Shown one piece after another: positions 1 through 64,000 of a stretch of DNA of 64,000 nt. The notes beneath the pieces were generated by a model that saw only the letters and a program-made list of their open reading frames with translations, searched no databases and was not told where the DNA came from. The stretch covers positions 1,158,191-1,222,190 of the forward strand of contig CM022678.1 in the NCBI GenBank assembly GCA_012295275.1. Reading direction: 5' to 3'. Source of the stretch: Chrysomallon squamiferum. Taxonomy: Eukaryota; Mollusca; Gastropoda; Neomphalida; Peltospiridae. The stretch's first letter is position 1. Each line of letters starts with the position of its first letter. The position numbers and the translations under genes are program-made.

Positions 1-435
1 GGTTCCATCAGATATCACGTCCGCACCAATCAAGATGAGCCATTCTGCGACGGACAAGTGGCTGTGGTCGGACATTGCAAATCTCGGTCTCGCAGACGAC
101 TCCTAATGGTCCCGTCAGACACAGTGTTGCCTGTAGCAGCTCTGAGTTGATCACAAATTCTACGTGCGGGAACAGAATGCTGTCGCAACCCTTTTATCAT
201 CAGGAAACGGTATTCTCGTTTTGTTGTTGATCGTAGTCGTCCACAGTCTTTCGATAAACACTTTGGTTTACATTTAGACAGTGAGCCACAGATCTTTGAG
301 TGTGTCTTTCTTGTAGCCAGCCAATGACTCTTCTCCTGCCTTGCAAACTGAATTGTTGTCGAACCATCTTCAAATTTAAAGTGATGATGAAAGCAAAATG
401 CTGATCCCGTTTAGAACTAAAATTTGTCTGCACTG
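1..435 (-). pseudogene. Tc1/mariner-type transposase fragment, decayed, runs off left edge
   Basis: Read on the - strand, positions 368 down to 201 give an open stretch starting MVRQQFSL with a helix-turn-helix-like segment (RSVAHCLNVNQSVYRKTV), as in the N-terminal DNA-binding part of Tc1 transposases. Homology continues past its stop in other frames: LRQHSVPARRICDQLRAATG, then VSDGTIRSRLRDR, then RRRMAHLDWCGRDI near position 1, which match the order of the Tc1 linker and early catalytic region. At least two frameshifts and one stop separate these pieces, so it is inactive. The DDE catalytic triad lies outside the window, if it exists. No terminal inverted repeat is recognisable on the right. 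Family assignment is from motif order, not from a search. Confidence 0.72.
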
Positions 436-660
436 AATCACACTCATGCTAAGCACGTGCAAATAGATCAAGAGCTGTCACACTGCGTGTAACAAGGCAC
501 GTTGTCAGCTGAGTCTGACCATATTTTTGGTTCACATCCACGAAAATAAAATCTGGGTGAATTTAAAAGCTTTCAAAAGATTATGGGAACGATTGAATTC
601 CCCTTAATAATGCAATGTCTTTAGTCCAAAGGTAGTCTTAGAAAAATATCACGTGACGTG
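436..660. other. Intergenic, nothing recognised
   Basis: AT-rich sequence between the transposase remnant and the putative first exon. It ends in a segment with CACGTG (E-box) followed by ACGTGTC just upstream of 668. The similar copy near 49045 keeps TCACCTGATGTGTCTAA at the same place, which suggests promoter sequence rather than chance. Confidence 0.4.
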
Positions 661-668
661 TCTAAACA
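640..668 (+). promoter_or_regulatory. Putative promoter segment with E-box upstream of non-coding exon
   Basis: AAAAATATCACGTGACGTGTCTAA contains overlapping CACGTG and ACGTG cores immediately before the conserved non-coding exon. A related string lies at the same distance in front of the copy at 49075. Inference from conservation between copies and from known bHLH/bZIP core motifs. Confidence 0.35.
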
Positions 669-756
669 AACGATTCACAGAGCGAGCAGACGGCGTAGAA
701 TTTGTGTCAATTCGTTAGCTGACAAGATTCGAGTTTCACTTCGATTTCAAATACAG
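668..756 (+). ncRNA. Putative non-coding first exon (5' UTR), copy 1 of 4
   Basis: A block beginning CGATTCACAGAGCGAGCAGA and ending AAATACAG followed by donor GTAGGCAA. Three diverged copies occur at 40131-40212, 49075-49156 and 49783-49865, all ending at CAG plus a GT donor. No long reading frame is present. Conservation of the block and of the splice donor over copies that otherwise diverge argues for a transcribed 5' UTR exon. It would splice towards the ATG exon at 1875. Being a UTR exon of the nSTAND gene is inference. Confidence 0.45.
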
Positions 757-1523
757 GTAGGCAAACCTTACACTATATTCCGGTCCGACATCCGAAACTT
801 GGCTTTCGTTTCAGTTTTCATTTAAAAGCTATTATGAACTAATAATATTATAATATATTTTTTGCATTGTTGTATTTGTTGGTAACTGCTAATGCCCGCA
901 TTGGTAACACAGGAAAACATTAAATATCCAAACAAACGGTATATTTTAAGTAGGTATGCAGGAAGTAGGCCTGACTCTGTGACCGGTTTTGTTCTGCCTT
1001 GCGCATCAGTCGCTGCCTTTTTGTTGTATTAATCGGCCGTAGTTTTAGGAAGATGGTATCTGTAAGGGATCAATCATCTCATAAAACCAGTCGATAGAGG
1101 AATAAATGTCCACGGAATAACTCATTATTTAATAATACAAAATTAATATTAATTGATTTCGTCAAATATTGATGCTGATGAAAATCAGTTTATTCAAGAA
1201 GTTACCAAAAATGTAGACATTGATTGAAACTATTTTCAATAGAGAACGTTTAGTCATTTTTAATAACAAAAATCAATTCCATGTGCATTGACTTGGTATA
1301 ATTATAATTTAATATTGAACTCTAAGGTGAAATGATTAAGGATATTCCTTTCTAAATAATAATAATAATAATAATAATAATGATGATGATGATGATGATG
1401 ATAACAATAATAACAATAATAATAAAATAATAATAGTAATAATAAAGTAATAAATAAATAAGTAAATAATGAAATAAAAACAGTTGACTAAACAAAGGAA
1501 AAACAGATTGTGATAACAGTAAG

Positions 1524-1555
<32 letters not shown>

Positions 1556-1800
1556 AAAATTTAGTTTTTTTAATTTGAAATTTTAATATGGAGTTTTTTC
1601 TCATTAAAATTATTTTTGACATACCAGGTTATATAAGATTCACAATAGCCATGTTCTAAATTTCTCAACATTATTAAACGAAAATTAATTATTTATTAAA
1701 TTACATCCCTAAGATAAATTAAATCAAAAGATAAATACTAAAATACAATTTTGTAAATATTTGTGAGTGAAATGTTTATTATTAATGTTGTCGCTGTCGT
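757..1800. other. Intron/intergenic with microsatellites and a dispersed repeat
   Basis: Contains a (TAA)n/(TGA)n tract at 1357-1440, a (CT)n(TA)n tract at 1526-1555, and a segment around 1093-1200 (CAGTCGATAGAGGAATAAAT ... CAAATATTGATGCTGAT) repeated at 36770, 40630, 48720, 50265 and 51300. No coding potential seen. Confidence 0.55.
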
Positions 1801-1829
1801 TAATTTTTGAAGTGGACAAGTTTGAACTT

Positions 1830-1874
1830 GTTAATCACGATTTCCGGTGATTGAACAGAACCACGTGATTTAAA
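1830..1874 (+). promoter_or_regulatory. Promoter-like segment: ETS-type site and E-box before ATG exon
   Basis: TTTCCGGT (reverse ACCGGAAA, ETS core) is followed about 20 bp later by CCACGTGATTTAAAATG. The same arrangement recurs at 43485-43532 and 57790-57863 in front of other ATGs. Either this is a second promoter, or the AG of GAACAG is an acceptor for splicing from the 668-756 exon. Confidence 0.4.
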
Positions 1875-1905
1875 ATGGAGAAATTATTGCATCCGAAAAA
1901 GAAAG
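1875..1905 (+). CDS. Putative first coding exon of the nSTAND-ankyrin gene
   Basis: ATG opens MEKLLHPKKK and ends with one extra base (G) before a GTAAAG donor, so the exon leaves in phase 1. That is exactly the phase accepted by every downstream microexon and by the large nSTAND exon at 11090. The peptide is short and basic. The paralogous segments at 43530 and 57862 keep an ATG at the same place but run into stops after a few codons, so only this copy looks usable. Linkage to the 3' exons is inferred from phase and order only. Confidence 0.42.
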
Positions 1906-3124
1906 GTAAAGAAATTTGTAATGCACTTTATGTATTTTATATATATATATATATATTTTATATATTTTAATCCCGATAAACATTGAAATTACTTTGATTC
2001 TTTATAATAATTTAATTTTTACTGAATGAAACTACTATTAAGTACTATTGATGATCATAAATTATTGTGAACACTGCAGAATAATTTTTAAAAGCATGAA
2101 ACTTTTTTAACCTCTTAAACAATGTTGTTGTTATTATTATTATTATTATTACTGTATAATATCACTTTTTTCAGTAAGTCCAATCCCCTAAACAGTTAAT
2201 CGTTGAATACTTACACTGTAATATATATATTTTTTTATACAGATATAAGAGGAAATGTGTCTGTAGATTAATATGAAATCATGAAGTGATCAAGATTTGG
2301 AATCAAGCATGTAGCAGATGACTGAAAGCTGAAAGGTACGAATTCGCAATGTGTGTTTATACAAGCAGACACAGTGAAGGAAAAATGATCATGTACAAGA
2401 TGTGACAGCATCATCCTGATTTGAGGTATTGTTCACTATTTTATAATTATGTTTTATGTCCAGAAATGAAAAGTTTACCAGCTTCATATGTTGTATTAAA
2501 TAAGTAACTAAAAACAGTTACATATGAGCAGTTAGAGTTAAAAGTGTGGTCCACTGAAGAACACGATGTTAAGTTCTGTAGGAGTTTAAACTGAACACAA
2601 AAAAGTGACACCTGCTTTAAATTCATTGTAATACTTGTCTGGAAAATGCTGAGTGATTAATAACACAAGTGATACAGCGACATTACAGGAAACTGAGTTG
2701 TGAAAGAACCCACAGGCAACAACGAAATGTAAAAGTTGTGTCAAACTATTGTTATCAAAGTATTTTTATCACCAGTCCCATCTAACATTGAAAATATAAT
2801 CTCAAAGGTATTCAACTGCAGAGTTCATAAAATAGTTTAAGAAACCTGATTCAGAGAGAAAATGTTACTTTGAGTCTCTAGATTACATCTGTAGTTAAAG
2901 GGTTCAGTGACAAGTAAACATTCAACTGCCTCCAGCATCTGACTCGTCTCTCCAGTTAAATGTTGGATTTGTAAAATAATCAGTTGCTGTCATTTCCAGT
3001 CCTAAGTTGATTCCACTTCCTTTGTTTATATAAAATGTTTTGATGATACCCAAATGTGCTCCAATAAATAAAAAAATAGACTCCTGACTGGCCAGAGCAG
3101 AATTGTTAAAGCCTTGTTTTACAG
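1906..3124. other. Intron; segment 2818-3060 duplicated at 61.0 kb
   Basis: AT-rich with (TA)n at 1940-1957 and (ATT)n near 2133-2150. The stretch from CAGAGTTCATAAAATAGTTT (about 2818) to about 3060 has a close copy at 61040-61270, including ATTACATCTGTAGTTAAAGG. No open frame of note. Confidence 0.55.
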
Positions 3125-3157
3125 GTGGACTGTTAGTTGATGAAATTACTAATGACA
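3125..3157 (+). CDS. Putative short coding exon, phase 1/1
   Basis: TTGTTTTACAG acceptor, 33 nt, then GTGAGT donor. With one base carried in, it reads GLLVDEITND and carries one base out, so it is a symmetric phase-1 exon compatible with both its neighbours. The splice signals are good, but the exon is short and has no recognised domain. Confidence 0.4.
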
Positions 3158-4374
3158 GTGAGTGTAGTCAAGCTGATACCAAATACATTTGCTGGACATC
3201 ACTTCTGTATCATTCCTTTTGTCTGCCATCTTTGTGCGTCTGACGTTCTCCTTCTTGTCATTTTTACTGTGAATGGCTCAGCTGTTGAATACAGTGGAGG
3301 TAAATATTCATATCTCATGCACGAACATTCTGCAGTTTGGAAAAATTATGCACACAAATTCGTAAGGCTTCACTTATAGTTTCCGTAAAACTTAATTTAG
3401 TACTGATATTGAGAAAACTGAGCATATAACTTAGTAAAATTATTCTGATATTATCTATACAATTTTATTGTTTATATTACAATTTAGTGTGAATATTGAG
3501 AAAACTAAGAATATGTTTTACTGAAACTATTCTGATATTATCTTCTCATTTTCATTGTTTATTCAACTTAATTTAGTATTATTAATGAAAAATGTTTCAA
3601 TATAAGTTACTGAAACTATTTTTATATTGTTTATTTACTTAAATGAGTAAAAGTATTATTATGATATGGGAATTTACATTGTTTATAGAGCATAGTTTGA
3701 TATTAGGATTAATAAAACTAAGAACATAACCAAGTAAAACTATTTTTATAATTATTAGATTTACATAATTTAATAGTGCAGTTCAGAAAACATACTATAA
3801 AGGCTTTGTGATAATGATTATATTTTGCAAGTCGACCATCAAGACTTATACGAGAGGAGATTTTTCCTAACAGAGGTGTTTTTCTGTCAGAGAGTATGAC
3901 AAAATTGTTTATATCTTTATCAGTGCAGTATACCTCAGTTTAGTGTTTACTTTTTGATAAGAAATTCTAAATGGACAAAATTATTATTTGTGTGTAAAAA
4001 TGTAGCTTTTCAATTTATTGTTTACTTTTTATTATCATTTGTAAATTGACTGATACTGATAATAAATTAACAATTCAAACGGCTTTATATACAGTCTGAC
4101 TGACGAAAACATCAAAAAGGAAAATAAAAAGATAAACGATGAGAAAAATATAAACATTTACACACTAATTACTCCCGACTATTATAATTATTGTGTTGAC
4201 ATTATTTACTGTAATACTGAGGTCATATGTCACATCTAGGCATAATTAGTTAACAATATTGAGCACACTGTATACAGCAATACTATTTAGACAAATTGTA
4301 TTCCACTGTATTCTGCCAAATCTCTACATACAGATAAAAACATTTTTTTTTTTTGTGTGTTTCAGACACTACTA
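3158..4374. other. Intron, AT-rich
   Basis: Long AT-rich stretch with weak internal repetition (ACTGAAACTATTCTGATATT-like strings at 3430-3640). No coding signal beyond the short exon before it. Confidence 0.5.
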
Positions 4375-4413
4375 CTATGTTTAATAATTATGTCTAATTC
4401 TCAGGATTTTGCA

Positions 4414-4415
4414 GG
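4414..4415 (+). promoter_or_regulatory. Zero-length exon / recursive splice site, unit 1
   Basis: TTTTGCAG is immediately followed by GTAAAC, an acceptor abutting a donor, as in recursive splice sites. The same junction recurs at 4838/4839 (TTTTGTAG then GTAAAAA), 5306/5307 and 5626/5627 (both TTTTGCAG then GTAAAA). Function is inference; it could also be a dead exon collapsed to zero length. Confidence 0.35.
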
Positions 4416-4491
4416 TAAACACATTTTTGGAAATTATGTATTGAAATTATGATTTATAAAAAAAAATTCATTGAAGGACAACAGCTTGCAG

Positions 4492-4556
4492 ACATATCTC
4501 ATTCTGGTTCTACTCAATTAGGAAATAACTATGTATCTGATAAGTTTAATAGATAA
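4492..4556 (+). pseudogene. Microexon copy 1, donor destroyed
   Basis: Acceptor GCTTGCAG, then in phase HISHSGSTQLGNNYVS. The expected GTAAGT donor after position 4539 reads ATAAGT, so normal splicing out is lost. If used at all it would be a terminal exon, reading six more codons to TAA at 4554-4556. The peptide keeps the motif core Q-L-G-N-N-Y. Confidence 0.55.
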
Positions 4557-4910
4557 CAGAATACACAGTAGTCATTAGTAGTACTTTTCTGTTAGACATT
4601 GTGACCCGAACAACATAGAAACATGCACAATATACAATGTATATTTATCTGTACCTACATTTAGCACATACACAAAACACGCACATATACACACATATAC
4701 ATGCAGACACACAAACACAAATATGTTCAGACAGTCACAGTGTATGTGTGTTAAACTGAATGTTGTTATATCTCTACACATAGATTATAAATCTGCTACT
4801 ATATTTAATAATTATATATAATTCTCAGAATTTTGTAGGTAAAAACATTTTTAGAAATTATGCATTGAAACTGTGAATTATAAAAATGTATTTACTCTGT
4901 TTCACAGCAG

Positions 4911-4973
4911 GACATCAGACAACACACATATCTCATTCTGGTTCTACTGAAATAAGCCATAACACTATAAACA
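4911..4973 (+). CDS. Amyloid-motif-like microexon, copy 2
   Basis: Acceptor TTCACAGCAG, 63 nt, donor GTAAGT, phase 1/1. It reads HQTTHISHSGSTEISHNTIN. It shares I-S-H-S-G-S-T with copies 1, 4 and 5, but the G-N-N-Y turn is replaced by S-H-N-T-I-N. It can be spliced to any other copy or directly to the nSTAND exon without changing frame. Confidence 0.55.
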
Positions 4974-5378
4974 GTAAGTTAAAAACTGAAGTTTTCTCTT
5001 CGCTACATTTTAACAGATAACACAATACAGAGTAGTCATTAGTACTTTTGTCAGACATTGTAACGTGAACAACACAGAAACATGCACATAAATTCATAGA
5101 CAAAATGCATACATACCTGTACTTACATTTAGCACACACACAAAATATCTACATGCAGACATGGAACAAACAGACACACACACAAATATATTCAGAAGCA
5201 GACACACACACAAATATATTCAGACACAGTGTATGTATGTTCAACTGCATGTTGTCATATCTCTATATCTATTTAATAATTATATCTAATTCTAAGAATT
5301 TTGCAGGTAAAATCATTTTTAGAAATTATCCATTGAAGGTGTGAATTATGAAAATGTATTTTCTCTGTTTCACTGCAG

Positions 5379-5432
5379 TACAGCAGCAAGGAAATTCTAG
5401 TACTGTTCAAATAGGAAATAACTATGGATGCG
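5379..5432 (+). CDS. Amyloid-motif-like microexon, copy 3 (VQIGNNYG)
   Basis: Acceptor TTTCACTGCAG, 54 nt, donor GTAAGT, phase 1/1. Reads QQQGNSSTVQIGNNYGC. The core V-Q-I-G is the tetrad typical of RHIM motifs, and V-x-I-G-N-x-Y-G is the pattern of the second HET-s repeat, known from fungal NLR/effector amyloid signalling. The other two frames contain stops. This is the best match in the array, and the exon whose loss would most affect the proposed function. Confidence 0.6.
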
Positions 5433-5690
5433 GTAAGTTAAAACTGAAAGTTTTCTCTTCTCTACATGTTTAATACATAACAGAATACACATCACAGTAG
5501 TCATTTTCAGAGACACAGTGTATGTATGTTAAAGTGTATACTGTCATATCTCTACGTTAACACAAAAACATTTTTTATTTTTTTGTATTTCAAACACTGC
5601 TATATCTAATTCTCAACATTTTGCAGGTAAAATATTTTTAGAAATTGTGAATTATAAAAAAGTATTTTCTCTGTTTCACTGAACGACAAG

Positions 5691-5747
5691 AGTCAGCAAA
5701 CGTATCTCATTCTGGTTCTACTCTAATAAGCGGTAACACTATAAACC
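5691..5747 (+). CDS. Amyloid-motif-like microexon, copy 4
   Basis: The usual CACTGCAG acceptor is mutated to CACTGAAC, but GACAAG/AG a few bases on restores an acceptor in the right phase. 57 nt, donor GTAAGT, phase 1/1. Reads SANVSHSGSTLISGNTIN. The acceptor is weaker than in copies 2 and 3, so inclusion may be inefficient. Confidence 0.5.
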
Positions 5748-6070
5748 GTAAGTTAAAAACTAAAAGTTCAATAGATAACAAAATAGATAATAGATGTTTA
5801 ATAGGCAACAAATACATAGTAGTCATTAGTACTTTTCTATCAGACACTGTGATCTGAACAATATAGAAACATGCCCATAAATATATAGACACAATATATA
5901 TATATATATATAAACGTACACACTGTACTTACACTTAGCACATACACAGAACGTGTACATACAAACACACACATGTAGATACAGACATGGATTGCAAAGA
6001 CAGAGACACAGACAGAGACACAGTGTATGTACGTTAATCTGTATGCTGCCATATCTCTGTTTCTCTGCAG

Positions 6071-6141
6071 GACTAATGCCAGGTAACATATCTCATTCTG
6101 GTTCTAATGAAATAAGAGTTATTGATGTCACCAGGTCGTAG
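6071..6141 (+). CDS. Microexon copy 5, possible alternative terminal exon
   Basis: Strong acceptor TCTCTGTTTCTCTGCAG, then in phase LMPGNISHSGSNEIRVIDVT followed by R-S and TAG at 6139-6141. There is no GTAAGT donor; a weak GTCGTA follows CACCAG. If used it would end the protein before the NTPase, giving a short motif-only product. Its end (GTCACCAGGTCG) resembles the start of the nSTAND exon (GTCTACCAGGTCA), so it may instead be a remnant of an older junction. Confidence 0.42.
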
Positions 6142-7278
6142 CAAGAAACACATTTTAAAAAATTCCTTAAAAATCATAAGCCTGCAGCAGTGTACTCGAC
6201 CAACCAACAACTTGTTGAAACATTCAAGAATTTTATATTATAGAATTAAAAAAAAAGTGTTCTTATGCTGATTACAGCAGGTCAGAAATATGAAAACAGA
6301 TGCTAAAAGGCATGGTCAAAGACGGATTCAAAACAACCTGCAGAAGAAATACTTGGTAGAAGTATCAGTGTTACTAACAGATTGATGCACATTATTTCAC
6401 ATGTTTCTCAGTTACACCTTTTTATTACAATCTCATTACGTCCATGTACGTTGAGATGGTAATGTTTGTCTTTATGTATACATACAGACAGACAGACAGA
6501 CAGATATATATTTGTTAACTTGATGGAGGTTTTGTCCTGGTTTGGCACTTGTGATCCTACTGGAAGTGAAGTTCACAAGTACAACCTAATTAACAGACAA
6601 GCTGACATCACCGAGCTCACTCAGTAACTGTTTAGAAGTCATTTTACTGCAGTGCTGACCTAGCAATTACATAATTAACTTTTACCATGAAAAAACTAGT
6701 TATTTTTCATTTAATCTAACAGACACTAAAAGTCTTGACATCCATTAATGTTGCCCAGAATACAAAACCCACTTGTCATATGTAATCTATCTCCACCAGT
6801 AATTAATACATTATCCAAAGATGCTCTGATCTGCTATTCTCTGCTGTTAGGATTTTTTTTTTCAAATTTGTTTCTAGTCAGTGCTTAAAAAATCGTCATT
6901 TTCCTTATCTTATGTGAATATGCATGTTTTAGCATTTTGAATTACAATCTACATACTGATGTAGTAATGTTTTATTTTTGTTAATTTAATTTATTATTTT
7001 TTTATTATTTTGTTTTTAATTTATATTTTTTCTCCAAGGTCATTTATTCATACTCAGGTCATACTATCGTTTAGCAGTGGCTAGTGACTTAAGCAAAAAC
7101 ATGCGCATTTAAACAAAAACACACATACACACACACACACACTATTAATACTGTATGCCCTAAATTCTCAAACAAACATTTTTAGAAATAATGCTTATAG
7201 GCTGTGAATTTAAATAATATTTTTATACGTTTGCTGCAATACAACAATTGGTAAAACATATAATGTAAATATGTGCAG
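6142..7278. other. Intron, AT-rich
   Basis: No gene seen. Contains a short (GACA)n at 6486-6502 and (CA)n at 7120-7141. The last 110 bp belong to the diverged sixth unit of the array. Confidence 0.5.
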
Positions 7279-7332
7279 AGGTAAAAATCAGTAACAGAAA
7301 TATTGTATCAGGAGATGACGCTGTGGAAAACA
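7279..7332 (+). CDS. Amyloid-motif-like microexon, copy 6 (diverged)
   Basis: Acceptor AATATGTGCAG, 54 nt, donor GTAAGTTAAAAACTGAAA identical to the other units, phase 1/1. Reads VKISNRNIVSGDDAVEN. The I-S-N-R-N-I-V-S-G-D pattern fits the first half of the repeated motif, but the G-N-N-Y end is lost. The intact frame and splice sites suggest it is still used. Confidence 0.5.
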
Positions 7333-8450
7333 GTAAGTTAAAAACTGAAACATATTTAATACATAACAGATCTACATGTCACATTAATCATCAGTATTTT
7401 ACCATCAAACACTATGACCAACACATGTCAACACAGACATAATTCATACATACATATGTACATGTCTACCGACTACAAAGGGTGCATAAATTGCGAGAAC
7501 AATCGTTTAATTCACGTGAAGGTGCTCAAAACCGTCCTTGCGTAACTCATTTTCCGTTCGTCCAAACTGTGTGCTATGCTGAAAGATAGTTTGCTCATGG
7601 TTGAAATTAAACTGCCATTCACCACATCAACACCATTGGCCTCTGAGTGACATTCTTTGGTGTTCAGTCTTTCTGCATTGCTACTTGAACAATGTCGTTG
7701 CTGCAGAGGTTACCGTAATAAAACCAAAACCTTGTTAACTAAGAAACTATAATTTTGAAATCAACATTAATATTTATAATACAAGTAATGCAATTTTTTT
7801 TTCTTTGAGTGAATGGAGTAGAAGAAATGAAAAGTTATTTTAATTGTTTTTACCTGTTTGGAAATAGCAGCCACTTCTGTTGGTGCAAGGCTGGAAATCG
7901 AGGCATTTGTCTCATTTCTTCGGTATTTAATTGAACAATGTCAAAAATGACTAATTATTCCCTTCAAATTATCAAAGCAACATTAATTATCTATAACACT
8001 CTCCTGCTTTTAGCTATAACTTTAAATAAATTACACTTTATTATATAAACAAAATAATATAACGATAATAATTTATTCCAGTCATAATCCTTAGTTTATA
8101 TTTATTACTTCTAATTTATAAAATAAAATACATATTCTTTAAAAAAAGAGATTTATGGAAAAGAAAATGATTATGCAAATAATGTTTGGATAATCCATTA
8201 ACGGGTTAAATAAAATTTAGACACACACATACACAGGCACTTAAAAACATACAGACAACTAAACAGACAGACATTAACAGGCATAGCATAAGTTCTGACT
8301 GAAATTTTCTTCTTAAACTCTTAATATAACTCAACATGAATTAAACATGACTATATGCCTGTCATTATTATCACCTGTAAATATTAAATATACTGCAAAT
8401 TATATGTCACAATAAATCGTGAATATATGGGGGATATTAAAGATGTTTTA
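7333..8450. other. Intron/intergenic, probable TE-derived patches
   Basis: 7480-7720 has higher GC and a non-repetitive look (GGTGCATAAATTGCGAGAAC ... TGTCGTTGCTGCAGAGGTTA) typical of an old inserted element, but I cannot name it. The rest is AT-rich with no coding signal. Confidence 0.35.
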
Positions 8451-10420
8451 ACTAGCACATCCCAAGATGTATTGTAGCAGTATCAGATTTTTCACTTTTT
8501 CCAGAACACAGGAAGTAGAACGTAACAGCTACGGGTGGGTTCAGACAATTTATTCGATGTCACACAAAAATGAAGACAAGGAAAAACACCCTACGAGAAC
8601 AATAAAACAATAAATATCACATCATAGAGTACATATAACATCAAGTTATAGAATAATTTATGTATATATATATAACATTTATATCACAATTTAAGCAAAT
8701 GTATATCTATAATACTATTCATCTCATCATAAAATAATGTAAATTGAATTATCTTGCTTTAAATCCTGAGTATTTAATGCCAAACTATAAAAGCATTTGA
8801 TAACATAAAGCAAATACATGTAATAAATACACTTGATTAACACGACAAATACAACTAGTCATATACCACAGTTATACATGACAAACTGATATTTGACAAA
8901 CATAATACATAAAAACTCATACCAGGTAGATGACACCTGGGTGTAAGAAACTGGATTCTCCAGCACACTGAACGAGAACAGGACAATCTACAAATCAAAT
9001 ACAAGACATATAAAAGAAACTACCGACAATTACACAATTAACACATCACATATCGCCAACCACGATGCACCAAAACATGTCCACACACACATAAAAAATA
9101 CACATACAAAATACATATACACAATTGACATTTCATTCAGATTGTATGTTTTCTTTAAGCCAGCTATCTTGAACAAATGTTTATTCAATGTAATTTAATC
9201 CATATCTCCAATATAAATAATAATTACTTTATATATTCATAAAGTAATTAAACAAGTACTTTCTAATGGTGTTAAATAACAATGCATGTATACAAAACAT
9301 ACATATATTAAATAAAACAAAATACAGACTAACCTTTCAGATAATATCCACTTTCAAATAATAAATTCAGTTCCACCTTTAAAAATGAAATCTGGCCTGA
9401 CAGTATGATCTTAGCAGGAGAAATAAACCTGAACACTTGAGCCAAGTTGTTTATTCCCTGATGGGCTTGGGAGAGGAGTTTGGGAACAATAGTTAACACG
9501 CAAGGCAAGTAACGTGTGTTAGTACAGTGTAAGCTGAATGAAACAATCACCACAATGACAAGTTACCAGCCTATTGTTTGGCATAACCTGGCTAGGGATA
9601 AAATAAAACTTTAGTTACACAATAAGCTGACAGGAGGCAAGCTGTAAATAAAACCTTACATTAATGACAAAGCCTGCTAAGAAGCAAATATCTGCAGATA
9701 AAACATTAAATACAAATCCTAACTAAAACAAATACCACATACTTCCACAGTATTTGAATATGCTAGAGTATCAAAATAACGTACTGCTTAGTGGGATGTT
9801 GACGTAACAATCAGTTAATCATAACATCGGTTTTGACCTCAAATTCCCACTATTCTCACCCATTGTTTTAGAGATAATAACCCACAGTTAACTTCGACCA
9901 GTCTGATCTCAGATTGGCAGCTATTTTCCAAAATAATGGTCATACTGTTTCAATTCATAAACATATACATTTTATTATTTAGGAAAGACCACATAGGATG
10001 TCTTATAATATTCCTTCTCTAGAGTGGTGCCGAGACTTGTTTCAACTTCAGCAGACATGCAGACGCTAGTGGGTTCCCCAAAACAACATTTCACAAAGCT
10101 TATATAATTTTTAAGGAAATATGACATCCATTACGTATTAAAGAGGAGACTGGCGTCTTCATCACACTTAACTTATGTAATTCTTAAGCTTTACATAATA
10201 AAGAGGAGAGTCTGGTTGTCTCTATCACACCAACAATAACTCTAAAAAAGAACATTAGTGATAAGAAACACTGGCAGTAGTTTTGAAAGTAGTAGGAGTA
10301 AATATATAATGTAAATAACAAAGATGGTGTCAGGGCATTTCCCCATGGATACCCCCCCCGTGAGAGTTTCCCCCATCTACCTGTTTTAGCTGTCAAATAT
10401 CCTTATAGTCTGAGTCATTA
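8451..10420. mobile_element. Probable decayed retroelement/LTR-like material, unclassified
   Basis: Several unrelated higher-complexity stretches: 8456-8560, 8930-9070, 9400-9600 (on the - strand an AATAAA within a CTCCCAAGCCCATCAGGG context) and 9797-10230. The last begins TGTTGACGTAACAATCAG, has a TATATAA at 10099, and has two copies of an ATAAAGAGGAGA..TCATCACAC-like string (10141 and 10198), as LTR U3-R-U5 regions may show. No reading frame for gag or pol is visible. Classification is weak. Confidence 0.3.
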
Positions 10421-10492
10421 ATAAGATTTTTGAAGCGGCCAAACATCGCTTAAATTTGGAAATAATGAAACTGCATAAATTATTCTTGTTTT

Positions 10493-10513
10493 TTTTTTTT
10501 TTTTTTTTTTATC
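10493..10513 (+). repeat. Poly(T) tract
   Basis: A run of about 20 T. It may be the tail of an insertion on the - strand, or part of a polypyrimidine tract. Confidence 0.6.
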
Positions 10514-10537
10514 AACAAACTTAACTGTTTAAACTTC

Positions 10538-10770
10538 ATGTCAACAAACTCCAATCATTATATTAATATCTGGCTGTTTCTGGATGATCCGGAACCCCTC
10601 CAAAAGACAAAAACACCTCAATACTTTAACACTGCACCAGATACTGTTGTGTCTACACAGACATCACCCAGTAGATTCAGGCTGTCATCACAGACTACGG
10701 CAACAGAGACTGCCAGGATGTGCTCCGTGTTGCTGCACACAATCTCCACATGTAAAATGTTTCAAGTAAA
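10538..10770 (+). other. Possible exon remnant, unknown
   Basis: A locally GC-richer stretch with two overlapping coding-like frames. One reads DDPEPLQKTKTPQYFNTAPD and onwards; the other, from about 10676, reads IQAVITDYGNRDCQDVLRV and ends at TAA after HNLHM. Codon-like composition suggests a decayed exon with a frameshift. No acceptor is convincing, and I recognise no family. A GTAAAA after CTCCACAT could be a donor. Confidence 0.3.
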
Positions 10771-11089
10771 CAATTTGTGTCATATAAAATTATCTTTTTA
10801 TCTCCAGATAATCTGTACAAGAGATCAGTTAGGCTTGGCATGGTAGGCAGGGTGAATTGTCAAAGGGGAAATGATCTAGGGTGAAATGTCAAGGGGGAAA
10901 TGCCCTAGAATTAACAAAGATATAATAATAATAAAGTAAATGTTTACTGTTTCATGAATAAAGTGCAGAGTAATTGTTATAGATCACTTTAATCATTCTG
11001 TTTTATGAACAGTCAAAACTATTTACATGGTAAACTATGTTTTAAACAGTCACTAACAGATACTATTTTTTGTTTATGTTGTCATACAG
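10771..11089. other. Intron before the nSTAND exon
   Basis: Contains two imperfect copies of GGTGAAWTGTCAARGGGGAAATG (10850-10910). The second runs into GGGGGAAATGCCCTAG, whose reverse complement AGGGCATTTCCCC lies at 10332. The last 30 bp are pyrimidine-rich and end CATACAG. Confidence 0.5.
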
Positions 11090-14000
11090 AGTCTACCAGG
11101 TCAAAATTAAACTCAACTGACAGGAATGTCTATGTTAAAACAAGAGCAGAAGAAAGAGGTGCTGCACTTTTGAAGAAGAACGGTGTTGTCATTGTGATAG
11201 GATATCCAGGTTCAGGAAAGACAACTCTTGCTTTGAGCATGATGAGACAGATGGAAAAAGAAGAAAAAAGAGTATCTTACTTGCTGACTCATCACTCTGA
11301 ATTCAGTGACATCTCTCTATCTAGAAATAAGAAATATGTTGTTCTAATTGATGATATATTTGGTAAGACTAATCTTGTTTCAGAATTTATATATTCATGG
11401 AAACTCAAATTTCCAATGATCTGGAATCTTGTTCAGAATGGTTCTTTGAAATGTATTATTACTTTAAGAAAACCATTATTTTCAGAAAATGAAACAAGTT
11501 TGAAGGAGTTTGGTCTCTTTAATGAGAAACATGTTCTTGATCTGCAGAGTCGTGACTATTGTCTGGATAATAACGAAAAGGAAGAAATTCTAAACAAATA
11601 TCTTGAACAAAAGGATGTTCCATTGAATGAAATTGATAAAATGATTGTCATTCACAGTTCATGTACAGAGTTAGGATTTCCTCAGGTGTGTGTGTATTAT
11701 GTTAATTCAAGTCATGCACAAAAAACAGGAGTTAATGTTTTTGAGGATCCTTTAAAATATCTCAAAGAAGAGCTGGAAAATTTGAAAAATGACAAAACTT
11801 ACCTGGTTCTACTGCTGATCTTGTTCCAACAAGGCAGTATGAGCGTTGATTCACTGGACCCTTTTGAAAATGGCTCTGACAGTGTCATAATGAAATTAGT
11901 AAGAAAACTAGAGCAATTCTGTCAAAGTCTAGAAAACACTGATCTTACAGAGATCAGGGAAACAGCTGATGAAATGTGTGGTACCTATTTAATGTGTTAT
12001 GACAATAAATACACATTTATTCACCAGTCAGTATTTGACTGTTTTTTTCTGATATTTTCATCAGATTTTCCAAGGAAAGCAGCAGAGTTTCTAGAAGTGT
12101 GTCCTGTCTCCACGTTGTTAGAATATGTTGTTACGCCTGGAGTGTCTAACAAAAGTCACGTTTCAATGACTGTGACACCTGACTGCTTTGATGTTCTTGC
12201 TCGCAGATTTACTGACTTGCTGGCATCAGACAATTTCACAGAAATTATTTCACATCCATCACTGAAAGATGAAGAGTTTCTAAAATACCTCATAGAAGAA
12301 AAACAGTTTTATGGTAGGTTGTCTGAAATCTTACAGCAAAGACTATCTGGAGAACATCAAAAGCAATATAGTTATATATCATTTGTACATGTAAAGTCAA
12401 CTGAAATTATTAATTATATTTCATATCTTACTGACAATGATTCTAGAAACGCATTTCCTTTCAATCTTGAAGAAAATGTTATTAATTCAAAATCTGTCCC
12501 AAGTGAATGTATCGTGAATAGACAAAAAACATTGTCAAAATATTTCACATCAAAATTGTGTCGGATGGAATTGTTAAAACTGCTTAAAACAATAATATCA
12601 CGATTTTTTGCATCAAAACTGTTTGAAACGGACTTAAAAGATATAAAAAAAGAAATATTGGATATTTCTTGTTTGTTTGGTGATGAAGATGTTGTGGGAA
12701 TGTTGCTAAAATCAGGTGTTACACCAACATTTCATACACTGACTGCAGCTGCTTGTTCAAAAACAGACAGTACTACCATACTCAAAGAATTGTTACAGTA
12801 TAAAAAAGAGATGAAATTGAAGAACTATTCACAGCTGTTACGTCTTTTGGTTTATTCAGGTAACATGAAAATTTCCTGTCTGTTGGCTGACATAATAAAT
12901 AATGAGAAACACAAGAGTGAAATCAAGGAAAAATCTGTTAATCTGTTATTGGTTAGATTCCACAGACAAGTAAGACTTAAATCAAGTTACGAGGCAGATG
13001 GCATATATATGGAGAACTCAAAGACTTCTAAAATTGTTGATGTATGCCGTCTGTTTAAGAAACTGGTTACCATTGATATAATAAACAAAAATAAAGACAT
13101 TGCTATCATTGCTGCTGGTCAGAGTACTTCAAGTGTTATAAAAGAAATAGTAAAACTGAAACCTGATTGTATAAATGATAAGAACAGAGATAAAGTACTT
13201 TTAGCAGCAGCAATGTGGGGATCTACTGATACAGTGAATTTTCTCATTGAGCAGAGACGTAATGATACAGGTGAGAACAACTGGAAGAAAAGTGAAGTAC
13301 TGAAAGCGGCAGTGATGTTTAACAGCGTAGATGTTGTTCAGTGTCTTCTTGATAAAGGAGCTGATCCTAATGTTAAAGTAGATATTAACCAGAAATTAAT
13401 TCAATTGTTTGAAGATGAAATCAGATTAAAACTACATAAACAGAGTTTGAAATTGTTGCCTTCAGATTCACTTCTCCATATTTCAGTTCTGCGTGGTGAT
13501 TTAAATATGATAAGATCACTGATAAAGAGAAAAGCTGATGTTAATGCAGTAAACAGTGAGGGAAGAACTCCACTTCATGAAGCTGTAAAAGCAGTGACAC
13601 ACAGAAAGGAAATAGTTTTGTTGTTACTGCAAAATGGTGCTGATATTAACATAACAGATAAACAAAAAAATACAGCATTGCACATAGCATCTCAAATTGA
13701 CATAAATGTGATAAAAAACATAGTAAAGAAAGGCGTTGAAATAAATGTAACAAACACTGCAGGTGAAACTCCACTTTTTATATCCTTAAACACCAACAGA
13801 CGACAAATAGCTTTATACTTACTAAAAAAAGGAGCTGATCCTAATATGACAGACAATGATAACAATTCTGTTTTACATTTAGCAGTTAAATATGGAAATG
13901 TAGAAATTGTGACCGCACTGACTGAAAAAGGTGCTGATGTAAATATTAAAAACAGAAGAGGTGAAACTCCTCTTTTTAAAGCTGCATTCTCTCGTAAACG

Positions 14001-14799
14001 CGAAGTAATTTTGTATTTACTTGACCATAAAGCTGATCCTAATATAACAGACAATGATAACAATTCTGTTTTACACCTAGCAGCTGAACGTGGAAATATA
14101 GAGATTGTGACAGCACTGACTGAAAAAGGTGCTGATGTAAATATTAAAAACAGCCAAGGTGAAACGCCTCTCTTTGCAGCTCTTCATTTCTGTCTGCGTG
14201 ATCCACCTCTGAATATTGAAAAATATAAAGTATTTTTCTATTTACTGCGAAATGGAGCTGATCCTAATTTAACAGACAATGATAACAATTCTGTTTTACA
14301 CTTAGCAGCTGAATTTGGATATATAGGAATTGTGAAAGCACTGACTGAAAAAGGTTTTGATGTAAATATTAAAAACAATAGAGGTGAAACTCCTCTTTTT
14401 ACATCTCTTATTTACAATGAACTTGAACCATCTCTGAAGAATGAAAACTGTAAAGTAGCTTTGTATTTATTGGAATATGGAGCTGATCCTAATATAACAG
14501 ACAATGATAACAATTCTGTTTTACACCTAGCAGCTAAACAAGGATCTTTTGAAATTGTGACAGCACTGATTGAAAAAGGTGTTGATATAAATATTAAAAA
14601 CACTCGAGGTGAAACTCCTCTTTTTACAGCTGTTAAGTGTGCAGATTGCATACTAGTTTTGTATTTACTACAGCGTGAACCTTCGAAGAAAGTAGATTTC
14701 TATATACAACGATATCAAGCTTTGAAGAAAGTAGTTTCGTACTTACTGGAATATGGAGCTAATCTTAATTTAAGAGAGAATGATAACAATAGCAGCTGA
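11090..14799 (+). CDS. nSTAND NTPase with C-terminal ankyrin repeats (main exon)
   Basis: A single 3.7-kb exon (acceptor TTGTCATACAG, phase 1) encoding about 1235 residues. An upstream in-frame ATG at 11005 lies in intron-like sequence, so I start at the acceptor. Exon residues 37-44 are GYPGSGKT (Walker A) and 84-91 are VLIDDIFG (Walker B); a sensor-like ITLRK follows near 122. This order, preceded by VYVKTRAEERGAALL, fits the 'novel STAND NTPase 3' family of invertebrate innate-immune-type proteins. A middle region with TFIHQSVFDCFF is typical of the same proteins. Divergent ankyrin-like units lie at about 560-790, and clear ankyrin repeats from about 793 to the end (NSEGRTPLHEAV, NSVLHLAAERGNIEIV). 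Presumed role: cytosolic ATP-dependent sensor/oligomeriser with ankyrins binding the trigger. The array ends by a frameshift (see 14800). Confidence 0.85.
13834..14760 (+). repeat. DNA-level tandem duplication of ankyrin pairs
   Basis: The string GCTGATCCTAATWTRACAGA followed by CAATGATAACAATTCTGTT starts at 13834, 14032, 14257 and 14482, with a partial at 14758. Units are therefore 198-276 bp, with most length change in the loop after GETPLF. Near-identity at silent sites means recent duplication or gene conversion. Confidence 0.8.
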
Positions 14800-14965
14800 A
14801 CATTGAAATACAGAAATTGTGACAGCATCGATTAAAAAAAGTCGAGGTGAAACTCCTCTTTATAAAGCAAAGAGTTGTAACAAAAGGGGTATTGTTTTAT
14901 GTTTACTGAGAATGGTGCGAAAGATATTAACAGACAGATACATTTTGTTATAAATGTGCACAGAC
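14800..14965 (+). pseudogene. Frameshifted remnant of further ankyrin repeats
   Basis: Just before the stop, GATAACAATAGCAGCTGAAC lacks 14 bases (TCTGTTTTACACCT) present in the earlier units. This shifts the frame onto TGA at 14797. Beyond it GACAGCATCGATTAAAAAA and TCGAGGTGAAACTCCTCTTT still match the repeat, with another internal deletion, then TTACTGAGAATGGTGC. The ancestral protein therefore extended further. Confidence 0.75.
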
Positions 14966-15299
14966 TGTCACTTTTAAATAAAAGATTACCTGGTGAGAAT
15001 ATTTAAAAATTAGGCTGAAATAATATTTTGGCATGAAATTGATGTTCATAATAAACAGAAAAATTGTACTGAAGAAATCTAGATTTTGTTTGTACTTTTT
15101 CTGGTACAAAGTTGATCTTAATTTTCTTCTTCATCCTGAGACAATTCCTGATGTACTTTTATTTTGAACTGGTTCATTTGTGTTTATTTTTACTGTAATG
15201 TTGTATCAGTGTTAAGTAATATGTACAGTTTTTTTACTTTTCAGTTGAGAAGTATAAAATTACTGATACATTCGCCAGAGCAAATTTTTAAATTAAAAT
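14966..15299. other. 3' flank / probable 3' UTR of the nSTAND gene
   Basis: No coding signal. AATAAA-like sites occur around 14976 (AATAAAAG) and 15050 (AATAAACA), which could serve polyadenylation. Confidence 0.45.
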
Positions 15300-15890
15300 C
15301 AATATGAATTTGTGTAACTATATTAGTTTAGTCTGGTGTGTATCTAGATACTGTAAATTGTTTCTATTCATATACTGCAAGACTCTCCTGTGCACTCTGC
15401 TTTTCATATACAAATATTGTATTTGTAGTTTTTGTTTCTTTTCAAATATTGTATTACCATATTGTATATTCTGTTTTATATATTCAAATATTGTATTAAT
15501 GTATGATGCAGTTTTTGTTTCTATACAAATATTGTATTAGCATATTGTGTAATATATTGTGACCATACAAATATTGTATTATGTATGGTACAGAGTCTAT
15601 TGTATATGTTCAAACATTGTATTAATGTATTGTACAGAGTACTGTATCTATTCAAATATTGTATTAATGCATGATACAGTGTTTGATTCTATGCAAATAT
15701 TACATTAACACATTGTATCGTCTATTCTATCTATTCAATATTTTGTATAATATATGGCATAGTTTATGTTTCTATAAAAATTTTGTATAACCATATTCCT
15801 TAGTATTTTGTATCTATTCAAATATTGTCTTAGTTGTACAGTTTATTTTTGTTTCTATTCAAATATTTTGTTGTCTGTTGTATTTGTACG
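15300..15890 (+). repeat. Minisatellite, unit with CAAATATTGTATTA
   Basis: About ten diverged copies of a 45-65 bp unit of the form TTTCTATWCAAATATTGTATTA...GTATGRTACAG. The apparent small open frame within it is a by-product of the repeat. Confidence 0.7.
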
Positions 15891-16440
15891 TAACAAGAAA
15901 TAATATTGTATGAAAATTTAATAATAATTTTTACTTTTCACTGAAACACTTTCCGGATTTATTGCACAATTCAATTTAAAAAAATGTTAAGATAAGTTAG
16001 GGTTCCAGTAATCATACAACAATACTAATACTGATGTTATGTTTGATCAGGTTATTCAGTCAGTGAAAAGTCAGACAGTTTTTAAATCAGATTTGTTATT
16101 CGTAATGACTTGATTATTACTTGTGTTGCTGTTCATGTGTGAAAATATCTGTTAAACAGGATGTTATAATTAAAGTAGTATTTTAATGTTGTGTGCAAAA
16201 TTTTTAATGTATCTTTTCATTTGATAAAATTGTTCTGTATTGCTAAATGTTTTACTGTGTTTTTACTACATGAATTTGTATATTGTTAAGGTAAAGTTTT
16301 TTTTTGTTACATTATAAAACAGTTCTGTACTATAAATCTTTTTTGCCCTGTTTAAAATAACTAAACTAGTATTATGATGTTTAATTTAAGATTTTTTAAA
16401 TATATATTTGTTTGCTTTCTCGTGATTTTAATAATAAATT
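15891..16440. other. AT-rich intergenic, nothing recognised
   Basis: No splice-bounded frame or family match seen on either strand. Confidence 0.5.
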
Positions 16441-16469
16441 TGTATTTTGAAGTAAAACATATATATATA

Positions 16470-16860
16470 TGTATGTATGTGGCTGGGTGCGTACAGCACC
16501 CTAACACAAAAACTACCCACGTTTGATTCCGATTACATCTTTAATTTCTCTGCCTGAATGAACACCATGATACACAATAGTATAAAATTATAAATGATAG
16601 TATCATTGTTATACTGCAGAGAATTGGCCCAAACGTCTTTCTCCCTTGCCAGATTTTCTCTTTTCTCTTGAACTCTCTTTCACTACAGTCTCACAGATAA
16701 CATTCACATCCCTGAACTATACTAGCAGACCATTACTGTCCTGGGTTCCTTAAAAAAGCACCAGTGTCAGTGTTTACCCTATATTAATATCACACGTGTG
16801 TTGAAGGAATTTCCCCCAAGTAATTTACGTCTAAACAAGGAGAAATAAACCTCAGACATG
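16470..16860 (+). mobile_element. Possible SINE-like or other short element
   Basis: GTGGCTGGGTGCGTACAGCA followed 45 bp on by GTTTGATTCCGATT is reminiscent of RNA polymerase III A and B boxes of a tRNA-derived SINE. It is too diverged to be sure. The following 16620-16850 is higher-complexity sequence with no frame. Confidence 0.25.
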
Positions 16861-16872
16861 TTAATGGTGTTT

Positions 16873-17085
16873 ATGTATGTATGTATGTATGTATGTATGT
16901 GTGTATGTATGTATGTATGTATGTATGTGTGTATGTATGTATGTATGTATGTATGGGTATATGTGTCTGTATCTCTGTGTATGTGTGTATGTGTGTGTGT
17001 GTACTTATCTGTGTGTGTATCTGTGTGTGTGTTTATTTATCTGTGTGTTTGTATGTCTCTGTGTGTGTATCTGTGTGTGTATAAA
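16873..17085 (+). repeat. (TATG)n and (TGTG)n microsatellite
   Basis: Long ATGT tetranucleotide run grading into TGTGTGTATCTG repeats. Open frames in all three phases here encode only Y-V-C-M strings and are not genes. Confidence 0.9.
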
Positions 17086-17229
17086 GAAAGTGACCAATTA
17101 TTTTTGTCCATGTTTTCCTTCATGAAGGGGAAGTAATTGTATCTGTTGCTACAGAGGATTTCAGGTAATAAACAAGTATTATGTTTGAAATTAAAAAATA
17201 ATAATAATAAAAAAAATACAAAAAAAAAA

Positions 17230-17760
17230 AAATTATATATGTAATAATAAAAGCATTGTATGTCTAAAGGGAAAAATAATTTTATTTAATATTAACTGTT
17301 TCTAGTATCATAGACCGAGAAATACAGGTTGATTTTTCAGGTCAATGCAAGGTATTTCATGTAAATATTGAAAACAGTTACAGAAACATTTACAAACTAC
17401 AAGCAGAGTGATGAATAATACCTGGACCCAGCCTGGGACTTGATTTGAAAATGTGTCTTGTTTCGTTACATTCAACAGTTATAATACTAAAGTATATTTT
17501 AGAATTTTGTTTGAAACAATAAATAAATAAATAAATAATATATATACGTAATAAAAATAGTTTATTTAATATTAAGAGTATCTTGTATCAGAGACAGAGA
17601 AATACAAGTTGATTGTTCAAGTCAGTGTAAGGTATTTGATGTAAATATTGAAAACAGTTATACTAATTTACAAACTGCAACCAGAGTGAAAAGTAATTTT
17701 GAATAAAACCTAAACCCAACCTCAGTCGAGATTTGAAAATTAAACATAACATTTAAGTAT
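17230..17760 (+). repeat. Duplicated ~230 bp segment (two copies here, a third at 53.3 kb)
   Basis: 17275-17470 and 17560-17740 share strings such as GAGAAATACARGTTGATT, GTAAATATTGAAAACAGTTA and ACAAACTRCAASCAGAGTGA. A third copy is at 53290-53420. Confidence 0.7.
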
Positions 17761-17999
17761 ATTTTAGAATTTTAACTAATAGTCATGCTGTTGTTGTTTT
17801 ATTAGTGAAGTATGCGTACATGTATGTTTCTTTATGTGCTTGTATGTGTGTCTGTGTGTGTATTTCTATTTGTATGTATATGTTAGTAATTTAAACTATA
17901 GAAAATTTACTTTCTGATAATTCAGTTTAATCCATCTTTAGACATTAGCTGAGTGTATGTTATTAAAACATTGTATCATATTTTATTTATTTTATTTCA

Positions 18000-18044
<45 letters not shown>

Positions 18045-18780
18045 TAAAAGGTGAAGTTGAAGCAAATAAAATAAAAGTTAAAAGAATCTGCATTATTTAC
18101 AGAATTTTCTACACAGAATGGATGTAAATCAATATGTTGAAATATTAGCCACAGGAAGAAATAAATGTTTATTAATAAATGCTATGAACGGTAAAGCATC
18201 AGGTAATATTATTTTTATCGTGGTTAAAACGTCATTAAAGATTTCTATTAATATCTAACACAGATTTTCTCTTCGTTTGTTAACTCGTTCTTAACAGGTG
18301 TATCAGTGAGTCTAGTTTTGTGTATGTTAAATATTTTATTTTATCATCTGCATTGAATTGTGTTATAAATTATTGTATTCGGATGTGTGTGTATGTCGGT
18401 GTGAGTGTATAAATATAACACACGGTAATACTGTTACCGGTGAAAGCAGAACAAATAAATTATCTATTGTTATTCTTTTTGTTTTCTTTTCTATTTGATT
18501 AATTGTTGTTATGTCATTATTATCATTTATATTGTGATTATTACTATTATTTTTTTTTCTCACATTTTGTCATTTTCATGAAAAAATGGAGTTACAGTTG
18601 GATTTCATTTAATCACATATTAAAGGTCCTTTGATTTTGATAGTGGAATTATACCAAAGAAAACGGATATTCTCTTAAAGAAGGAACTCTCTTTTTAAGA
18701 GGAAGTTTAATGAACATACTGTAATGGCTGCTTCCAGGTGGTAAAACTTTTTCTGAAGTAGAAATCGTTATCGAACGATC
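17761..18780. other. Intergenic with (TTA)n at 18001-18045
   Basis: No gene seen. The stretch before 18781 would be the promoter of the EXOSC6-like copy; it shows TCGTTATCGAACGATC, an imperfect palindrome, just upstream of the ATG. Confidence 0.4.
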
Positions 18781-19712
18781 ATGCCAAGTGATACGAGACG
18801 AATAACTAGTCCTGAAGTTACATTAAACCCGTATATATTTGTGAAATCAGATGTCGTTGATGAAAATGTAAGATAACTTTTACAAACCTTTGTGATCATC
18901 CATCGCAGCGATAATCGTTTTAACTTAATTATAGTTAATAAATAATTAATTAATTATTGACAGTCTAATTCTTTGACTAGTATTAATAAAATAATATATT
19001 AATAATTATTATACTCATGTAAATGGTAATTCAGTCATTGAAATCTGTTAACTGTTTAAGTAATATGTTACGTTTTTCATATCGATTGATTAAACTGAAT
19101 TCGACAGAGTTGCTATGTGTATGTCTGAGGCAGTGATAGTTAAAACCACAGCTCTTTGAAATAATGCAGGTCATTGGATCATTTATTTTATTAAATATTA
19201 AAAATAATGTTATATTCAAAAGTTAAATATCAGTGTGCATGAAGATGAATGTAAAGCTGAAGAGGTTCGACCTTTGTGTAAGTTAATTTATTTACATTAT
19301 TTTTAATTGTGTATAAATACAATTTTGTTTCTAGTTGGAAATAAACTATAAAATCTTAACATTTCTCAAAAATCTCCTGAACTAGATTAGTTTAATTTTA
19401 TTAAAATCAAGAAATATTTAAAATTGAAAAATATTTGTGTAACTTGTGTGGTTTCTGTAATTATTTAAGTCATTAATAAATTGAATATTGTTTTTATTTA
19501 TTGATATATCACCAATAGTTTTGTTAATATACCTGTCCTTGTTATGTGACAGGTTTATCAGAAGTGATGAACTACTATTTTCCTGTGTCGTAGATAATGC
19601 ACATAAAACTTTTTATTATTAATTTAAAAAACAAGATTATCTACTAGAACACAAAGTGAGTTTTCTCTTTCACTACTTCTGTTTCTGACAACACTGTATA
19701 ATGTATATGTCT

Positions 19713-19749
<37 letters not shown>

Positions 19750-19861
19750 AATTTAACCTTTCTTCCTATTATCCAAAAAATATTTCTATTTTAGTTTTAT
19801 GACCTGGTCAGGCTCCTGGATCAGCCTATTTTGAACAAAATCAGACTGAAGTTATATCTGC

Positions 19862-20075
19862 AGCATACAGAAATAAACCATATAAAAGTTATATGTGTAT
19901 TATATAAGACAAAACTCTACTAAAGTTATATATGTAAATATACACAACAAAACTATACCAAAGTTATATATGTATTACACAGAACAAAACCATACTAAAG
20001 TTGCATGTGTATTTTATACAACGAAACCACACTAAAGTTATATATGTAAACATTATACACATAGAAGAATATATA
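19862..20075 (+). repeat. Minisatellite, ~50 bp unit, in place of the exon-3 donor
   Basis: Four to five copies of CTAAAGTTATATATGTAWAYA...ACAAAACYAYAC. It begins where the 5' splice site of the decayed EXOSC6 exon 3 should be. Confidence 0.65.
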
Positions 20076-20099
20076 ACAGTGTTACACCTGTACAAGTAT

Positions 20100-20232
20100 T
20101 TGAATTTACCTGTATTATGGTCAGTGCTTGTAGGTAAATCTCTGGCCTGGCCTATGAATTTACCTGTATTATGGTGATGCTTGCAGGTAAATTTGTGATG
20201 TTACACCTGTACAGGTATTGTTTTGTTCACAC
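20100..20232 (+). repeat. Short duplicated segment with TTACCTGTATTATGGT
   Basis: GAATTTACCTGTATTATGGT...GCTTG(T/C)AGGTAAAT occurs at 20102 and 20156. Each copy contains an AG/GTAAAT junction resembling an acceptor abutting a donor. Confidence 0.55.
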
Positions 20233-20399
20233 AGGTACGGGCCACGTGAAGTGTTGAGGAAGGAAGACTTCAGCATGAAGGGACAGCTGACCTGCGAGTT
20301 CAAGTTTGCAACGTTTTCCTGCAGACAACGTCGACAACACCAGCAAGACAGCGAGGAGAAAGACTACTCACTTCAAATCCTGGAAGCTCTTGAACCAGC

Positions 20400-20655
20400 T
20401 GTCTGTCTGGTGAGTATGTATGTGTGTCTCTCTGTCTGTCTGGTGAGTTTGTATGTGTGTCTCTCTGTCTGTCTGGTGAGTTTGTATGTGTGTCTGTCTG
20501 TCTGGTGAGTTTGTGAGTCTCTGGTGAGTGTGTATGTCTCTGTCTGGTGAGTGTGTGTGTGTGTCTGGTGAGTCTGTATGTCTGTCTGTCTGGTGAGTGT
20601 ATGTATGTCTGTCTGTCTGGTGAGTTTTTATGTCTCTGTCTAGTGAGTTTGTGAG
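20400..20655 (+). repeat. Minisatellite carrying repeated 5' splice sites
   Basis: The exon-4/intron junction of the EXOSC6 copy (GTCTGTCTG/GTGAGT) is repeated about eight times as TGTCTGTCTGGTGAGTNTGT units. Each unit contains a consensus-like donor, so downstream cryptic donors compete with the true one. Confidence 0.8.
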
Positions 20656-21240
20656 TGTCTATTTATTATAATTTATAAACCAATATAAAATTTAACCTTA
20701 ATCATAAAAACACTAATAGTACAATAATCTAAAAATTAATAATGGCAGAATTTGACAGTAAACAAAATAAATTCACCATTTTGTTGAACACTTTATTAAT
20801 TTTCTTTTTTGGCTGAGAAAAACTGGTGCATTTTTCATTATTTTTCTTTAAAAAAAAATAAAAATAAAAAATTAGAAAAAAATAGAGGAAAACCAGCCTA
20901 AATGATTTTCCTATGCTTTAAAGTAGTTGTATTACAGGTTTCTTGTTAAAATATAGGTATGTTAGTATTATAGAAGTATTCAGAATATATTTTCTATAAT
21001 TTAAGGTTATTAGTATATTTTTCCATAAAATGTAGTTACGTTAATACTAACAATACACTGAAACAATAGTGTACATATCTCTCAATCTCTCATTTTATTT
21101 ATTTAAAAAAAAAAATTATTTATTTATTTATTTGTTAAATTCATTTCATTCTCTGATATGAAGATTTTAACACCCGTTCTTTTATGTATTAGTTCTAACT
21201 AATAAATAAATAAATCAATTTTCTAAAAATTGATTCTTTA
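20656..21240. other. Intergenic, AT-rich
   Basis: Poly-A and AT-rich sequence; missing EXOSC6 exons were looked for here and not found. Confidence 0.5.
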
Positions 21241-21246
21241 TTTACA

Positions 21247-21323
21247 GATTGTCCAATGAGATGACTGGTGGGCGTGGTAACAGTAACAAGTAAAACAAAA
21301 ACCTGTCAATCAAAATCTTTGAC
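21247..21323 (+). promoter_or_regulatory. Promoter-like: CCAAT box and GC-type box
   Basis: ATTGTCCAATGAGATG is followed by GGTGGGCGTGGTAACAG, a CCAAT box and an Sp/KLF-like GGGCGTGG, about 50 bp before an ATG in good context (TTTGACATGG). This is the only GC-rich promoter-like block in the neighbourhood. Confidence 0.5.
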
Positions 21324-22006
21324 ATGGGAGGTAAAAGGAAAAGCTCTTCTGTTGACCCAGATCAGTCCACTGCAGAGCTTGAAGTAGTGAGTAGTGAAGT
21401 AGTGTGTAATTAAGCAGCATGAAGGCAGTATTCACTGAAGTAGTATGAAAACAAAATATAGTGAAGCAGTATGAAAGTAGAGTAGTGAAATGGAAGTAGT
21501 GTATAGTGAAGTAGTATGTAGTTGAGATGTATGAAGTTTAAATTGCTGTAGTATGCAAATAGTGCATAGTGAAAGTAGTATGCAAGTAGTGTATAGTGAA
21601 GTAGTATGCAAGTAGTGTATAGTAGTATGAAATTCTCTCTGTATGTCTGTCTCTCATTCATGTCTCCCTTTGTATTATTAAAATAAAATTAATTACTCAG
21701 TATTAAACAACAAGAATTCACTGTTTCTTAATTAATATACAAGCTGGAATAAATAAATAAATACTATTAATTATTTCAGCAGCTCAACAGCTTCCTATTA
21801 TCTCAGAAGATGTCGGTGATGTCATCCTGGACATTTCCGAAGATCTTTCCGTTACTAAAACTGACACAGCAACAAGGTTAAATCTGAAAACTAGGAGACA
21901 AAGCCTAGCTTTCATATCCATGAATGTAGTGAAAACTAAAAATGATAAATTAAGTCTGGAACACAAAGAACAAATAAACCATGCTTTGGATAGGATAAAA
22001 AACTAA
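21324..22006 (+). CDS. Small two-exon gene, about 97 residues, unknown function
   Basis: Exon 1 begins MGGKRKSSSVDPDQSTAELE at 21324. Exon 2 (acceptor ATTATTTCAG, from 21780) reads AQQLPIISEDVGDVILDISE and continues DLSVTKTDTATRLNLKTRR to ALDRIKN and TAA at 22004-22006. Exon 2 needs a phase-1 donor: candidates after 21390 or 21393 fit, while the stronger-looking GTGAGT after 21386 would not. A basic N-terminus, an acidic middle, RRQSL (a basophilic-kinase-like site) and a probable C-terminal helix are visible. No family recognised. It is likely a nuclear or cytosolic protein since there is no signal peptide or membrane segment. Confidence 0.5.
21381..21645 (+). repeat. GTAGTGAAGTAGTATG minisatellite at the exon-1 donor
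   Basis: Diverged units of GAAGTAGTRTRNAGTGAAGTAGT start exactly at the splice junction of the small gene and fill the 5' part of its intron, repeating potential GT donors. Confidence 0.75.
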
Positions 22007-22603
22007 CTGATATGTGAGACCACTGTTCCACTATTACTACTACTACCATAGTAATATTATTATCAATATGACTTCTATTACTGAGAGTAGTACAATTACT
22101 TTTATTACTGTTATTACTACATTTACTACCACTGTTATACTATAATATCTACTATTATTATTATTGTTACTAGAACATCCATATCTATACTATTACTACT
22201 TCTCTTACTATAATAGTTCAGCCCTTTCTAATATAAAAAAGGATACAGTTACAAATTTAGTTTTATTACAAATAATTATGGATAAAATGCAATGAATATT
22301 ACCATTAAATTCGAACTTTTCACGACACGTTTAACAATATTCTCGTGTGTATGTATATATAACATGACGTATTTCATTATCATTTAATAAAAACGTTTTA
22401 TATAACTAATGAATCAATAAAGAATTTTTATTTTACTTGCTTAATTAACTGCATCTTTTTTTAAATCAGTTTTTAAATTGATATCATAACAATGTACTCT
22501 CAAAAATATAAAGAACTATTTTAACAAAAAACAGCAAAATCAGTTTATATTGCTGTATTCGTTTTACAACACAGGATAAACATTTGATCAATAATTAAAT
22601 AAT
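22007..22603. other. 3' flank of the small gene, AT-rich
   Basis: (TACTAC)-rich stretch at 22026-22200 and AATAAAAACG at 22386, a possible polyadenylation signal. Nothing else seen. Confidence 0.45.
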
Positions 22604-22628
22604 TACATCATCATCAAACAACAACAAC

Positions 22629-22671
<43 letters not shown>

Positions 22672-22890
22672 TAATTGATAAATTATAACAAATGTTGAAA
22701 AAAAGAAGAAAGAATGCAAAAATAAAAGATAAAAGAACAGAATTAAATAAAGTTTGAATATAAATCTGTAAGTCTGTGAGTGTGTCTGTATGTGACACCA
22801 CTGTGCTTGGTTACTGAAGTTTTAGGTTAGAAATTTTGTATAAAAATTACTTACACAAAACTTTATCCAACCTTCCTTGATGTTCAAACA
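22604..22890 (+). repeat. Direct repeat flanking transposon copy A, left
   Basis: (TAA)n followed by AATTAATTGATAAATTATAA ... AATATAAATCTGTAAGTCTG ... ACACCACTGTGCTTGGTTAC. A second copy lies at 24125-24415, on the far side of the transposon remnant, in the same orientation. Confidence 0.75.
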
Positions 22891-22921
22891 TAATATTTCT
22901 CCTCTTCTTAGTGCCTGATAC

Positions 22922-24092
22922 TATAGGGTCATTCTGTGTCAAATCACCCAATGGGTTAAACCCAACCATCCCAGATTTTTATAAAACTTGGTATACTTGT
23001 TGACTGGGACCCCACAGCACAAAATCTGAAATGTTAGCCCAATCGGACCAGTGGTGTGGGAGATATGGCCCACCGAATATTGAGATTTTTGCCAAAAATG
23101 GGTGTGAACCCTCATATCTCAGGAACTACTGGGCCAATATTCATAAAATGACAAGGATTCCAAATCTGCCATTTTTGTTCAGTTTGGAAAATATTGGGGT
23201 ACATTTACCTTTTGACCTTTGCTATGACCTTGAAATTGACCGTGTGGATCACGTGACCTTCAGATGACCTTAATTGAAATTTAATCTCCCACATGTTAAC
23301 TAAAGCATATAAAAGTTTCCTGGGTGTAATATTTTTTGTTTAGCCACAATATAGATTTAAAAAATGCACATACATGAAAATAACACCTTTTCAGCCATTA
23401 ACATCTGATTAACTAAAACCTGAATGATCAATTCTAGATGCTAGGAATCACCATCTTTCTTGATCATCAAGTAAGACATTGTAGGCCTACATGTATGCAT
23501 AAAGTTCACATAAATTTGAGAGAACTGGGTGTTTCTGATACTTAACCTTCTCACCATCTGTTTCAAATGCTCACTGTATCCTTCATTCCCAGACATATTC
23601 TAGTGTTCTCGTCACTTTCATAAAATTTGACTATTTCCTCCTTCAATTCATTTGACAGAACTTTCCCTTGTTTCTTATCAATTGCTTATTAATTTTCTTG
23701 TTTTTAAATCCCTGTTAATTATTATTGTCTAAACCAAACTAAGCCATTGCTTAATTAAATGGACCAGAAATATTGAAATCTTTTTTTTTAGATCTTTAAG
23801 CTTTAGCAGGATTTATTCTTTCATTATATTTCATTTTCTTATTACTGTTTGTTTTTAAGACATATTCAGTTTTTATAAGTGATTTTTTTTTTTCTTCCAG
23901 GATTATTCCTACTTTTGTTAATGTACAGTATTTTATTATTGTTTGTTATTACTGTTTATTTATTTTTTATTCAAATTGCAACATAATTTTTTAAGGTTTT
24001 ATAAGAGAATTACTCTGTTGATCTTTGTTAATTGATAGATAATTGTTATTTATTGTTAGAAAATTGTAGAAATATCTGAGAGAGGGAAGTTG
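22922..24092 (-). mobile_element. Non-autonomous DNA transposon, copy A, truncated
   Basis: Starts with TAGGGTCATTCTGTGTCAAA, the terminal inverted repeat of the element fully present at 44281-45620. Internal sequence matches that copy in reverse orientation (for example TTGACAGAACTTTCCCTTGT at 23652 against its complement near 44850). Homology stops near GAGAGGGAAGT at about 24084, so the other terminal repeat is missing. No transposase is encoded. Confidence 0.75.
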
Positions 24093-24124
24093 GAGAGTTA
24101 AATCTATAGGATAGGTGTATAATT

Positions 24125-24129
24125 TTAGC

Positions 24130-24186
<57 letters not shown>

Positions 24187-24415
24187 TAATAAAAATAATA
24201 ATAAATTAATTGATAAATAAATTGTAATAAAAATTGACAAAATAAGAAGAAAATAAAGAAATAATGTAAAAAAAAATCTGTATATAAAAGAACACAAATA
24301 AAGTGTGAATATAAATCTGTAAATCTGTGAGTGTGTCTGTTTGTGACACCACTGTGCTAGGTTACTGAAGTTTTAGACTAGAAACTTTGTCCAACCATCC
24401 TTGTTGATTTCAGTA
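24125..24415 (+). repeat. Direct repeat flanking transposon copy A, right
   Basis: (TAA)n tract (24128-24185) followed by sequence about 85 percent similar by eye to 22670-22890, ending in CCAACCATCCTTGTTG. Confidence 0.75.
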
Positions 24416-24609
24416 GGCTAGTTTTGAATTTGAATTTTACTAAATGAGATGAAAATAAAAAGTTAGAAGAAAATACTATCCTCAGAAAATATTAATGAAA
24501 ATTATTGAAGTAAAGGTTCATTTTAATTTCGTGTTTCACTGAATATTAATAAAGATTTGGTTGTTAGTTTAAAGAAGTTTTTAAATCTGCTTGTCTCCTG
24601 TTCTTATAA

Positions 24610-25130
24610 AGTACTGGGCTGTAATATGACATTTATGTTATAATTCTGTTGTGATATAATATTTGTTATAATTCAGTTATAATTATGTTGTAATATATAT
24701 TTATGTTATAATTCAGTTATAATATAATATGTTATAATTTAGCTGTAATGTAATATTTATGTTATAATTTAGTTGTAATGTAACATTTATGTTATAACTC
24801 AATTGTAATGTAATATTTATCTTATAATTCAGTTGTAATGTAATATTTATGGTATAATTCAGATGTAATATAAATTTTTTGTCATATTTCAGCTGCAGTG
24901 TAATATCTTTGTCATATTTTGGAATAATGTAATATTTTTGTCATTTCAGCTATAATGTAATATTTTTGCTATAATTCCACTGTAATATAATATGTTTATT
25001 ATAATTCAGCTGATATTTATTTAATCTATAGCAGAGTTGTAATATTTTTGCTATAATTCCACTGTAATATAATATGTTTATTATAATTCAGCTGTAATTT
25101 ATTTAATCTATAGCAGAGTTGTGATATTTT
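24610..25130 (+). repeat. Minisatellite with TTATAATTCAGTTGTAATGT units
   Basis: More than ten ~35-50 bp units (GTAATATTTATGTTATAATTCAGTTGTAAT and variants), then two 75-bp units ending TTTAATCTATAGCAGAGTTGT, directly before the first recognised MyD88 exon. Confidence 0.75.
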
Positions 25131-25134
25131 TCAG

Positions 25135-28100
25135 TGCGAGACATTGAAGCATATTTAGAAAGAAGAAGAGATAATCCTATACAGGATAGCACTGGTATGT
25201 TAATAACTAAGTAAAAACTTCCTTCTCTCTGTCTCTCTATCTCTTCCTTAATTTAGCTATTTTAAACACTGAATTTAATAATTTGCACATGTTTATGAAA
25301 TATCCTTGTCCACAAATTCAAATCACTAATATATGTTAAAAACTAAGTATAATAATAAAATATCAACCTGACTGGAGAATAATTAAAATATGGTGCTTTA
25401 TAATGGGAAGCCATTTTATAAATAAATATTAAAAAATATATATAAAAAGATATTCCAAATAGACTGAGGAAATGGCAGCTTTGTGGTGATTCTACTGACC
25501 AAGTTTCCATAAAGAAAATAAAGTCACAAAAGAAGAAACGATAAACTGTCAGCTTTCACTGATGGAAAGATGGCTTCCAGATAAACTGTGGACAGTTTTA
25601 GCAGTTAGTGTGTTGGTTAGTTTTTAGACAAACAAATATTTGCAAATTCTGAATTCTATTTTTTTTTTTTTTTTATCATTTTTTTTTTGGCAGTAACTGG
25701 AAGTAATGAATCTGGTTTTGGAACATGTAAGTTCTTTGTTATCTTTTGTTATTCAAGTAACAACAACAGTGATAAAAAAAAGTTAACTTATAGTAATAAC
25801 AAACTCATCAAATGGTTGTTTTTAAGGTAACTGTGATTCTAACATTGTTGCAATAGTGGTAATGTTTTCTGTACAACATGTATGTATTTCTGTACAATAT
25901 GTATGTGTTTCTGTACAACATGTATGTGTTTCTGTACGACATGTATGTATTTCTGTACTGGTGGTAAAAGATGCTTACTGCTCAGTGTCACTTTCAGAAG
26001 TAAACCAGGATAACAAACTGTCAGCTGTTCAGTCAATTTGGTGAAGCATTTTTATGAATTATTAATACAAAAAACAACATTAAATGTGTAATTATTTGTA
26101 TGCACCAGTTCAGTGTTACATTTCTTACAAAGTACAAAGATATTATAAGAATGTTTCAGATTTTCTGGCAGTCTTGGTCCTGGAACATTTTGCTGAACTG
26201 AAAACATACAACAATACTAATCGTATAAACCTCAAACTGACTACTTTCACATGTAAAATAACTATACTGCTGAAAGGGTTGTAGATTTTACAGTTTTAAA
26301 TAGATTCGTGTTGTTTTTGCAGTTACCAGTGAAGAGGATGTTGATGAGATGCAGGTTATAACTGTTGGAGATGGCAAGTTTTGTTTTTTAATACTTACTG
26401 CAATTCTGTAGCTTAATTAGCTGACCTGCAGAAGAGAAGCAGATATTAAAATGATCTGCCAAAAGTGTTACATAAAGTGAAAAATACTTAACTCTGGCTG
26501 GTAAACAATCTCAGATTTTTAAGTGTGTACAGAGAATGGTATGTGGAATTCTCTAGCTATCAGACTGAAAATATTTTAAAAGCTAATAACAAAGATTTCT
26601 TGTTTTAAATTACAAACAACATTTAGCAAGTCGCTCCAAGATTGTCAACTAGCAAAAATTATCAAAGTTTTAAATTATTGTGATATTTTTATTCTACAAT
26701 TACAGTGATCACAGGAGAGAAACAGTATTATGTTGCCTTCGTGTCTGTCTGTAGTCCAGATTCGCGAGATTACCAGTTTGTCACAAATGTTCTTATCCCC
26801 AAGTTAGAAAGTGCAGAGGTTGGCTTGAAACTCTGTGTGCCATGGAGGGATGATTTACCAGGAGCCTCCAAATACGCAACCAACGCACATTTAATCAGTG
26901 AGAGGTAAACAAAAAATCAGACACAGTTGGTCATAATTCCATATTTACCTGTCAATGTAGGTGATATTAGAGGCCATTTTATCACGTCTTGCAATCTTGA
27001 GTTGCCATGACCACTGTAGATTTCTACTGATTCTTGAATCAAAGAAATCAGCAGTCCATCTAATTTCATAAATTGTTTGATCATCCAGTATTAAAGTGTT
27101 TTGCTGGAATGTCACATGGAAAGACACCACTGATCAGAATAATCTAGTGAGAACTTTAACACATCAACATTATCCATTCTGCATTATTATCTTCTCATAG
27201 TTAAACATGCTTATTTAGTTGAAATGTGGCGACAAGAAATTCTTTATCTGGTTTTGTTTAGGTGTACCTGCTTTCAGTGAGGACTTTCATCTTACAAATT
27301 TTATTTTATAAAATTTGTTTCAGATGCAGAAGAATTATTCTGATCTTGTCACCAGAATTTCTAAAGAGTCAGATTTGTGAATTTCAGTTGAAATTTTCCC
27401 ACAGCTTATCACCATGTAAGTTAAAATAGGTGAAAAAATAAAAACTTTATTGTTGTTTTAAACAGAAAATAAAACCTGAGCTCATGCTTCAGTATTTTAA
27501 TGCAGACATATTTACAGAAATATATAATAAAAATATTTTGATGCTAGAAACAAATTTGACATTTTTCAAAAATTATTGTTAATATTAAATATCTGTAGTT
27601 TTTTCAGATACATTTGTAAAAGATGGAAAATAATGTTTACATTCTTACAATTCCTTTGCCCAGTTTGTCATTGTAATGTACAGTGTACACAATATATACA
27701 CGGTGTATAAAATTTAAATGATCTGTTAGAATTTTGAGAAACAGAAGTTTATAACAAAATGGAGGACATCAAAATTAGTTTTCTGTTGCACGTTATATGC
27801 CACAGACTGTATTCTGTATAATTTATTTTCTGTCAAATATACATATAGCAAACATAAACATGTATAAAAATAAATAATATTAATAATAAAAATAAACAAA
27901 TTCACAAAAACTGCTGCCTCATTTTATCCTTAACGTCCGCTAAATTACTTAGACGTATTTAGCATAATTTATTCACGTTTCTAATGGTTAATATCATTCA
28001 GATGTTTCGGCTGTGTATTTTTCTTAGGTTCACGTAAAAAGAAGATTATTCCTTTAATCACTGAGCCTTGTGAAGTGCCTAAACTTCTGTACCAGGTTTC

Positions 28101-29219
28101 CACATGTGACTACACCAAGGAGAGTACCACACCCTGGTTCTGGCCACGGCTAGAAGCGTCCATCAGAGCTCCTATAAACATCATTCCAGCAACAGACACC
28201 AGCCTGCAAAACATCACATTAAACATCAGTCCAGTCAGGTAAATAAATAATAAATAACATAAAACTCAATATCAGCTCAAGTATATTAATAATAAATAAC
28301 ATAGAACTCAATATCAGCTCAAGCATATTAATAATAAATAACATAGAACTCAATATCAGCTCAAGCATATTAATAATAAATAACATAAAACTCAATATCA
28401 GCTCAAGTATATTAATAATAAATAATATAAAACTCAATATCAGCTCAAGCATATTAATAATAAATAACATAAAACTCAATATCAGCTCAAGCATATTAAT
28501 AATAAATAACATAGAACTCAATATCAGCTCAAGCATATTAATAATAAATAACAGAACTCAATATTAGCTCAAGCATATTAATAATAAATAACATAAGGCA
28601 TAATAACACCTTTGTGCCAGGTAAATAAATAATAAGCAGTATAAAACATAGTAACAGCTACATTCCAGATAAATAAATAATAACAAGTATAAAAATCTAC
28701 ATTCTAGGTGAGAGTTTCTTAAACTGGATTTTTCATGAGCTATTATTTCCAGTTTCAGAGAAATATAAATTCTACTCCAACTGGATTTTATCATTTCTTT
28801 CTGAGATATATACTGTCCAGTACTATTTTAGTGTTACCTGATTTTATTTGTTTCTGGAATCTTTAAGAACTTTAGGTTTCACGATTTTCCCCAAACATTG
28901 TATGACTTGCACAATTACACAAAAAGTTTGAGAAATTACATAATTGAAAAAAATTGCACACCGATACCTGGATAGGTAGACATACAATAACACATAAAAT
29001 GTGTGTATATCTATATATATTTCTCTATCTGTCTGTCTATGTAGGGAGATACGGAGAGACACAGAGACAGAGAGAGAGATGTTTAATTTTATATTTGTTT
29101 TGTTCTGTTACTTCTTGTTTCTTTTTAACAGCTCTAGTTACGTATCTAGGAGTGACTCCACTAAAAGCAGCAATGACAACAGCAGTACAAGTGGTGAAAA
29201 CGACCAGGAGTACCAGTGA
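25135..29219 (+). CDS. MyD88-like TIR adaptor, 5' end not found
   Basis: Seven exons joined by phase: 25135-25194, 25694-25726, 26323-26373, 26706-26904, 27324-27415, 28028-28238, 29132-29219 (about 244 residues). The first reads RDIEAYLERRRDNPIQDST, fitting the last death-domain helix of MyD88. The TIR domain has box 1 YYVAFVSVCSPD, box 2 LKLCVPWRDDLPG, then CRRIILILSPEFLKSQICEF, KFSHSLSP, VSTCDYT and box 3 WFWPRL. The introns after ISER and after SLSP fall where I recall vertebrate MyD88 introns. Intron 3 uses a GC donor (GATG/GCAAGT), confirmed by phase. A Ser/Asn-rich tail ends ENDQEYQ. Family role: links Toll/IL-1R-type receptors to IRAK kinases through its death domain. The exon for most of the death domain was not found upstream, so this may be a 5'-truncated copy, or that exon lies beyond recognition. 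Confidence 0.82.
26374..26705 (+). other. GC-AG intron of the MyD88-like gene
   Basis: Exon ends GGAGATG, donor GCAAGT, acceptor TTCTACAATTACAG. No GT near the junction keeps the frame from VGDG into VITGEKQYY, so the rare GC donor is required. Confidence 0.6.
26949..27129 (-). CDS. Antisense internal exon inside a MyD88 intron, unknown
   Basis: On the - strand, acceptor TTATTCTGATCAG, 181 nt open, donor GTAAAT after CATTGACAG. With two bases taken in and two carried out it reads VSFHVTFQQNTLILDD, then IYEIRWTADFFDSRI, LQWSWQLKIARRDK and NITYID. Alternating hydrophobics and tryptophans suggest a beta-rich extracellular-type domain. No partner exon was found on this strand nearby. It may be a stray duplicated exon or part of an overlapping gene. 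Confidence 0.4.
28239..28600 (+). repeat. 42-bp minisatellite at a MyD88 exon donor
   Basis: About eight copies of AATAATAAATAACATARAAC TCAATATCAGCTCAAGCATATT start at the 5' splice site of exon 28028-28238. The junction string CAGGTAAATAAATAATAA recurs at 28619 and, with a mutated donor, at 28667. Confidence 0.85.
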
Positions 29220-29280
29220 TAAAAACAACCAGGAGTACCAGTGATAAAAACAACCAGGAGTACCAGTGATAAAAACAACA
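29190..29280 (+). repeat. 25-bp tandem repeat of the final MyD88 codons
   Basis: ACCAGGAGTACCAGTGATAA is repeated three times with AAAAC spacers. The first copy carries the stop TGA at 29217-29219; the next copies are 3' UTR. Confidence 0.85.
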
Positions 29281-31129
29281 ACAGTGGCAAACTGAAGTAA
29301 CCCATGAGGCATATTTGAAAATAGCCCAGTGATACAGACAACTCTTTTTCTTTTATTTGTAACTAGACGTGCATTTACTTGTTTTAACTCTAACCACTGT
29401 GAGTTAACTTTGTAATAACTGCAGATTTGTAAATCAAATCTAGTTATTTTTTCTTATTTTTTCTTATTTTTCCTTTTCTTTTTCTTTTATTAATTTTTCT
29501 ATTTTTTTAAGTTTTTGTTCTTTGTAATCTTTTTCAGCAGAACTTGGTTGTACCAAATTAGCGATCAGTTGTTGAAATCTAATGAAGACACATCATTGTT
29601 TGTTTTCTTTATTTAAACTCTCCACTCTTATTTAATTTAAATTTTTAAACTTATTTGTGAGTTAACATGCATGAGGCCACATGATTTGTGAGATCAAACC
29701 CCCCCCAAAAAAGATTAATTTTAATAAAAGTCCTTAAATTTATCACTCTTCTGAAAAGCAAAATATTGTGTACACAACCATTTTTGATACTTCATTAAAG
29801 AAGGAGACTTGATTTAAATGATAACAAACTATTCATAATAATAATAATGTTGAGCTGATTATGGATAAATAAAAATTAATAACTTTTATATCCTCTGACT
29901 GGCACAGGTATACGAAATTATAAACTTTTTTTTATTGCGTTTCAAACGTTTATTATGTGCATTTCTTCATAGTATTTAACTCAGGAAAATACCGTAGAAT
30001 AAAGAAGAATAAAGTTTCGTTACTTATTAATTTTAATTTCTTTATGTGATTATTATAATAAGTTCAATATAAAAATGAATGTATCATTAAAAATATAATT
30101 ACCTCCCCTTGATTTCCGAAGTCTTATGTCTGAGTAACTGCAGTTGTTTTCAACAAAACTATTTTGTTACCTGCAGCATTACCTGTATGGTATGTTAAAA
30201 TACACTTTCTGTACACAAAACTTTTATACGATTAACATCATTAAAATGAATGTACATCATAATTATGTTTAATAAAATCGGAGATATTTAATTTATCCAT
30301 CTATTTACGTTCGATTATGTGTTTATTTATTTATCACTGTCATCATCATCATTATTATTGTAATAATTGCACATATAAAAAATAAAAAAAACGAATTAAT
30401 TAAAAAATATAAGATATTTGCTCATATATATTAAATTTAGTCAATAAAAATTTGTCATCAATGTATTAGTATTTTAGGAGCATGCAGAAATTTAACAAAT
30501 TAAAAAATTACCTATGTAGTGATGATGTTATACATGACAAAAATGAAAGAGTCCTACCTGGACGTTGTTCACGTCTTTCATGTTTACAACGTTGTTAATA
30601 TTCGTTTACAGATATAAAATACAAACAGTTTTAATCTATTAAATATTTAATAATTAATTAATGTTGCTGTTTCATTTTTAATATACGTGATATCAATAAA
30701 GAAAGAAATATCACTTGAATATAGGAATAATTTATTTAATATTAAAAAACTGAAATTACCCATGTTATACAAAATATAAATGGGTAAAAATAAATAATAC
30801 ATGTCAGAAAATATAGGTTACAACAAAAGTTACATGTTCACTTATCAATAGGATAAGTATAGTTACAATTAAAAAATCTGTAACTAGACAGAAACGTTTG
30901 TTTTTGTCAAGTAAAGTATTTGCGTACTAAGGGCATGTACATTAAACTGAACAAAACATTATCTTTGTTTTCTGTTAGTAAAGTAAAAAATGTTTAATAA
31001 AACATATATTTAAATTCAATTAATATAATAACAGGAACAAGTAATATTAGAAAATAATGAATCATTATGTTTCACAATTTGCATCAGGAACAATAACTTT
31101 GTTTCCAGATTTAGATTCTCAAAAGGCAG
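29281..31129. other. 3' UTR and intergenic between convergent genes
   Basis: AT-rich; AATAAAAATT near 29868 and AATAAAG near 29998 are possible polyadenylation signals for the MyD88-like gene. No further gene seen. Confidence 0.45.
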
Positions 31130-33371
31130 CTATAGAGGAGTTGACAGAGAAAAACAGATCACTAGAGAGAAAACAGAGTATTTACGTGTGTGCGTGTGCA
31201 AGTGAAAAAAAAAAAAAAAAAAACGAGCTGAGAAAGTGTGCGAGTGTGTTTGTGTGTGTGTGTATGAGTGTCTGTGAGTGTCTGTGTGTGTGTGTGGAAC
31301 TGAAACAAAAAACGACCTAAGAAAGTGTGTGTGTACATATAAACATTATTTTCTCTTTGTTTCAACTTACTCGGGTCTACACGACAGTGTCTGGAAAGAG
31401 CGATTGATAGTCCTGAAATTTGCGTCATGTAATTACCCTCCTGTGACCCATTCAGACACTTCGTACTTTGTAAACAGAAAAGAAGAGAGAGCACGTTCCT
31501 GATAATGGAGACATTGGAGAAAAAAAAATATATATATATATAAAATTATTTTACCAAAATTAACAGACATACATCCCAAAATACACAGTTAACTCATATT
31601 GAAAATGTTTAGTAATAGTACTGTATGAAAATCAGCTGATGCAAAAATAATTGTAAAATATTTACTAAAATTAACTGTTACTAAATGACATGCATAAACA
31701 CACACCACAGACAATGACACACACACAAACACATACATACGTACGTACATACATAAATATAATATAAAAATTCACCTGCAAATTGAATTGGAGTTAGAAA
31801 AGGTGGACACGAAATTCAACAGACAAGTTTGAAATGATGGGCAGGTCTGCAGCTGTCGTTTGATGTCAGGATCTGTAAAATTCACTTTAGGCTCAAAATA
31901 ACATTTATCTAAGAGAAACAATAGAAATTATTTTTCTTTCAGCTACAATTGTTCATAGTTACTTCTTATAAACAGAAACGTGCAAATTCATACTGTACAA
32001 CAATAGCAATATTTACATTCAACCAACGTGATAGAACAATAACTAGTTTCGTTATATAATACACAGCTGTACGTTAGATACTATACGTACCACACGATAT
32101 GTTGTAAAGTGTGATAAGCTTATAGACGCTCAGCTGGTCAAGAGAGGAACACGAGGATAATGTTTTCTCTAGACAAATTATAGATGGCTGAAAGTTGCTG
32201 AAACAAAACAAAATGAAAATAATAATAGATAAAAAAACATTTTTAAAACGTCTACTTATTTTATAATAATTACTTAGATTTTAGTCTTCAACACATTTGT
32301 ACAACAGTTTAAAAGACAAAAGTATGGAGGAAATTGACAAACCCGTCCGTTTTATTTATCCTTTCCTTAATATTACGATTTACATCTTGAGTTAACATCA
32401 GCATCAAACATAAATTATTTTTGCCGATAATATTTATCAACAACTATCGATCTACTACGTCCACTACTGTATTACTACTACAGCCTTACTACTTCGACTA
32501 TACTACTATTATTAAAACCAATAAACGTAATATTATTATTAATAGACTATAACATCTACTACTACTACTATACTACTTCCACACTATTGTAGATATTATT
32601 ATTGTTACTACTACTTCTACTAAGCACTACTCCTCCACACTTCTGTGTATTTTGCTTTACGTGTACGTATTTCAAAAGGTAGATTCTAACACAGGCTGTT
32701 GACCTAACCCTCTGACATTTACGAAAGTGAGAAATCAAACATAATTTGAACACGTGGTTACAACGAATCATATTATGAAAAATACACGGCTGTTGTACAT
32801 CGTGTGAAGGAAGTAGGAAAATAATATGTATAAATGGATAAAACCGAGGACAAAAAATAAAAGTAATAATAATAAATAATTTTTACATCTCTATTTAACC
32901 AAGTTCAGAAGGTACATTTAGGCAAATATAATCAAAAGTTTTAAGTGTGTAATTATAAAAATAGTATAATAAAAAAATAAAATACTAATTTTAACATTGT
33001 CAAATAAAATCCTTTTCATGTTAAAATATACTAATATATTTCGAACATGTCTCCTACCTACAAAATACGTTCGCCTGGAAATTACGAATCAGTGAAATAA
33101 ATTCTGTTTGACAGTTCAAAAAACAGCTGTTGGCCTGCAAAACTAAGTTAAAATACATTATCAACAATGAAACCACAACATATTAACGGTAACGATGATA
33201 GTAGAGACACAATTATAATATAGTTATTTTTGTAACTTTAAAACACAGACCAGTGTTACTTATTTTAATTACTTATGAGTGGTACACACACACACGTACA
33301 TACGTTCATACATGATTACATATTTTACCTGTGAACACGGTCGCTAGGACAAGGAGCTGGTAGACAGCCAT
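31130..33371 (-). CDS. Secreted cysteine-rich protein, six exons, 152 residues
   Basis: Exons on the - strand: 33371-33329, 33142-33058, 32197-32091, 31872-31776, 31465-31371, 31161-31130; total 459 nt, a whole number of codons with TAG at 31132-31130. All joins keep phase, with standard GT/AG borders. The N-terminus MAVYQLLVLATVFTVLQA is a clear signal peptide, with likely cleavage before NSC. The mature part has twelve cysteines in all, at residues 21, 25, 42, 51, 59, 78, 89, 95, 110, 114, 138 and 145, with a half-repeated layout (SCFLNCQTEFISLI; TCPSFQTCLLNFVS). It is therefore a disulfide-rich extracellular protein, perhaps related to invertebrate four-helix cysteine-rich families such as DUF19-type, but I do not recognise it with certainty. 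The last exon is short and its call is the weakest. Confidence 0.62.
31206..31320 (+). repeat. Poly(A) and GTGT tracts within an intron
   Basis: A19 run at 31206-31224 followed by (GTGT)n at 31240-31296, in the last intron of the - strand gene. Open frames here are simple-repeat artefacts. Confidence 0.8.
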
Positions 33372-34453
33372 GTTGTCAGCTCCAACACTAAATATATCTA
33401 CGTAATAAAATATTCAGTTTTATTTTTATTATTTGTTTAACAATAACTGTGTGTGCGTTTATTGAATATTCTTCTTACAGAGATTTATTATGAATGCTTA
33501 ATGCACCGTTCATTTTAAATGGCAAGAAAAATGTAAGCAACTGTGCTCTTAAAAATAAATTAAATAGAGCGAAACAAAATACATACATAAATAAAAACAT
33601 ATATACAAAATGCATTACCATCACCATTTATGTGCATTGTTCGTAACTGTAGTATAGTGGCTTCACTAACTACATTAATTTTCAAATAGAAAAAGTGAAC
33701 AAGATTGTGTTGAAAACTGTACACTTACACTATATACTTCAGATGAATCATGCAGGCTATGCAAGCAAGTGAAGCAGAATACACAGTTTGTAACTACTGA
33801 GTTAGCATGTTATAAAAAAAAGAATGACTCATAATAAAGTTATCGTTTTAAATGGAAAACGAATAAGGGTTGAAACAACGACTGAAAATGAACACGTTAG
33901 TGATGATGTTAGAAAATAATAACCAGTAAACAACATCGTGATAGCGTTTGCTGAAAGCTACGCAAATCAGAAACCAAGACAAGCCAGGTGAAGAAGCAAA
34001 TCATGGATCTTTGAGGAAAACTTTGGCACCTGCTTGAAGAGACAAGTCTACTACACGCACGCACACGCACACACTTACCACTTTAATGTAAAACAAAACA
34101 AGTATTTCAAAATGTACACATTTCATTTACTTTACATCTCAGCTATAGATATAGATAATTATGCCAGAGAAAATACAAAATATACAACAATGTAATTAAT
34201 TTGACACATTATCTTTTGATATTAAACTGTTCACGTAATATGTCAATTTCCACAGCTTTCAGAATTCAATACTAATAAAACAATATACTAAAATTTTCAC
34301 AATACATTGAATAGAGATTGAAGCATCAAATATATATACAAAATTATTACAGAAATATATGTTTTCATTATTAGAAATGTTTCAGAATATTTGAACAGAA
34401 ACTGCATTACATATTTCGATAAACTATGTCTGTTTGAACTGACTTATTAATAT

Positions 34454-34504
<51 letters not shown>

Positions 34505-34740
34505 TTTCGTTGATACAAAGACATATTTCGACTTTTTATTATTTCTTTTTTTATAATGCAATTGTATTAGTTCATAATTGTTTTTGTGAGTATTATTTTT
34601 AAATTAAAAAGCAAACGCCAGAGTTCGGATTCACCGTAAAACGAACACCTCCCAACAAAAAAACAAACAACAACAACAACAACAACAAACAAACAAACAA
34701 ACAAACTCGGTTCTACATCCCGACACGATTCCACTATCTA
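33372..34740. other. 5' flank of the secreted-protein gene
   Basis: On the - strand, GATATATTTAG just before the ATG exon could be an acceptor for a 5' UTR exon near 33730-33790 (ends ATATAGT/GTAAGTG). Otherwise AT-rich, with (TTA)n at 34456-34502 and (CAA)n/(AAAC)n at 34668-34704. Confidence 0.4.
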
Positions 34741-34771
34741 GAAAATTATAGAGATCAGTTCTATTACGTGA

Positions 34772-34779
34772 TGACGTCA
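34772..34779. promoter_or_regulatory. Palindromic CRE-type site TGACGTCA
   Basis: A perfect TGACGTCA in otherwise AT-rich sequence. It may be chance; no gene start is firmly linked to it. Confidence 0.3.
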
Positions 34780-35149
34780 CTGATCGTAGCAGTGTTACTG
34801 TCAAACGTTGATATGTGTAATGATAAGTCACTCTCAAAAAAGAAACAACTTGGAAGTATAAAGAATTTTACTAAAAAATATCTGTTCTTACTGACACAGG
34901 TTCACTGTAAAGTCGAAGAAACACTGGTGTATATTTCTACGATAAAAAGTAAATCTATTGTTCTATTCACAGTTGTATTCACTGTTAAAATTATATACGT
35001 ATCAAATATTTTACCTGAAACTGGCACATAACTGAATAATAAATAAATAAATAAATGAATGAAAGGAAATGAAATCAATCATTAATATTATAATGAGAAA
35101 TGCATCACAAGCATTCATAAGTAATTTACAGTCTGTTGTGTTTTTAGGA

Positions 35150-36330
35150 GTGTCCAAAAGTTTCTGTTAGAGGTCGTTATCTGTTATTCATTGTTTTCCT
35201 ATTTCAGTAAGTTGTTCTGGCTTCTCTGTATTTTCTTCTGAGTGATTTGCATTTACTACCAAACCATGCCTTATTTCCTCGCTTGGGGGTAAATCTTCTA
35301 CAATATCCAAATGTATTTATTGTTGTGTTCACGAATACGTTACTGATACTGTTCAAGTGGTTTTAAGCTGTTCGTGTGAAAAAGATTCACTTAGCTTATC
35401 TAAATCTGTGATAATAGTCGTGATGGTTTCTTTATTTACATTTTCACTGTATTTGTCAGCTAGATGTTTATTTCATTTTCGGAACTTCAGTTCAGTATCG
35501 TCAATATCATCTATTTGTTGTTTCATTTTTGAAACTCTGGAGGAAATAATAATGTCTGAATATAAAGGTTAAAAATCAAGAACTTCACATTTTGAGATTT
35601 TCTCTAATACACATAGAAAGACTATAGCATAATCAGCTATACTTGTTACCTTACAAGTAGTTTTACAAATATTTTTATCATTACCAATTCTTCTATTTGC
35701 AATATACATGTTGCTATTTATGCAAAATTCAGTAAGTTTATATCCATGGTTATTTGGCCTACCAATATCCTGACTTTTTCTTTCTAGAGAAATTCTAAAA
35801 TGTAGCAGATCGTTTGGCTCGTTCATAAAATTAAAAAATTCATCTGAAAACTGTATCATGTTATTTTCTTCAGTTTCACACATTATTTAATCTGGGAATC
35901 TCCGTGTTTTTGCGTTAAAGTCGCCAACGAGATCAATATTATTTTCAGTAGATATGTTACTAAGTTCGTCTTATCACTGTTAAAATAATGAGAGCCTTCA
36001 GGCGGTATATACACAACGCCAATAATTATATTATATATTCTTCTAGATACCACTGGATCTTTAAATTTAAACCATAATACATGTTCACATGGTTTTTGAT
36101 AAACACATACTTATGCATATGCCACCCGATTTAGCACTTGATTTTCCATTTCTATTATTTCTATATACTGCATAACCTGGTATTTCCACCTGATCAGTAT
36201 CGTCAAGTTTTGTTTCTACTAAACACAAAATATCAAACTGATTAAAAAAGTTTAAAAATTCAGGTTATAGTCAGTTTTGTTTTCAATCCAGATACATTTA
36301 AAAATACAATATTTGCAGAACTAGTAGCTT
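35150..36330 (-). pseudogene. LINE endonuclease domain fragment, decayed
   Basis: Reading the - strand from 36290 to 35160 gives, in order and in several frames: FDILCLVETKLDDTDQVEI and PGYAVYRNNRNGKSS, then LVGDFNAKT, then RPNNHGYKLTEFCINSNMYI and SIADYAIVFLC, then WFGSKCKSLRRKYREA. These are the successive motifs of the apurinic-type endonuclease and linker of a non-LTR retrotransposon. Stops and frameshifts separate them; no reverse transcriptase follows. 36340-36460 (GC-richer) may be its 5' part. Confidence 0.75.
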
Positions 36331-36599
36331 TGTCTCTATTTGTGTAAAAGTGGTGGTTCGATACTTCATCTTGATTGTCGCCAGCGTCAATCCTCCGGCC
36401 GTCCTAGCCAGGATCTTTCTCCGGTGAGGAGTAACTGCGGGCACTTGTGTCTGAAACGACTTTCGTTTGTGTTTTTCTTAAGAAACGATTACGAAGTAAT
36501 ACACTATAGAACCAGGAAAGAACAGCATTATTTTCATTTATTTATTTATTTATTACATTATATAGTTAAAGAAACAAATACATAGTTAGTTTTAATTAC

Positions 36600-39500
36600 A
36601 GATTAATTAATGAACTAATTTATTAGATTGAATTATATGTTTGTGTAAACAACAACAACAAATAAAAAAAGCACCAATAAGAGAAGCGGTGTTTAAGTAT
36701 AACCACTGCTGATGAACGAACAGTTTGTAAAAATAATAATGTGTTCTTTGTTCAGTTGTCTTATAAAGTAGTCGATGGAGGAATAACATTTCTACGTAAT
36801 AACTGATTATTTGAATATCAAACTGAAATTAATTGATGCTGATACCATTCAACCTATTAGGGAAGTTATAGAAAGTGAAATATAATTATGTTAAGTAATT
36901 CGTTAAAATTATTTTGAAATTTTAGTCAACGTTAATAAAGTAATATGTTCATTTCAATGTACTGATTTGGTATAATTAAAATGTAATACTGAGCTGTAAT
37001 TCAAAACGGCTAAAACTGGCATTCCTTATTACAATTATATTTATTGGTTGCTTTTGTTCTTGTTTTAATCTTTTGTATTTTTTTATTATGTTTAGTTTCT
37101 GTAATGTATTTTTCTAAACAGTTTAATGTGGAGTGTCTTCTCTTTGAAATCATTTCTTACGAGATTAAAATTATTTTATTGTTAAATTTCTTGTTTTGCT
37201 TTATATTAAATTAATTATTAAATTACATTAATGAAATTAATAAAGAAATTAAACCAAAGATAAATAGTACTGACTTGGTAAATGTTTCAGAATGAAAATT
37301 TTATTTTTACTACTCACTATTCTCTACCATTACATTTTAAAAATAAAAAAAACTCACTGTTCAAGGTCATGTAACATTAAGGTCAGACCATCGTCACATG
37401 ATCTAGACATGTACATATTTAAAATACTTAACGTGAGTTTTGTCACAGAGAACTAACTAGGAAAGAATAGACTTTATTGTTATACAAGTGTGTATTACTT
37501 TTATTATAGAAAATAAAATGTGCCCAGTTTTAAAAATAAGTGTAATAATGGACATTTTAAAATTTAACTGCGATTGTGACTGTTCCATTTATATTTATTG
37601 TATTTTTGAATAGTTTATTATGTGTGCATATCATTGTCACATGTATATATTTTAAAAAAGATATCGGTGTTCCGAACATAATGATAATAATAATAATAAT
37701 AGCAAAGGATGTATTTTTACTTCGTTAATTCGACTTTATTAGTATAGAGATTAGTAATAATTAATAATGAAATATAATAACAAAACAATTTAAATAATGA
37801 AATAAAAAAATAATAAAATAATATATCTATATGTGAATCACTTTTATGTAACGCCTTTTGTTAATTAATCTGGTTTCTGTTGGAGACTAAGATTAAGTGT
37901 GAGAAATTGTACACAGTGTTCTGTTTCAGTGTTAAATTTCTAAGACCTGTAGAACATAAGCTGCAAATAATATTTGGTTTCCAAAAGCTGATGTTTATAT
38001 AATGTGATGCTAAAAAGAATGCGCGCTATTCTTTACTATAAAACAGATATCAGTACCGAATACAGAACTTCCGTGGAACCTAATGTTATTGAACGAAGTT
38101 GAGAAGTTAATTAGCTGATTATGAAAGAAAATATATCTATTTTGATTATTATTTTTGTGTTGTTGCCCTTATATTGTGTTGTTCGTTCTCTCTGCTTTCT
38201 ATATAGATACATCCAGTAAAGATGATAAAGTAATGCTAAAACTGTGCATATAATAATTTTATTACATCAGTAGTTTCAGTCGTATCACAACTATACTTAA
38301 TCATTCACTATATATATTGATGGAGTATCTTCTCAATAAAATGAATTTTGACAAACGGTAATGAAATATTTAAATTAATTATTGTTAAATTTCTTGTTTT
38401 CGTTAAATGAAATTATTTATCAAATTAAGAATTCAGAAATTAAACGAAAGATTAATAATACGATATCAGCTGGTTTTGTGAATGTTTGAGAATGAAGAGT
38501 TTATTGTTAATGCCCTGTTTTCTCTGTCGTTACATTCTAAAATAATCAAGCTCATTGGTCAAGGTCACTGTTACTTTAAGGTAAGATCATTTTTATGATT
38601 TCTAGATACGTTCTACTTTAAAATATTTAACATGAATTTTAATAGGAAAAAAATCTTTACTGTCTTAGAGGTGTTTATTATTTTATAAAATAAAATAAAA
38701 TTCGGCTAGTTTTAATAAATAAATTGTTTAATGGGGAGTTTTTGTGCTGAACTGCCAGTGTGATTGTTCAATGTTTTTAAGTAGTTTATTATGTGTATAT
38801 CATTGTCATTGAGTGTTCGGAAGATGTGAATACTACTACTGCAACAACAACTACTTCTACTACTACTGTTTTCTTTCTAAGCACAACTGTCAAGTCCACT
38901 GAATTTATTTTCACTCTACTGCAACCTGTTTATAAATTAAAAATTGTGTTGTATGTATGTGAGTGTGTGTGTGATGTTTGTGTTCTATACTGTATATAGA
39001 CACATGTATCCAATAAAGATAATAAAATGATGCTTACCCAGTCCCCAGTGTCTCTGTAAAACTGATAAAAACAGTTTTATTAAATTATTGATTTTATTTG
39101 TACAATGACAGTGAAGTACAAACATAAATATACAATAACCTTACTCTACGAAGTTAAAAACAAAACTGATATCTAAGACAAAAACCAGTTAGTTATCTTT
39201 TTTTTGTGGGGGGGTTCTGTAATCCTAAATGATATATATTGTCTTTTATAAACACATATGAGTACCGTTTACAGAACTTTCGGTCAGCTTTACTGTTATC
39301 GAGGGAAGTTAAGAAATTATTTAAAAAAATGTGATTTATTTGTTGTTGTTTGTATCTGTAAGTCTTTGTTTACTCTCTTTCCATTCCTTGTATGTTGTTA
39401 TACATGTATCCAGTAAACATGATAAAGTAATGCAAGGTGTGTGCATATCTGAGATGAATAATTTTATTACACCAGTCATTTCAGTTCTACTACCACTGTA

Positions 39501-39700
39501 CTTAATCTCTCATTATATAGGTCTGTATATATATCTATCTATATAAATAAAGATGAAACGTATAATTGAATTAAAGGCTATAAATTAAAAATATGTTTAC
39601 GAGTTAGTGTACTCAAGAGACTGAATGAAAGTTAAACGTAGTGTGATTGAGAAATCAAATTAAATAATTAAATAAACAATGTCTGTGGTGACACGAAAAG
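36600..39700. repeat. Diverged duplicated segments, non-coding
   Basis: 36640-37560 matches 51180-51900 (AGAGAAGCGRTGTTTAAGTA, then GTTCAGTTGTCTTATAAART). 38200-38330, 39000-39120 and 39400-39510 are copies of one element (ACATGTATCCARTAAAGATG) with further copies at 50400, 52670 and 58765. No reading frame survives. Confidence 0.6.
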
Positions 39701-39754
39701 AAAGTAGTCTTCCTTACTTGATGTACAACATAAGTCTTAATAGCAATCATAATT

Positions 39755-40130
39755 GCGTGTGTATGTGTGTGTGTGTGTGCGTGAGTGTGTATGTGTGTAT
39801 CTGTGTGTGTGTATCTCTGTGTGTGTGTATCTGTGTGTGTATGTGTGTGTATGTCTCTGTGTGTGTATCTGTGTGTGTATCTCTGTGTGTGTGTATCTGT
39901 GTGTGCATGTGTGTGTATGTCTCTGTGTGTGTATCTGTGTGTGTATGTGTATGTGTGTGTGTATGTGTGTGTGTGCGTCCGTGTGTATGTGTGTGTATCT
40001 GTGTGTGTATCTCTGTGTGTGTGTGTATCTGTGTGTGTGTGTATGTCTCTGTGTGTGTATCTGTGTGTGTGGATGTGTGTGTGTGTGTGTGTGTATGTCT
40101 CTGTGTGTGTATCTGTGTGTGCGGATGATC
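39755..40130 (+). repeat. (GTGT)n-rich higher-order microsatellite
   Basis: About 370 bp of TGTGTGTATCTGTGTGTGTATG units with a higher-order 80-120 bp period (CTCTGTGTGTGTATCTGTG). It ends directly at the copy of the non-coding exon at 40131. All overlapping open frames are artefacts. Confidence 0.95.
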
Positions 40131-40212
40131 CACAGAGCGAGCAGACAGCGTAGAATTTGTAACAATTCGTAAGTTCACAAGATTCGACTTTTACCCTGAT
40201 TTCGATTGACAG
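40131..40212 (+). ncRNA. Non-coding first-exon copy 2
   Basis: CACAGAGCGAGCAGACAGCG ... TTCGATTGACAG then GTTGAT. Donor weaker than in the other copies. Promoter sequence upstream has been replaced by the GT repeat. Confidence 0.4.
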
Positions 40213-40520
40213 GTTGATAATTGTTTTACTACATTGCTATTAGTAATGGCTGTTGATTGTTTATTTATTCCTCAGTATATTTTATTTTATTTTGTTTTAT
40301 TCTTTTTACGGAGAACCCGGATTCTAACATCTGAAATTCAACTCACGTTTGCGTTTTCATTTAAAAATAATACACACCAACAATTGTGAACTAATAAAAT
40401 TATTATAGATAAATAAATAAATAATGAACAAAAATATATTTATAGTATTTTTTTTTTCATCGCATAATAAAAAGTCGAAATCTATATAGTATATTTGTTT
40501 TATGAACAAACATTGTATTG

Positions 40521-40589
<69 letters not shown>

Positions 40590-40824
40590 GTAATAATAAT
40601 TAATAAGTAGCCTCTACGTATACGTTGTTGAATTATCTCGTAAAGCAGTCGATAGAAAAATAATTTTGGGGAATAACTGATTATTTAATATATATATTGT
40701 AAAATAGTTTATTTAGGAGTGTAAAATAATTATGATTAGCCACAGAAAAATGTTTCGGTGTAAAATATTTGTGACAAGATTTATGACATGAACTTTGTTA
40801 CTTTCTTTTTTCTTTTTCTATGAA

Positions 40825-40910
<86 letters not shown>

Positions 40911-41335
40911 GTAGTAGTAGTATTTGATTGTTATTAGTTTTTTTATTTATTTATTTATTTATTTAGTTTTTTGTTGATAATCGTTTAATATGGAATTTCT
41001 TCTCATTAACATTTTTGACAAGGCATTGCTAAATATCTCGACTTCACCGAAGAATAATTTAATTATTTTATTAAATTACATCCCTACGATAAATTAAATA
41101 ACGGATAAATACTATAATACTATAATTTTATATTGTTTGAAAATAAACTTTTAATATTAAAACTTAATGATAAAAGCGACTAAGTTCAGGTCATTGTCAC
41201 GTCATCTAAACAGTTGAAATAAAGTCAGTTTTGTCACGTAGACACGAGCAAGAAGAAAAATGTGTTCCTTTTCAAGTGATTATTTTCTTTACACAAAAAT
41301 AGAATATTATTTACAATATCCAGAAACCACTAAAA
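40213..41335. other. AT-rich with long (TAA)n and (TTA)n
   Basis: (TAA)n at 40519-40590 and (TTA)n at 40826-40910 form a long inverted pair able to make a hairpin. Dispersed repeat (GCAGTCGATAGAAAAATAA) near 40635. No gene. Confidence 0.6.
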
Positions 41336-41339
41336 TAAT

Positions 41340-44160
41340 TTTTTTACCAGTATTTACTTTTTATATTTGCTCTCGGACACACGTATAAACTTGGTATTGG
41401 CGTCGTACTGTGCAGCTGCTAGCAAGTCCTGAATCAGCTGAAATTGTGTTTTTTTCCCACCTCGGCACAGATACACTTTTGTTCAGATACCACAATAAAG
41501 AGTAACGTTTCCCTTTTCCAGTGAACTGTTTGTCTTTGTTTTAATTAATGTGTGTGAGGTATGATTTTTGCCCTTGAAGAATCAAACAGCGTGGCATGCC
41601 TCTCAACGTGTCGCAAGAAAGCACATGGTTTTGTTTCTGCACACCCCATTCGCGTTAAAAAGGCTAAAGTAATCTTATAAAATGATGTTTTCTTTTCATA
41701 AATCAAACGAAACTTTGTTTCATAATTAAAAAATAAAAAAATAAAAAAAAAAAGTAAAAATATAAAACAAACAGGTTTTTAGACTGAAAGTTCTCTTTCA
41801 TTCCGCAAAAAAATACCCGAAAAGAACAATTTCTGCACTTTATAAAAAAAAAGAAAACAAAAACAACAAAAAAAACCCCACAAAAAAACCCAACAAAAAC
41901 AAATGGAGATTATTCTGAGGATATCATGGTGAAAATGCGTGGAGACTTAAAAGACGGTCACTCTTTGTTCAGAGGTGAACTTTGACATGGATCAGTGTTC
42001 TCACTAAACAAGTGGATGGGAATGTGTTCTGAAGGAAAGTACAAGAGATCACCTTGAAAACAATAGAATGAAGGGTTGTATGAATAGTAAAGAGTACTGA
42101 TATTTATATACAGTTTTTTGTTATTTGTTCAATTATGTATGTATGTTTGTGTGTTTGTGTGTGTATGATTATTTTTTTCTTGACCTCCTCTTGCTAAAAA
42201 ATACTAATAGTTTTTGTTCGAGGAAGTTGATGTTAACGAGTTCAAGGGAGATAATTTGTAATCGCTCTGTTGTGGATTTTAACCAGTTTGAGTTTGACAT
42301 TAGTTTGTTTTGAACTTACATTTCCGTTCATTCAGTTGAATAATTGCATACGTTTTCTTGAAATAACAATAACAATAATAATAATAATAATAGCATGGCT
42401 GTAACTAGACTATTATTGAAATGAGGAAAAACAACAACAACAACAACAACAAAACATTTAATCGTCGAGCGGGGACCGCCTAAGTCATAGACATAAATGA
42501 ATTCATTTAGTGGATATCGTTTCTATCGGAATAGAGATTTATATTTTATGTCTTTAAAATCTTTGAGAAAAAAAATCTTCAATTTCGGTACGAGACATTT
42601 ACCTCATTTGCCTCAGTGTAGTTATGGCCTTAAATAAAAAGGAAAGATGGAAATACAAAGATAAAGTTCTTTGGTTAGACCTAATAAATTGGCACATATT
42701 GAAAGTTACCAGATGTTAGCATCAAATGGCTGCATTCTGAAACAGGATAATCCTTAAGAATATCATAATTTGTTTGAGAAAAACAGATTAAAATGTACTT
42801 ATGTGCATATTACAGAATATGTTAGCGAAGTGAACTGTTTGTGAGCTGAGCTCAGTCATTTCACCCCACCCCAAGTCACGTACATGTTTGTAGTTTGAAG
42901 TATGTATTCTTATGTCTCTTTTTGCACAGATCTTTTCATCGTGAACAAAAGGCAGGATTATGATTAGGTATTTTATTGTATTTTAAAGTATTGACTCCAA
43001 ATGTCGTCAAATTTTAGGGCCAGTTTTGAGCTGCTAGGTCAAATCTAAACAGGGAATGAATTTTGAATAAATAAATAAATAATAAATAAATAGTATCTAT
43101 ATATTAAATTCTTAAAATATCTGCATAATGAAATTTCTCTGTATAGACGTGTGAAAGATATGAACTGACATAAATCAGGATTTTCTTTAAACGATGTGTG
43201 GTTTTTAAAGTTGTTTTATTGAAATTTTTGGAGAACATCATCAACTGCACTGTTGTTCGAATAAAGATAGAAACATAATTTTTTTTTTATGCTTTCTTTT
43301 TGTAAAATGATCTATAAGATAGGGGGAGGGAAATAATAAAGAAAACATAAAATAAAATAAAATAAGACAGTTTTGGTTCCAAGATTAAATTTACTTGCCT
43401 GTATCTACATATGCACGCATTCTGATATGTTACTACGAATATGTTTTTGCACTAATCGGAAGTTTCTACGTGTAAACCACGTTTACCGGTCCAAGTCCAC
43501 AACCCGGTTAATATTTTACGTGATTTAAAATGTCGGCATGTTGTATCAGCAAATAAAATGCTAATGAAATCTGGTAACGTATATTTTTTTTTGTATTGGG
43601 ATAAATATATAATTCCGTAGATTCTTTACATACTTTTTCTTCTTCTTCTTCTTCTTTATGTGTGATAAGTTTTCTTTGTTTTTGGTTACGTGGCATTAGA
43701 ATAATCCAAAATGGCGCCGGTATTCATAAACAAATTGCGTTGTAATTGTTTACTAACTGAAATTCTCGAAAGGCTTAGGAAATTAATTTAAAAATTAATC
43801 CGCTCTTGAAACCTTCCATCCTATCTGTATAGTTATCAGTCTGTGATTAGACTCAGAAAATATGATTCGGCAGTCAGTATTATAATAAAAGTTACGCCTC
43901 TTTTCAGCAAATTATTTGTAAATGTGAGTGCGTCCCCATTTCATGTAGCGTAATAAAACCACGTAGAAGTTTATTTATTGTGCCAACTGCTGTTTTGAAA
44001 TAAACAATTAATCGAATTGTAATCCCACATACATCTACATAAACTAGATGACACAGTACAAAAACGGTACAAACAAGCACATTGTGTTTCTGTATTGTTA
44101 TTTTGATTTTCTCACTCTCTAGTTCATTTTATTATTATTTTATATCTAGTAAATTTAATT
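41340..44160. repeat. Segmental duplicate A, partner of 55.6-58.3 and 59.6-59.8 kb
   Basis: Matching strings in order: CTCGGACACACGTATAAACT (41372; 55650), GATCACCTTGAAAACAATAG (42048; 55917 variant), GCTGAGCTCAGTCATTTCAC (42845; 56452 variant), the ACGTGATTTAAAATG segment (43519; 57850), ATAATCCAAAATGGCGCCGG (43702; 58023), ATACATCTACATAAACTAGA (44029; 59623). No open frame is kept. Confidence 0.7.
43485..43532 (+). promoter_or_regulatory. Copy of the promoter/ATG segment, ATG exon broken
   Basis: TTTACCGGTCC, then ACGTGATTTAAAATG. The ATG is followed by seven codons and TAA, so it no longer encodes the exon seen at 1875. A YY1-like AAAATGGCGCC follows at 43708. Confidence 0.4.
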
Positions 44161-44280
44161 TTGTTGATATCTAAATATTCAAATTTTCTCACAATCTATG
44201 TATTTGGATTTTCTGGCAGAAAAAAAAAAGTGTAATAACTGTTTCTGACAAATTCCCTTTTAATCAACTGAAATTCTGTA

Positions 44281-45620
44281 TAGGGTCATTCCGTGTCAAA
44301 TCACCCAATGGGTTAAACCCGACCATCTCAGATTTTTATAAAACTTGGTATACTTGTTGACTGGGATCCCACAGCACCAAATCTGAAATATTAGCCCAAT
44401 CAGACCAGTGATGTGTCAAAAATGGGCGTGACTACTTCCCTCTCTCGGATATTTCTACAACTTTCTAACAATTATCTATCAATTAACAAAGATCAACAGA
44501 GTAATTCTCTTATAAAATCTTTAAAAATTATGTTGCAATTTGAATAAAATAAAAATAAACAGTAATAACAAACAATAATAAAATACTGTACATTAACAAA
44601 AGTAGGAATAATCTTGGAAGAAAACAAAAATCACTTATAAAAACTGAATATGTCTTAAAAACAAACAGTAATAAGAAAATGAAATATAATGAAAGAATAA
44701 TTCCTGCTAAAGCTTAAAGATCTAAGAAAAACAGATTTCAATATTTCTGGTCCATTTAATTAAGCAATGGCTTAGTTTGGTTTAGACAATAATAATTAAC
44801 AGGGATTTAAAAACAAGAAAATTAATAAGCAATTGATAAGAAACAAGGGAAAGTTCTGTCAAATGAATTGAAGGAGGAAATAGTCCAGTTTTATGAAAGT
44901 GATGAGAAAAGTAGAATATGTCTGGGAATGAAGGATACAGTCAGCATTTGAAACAGATGGTGAGAAGATTAAGCATCAGAAATACCTAGTTCTCTCAAAT
45001 TTATGTGAACTTTATGCATACATGTAGGCCTACAATGTCTTACTTGATGATCAAGAAAGATGGTGATTCCTAGCATCCAGAATTGATCATTCAGGTTTTA
45101 GTTAATCAGATGTTAATGGCTGAAAAGGTGTTATTTTCATGTATGTGCATTTTTTAAATCTATATTGTGGCTAAACAAAAAATATTACACCCAGGAAACT
45201 TTTATATGTTTTAGTTAACATGTGGGAGATTAAATTTCAATAAAGGTCATCTGAAGGTCACATGATCCACACGGTCAATTTCAAGGTCATAGCAAAGGTC
45301 AAAAGGTCAGGGTACTCCAATATTTTCCAAACTAAACAAAAATGGCAGATTTGGAATCCTTGTCATTTTGCCTTTCTAACAATATCAATTTTATGAAGAT
45401 TGGCCCAGTAATTCCTGAGATATAAGGGTTCTAAGGTTGGTGGCCACACCCATTTTTGGCAAAAATCTCAAATTTCGGTGGGCCATATCTCCCACACCAC
45501 TGGTCTGATTGGGCTAACATTTCAGATTTGGTGCTGTGGGATCCCAGTCAACAAGTATACTGAAACGATCGGGTTTAAATTTCTTCTTTTTTGGGGTGAT
45601 TTGACACGGAATGACCCATT
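44281..45620 (+). mobile_element. Non-autonomous DNA transposon, copy B, with long inverted repeats
   Basis: Left end TAGGGTCATTCCGTGTCAAA and right end ATTTGACACGGAATGACCCA are inverted repeats. Similarity continues inwards for more than 100 bp (ACTTGTTGACTGGGATCCCA on both sides), with a short divergent insert at 45560-45600. About 1.1 kb of internal non-coding sequence is shared with copy A. A clear target duplication was not visible, so I do not name the superfamily. Confidence 0.8.
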
Positions 45621-45673
45621 TGTAATATTTAGAAACAATTGGAATAGCACTAGCAAATCTGTGTGTGTTTCAG

Positions 45674-45778
45674 GTTGACTATGGTTACTCGACAAAACAG
45701 CAGAACAGATGAGAAACACAAAAACCAGAGCCCATCACCACAGCCTAAAAAGATGAAAAAGAACAAATCCACAACAAG
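45674..45778 (+). CDS. Isolated first-exon candidate, basic N-terminal peptide
   Basis: Acceptor GTGTGTGTTTCAG, then ATG at 45681 reading MVTRQNSRTDEKHKNQSPSP and QPKKMKKNKSTT, donor GTGAGA in phase 2. The peptide is strongly basic, with a nuclear-localisation-like PKKMKKNK. It lies 54 bp from the end of transposon copy B. A possible following exon at 47211 (in phase, LMSLTVQHLSNQ) is not convincing. Confidence 0.38.
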
Positions 45779-46860
45779 GTGAGAGTAATTAATTAGAAGT
45801 AAGTTATTACGTAACAACCTTGTAAAAATTGTGTTTTCATAACAATTTCTAAATAACATAATCTAACACCTCTGCTTAAAAAAATACAGTATAAAAACAT
45901 AATAATAATAACAATAACATTAACAATAATAATAATAAAAATAATAATATGAACAGTAACTACACAAGTAAGAACAGTAATAACAGACAACAGCAATAGT
46001 TTTGATAATTATGTTTACTTCAGTTGACATAACTAATATACTAAGAACAATTAATGTCCTTATTGTATTTACTACAAAATAAAAATATTACTTTGTATTA
46101 GTATTGTGATAATTAGTTAACTACAAAACTAAGGTACAAGTTAAAATAATTATTGTGATAATTTTTATATTGATTATAAAACTAATATATATGGTAGTAT
46201 AGCTATTTATATTTACTACAAAACTAAGGTATAAGTTAATATAACTTTTGTAATAGTAATTATATTTACAATACAACTAAAGTATATCTATGTATGACTG
46301 TTGTGATAATTATTTTATTATAAAACTATAAATGTATATCTGTCTAGATGTCTGTACATGTGTATGTCTATACATATGTGTATATGAGAGAGTGTGAGCA
46401 GTATAACACTGTTATATGAATAAATACTAAATCTGAGTTTTGTTGAATTGAATTAAGTTAAAATAGTTTATGTATCATAGTTTAATTTTGTTTTTAATAA
46501 ATTTTATTTCATGCATTGTTAAAGAAAAAACATACTGTGATAGAATAATGCATTCTACAAGTTCCTGTGACATCCTCTGACATTCACTAGTGACATAGTT
46601 ACACACCAGTGTGCCTGCTAATGGACTGTTCCTTATAAATTCATTTTGTAAATGGACTCACAAAACACAACTTCGTTTATTTCAACTTATTTATTATCTT
46701 AATTTCCTCATACAGGGTAATTAATAATTGATACATATTGTTATGATTTCCTGTGTGTCCATATTTCATGCAATCTTTCTGTTCTTTGATATGTTTCAAC
46801 ATACATTCTGTGGCATTGGCATGGAATATGATAAATGTAATGTTTGGTATATATGAGTGT
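45779..46860. other. AT-rich, nothing recognised
   Basis: Weak internal repetition of ACTACAAAACTAAGGTAYAAGTTAA at 46061-46260. No coding signal. Confidence 0.5.
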
Positions 46861-46862
46861 TT

Positions 46863-47055
46863 ATTCACTAGGTTGGGATAGAGTATGTTAAATGTAATGT
46901 TTGGTATGTTTCAGTGTATATTCTCTAGGTTGGGGTAGAGTATGATAAATGTAATGTTTGGTATATTTCAGTGTATATTCTCTAGGTTGGGGTAAAGTAT
47001 GATAAATGTAATGTTTGGTATATTTCAGTGTATATTCTCTAGGTTGTAATGTTTG
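46863..47055 (+). repeat. 57-bp minisatellite
   Basis: Four to five copies of TAGGTTGGGGTAGAGTATGA then TAAATGTAATGTTTGGTATATTTCAGTGTATATTCTC. Confidence 0.85.
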
Positions 47056-47270
47056 GTATATTTCAAGTTGGTTGCTCTGGGACTGAAGTTGGAATGATGA
47101 TTACAAACAGAAGCACAGGAAATAACACAGACATCCACCCAAGTGTTGACTGAGTTGAAAGTAGAGTTTTGGAGAATTTCTGTGAGTTTTCTTTTACTTG
47201 TAGCCAGGTGTTTCAGACTGATGTCACTCACAGTACAGCACCTCAGCAATCAGGTCTTTCTCCTGTTTTT
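47056..47270. other. Coding-like stretch, strand uncertain
   Basis: Open for more than 50 codons on the - strand (VSDISLKHLATSKRKLTEIL then SVNTWVDVCVISC) and on the + strand (TQVLTELKVEFWRISVSFLL). Higher complexity than its surroundings; probably a decayed exon or TE piece. I recognise no family. Confidence 0.25.
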
Positions 47271-48669
47271 ATATCTGCTTCCACATTCCTTGCGAAAAAA
47301 GCAAAAAGAAAATTAAAATAAGAAAATGTTTCCCGAAATGTTGGCTGTTGACAGTACATCATGCAGTAGGTTGTTATAAGCAGAGTTCACTGTAACATCT
47401 GTAATCTGCAAAAAAACAATCTTAATTCTTTTGTCTGTAGAAAAAAACAGCACACTCTGGAATCTTTCACAAGAAAATTTAATCTCTTATGTTTGTGTAC
47501 AAACTTGAATCTCTTTCAAGTGTCAAAAAAAGAAGGAAAAAGACAACAACAGTATAATATGTTTAGTCTGTTTTTATTTTGGTTTCAGTGTGCATTAAGA
47601 TTACATAATCATATGAAATACTACATATCTATACACAATAACCCATTAAAATACTCACAAACATAATAATAATAATAATATTAATAACAATAATAATAAT
47701 AATAATAATAAAATGATCGTAGCTGCAGAATACCTATGTCTTGGGTATTAAAGCATCGAATTAACCATTACTTATTTAATTATTTAGCCAATTCATAAAC
47801 ATGAGAGAAGTAAATAAATTTAAGATATTAATTCAGTATTCTGGGGAACTTTGTAAAGCACGATATTATTGTTTACTACACGTAGTTGGTACCTTCACCC
47901 TCCACACTCTTTCTGTCTCTTTCTTAGCCTGCATGCAAACCAGTTTCAACACGTTTGTAAAAGTCGTAACGATCTAGCCATACTCAAATAAATGGTTGAT
48001 TTGAATGTGACCTCAACGATAACAACAAACTGTGTGGGTCCTAAAAGTTCTTTATTAAAACTTGAAGCCAAACATGTGACGTCAGTTTGAACAGAAATCA
48101 CGCAATGTCGCCTGTGCACGTGCTGTCACATGAGTAACAGTATTGAAAGATCACCGACTGAGTTAAACACAGCTGTCCAGTCTTTTTGCCAGTCGTCAGT
48201 GTTAATAGTCTGAGGTCATATTATTATGTACAGAATGTAAAATGTTTATTAAAACCAATAAAATCAACTAATGTGGTTACAGAACAAACTGTACTTAGAT
48301 GTACATTGTCAAAACGACGAGAAATCTGCATATTAGTCACCTGTTATTCATCCTGTGTGTAGAAATACAAAACTTTTTTTTTTCTTTTGTTACTGTGCGT
48401 AGTTCATGTACAGAAACTTAGACAGATCGCGTGTTAACCGTGTTCACGGTTGAGTTGTAAACAAGGAGAATTTAAAATCTGTATAGCTGCACTCATTGTT
48501 AGAGAAAAGGAGAAACAAAATGTTGTTGTACTAGTGCTGAAAATACTATTACTAATACTGACTAATTTTGTCTGCGAAACAGTAGGTCAGATTTCAAACT
48601 TTATTGTCAAACTAACTTCAATATTGTGGTTGTTGTTGTTGTTGTTAAATTGAATTATATCTTTGTATA

Positions 48670-48701
<32 letters not shown>

Positions 48702-49074
48702 ATAATAATAATAATAATCAATGAAGGAATAAAATGTCTTGAAGTAACTGATTTTATGAAAATACAAAATTGAAATTAATTGATTTTGTCAAATATTGAT
48801 GCTGATGTAATAAAGTAACAGGTTAATTTCAATATACTGATATGGTATAATTATAATTTAATACTGAGCTGTAATCTAAAATGGCTATTCCTTATTTATA
48901 AGAAAAGAACATATTTCTCGCCCTTGTATACTTCTCATATATACTTTTTGTTATATTTAGAACGTATGTAAAACGTGTTTACATTGTCACCAAACAACCG
49001 GAATAACACACTATGTGCAAACCTGTCACTTGTGCTCGTATAAAAATATCACCTGATGTGTCTAAGTAGGCTAT
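47271..49074. other. Non-coding; contains a repeated GTTCACGGTTGAGTTGTAAA element
   Basis: 48430-48520 (GTGTTCACGGTTGAGTTGTA, AACAAGGAGAATTT) recurs at 50909 and 53800. (CTA)n(ATA)n at 48671-48718, (TAA)n at 47661-47710. No gene. Confidence 0.5.
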
Positions 49075-49156
49075 CCACGGAGTGAGCAGACGGTGTAGAA
49101 TTTGTGACAATTCGTTAGTTGAAAAGATTCCAATTTTATTTCGATTTCAACTACAG
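49075..49156 (+). ncRNA. Non-coding first-exon copy 3
   Basis: CACGGAGTGAGCAGACGGTG ... CGATTTCAACTACAG, donor GTAGGTAA. Very similar to copy 4, 700 bp downstream. Confidence 0.42.
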
Positions 49157-49452
49157 GTAGGTAAAACTTATACTATACTGCTATTACTACACTGTTAATT
49201 GTTTGTTTATTTCATAGTATAAAATTAATTATTTTATTTTATTTATGTTTTGTTCTTTTTGAGGCGAACATGGACTGTAACATCAGAAACTCAGCTCACT
49301 TTCGCGTTCTCATTTTAAAATAATACATCAACAATTATGAACTAATAAAACTGCACTGTAAATAAATAAATATTATCTTTTATAATATATTTTTCATTGA
49401 ATAATAGAAAGTCAAAATACATCTTTGCATAAATAAAAATATAAATATTACA

Positions 49453-49493
<41 letters not shown>

Positions 49494-49782
49494 ATAATAA
49501 TAATAATAATAGTAATAATAAATAAATCAATCTTAATAATAATATAGTAATAATAATAATAATATTAATAATAATAATGTTTGTGTATGTATTATTTTAA
49601 GCTATATTTGAGCTTACTATAAGAAAAGAACATATGTCTCGCCCCTGTATACTTCTCATATCTTTTTGTTATACTTAGAACTTATGTAAAACCTGTTTAC
49701 ACTGTCACCAAGCAACCAGAGTAACACACTACCTGCAAATCAGTCACATGCAAATCAGTCAGGTGTCATACAAAGAGGACGA
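49157..49782. other. Tandem-duplicated spacer between exon copies 3 and 4
   Basis: The whole segment from about 48905 to 49500 is repeated at 49625-50220 (AGAAAAGAACATATGTCTCG; AATTATCAACTAATAAAACTGCA). (CTA)n at 49455-49492. Confidence 0.65.
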
Positions 49783-49865
49783 TTCACAGAGTGAGCAGAA
49801 GGTGTACAATTTGTGACAATTCGTTAGTTGAAAAGATTCCAATTTTATTTCGATTTCTACTACAG
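49783..49865 (+). ncRNA. Non-coding first-exon copy 4
   Basis: CACAGAGTGAGCAGAAGGTG ... CGATTTCTACTACAG, donor GTAGGGAA. Confidence 0.42.
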
Positions 49866-50306
49866 GTAGGGAAACCTTTTACTACACTGCTATTACTTCA
49901 TTGTTGATTGTCTGCTTATTTCATAGTACAAACTTAATTATGTTATTTTAGTTTAGTTTATTTACTTATGTTTTGTTCTTTTTGCGGCGAACACGGAATG
50001 TAACATCAGAGACTCGGCTCACTTTTGCGTTTTCATTTTAAAATAATACATCAACAATTATCAACTAATAAAACTGCATTATAAATAAATAAATAAATAA
50101 ATAAGGATTATCTTTTATATTATATTTTTCATTGAATAATAAGTTGAAATATATCTTTGTATAAACAAAAATATAAATATGACATACCACTACTATTACT
50201 ATTACTACTAATAATAAATAAATAAATAAATAAGCAGCATCTATGAATATGTTGTTCAGTTATTAAGCAGTCGAAAAAGGAATAAATATCTATGGAATAT
50301 CTGCTT

Positions 50307-50339
<33 letters not shown>

Positions 50340-52025
50340 CAACAACAACTGAAAGACTTGGTTCCGTCTCTCTGCATTCTATAAGTAATGTGTATCTTGT
50401 TACATATGAATCCAGTAAAGATGATAAAGTAGTGCAAGGTCTGTGTATGTCAGATACAAATAAGTTTATTACACAACACATTTCAGTCATACCGCGACTA
50501 TACGTAATCACTCACTATTTGTCTGTGTGTGTGTTTGCAATTTGATTAACTGTTCAGTATGGAGAATCTTCTCTGTAGAATTATTTTTGACTAGGAGTCA
50601 TGAAAGATTCATATTAGTTTATTGTTAAATTTCTTGTATTTATTACATTATTATTATTATTTTTTTTTTTAATTAAATTACAAATTAAAACAAAGATAAA
50701 CAGTACGATATCACCTGATTTGGTAAAAGTTTGAGAACGAAGAGTTTTTTTAATTAAAATTCAGTTTTCTCTGTCGTTACATTTTAAAATAAACAAGCTC
50801 ACTGCTCACTGTTGAGTTGTCGTTGTTGTTGTTGTTCTTCTTATTATTAGTATTATTATTACTATCTCTATTGTTATTTTAATGTGAGTAGAACATGTAT
50901 AGACAGACCGCACGTTAACCATGTTCATGGTTGAGTTGTAAACAAGGAGAATTTGAAACCTGTATAGTTACACCATTCAAGATAATATCGCTAATACTGC
51001 CTAGTTTTGTTTGTTAAACACTAGGTGACATTTCAAAGTTTAATGTCAAACCATACTTCATAATTATTGTAGTTCTTGTTTTTATTGATTTATTATTATT
51101 GTTATTATTATTATTAAATCGAATTATATCTTTTTATACACAACAAGAACAATAGCAATAATGATATTAATAATAAGAAGAAGAAGAATAAAAAAAAGAT
51201 AAGTGCTTTAAGAGAAGCGATGTTTAAGTATAAACACTTGACAAACAAGCAGTTTGTAAAAATAATAATGTGTACTTTGTTCAGTTGTCTTATAAAATAG
51301 TCGATGGATGAATAAAATGTTTACGAAATAACCGATTATTTGAAAATACAGAACTGAAATTAATTTGGTATCGTCAAATATTGATGCTGAAGTTGCAGAA
51401 AAGGAGGAATGATTATGACAAGCCATTAGCTCAAAAATATTTAGAAATTTTAGTCACCGTTAATAAAGTAACAAGATAATTTTTACATATTCTTTTATTA
51501 TAATTATAATCTAATACTGAGCTGCAATTTAAAACTGCTAAAATTGATATTCCTTATTTCAGTTTTATTTATTAAATAATTTCTTGTTATATTTATTAAA
51601 TAATTTCTTGTTTTCATTAAATCAAATTATTCATTAAATTATGTGATTAAGAAAATTAAAAGAAAGATAAATACTGCGTTATCATCTGATATGGTAAATA
51701 TTTGATAATGAAAAGTTTATTATTAATACTCAGTATTTTTCTGTCGATATATTTTACACTAAATAATGTCACTGTTACTTTTTTTTGTCACGTAGACACT
51801 AATTAGGAAAGAACAGACTTTACTGTTATACAAGCGTTTATTGTTTTATATTATAGAAAATAATATTTGGCCAGTTTTAAAAATAAATGTGATAATGGAG
51901 ATTTCTTGCGTGTGTGATTGTTCATTATATATATATATATATATCCTTTATCCTCTATGTATATCATTGTCATGTTTAAATATTTCAAATATGATACCGT
52001 ACAGTGATGCTGGTATGCCGAAGAT

Positions 52026-52059
<34 letters not shown>

Positions 52060-54890
52060 TGTGGCTACTCATGCTCCAAATCTGGTGTTTTCTGTACCTA
52101 CAGTAACACTTTAATTAGCAATACAAACGAAATTACATTAAATACTCGCTATGTCAGATGTACATTAAAACGCCCAGTAACATTTACTTAATAACAGATG
52201 TTAAAACTATGTCATGCGCAGCTAAAGCAGCCAACCATGGAGAAAAATCGTCATAGCGTCGAAAAAGAAATTCACAAAATCTGTTTATTAACTGAAATCA
52301 TCGATAGGAAAAAGAAATGTAAATGATTCGTTTCTGGAAAAATTCATGTCGTGTTTATTATCGATTGGAAAAAAGAACTATAAATCATTTCACTGGAAAG
52401 AGTCCTGTCAAGTCTCTTCTAATTATCATTCTTTCAGTGTCTGAGAGTGTGTGGCTTAAGTGCCGTACAGTGTATTAAAAAGAATAAAAGCTATTTTTTA
52501 TCTGTTATTTTTTTTCTTCTTACAATGTGAAAAAAGAAAATTATTATTATTATTGACTTATTTCCATTATATTTTCTCGTTCTGTATGTCAATTTCTCTG
52601 TCCCATTTTGGAGAGTGAGTGTGTGTGGGTGTGTTTTGCAGTTCTGCTTGTATTCTAATTTGTATATATAGACACATGTATCCAATAAAGATGACAAAAT
52701 ACTTTTTACCCAAACACCTGTGTCTGTGTAAAACTGATATAAACACTTTTATTAGAGCAGTCATTTTATTTGTACCATGAGAGTGAAGTTGGCAGTAATA
52801 ATCAAACACACATACACACACATACATGCTAACACACATATCAGCCGTACTCTTGTAATCCTAAATAACACAAAAATTAAAAGTAATTGTTTTCTTTCTC
52901 AGTTTGACCGCTCTTGAGAGTAAAACCTCCACTTGTGTTTATTTTGTTGTTGCTCTACATTTTAAAAATAATTATATAAAACTATTTTAAGACCAAAACC
53001 AGTAGTTAAATATGAAAGAAGTAACTGAGTAATAAGTATATATGTACGTATGTATATGTGTGTGGGTATAAATGTATGTATGTATGCCTTCATGTGTGTC
53101 TCTATGTATGTATGTATGGATGTGGTTGTGTGTATATGTGTGTGTGTGTGTGTATCTGTGTTTGTGTTTGTACAGATTAACCAGTTCTTTTTCTTTTCCT
53201 TTGTGAAAGATAATTTCAGCTAATAAACAGGTTATTTTATTTGAAGCAAATATAGGCATATGACTAAATGAAAAACTTATCATTATATTTGAAATTAACT
53301 GTTCGTAGTATCAGATGCAGGTTACTTTTTGAATTCAGTGTAAGGTACATTTAGTAAATGTTGAAAACTGTTATAAAAGTATAATAATTTACAAACTACA
53401 ACCACAGTGATAAATCGTTTTTATTTTTTTATATTTTTTTTTTTTTTTTTTTAATCTGTATTGTACTGCAGTATTGTAGTTATAATATTTTACATTTTTT
53501 CTAACAGTGTGTGTGTGTGTGTGTGTGTTACCTCTTGGTGATAGGTCTATTATTAAAAAGTGTATTTTAAAACTATCACTCCAATCTTGTCTTATGTGTT
53601 TCAAAAGAAGAATATGATTTATAATTTTGTTTTTGATCTGATTTTATTTTATTGATTTATTTTATTGATTTTATTATAATCATTGTTGTTATTGCCGTTA
53701 ATCTTCTTCTTTTTCTTTTTAAAATTTTATTTTACCTGTTTTTTTCTCTTGTTTTTTTCACTTTATGTAATACCTGTATAAACCAGATCCTAGGTCAGTC
53801 ATTTTCACGATTGAGTTGCAAACAAGGATAATTTGAAACCTGTGTAGTTACACTCATTGTTAGAGAATACAAAAATGTCGTAACAGGTGTATTGAAGATT
53901 ATTTTACTGATACTGCCTAGTTTTATCTGTCAATTGCATTTCAGATTTCAAAGTTTAATGTCCGCTACATTTCAGTACTATGATTATTATTATTATTATT
54001 ATTATAAAAAAATGTACTGTGTATAAGAATTATCCTAGTTATTCACTATTTATAGATTCATTGATATGTTTGTTTATAATTAAGTTTATTTATATCTGTG
54101 TGTGCGTTTGTGTGTGTGTGTGTGGGGTTGTATATATGTATATACAGATACAAACAATAATTAAAAAAAGAAACAAAATGAAATGAAATCATATAAATAA
54201 GTAAGCAAGTAAATAAGTAAATAAGTAAGTAAGTAAGTAAGTAGGTAAGTAAGTAAGTAAGTAAGTAAATAAGTAAATAAATATATAATGAAGTTCCTGG
54301 TCACGAGACATGTTAGGCTCCCGTGGATGATCTTGGATTTATTTGCTCAAGAAAACGAGAACAATACACTGTACCAGAAATAAATGAAGCGAGATAAACC
54401 AGGATTATGAGACATTTGACGTTGACTTAAAGTTATTGTAATCTGAGGAGAGGACGAGAAAGAAGAACAAGATTAAAACAAAATAAAATTTAATAAATAA
54501 ATAAAAGTAAAGAATGTTAATATGAATGTTTTTAAAAAAAAAAAACATACAACAGTATATTTATCTCCATATAGATCATATTATTATTCATTGTACATCG
54601 TTGGTACATACTAAACCACTATCCCTATGTGTGTCTGTACCCAATATAAATGGATTGCTTAGAATGAGAAATTTTAGTATTACTCAGATGATGTTAAAGT
54701 TGTTTATAGATAACTGTAATTTGACGAAAGGAGAAAAAAGAAGTAAAGAAAGAAACAGAAACAACTTGCACTTACCTGTCACTGATAGATAAGACAATAG
54801 AAATAAATTATTTATTTTTTTATTTATTTATTTATTATTATTATTGTTTACTAACTTTCAAGATTAATGTGAGATATCTGGATGCTAGTG
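49866..54890. repeat. Diverged repeats and microsatellites, no genes
   Basis: Contains copies of the dispersed elements named at 36.6 kb (50400, 51190, 52670) and at 48.4 kb (50909, 53800), a copy of the 17.3-kb repeat (53290), poly(A) at 50311-50340, (TAA)n at 52026-52060, (TATG)n at 53040-53170, (GT)n at 53506-53528 and 54106-54122, and (AAGT)n at 54196-54280. The gaps hold no splice-bounded frame I can support. Confidence 0.55.
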
Positions 54891-54894
54891 AAGT

Positions 54895-55228
54895 GAGCTT
54901 TATTCAGATTGTGAAACAAAAAATTATAACAGGACAAAAAGCCCAAAAGAAACAAATAAAAATTTGGAAAATAATGTAAAATAAAAATAAAACAAAATAA
55001 ATAACTTTCTTAGGATCCATAGAAATTTGGCAAAATACTGCAGAAAACACAAGTACAACACAATAGAGATGCTTCCATGGCGAGGTAACCAAGTGAAACA
55101 AACGAGTAAAACGCGTGATGCTGGATGGATGTTGTGTTGCTCCAACTAGCGACAGCAATTCTGAAGTTCGCTCGTAAGTCGGATTTAGGTTCGCAACTCA
55201 AAGCAATAACTTGAGGTACCACTGTATT
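54895..55228 (-). mobile_element. Possible pogo/Tigger-type element end
   Basis: On the - strand the segment starts TACAGTGGTACCTCAAGTTA and continues GAGTTGCGAACCTAAATCC, resembling the CAGTGGTACCTC-type terminal sequences of Tigger/pogo-like elements with TA flanks. The opposite end was not located. Confidence 0.35.
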
Positions 55229-55600
55229 TATTTTATTTATTTTATCAATTATTAGTTGTTGTTTCTTTTTTCTTCGTTTTTCTGGTTTATTTGGTGTTTT
55301 TTTTCTTGTTGTTTGTGTTGTTATTTTCTTCTCTTTTTTTTAGATCATCTTTTATTGTGGAATTTCGTCTGATTAAATATCTCAACTTTATTAAATGAAA
55401 ATTATATTTTCTAATTTTTTATAAGTTTCAGAATGAAATAAGAGATCATCTTTACATGATCCGACAGATACAAGTAAATGTTGTTTCTGTCTTCAGAAAG
55501 TGTAATAAAATTTATACATATATTTATCATCATTATTATTATTATTATTAATATTATTATTATTATTATTATTATTATATTGAGAAGCCATTAAAATCAT
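55229..55600. other. AT-rich, nothing recognised
   Basis: T-rich tracts and (TTA)n at 55529-55580. Confidence 0.5.
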
Positions 55601-58248
55601 GTTTTACCCCAGTATCCACATTTTGAAATTTATTAGCCGGAGCATGCCCTCGGACACAAACATAAATTTGCGCAGTTGCCCATAAGGAGTGAATCAGTTG
55701 AAAACTGCTTTTTTTCCATGCTCGACATATTTAGAATATTGTTCAGAGGAGCATGTGATGTATACTACAATAAACAGTAGCAATTGACCTTTCTAATGCA
55801 TACATTGTTTTTGTTTGGATTAAAGTGTGTTATTCTTAATTATTAGAAATGAACTTAAAGCAATGTGTCCTCTCTAAGTAAGTGGATGGGAATGGGTTGT
55901 GAAGGAAAGTATTAGATGTCACCTTGAAAACAATAGAATGAATAGTTGCATAAATAGCAAAGAGTATTATTTATTCTTTTTATTTATTTATTTATTTATT
56001 TATTATTTTTATTTTTCCTTGTCCTCCTTATGTTAAAAATACTGATAATTTTTGTACGAGCAAACTGATGTTAGTGATTTCAAGGGAGGTAATTTATGAT
56101 CGCCGTGTTGAGTATTTTAACTAGTTAATATTTCTTTTCAGTTTATATTTCAGTTCAGTCTTTTAAATAATTACATAATTTTAATGAAATAGTGATGATG
56201 AAAGTGATGATAATGATGATGACGATAATAATAATAATAATAAGAAGAAGAAGAAGAAGAAGAAGAAAGCTGAAGGAAAGGAAAAGAAAAAGCTTTTTGG
56301 TGAAACTTGATAAATTGCCACATGTTGAAAGTTATCAGATGTTAACATCAAATGCTTGCATGCAGAAACTGGATAATCCTCAAGAACTAAAATGTACTTA
56401 GGTTCATATTACAGAATATGTTAGCAAAATGTTCTATGTTTTACCCTGCATCTGAGCTGAACTCGGTCATTTCACCCCATCCAAAACCTACATCTTTGTG
56501 TTTTTGTTTTTTTTTTGTTGGTTTTTTGTTGTTGGTTTTTTATTGAAAAATTAGAGAACATCATCAACCATAACTGTTGTGTGAATAAAGAGACAGGGTT
56601 CATACATGTTTTTGAAAGACATGGAAAGTTTTGGAAATTCCTCACGGTGTTTTCCAGCACCTTAAAAGTTTTGGAAAATCAGCTATGTTACCTTAGCTAC
56701 AGAAATGTTATGAAAAATTATATCCTTGCCGTAATTTTTTTTAAGAAAAACTGGTTTCTTTCACCAACATTTAGCCCCGACCCAGCGCCCTGTTTTTGCC
56801 TGTATAATGAGGTGCCGTTATAGCCTAGGCAAAGAAAATAGTTCCGTTTTGGTACTGGCTCCGTTTCAGCCTGATCCGGAAAGATTAACTCAGGGTATCT
56901 GCGCTTGCGCAGGAAATGCGTTTAGCCCAAAACAACTATATTTTGTTTTCGGTGTTCCAGTTTTTTAATCTGTTTAATTATCAATAATACATGATGCTTG
57001 TTGCAAACTTCTATCAGACTGGCAGAGCAGTTGTGTTGTGGTAGCGCTAAGTGGACAGTGTAATTGATTACAGCACTGGTACATGCTACTTACAGAAGCA
57101 GTTTATACAATATTTAAAACTGAAAATCATGTATAAACTGCCCCCATGTGATATTTTTCATTTACGGTTAGGGTTTAGAGCGATGAATAGGAAATGGGGA
57201 AACATTTTAATGTACTCAGTGCTTTGATATTAATCGCGACAAAATCTCAGCCTGACGGTGAGCGCCACAAGAAACGTGTGACAAGTCTGCATCTGACCAT
57301 GATCCCTCGTTGGCTGCAAATTTACCTTATCCTAGACTTTTTAATCAAATCAATACAAAATTGCATGAATTTATTTATTTTATTTTATTTTTTTTCTCTC
57401 CTGATGATTGTTTATAGTAAAAGAAATTTTGATTTTGTTACTGATGTCATAAATTGTGAAATAATGAAACTCAGACAAAGTCCAACTTATCCTAGACCCA
57501 TTTTTAAAGGTTTGGGTTAAATTCAATACGAAAATTGCAACAATTTATTTATTTTATTTTTTTGTCCTTTTGATTGTTTGGAAAGTTTTGAAAAGGAATT
57601 TTTATTTTGTTACCAATGTTATAAACCCTGATGAAATTATTTCTTTTTTTCTAAAACTATCTATAATACACTAGGGAGGGGGAGACATATATCGTTCCAA
57701 GATTAAATTTGGTTTGCCAGTACCTACAAACACACGCACGCTGATATGTTACTACATGTGTTTTACCTAATCGAACGTTTTCAACTGTTAACACAATTTC
57801 CGGTCGTGGTCGCAACCCGGTTTATACTTTATGTGACTGAATAGAACCACGTGTTTTAAAATGCCGGCATGTTGTTAAATATCAGAATATAAAATGCTTA
57901 AGAAAGCTGATAATGTACATTATTTTTTTCATTCGGTTAAAGATATAGTTCCTTGGATTTTTACATTCTTCTTCTTCTTTATGCGCGATAACTTTTCTTT
58001 GTTTTTGGTTATAGGGAATTAGTATAATCCAAAATGGCGCCGGCATGTTAACTGTTTGCGATACAATATCTGTTTATTACTGAAATTCTCGAAATGTTTA
58101 GGAAATTAAATTTAATAAAATAGTCTGAAAATATGGTCTATATATGAATTATGATTCAGCAGTCAGTATTGTAATAAAAGACATACGTCTTTTCACAGTT
58201 ATTTATTTCATGTGTGTCTACTGCTATTTTTAAATAAATAGTAGCAGT

Positions 58249-58313
<65 letters not shown>

Positions 58314-58320
58314 TATACAC
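55600..58320. repeat. Segmental duplicate B, with an inserted older repeat
   Basis: Partner of 41.3-44.2 kb as listed there. Between 56580 and 57620 it carries sequence absent from the partner, including ACATGGAAAGTTTTGGAAATT (a style of old repeat seen in many animals) and a GC-richer 56760-56930, so an insertion occurred after duplication. (TA)n at 58246-58311. The ATG exon equivalent at 57862 stops after five codons. Confidence 0.6.
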
Positions 58321-60050
58321 AGACACATATGTATGTGTGTAAAATTAATGTTTTTAATTTTACATCATTGGAGGCTAAAACTGTATGAAAAGTTTTACAA
58401 GAATGTTTGCTTTCTGTGTTAAATTTATCAGACATAGAATATAAAGTTGAGATACAGTAACTTTTTCAAATAATATTTGGCTTTCTTCTGACAGACAGCA
58501 ATTCTGTTTATGGGCTGTTTGAAAGAGTAACTTTTTCAAATAATATTTGGCTTTCTTGTAAGACAGACAGCAATTCTGTGTACAGACCTTTGGTTGGTTT
58601 TATCTGTTATTGGGAAAGTGAAGAAGATAATTAACTAATTATCAAAGAAAATGCTCCTTTCATTAAATTATTATTCTAGAGTTATTTCCCTTATAGGTTT
58701 TGTTTCTGTTGTCCTTGTTCCTTCTCTCTGCATTCTATAAGTAAGCGAATGGTACTTTGAATATAAAAACATGTATCCAATGTCCATTCAAGTCTGATAT
58801 ACATAAGTTTTAGACCTGTCATTTTAGTTGAACCACAGCAGTAAACTTAATTAGTGAAATAGAATGAACTTATAAATTGTTACTGTTCATATATAAACTA
58901 TATATCTTTAAGGTTACAGTGACCACTTCATATAATGAATCTCTCCACACACAGACACACACATACACAGATACATACACAGATATACACAAATATATAT
59001 AGGAATTGGTTATTTTGTTGTCATATAAAATCAAAACAAAGGTTTGACCTGTTTTAAAGCTGAATAACTTTACTATTTGTTAAATAAAACAAAAACTATT
59101 TTTTTGTCAATAAATCAAAACTGGTTTTTCAAAATGGTATTTTAAGACCTAAATCAGCAGTTAAATATTAAATGTCTGTGTATGTGTGTGCATGTAAATA
59201 CACAATTGTTATGAGTAAACACACATCCATCATGAAAACTTACTTGGTACCTAAAAGTAAATTTATCTAGTCATCACATCTTTCCTCTATGTACATTTAA
59301 ATATCTTTATAATGCTGACATTGGTGTTCAACTGATGTTGTTATAATGAGTTGAGTGATAAAACAAGTTTACTGAGATAATGAATTACTACAAATCTCAA
59401 AACAAGATCCAAAACACCTCATTTCTTGCTTGCTCAGTAGTCCTAGCTACTAGTAAAACTATACTGAGTTATAAACATGTTTTTTATTTTCTAATTTTCT
59501 TATTGTTTCATAATCAAGTATTAACAAATGAATTTAACAACAACAATAATAATAACAATAATAGTTTTAGTTTCACACACATGTAATTTATCTTTCTAAG
59601 TCTTAGATAAATTGTAATCCTACATACATCTACATAAACTAGATGACCCTGTAGTAAAACAGTACGCACAAGCACATTGTGTTTCTACATAGTCATTTTG
59701 ATTTTGTCACTCTCTAGTTCATTTTATTTTCTTGATATTTAATCATTTTAATTTTCTTCATGTCTAAGTTGTTAGATTTCCTGTGTATAGAGGATTTTTT
59801 GGAGAAAAAAATATGTAGTAACTGTTTGTGACAAATTTCCTTTTTATTAACTGAAATTCTGTGTAAGAAAAGATAAAATAATTCATCAGTGAAACTAAAC
59901 ATACAACAATTTTGATATGGAAAAATTCTTTTAGAAAAGAAAATATTTATGGTATAATATTTTATTTATTTTATTTTATTTTCTAAATGAAAATTGACAC
60001 AAATATCAATAATACATAAAATTTGAAAACATCTATTTTGTTTTGTTCTG
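58321..60050. other. Non-coding, diverged duplicated segments
   Basis: 58440-58600 contains a tandem CAAATAATATTTGGCTTTCTT; 58765 carries the ACATGTATCCAA element; 59611-59830 continues segmental duplicate B. No gene. Confidence 0.5.
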
Positions 60051-60057
60051 TTGACAG

Positions 60058-60350
60058 GACAGAAGAGTTTCATGATCAGTGAATGACAAATGGTTTAACA
60101 TAGAACAGCTAAAATCTGAAGATGGGTTAAACTGAATTGTAAGTAAGTAAATTATTTGAGAGTAATGTATCACAATAATAAAAAAGGAAAATGTATTACT
60201 TGACAATATTAATTTAAGAAGAAAGTTAAATCAGTATCTAATTTTTGTATTGTTCTATTGACAGGACAGTAGAGTTGTATGGTCAGTGTCAGAAAACTGG
60301 TTTAACATTAAACAGCTAAAATCTAAAGATGGGTTAAACTGATTTGTAAG
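60058..60350 (+). ncRNA. Two tandem exon-like non-coding copies
   Basis: CTGTTGACAG/GACAG...CTGAATT/GTAAGTAAGT (60058-60140) and CTATTGACAG/GACAG...CTGATTT/GTAAGTAAGT (60265-60346) are about 80 percent alike, with good acceptor and donor. All three frames have stops in both, so if exons they are untranslated. Confidence 0.4.
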
Positions 60351-62250
60351 TAAGTAAATGTTTTGTTTATTTGAATTACTTACTTTTACAAACAGAACCA
60401 GAAACACACATACATATACATATTTCAAATTTCAAGTGTAAAAATACTAAAATGTAATATAAGTGTACAATGTACAGTACAAGACTGATAAAACTTGGTC
60501 CAGGTTTTATTGAAAAATAATTTTTGATTCTTGTTGTGGTTTGATACTTATATATCTTTCTTTAGAAATTTTTAACTCTTAGCAGGTTTCAAACTTTACA
60601 TGAAATATCTTATAAGATTTGGAATGAAGAATGTAGCAGATTGTTGAAAACTGAAGCCTGAAAATTATCAAAGTATGTTTATAAACAGAGAAATAGAGAA
60701 AAATTATCATCGAATATTTATTTAACAGACTTGTCTCCCTGTTTTGAAATATTACAAATGTTGATAGTGATTTATTTAAAAACTTAAAATTTTAAGAACT
60801 TCTAAATAAGTAAATAAATTACTATATAATTAAATTGAATACAAATAAATATGAATAATCTACTAAGAAAAAAAAGAGAAAAACACAGCACAGGAGAGTG
60901 ACAGTATAATATACACTTGGAAAATGTTTTAACACTGTATTAGAAGACAATGTTTTGTATTATTATTATTTTTTGCACAATATTGTCGAATAATTACAAT
61001 TGCTATTTAACACTAATAACAAATCATTCATAAGTATGGATCTGCAGAGTTCATAAAATAGTTTAAGAAATTGTTTCAGAGAGAAAATGTTACTTTGAGT
61101 ATCTAGATTACATCTGTAGTTAAAGGGTTAAGTGACAAGTAAACATTCAACTGACTTCAACACCTGACTTGTCTTTACACTTACATATTGAATTGTCAGA
61201 TGGTCAACTACTGTCATTCCCAGTGCTAAGCTGATTCCACTTTCATTGTATATAAAATGCTTGAGATACACTGATGTGCTACAGTGGATTCAAAACTGTC
61301 TCAAGACTGGATTCATGATGTCCTGTTGCAGGTTTTGATCTGTTGTCCTGTAGTTTTGATCTGTTGAATGTATTCTTATTATCTGTTATCTTTGTGTTTA
61401 TGATGTTCATCACTGTGCCAAGTTCACACTGAATGTTTTATCTGTGGTAGACAGTGGAGTTAAACATCTATATGTAGCATGTGAGTATGCTGCAGTTTGA
61501 GAAAAAAAAAAAAACATGGAGACATAATACACTGACCTCTCACAGTAAAATCAGTTGTAACTGTCATTCAGAAACAAGAAACATTCTGTTGTTAATCATC
61601 ACAAAGTATTAATTACTTGTCATATTTTGCCACTCATTTATATTTCCTCCAGGTGTATATTGGTGATATTTCCATTTGTATCATTTACATCACATAATTT
61701 ACTAGAGTGAGAGTATAAATAAAACTATTCAGATATTATCTGTATAGTTATTTTGTTTATATAATTTAATACAAATGACAAAACTAATAATATAATTTAG
61801 TTGTTACTATTCTGGTTATTATTATATTTATTACATATCTGTTACAGAATCTCATTAGTGCCTCTTTGCCAGCATTATTTTTACTCATAAGTGTGGATTC
61901 TATGTAGTGAATTATATAATGTTCACAACATTTAAAGCAGAATTAGTGCCATATTGTATATTAAGTATATTATTATATTACGGTAATATTAAATTAGCTA
62001 TAGTGTATAATGATGTTTGTAATTCATATTTTTACATTTCTTAAATGTCTACCTAATTAATATCAGGAAATGAGGGTAATTACACAAAAACTAAATAGCA
62101 GAGCATATCCAGACATCCATGAGTTCTTTGGAAACAGTATTATACAATTTAGGGAAGTTCTGTCAGTTTATAAACTAAGAAACACTGGGATTATAAACTC
62201 AAAATTGGCGTTAAAGTTGCAAAGTAAATTCAGAAAGGCTGTCTGGAGAG
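60351..62250. repeat. Copy of the 2.3-3.4 kb intron region of the left locus
   Basis: 61040-61270 matches 2818-3060 closely (AGTTCATAAAATAGTTTAAG, TAGATTACATCTGTAGTTAA). Weaker similarity extends to about 60600 and 61480. The exon of 3125 has no intact counterpart here. Confidence 0.6.
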
Positions 62251-62261
62251 GAGTATACTGA
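62070..62261 (+). other. Short open frame, possible exon, unknown
   Basis: After TTAATATCAG/GAAATG the frame reads MRVITQKLNSRAYPDIHEFF then GNSIIQFREVLSVYKLR to TGA at 62259. Composition is protein-like and the acceptor is plausible. I recognise no family; it may belong to the retroelement next to it. Confidence 0.3.
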
Positions 62262-62299
62262 ACGCTTGTGCACTGACTTTAAACATTGTAAATGCATTT

Positions 62300-62910
62300 T
62301 AAATGAGATCTTTTGATCCGTGCGCCCGCCTTCTTGCGACACGTTGTCTGAGGTACATCTGCTCAAGACAAAGGACAACTCAATGTTGATAGATTGAAGA
62401 CAGAGAAATCTATTACTGTTGGATTTTTTATTGTGTTATTCTGTGGTACTTACATACGCTTGAAAACTAAGTAACAAACTACGATAACTTATTTTAATAA
62501 CTAAAAGATTAGTTAGAAAGTTAAAGTAACCAACTGGACTTAATTATATTTAGCATTATCTATCAATGCTATTTGCTTATATATATATATAGCATCGTTT
62601 GAATAATACGATGAACTTATATGTTACCATTGATGGCTAATTTATGTGAAATATATATATATATATAAAAAACAGTTACCTATATTCAATTCTTGTTTGC
62701 TTTATTATTCTCTAATGGATGCAGAATAGTTATTTAATAGTTTAAGCTGTCTCAGATAATTATCACCTTATCATCTGTTGCTATTATAGTCTACTACCCT
62801 TTACACAGGACAAGCCAAATTTTTGGTATTAATACGTCTCAAACTAGTCACTGTGACAGGACAAAGTAAATAAAGAGTGGGGTTCTTGTCTGGGATTTTT
62901 GAACTGGAAA
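62300..62910 (+). mobile_element. Probable 5' LTR of a Ty3/gypsy element
   Basis: Non-coding segment before gag with an AATAAA at about 62869 followed by a GGTTCTTGTCTGGGATTTTT-type leader. The left border is not certain (a TGTCTGAGG at 62347 is one candidate), since the 3' LTR lies outside the window. Confidence 0.4.
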
Positions 62911-63019
62911 ATAATGTGTAAATAGAATGTAGTAAATGGGGGCGTTAAATAAAAATATTTTATTGCACGTTAGTAAGAGACAGTGATTATCTAAGTATCC
63001 ACAAGAGAAATAACGAATT

Positions 63020-64000
63020 ATGAGCCAAGGTTTGTTAGATCAACTTACTATCGCACAAATTAAACATAGCAAGCGTGTAGAATTAGTAGTGTTAGCAGAA
63101 GAAAGGAATATTTCATTTGAGGGGTCTAAAACAGTAGCGGAGATCAGAGATAAGATAATAGACAAATTATTTCCAGATCATACTGAACAGAGTGAAATGG
63201 AAGGTGAGAAAGAGATAGAAAATGGAGATGATGAAATCATGGAAGAAATTTCAAGGCTGGGGACTGTATTAGAGAGTGGTAGTTTGTCTATGAATCAAAA
63301 AAATAGAATTATAGAAATTATAGCTGGAAGAAAAATGAATTCAAAGGAAAGAAAAACAATTAGACAGAGAATTGGAAGAAAAATTGTTAGATAGAGAGTT
63401 TGAAGTTACTAATCTTATAACGGTTCATAAACATAGAATGGAATATAGAAAAAGTAGTTTAAAACAGAGACTAAGACACAGCAGTTTCAAAATTAATGAA
63501 GCATATCTGTGGGTTCCCATGTTTAAAGAAGTTAAGGTAGATCGATTCTTTCAGTTATTTGAATGGAATGCAAGGAAATTAGACTGTTCTGAAGACAAAT
63601 GGTCATTATTAGCACAAAAATAAATTAAAAGGGAAGGCCAATGACTTGTATAATTCTTTAAGTGAGGAGAATGCTAAAGATTATCATAAATAAAAAGAGG
63701 AAGTGTTAACAGCAAACCAGCTAACCAGTGAAGCATATAGACAGCAGTTTAGAAATTTTAAAAAACAAGACTTATTGTGACATTCTAGCGAAAAAAGCAG
63801 GTTTATTAGATATATGGTTAAGAGCCCAGAATGTCAGTGAAAAGTTTGAAGAATTAAGAGAATTAATGATTTTATAAAAATGCAAACGATTGTTACCTTT
63901 GCCTATGCTGGTTCATTTAGAGGACCGAAATATCTGTAATTATGACAAAGCGGCAGCCACAGCTGATCACTACTCTTTGTAGACAAACTTTGAGTCAACT
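63020..64000 (+). pseudogene. Ty3/gypsy gag, frameshifted, runs off right edge
   Basis: The first frame (63020-63394) has a SAP-like start (LTIAQIKHSKRVELVVLAEE) and an acidic coil. A frame change near 63330-63372 leads to LEEKLLDREFEVTNL and KVDRFFQLFEWNARKLDCSE, the retroviral-type capsid/SCAN-like region of gypsy gag. An extra A in a homopolymer near 63617 shifts frame again (GKANDLYNSLSEENAKDYH), with further breaks to the window end (AYRQQFRNFKKQD, VHLEDRNICNYDKAA). Inactive copy; protease and polymerase would lie to the right. Confidence 0.8.

Follow-up and report, generated by a model that had tools for sequence, protein, structure and literature searches.

A tandem array of six microexon copies was found at 4.4-7.4 kb of the window (the whole 64-kb stretch of DNA that was analysed), upstream of a long exon that encodes a STAND NTPase and ankyrin repeats (Table 1). 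Two of the copies, c2 and c3, could be joined to this exon in phase. The microexons are probably translated, as judged from the codon positions at which the copies differ, and c3 might provide the receptor with a short motif resembling the RHIM of animal signalling proteins, one of the short amyloid motifs by which cell-death signals are relayed in other animals and in fungi.

Table 1. Positions and properties of the predicted exons, microexon copies and domains
Feature	Positions	Strand	Properties
Candidate first exon	1875..1905	+	ATG, then MEKLLHPKKK; phase 1 end AAAG/GTAAAG; plausible
Copy c1 (QQLADISHSGSTQLGNNYVS)	4477..4540	+	Weak acceptor, donor GT lost; probably dead
Copy c2 (HQTTHISHSGSTEISHNTIN)	4911..4973	+	63-base microexon, phase 1-1; both splice sites strong
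Copy c3 (QQQGNSSTVQIGNNYGC)	5379..5432	+	54-base microexon, phase 1-1; both splice sites strong; RHIM-like core VQIG
Copy c4 (QESANVSHSGSTLISGNTIN)	5685..5747	+	Original acceptor AG lost
Copy c5 (LMPGNISHSGSNEIRVIDVT)	6071..6134	+	Acceptor strong; full-copy donor weak, out of phase
Copy c6 (VKISNRNIVSGDDAVEN)	7279..7332	+	Diverged; donor good, acceptor poor
Main coding exon	11090..14799	+	1235 aa + stop; STAND NTPase + ankyrin repeats; acceptor CAG/A at 11089/11090, phase 1
nSTAND3 NTPase domain (PF20720)	11131..11607	+	Residues 14-172; Walker A GYPGSGKTT, Walker B-type VVLIDD
Ankyrin repeat array	13279..14796 (limits approximate)	+	

Profile comparisons support the assignment of the main exon product to nSTAND3-type STAND NTPases with an ankyrin array, the layout of a putative intracellular, immune-type receptor of a mollusc, probably a gastropod. 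PF20720 matched the exon with 89.8 bits against a curated cut-off of 27.2 (E = 1.9e-25), and the Pfam family Ank_2 matched at E = 1.7e-89. The Walker residues G37, P39-T45, D87 and D88 were invariant in five of five aligned sequences (the window and four relatives); when Haliotis was added to the alignment, all except P39 and S41 were still invariant in six of six. For the NTPase, NCBIfam gave weak P-loop matches only, and PADLOC returned six families, comprising ankyrin models, MzaA over the repeats, weak P-loop matches (mad8 and GajB) and PDC-S73, which covered the start of the NTPase (E = 2.9e-9). Splice sites were ranked by a simple score among the 3300 AG and 4121 GT sites of the + strand, and the acceptor of the main exon was fair (rank 217). 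The open frame of the exon begins at 10993, and a Met at about 11005 precedes the P-loop, which lies in that frame.

The nearest relatives were four proteins of Gigantopelta aegis (P0001-P0004) and one of Haliotis cracherodii (P0005), found in searches limited to the roughly 8000 candidates with the most shared words. All five combine the same NTPase family with ankyrin repeats. The Gigantopelta proteins were 36-45% identical to the spliced model over 77-83% of its first 500 residues, and P0005 was 32% identical to about one-third of the main exon protein. A profile search gave 47 proteins, of which these five were kept and 42, mostly fish TANC2 and other ankyrin proteins, were dropped. Similarity to the open frame began at residues 33-51 in five of five relatives (residue 34 corresponds to the codon at 11092), and the 33 open-frame residues upstream had no match with E below 4, which would be the outcome if 10993-11089 were intron. 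The predicted N-termini of the relatives, two of which are only about 20 residues long, lack the microexon motif. With a profile of the copies, P0001 and P0004 scored no higher than their own shuffled sequences, and P0002 and P0005 were not listed; P0003 received 3.7 bits from six residues, a score without shuffle comparison. A motif conserved in the N-termini of the relatives was thus rejected. Beta-prone stretches were seen by eye ahead of the NTPase in P0001 and P0005; the best pairing between the two proteins lay elsewhere and was equalled by 27 of 300 shuffles.

The array itself was largely as the initial annotation had described it. Its tandem copies lie upstream of the STAND exon, copy 3 does read TVQIGNNYGC, and the phase 1 junction leads into an exon with both nSTAND3 and ankyrin matches. 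The 19-base sequence of the shared ISHSGST core occurred four times with at most one mismatch, compared with 0.06 occurrences expected from shuffles at up to three mismatches. The claim that four copies have intact splice sites and frame was not confirmed in that form: c2 and c3 have them, but c4 and c6 need weak acceptors. Judged by splice-site scores, two of the six copies are strong, and four are reached only if weak acceptors are allowed. Copy c4 is usable only through a weak in-phase AG at 5691, 6 bases downstream of the lost acceptor. The acceptor of c5 is excellent (rank 2 of 3300); combined with a good in-phase donor at 6082, it would define an exon of 12 bases that lacks the motif. 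The c6 acceptor ranked 1388 of 3300, and the DNA adjoining c6 is related to the array. When the 64 kb were scanned for open in-phase microexons of 30-90 bases at the thresholds of c2 and c3, the + strand yielded only these two copies and the - strand yielded one; at the laxer threshold of c6, 25 and 16 passed, so that c6 is not exceptional. The donor of the candidate first exon scored 7.5 (rank 60 of 4121). Joined in phase 1 to the main exon, c2 and c3 would add about 40 residues before the NTPase, and since both are symmetrical, any number of them could be included without a change of frame. The possibility that the array is a dispersed mobile repeat was dismissed, as the window held no further copy at E = 1e-5.

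Variation among the copies differed between codon positions. For c1-c4, 22 of 34 columns at first and second positions varied, compared with 4 of 17 at third positions and 38 of 121 in the flanking intron (p = 0.0006 for first and second positions against flank, 0.008 against third positions, and 0.59 for third positions against flank). Third positions thus varied at the rate of the flanking intron, and first and second positions at roughly double that rate. The exons of c2 and c3 were only 59% identical, whereas their flanks were 90% (upstream) and 78% (downstream) identical (p = 0.0002), and the differences between the two exons amounted to 0.5 synonymous versus 19.5 nonsynonymous. The counts cover 17 codons rather than 20, because three codons absent in c3 were dropped wherever c3 was in the set. 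Copy c6 was left out as too diverged, and c5 because a deletion and mis-alignment account for the low identity of its flanks; aligned locally, the DNA upstream of c5 was about 70-89% identical to the array. The signal depends largely on c3 and on a small number of sites, and three of the six pairs among c1-c4, which are not independent, did not vary more at first and second positions than in the flanks. These counts point to present or past translation of the copies in the stated frame, and the pattern looks like diversifying selection, with amino acids changed faster than the neutral rate. Gene conversion with another array elsewhere in the genome might have produced the same pattern without selection and would be compatible with the other readings of the array. 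We regard it as quite improbable: c1 does appear mosaic by eye (its 5' half resembles c2, c4 and c5, and its 3' half c3), but exchange alone does not predict third positions at the flank rate with first and second positions above it, and the window contains no other copy of the array.

A somewhat unlikely explanation is that the array is a relic of old exon duplicates that are now skipped, with the protein starting elsewhere, for example from an unrecognised exon or from an unspliced ATG near 11005. The damaged or weak splice sites of c1, c4, c5 and c6 would fit this explanation, as would a candidate first exon that has no independent support, the Met ahead of the P-loop and the starts of P0002 and P0003, which are predicted just before the NTPase. 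However, c2 and c3 retain strong splice sites and open frames, the codon-position pattern is unlike that of a neutral relic, and the similarity of all five relatives begins only at residues 33-51 of the open frame.

The case for translated microexons that also act through a RHIM-like mechanism is tentative. When c3 was compared by itself with the 24736 Pfam families, only HET-S (E = 0.0079), RHIM (E = 0.008) and HET-s_218-289 (E = 0.011) matched, all below their curated cut-offs: RHIM (PF12721) reached 16.1 bits of the required 20, and HRAM (PF11558) 16.2 of 32.2. None of ten shuffled versions of c3 gave any match, so that c3 exceeds its shuffles, though modestly, and none of six control peptides did. 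The RHIM likeness was not among the Pfam matches of the 98-residue spliced N-terminus, and in the 3196-residue frame translation containing c3 nothing reached E = 0.5. The VQIG of c3 agrees with the published core tetrad (V/I)-Q-(V/I/L/C)-G (as given in part of PMC9444067), and the tetrad is present in no other copy. HRAMs are defined, in the relevant text of PMC4518210, as two 21-residue repeats with glycine at position 19 of each; by hand, c3 has this glycine and c2 has serine, and c3 joined to c2 fits three of the five hydrophobic positions 5, 8, 10, 16 and 18 (namely 5, 16 and 18). Each by itself, copies 1, 2, 4, 5 and 6 had no Pfam match. The initial annotation had proposed a repeated amyloid motif; copy 3 alone resembles RHIM or HET-s, with matches below cut-off, and the repetition is not supported. 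An amyloid role, to which c3 alone points, is a plausible but weakly supported guess.

The microexons might also be spliced and translated as a disordered, fast-evolving linker or a short binding motif, neither of them amyloid, with VQIG a coincidence in repeats rich in Ser, Asn, Gly and Gln. This is a doubtful reading, about as doubtful as that of a skipped relic. The coding signature of the copies and the confinement of the RHIM likeness to c3 agree with it, and shuffling of residues yielded the tetrad in 1.6% of trials for the c2 and c3 peptide and in 3.7% for all six copies. On the other hand, the three families that c3 matched are RHIM itself and two HET-S/HET-s models, and c3 precedes a STAND NTPase on its N-terminal side, the position that receptors use for their amyloid signalling motifs according to part of PMC12261475.

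Further searches covered the N-terminus and possible partners. An 825-residue N-terminal query, for which far longer proteins were not candidates, matched 0 of 2064 candidates at E values up to 10, and NCBIfam had no match to the N-terminus. Comparison with solved structures gave no meaningful match (one chance-level match in each of two comparisons and none in a third). A hidden classical domain (HEPN, Death, CARD or TIR) was considered and set aside: none of the three forward reading frames across 1501-11090 had a Pfam match at E ≤ 0.5, and the search therefore yielded no classical effector domain that could form the N-terminus. A six-frame profile scan for a partner gene with the motif recovered five array copies and then nothing better than E = 0.7; the scan was limited to the 64-kb window, which extends just 1.9 kb upstream of the first exon, and a partner may be located elsewhere. 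Among the titles listed for open-licence PubMed Central papers, none described an N-terminal amyloid motif on a STAND receptor from an animal.

If the N-terminal extension were a short RHIM-type signalling motif, as c3 hints, a ligand bound to the ankyrin array would cause the NTPase to oligomerise, which would cluster the N-terminal motifs. The clustered c3 motif could then seed a small cross-beta assembly, and this would recruit a partner with a RHIM, such as a mollusc homologue of RIPK1; RIPK1 homologues with the RHIM tetrad are described for the zebra mussel in part of PMC12119088. In its full form, the proposal is of an animal STAND receptor that signals in the manner of the fungal NWD2-type receptors through an N-terminal RHIM-like amyloid motif, the number and kind of copies being set by symmetrical cassette microexons under diversifying selection. 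We consider this full form distinctly unlikely.

The layout resembles that of fungal NLRs, in which a short motif precedes a STAND NTPase and C-terminal repeats, as in NWD2 with its HET-s type R0 (described in part of PMC7889193) and in PNT1 with a PP motif ahead of the NTPase (described in part of PMC12881547). A weak score of c3 with the HET-S/HET-s profiles is a further likeness. The snail gene differs from these in that the curated cut-offs are not reached, it belongs to an animal, its motif is on microexons, and no motif-bearing effector was found in the window. With animal RHIM proteins (RIPK1, RIPK3, ZBP1, TRIF, mollusc RIPK1 and the bivalve CARD-RHIM), the core tetrad is shared, and RHIM proteins are reported in molluscs in parts of PMC12119088 and PMC12452177. 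Unlike them, the snail gene falls below the Pfam RHIM cut-off and has the tetrad in one copy only, and the RHIM proteins named in those parts of the two papers are not described there as STAND NTPases. Bacterial NLR-associated BASS, including the RHIM-like BASS3, likewise place a short N-terminal motif on NLR-type STAND proteins (parts of PMC7889193 and PMC12261475); this likeness is one of description rather than of profile, and the BASS systems differ in being bacterial and in having an adjoining effector.

If the proposal is true, a RHIM-like motif at the fungal and bacterial NLR position in an animal STAND receptor would directly link these arrangements. The microexon array would then be a natural series of motif variants, and splicing would tune both the ease with which assembly starts and the choice of partner. 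Should the amyloid part fail, the N-terminus of this STAND receptor may still prove to be fast-evolving and built from duplicated exons, so that splicing there could alter signalling specificity.

The STAND-ankyrin gene itself is secure, and the frame of its main exon stays open up to a stop at 14797-14799. Among the candidates scored, the best relatives were four Gigantopelta aegis proteins (P0001 to P0004), with 36 to 45% identity across 77 to 83% of the spliced model's first 500 residues, and a profile search added one Haliotis cracherodii protein (P0005); both searches scored only the ~8,000 candidates with most words in common. These relatives point to a gastropod mollusc as the probable source. 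In all five relatives the similarity begins no earlier than about codon 11092, and none of them matched the open stretch just before it, 10993-11089 (best E value, 4). Both findings agree with a splice acceptor at 11089/11090. The start of the NTPase (within 11092-14796, + strand) also matched the PADLOC candidate defence family PDC-S73 (E = 2.9e-9). Right after the stop (14797-14900, + strand) lies a decayed ankyrin repeat in another frame, SRGETPLYKAKS, suggesting that the ankyrin array was formerly longer. Beyond the gene, at 15358-15915 (+ strand), is a tandem repeat whose period is about 83 bases. The downstream RNase_PH exon presumably resembles the exosome subunit EXOSC6/MTR3; this likeness and the domain match suggest a probable housekeeping gene further along the + strand.

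Features of the STAND-ankyrin locus and its surroundings
Feature	Position	Strand	Evidence
Microexon copies c1 to c6	4477-4540, 4911-4973, 5379-5432, 5685-5747, 6071-6134, 7279-7332	+	
Main exon	11090-14799	+	1235 residues encoded
nSTAND3 NTPase (PF20720)	residues 14-172 of main-exon protein	+	Pfam E 1.9e-25
Ankyrin repeats	C-terminal part of main-exon protein	+	Ank_2 E 1.7e-89
RNase_PH exon	20191-20505	+	PF01138, E 7.7e-07

Upstream, five tandem copies of one unit occupy 4.4-6.2 kb, with a diverged sixth at 7.3 kb; no further copy was found across the window. Four occurrences of the 19-base core ATATCTCATTCTGGTTCTA were counted at ≤1 mismatch, against 0.06 expected at ≤3 mismatches. Splice sites were ranked on the + strand by a simple score whose weights were not fitted to this species. 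The initial annotation counted four copies with intact splice sites and frame; two are strong on both sides, c2 (acceptor 28/3300, donor 93/4121) and c3 (15/3300 and 15/4121), and four are reached only if weak sites are counted. The donor of c1 is lost, c4 is usable only via a weak in-phase acceptor at 5691, and the c6 acceptor is poor (rank 1388 of 3300; main exon, 217). The c5 acceptor is among the best in the window, and its sole good in-phase donor removes the motif. Lying 12 bases on, this donor could define a 12-base microexon without the motif (6071-6082, + strand). At the c2/c3 thresholds, open in-phase microexons of 30 to 90 bases number two on the + strand (c2 and c3) and one on the − strand, and at the c6 threshold 25 and 16, respectively. 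Because c2 (63 bases) and c3 (54 bases) are both symmetrical phase-1 exons, any combination of them would keep the frame. A single open frame results from splicing c2, c3, c6, and the main exon to 1875-1905, a candidate first exon proposed only on its ATG and a donor of fair score (rank 60).

Codon positions were compared in c1 to c4, whose flanks align. Variable columns numbered 14/17 at first, 8/17 at second, and 4/17 at third positions, compared to 38/121 in flanking intron; first and second positions were thus more variable than flanks (P = 0.0006) and third positions (P = 0.008), while third positions did not differ from flanks (P = 0.59). Copies c2 and c3 differ by 0.5 synonymous and 19.5 nonsynonymous changes, and c2 and c4 by 0 and 10. 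In neutral simulations, so few synonymous differences arose in 0.08% (c2-c3), 0.7% (c3-c4), and 3.8% (c2-c4) of runs; the three c1 pairs were not significant (9 to 25%). Pairwise, first and second positions exceeded flanks for c2-c3 (P = 6e-6), c3-c4 (P = 3e-4), and c1-c2 (P = 0.02) and showed no excess for c2-c4 (P = 0.66), c1-c4 (P = 0.1), and c1-c3 (P = 0.51). These mixed results indicate that the selection signal leans on c3, and the pairs have a shared history. The pattern is compatible with faster-than-neutral amino acid change in the proposed frame and is not what a long-dead relic would show. We consider it rather likely that c2 and c3 are coding exons.

A 21-residue c3 peptide, including residues from spliced neighbours, matched HET-S (E = 0.0079), RHIM (E = 0.008), and HET-s_218-289 (E = 0.011) in Pfam, each under the curated cutoff. 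The 98-residue spliced N-terminus matched HET-S (E = 0.076) and HET-s (E = 0.084), with RHIM absent from the matches, and an artificial c2-c5 chain matched HET-s (E = 0.039); whole-frame translations gave no match at E values up to 0.5. The amyloid likeness initially proposed was seen in c3, which scored modestly better than its shuffles (0/10 with a Pfam match; control peptides, 0/6). The claim of a repeated amyloid motif was not supported: singly, c1, c2, c4, c5, and c6 had no Pfam match. The VQIG of c3 fits the published RHIM core tetrad (PMC9444067). Across the 127,996 residues of the six-frame translated window, [IV]Q[IVL]G was found 4 times, and residue shuffling produced a tetrad in 3275/200000 trials for c2 plus c3 and 3693/100000 for all six copies. 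Read by hand against the HET-s repeat as defined in PMC4518210, c3 has the glycine and 3/5 hydrophobic positions, and c2 is without the glycine. Judged from sequence, c3 appears RHIM-like, short of a demonstrated RHIM, and the copies would not form a HET-s repeat pair.

The motif was found in none of the predicted N-termini of the five relatives, of which P0002 and P0003 have only ~20 residues there. Microexons are often missed by gene models, and this absence is therefore weak evidence. An N-terminus search returned 0/2064 candidates at E values up to 10, within length limits that fall short of P0001 and P0003. Residues ~90 to 255 of P0001 carry many tandem ~10-residue repeats of the GNPVTANQGI type, a different repeated extension ahead of the same NTPase. 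The 9.6 kb upstream yielded no Pfam domain in its forward frames, and no partner carrying the motif was found across the window. Amyloid motifs of receptors are described at the NLR N-terminus (PMC12261475), the position that the microexon extension would likewise occupy. A full fungal-style amyloid receptor with copy number tuned by splicing seems unlikely; RHIM-like signalling is a less doubtful, still tentative reading. RHIM-bearing RIPK1 homologues are known from zebra mussel and other spiralians (PMC12119088), and bivalves have CARD-RHIM proteins (PMC12452177); possible partners thus exist in molluscs.
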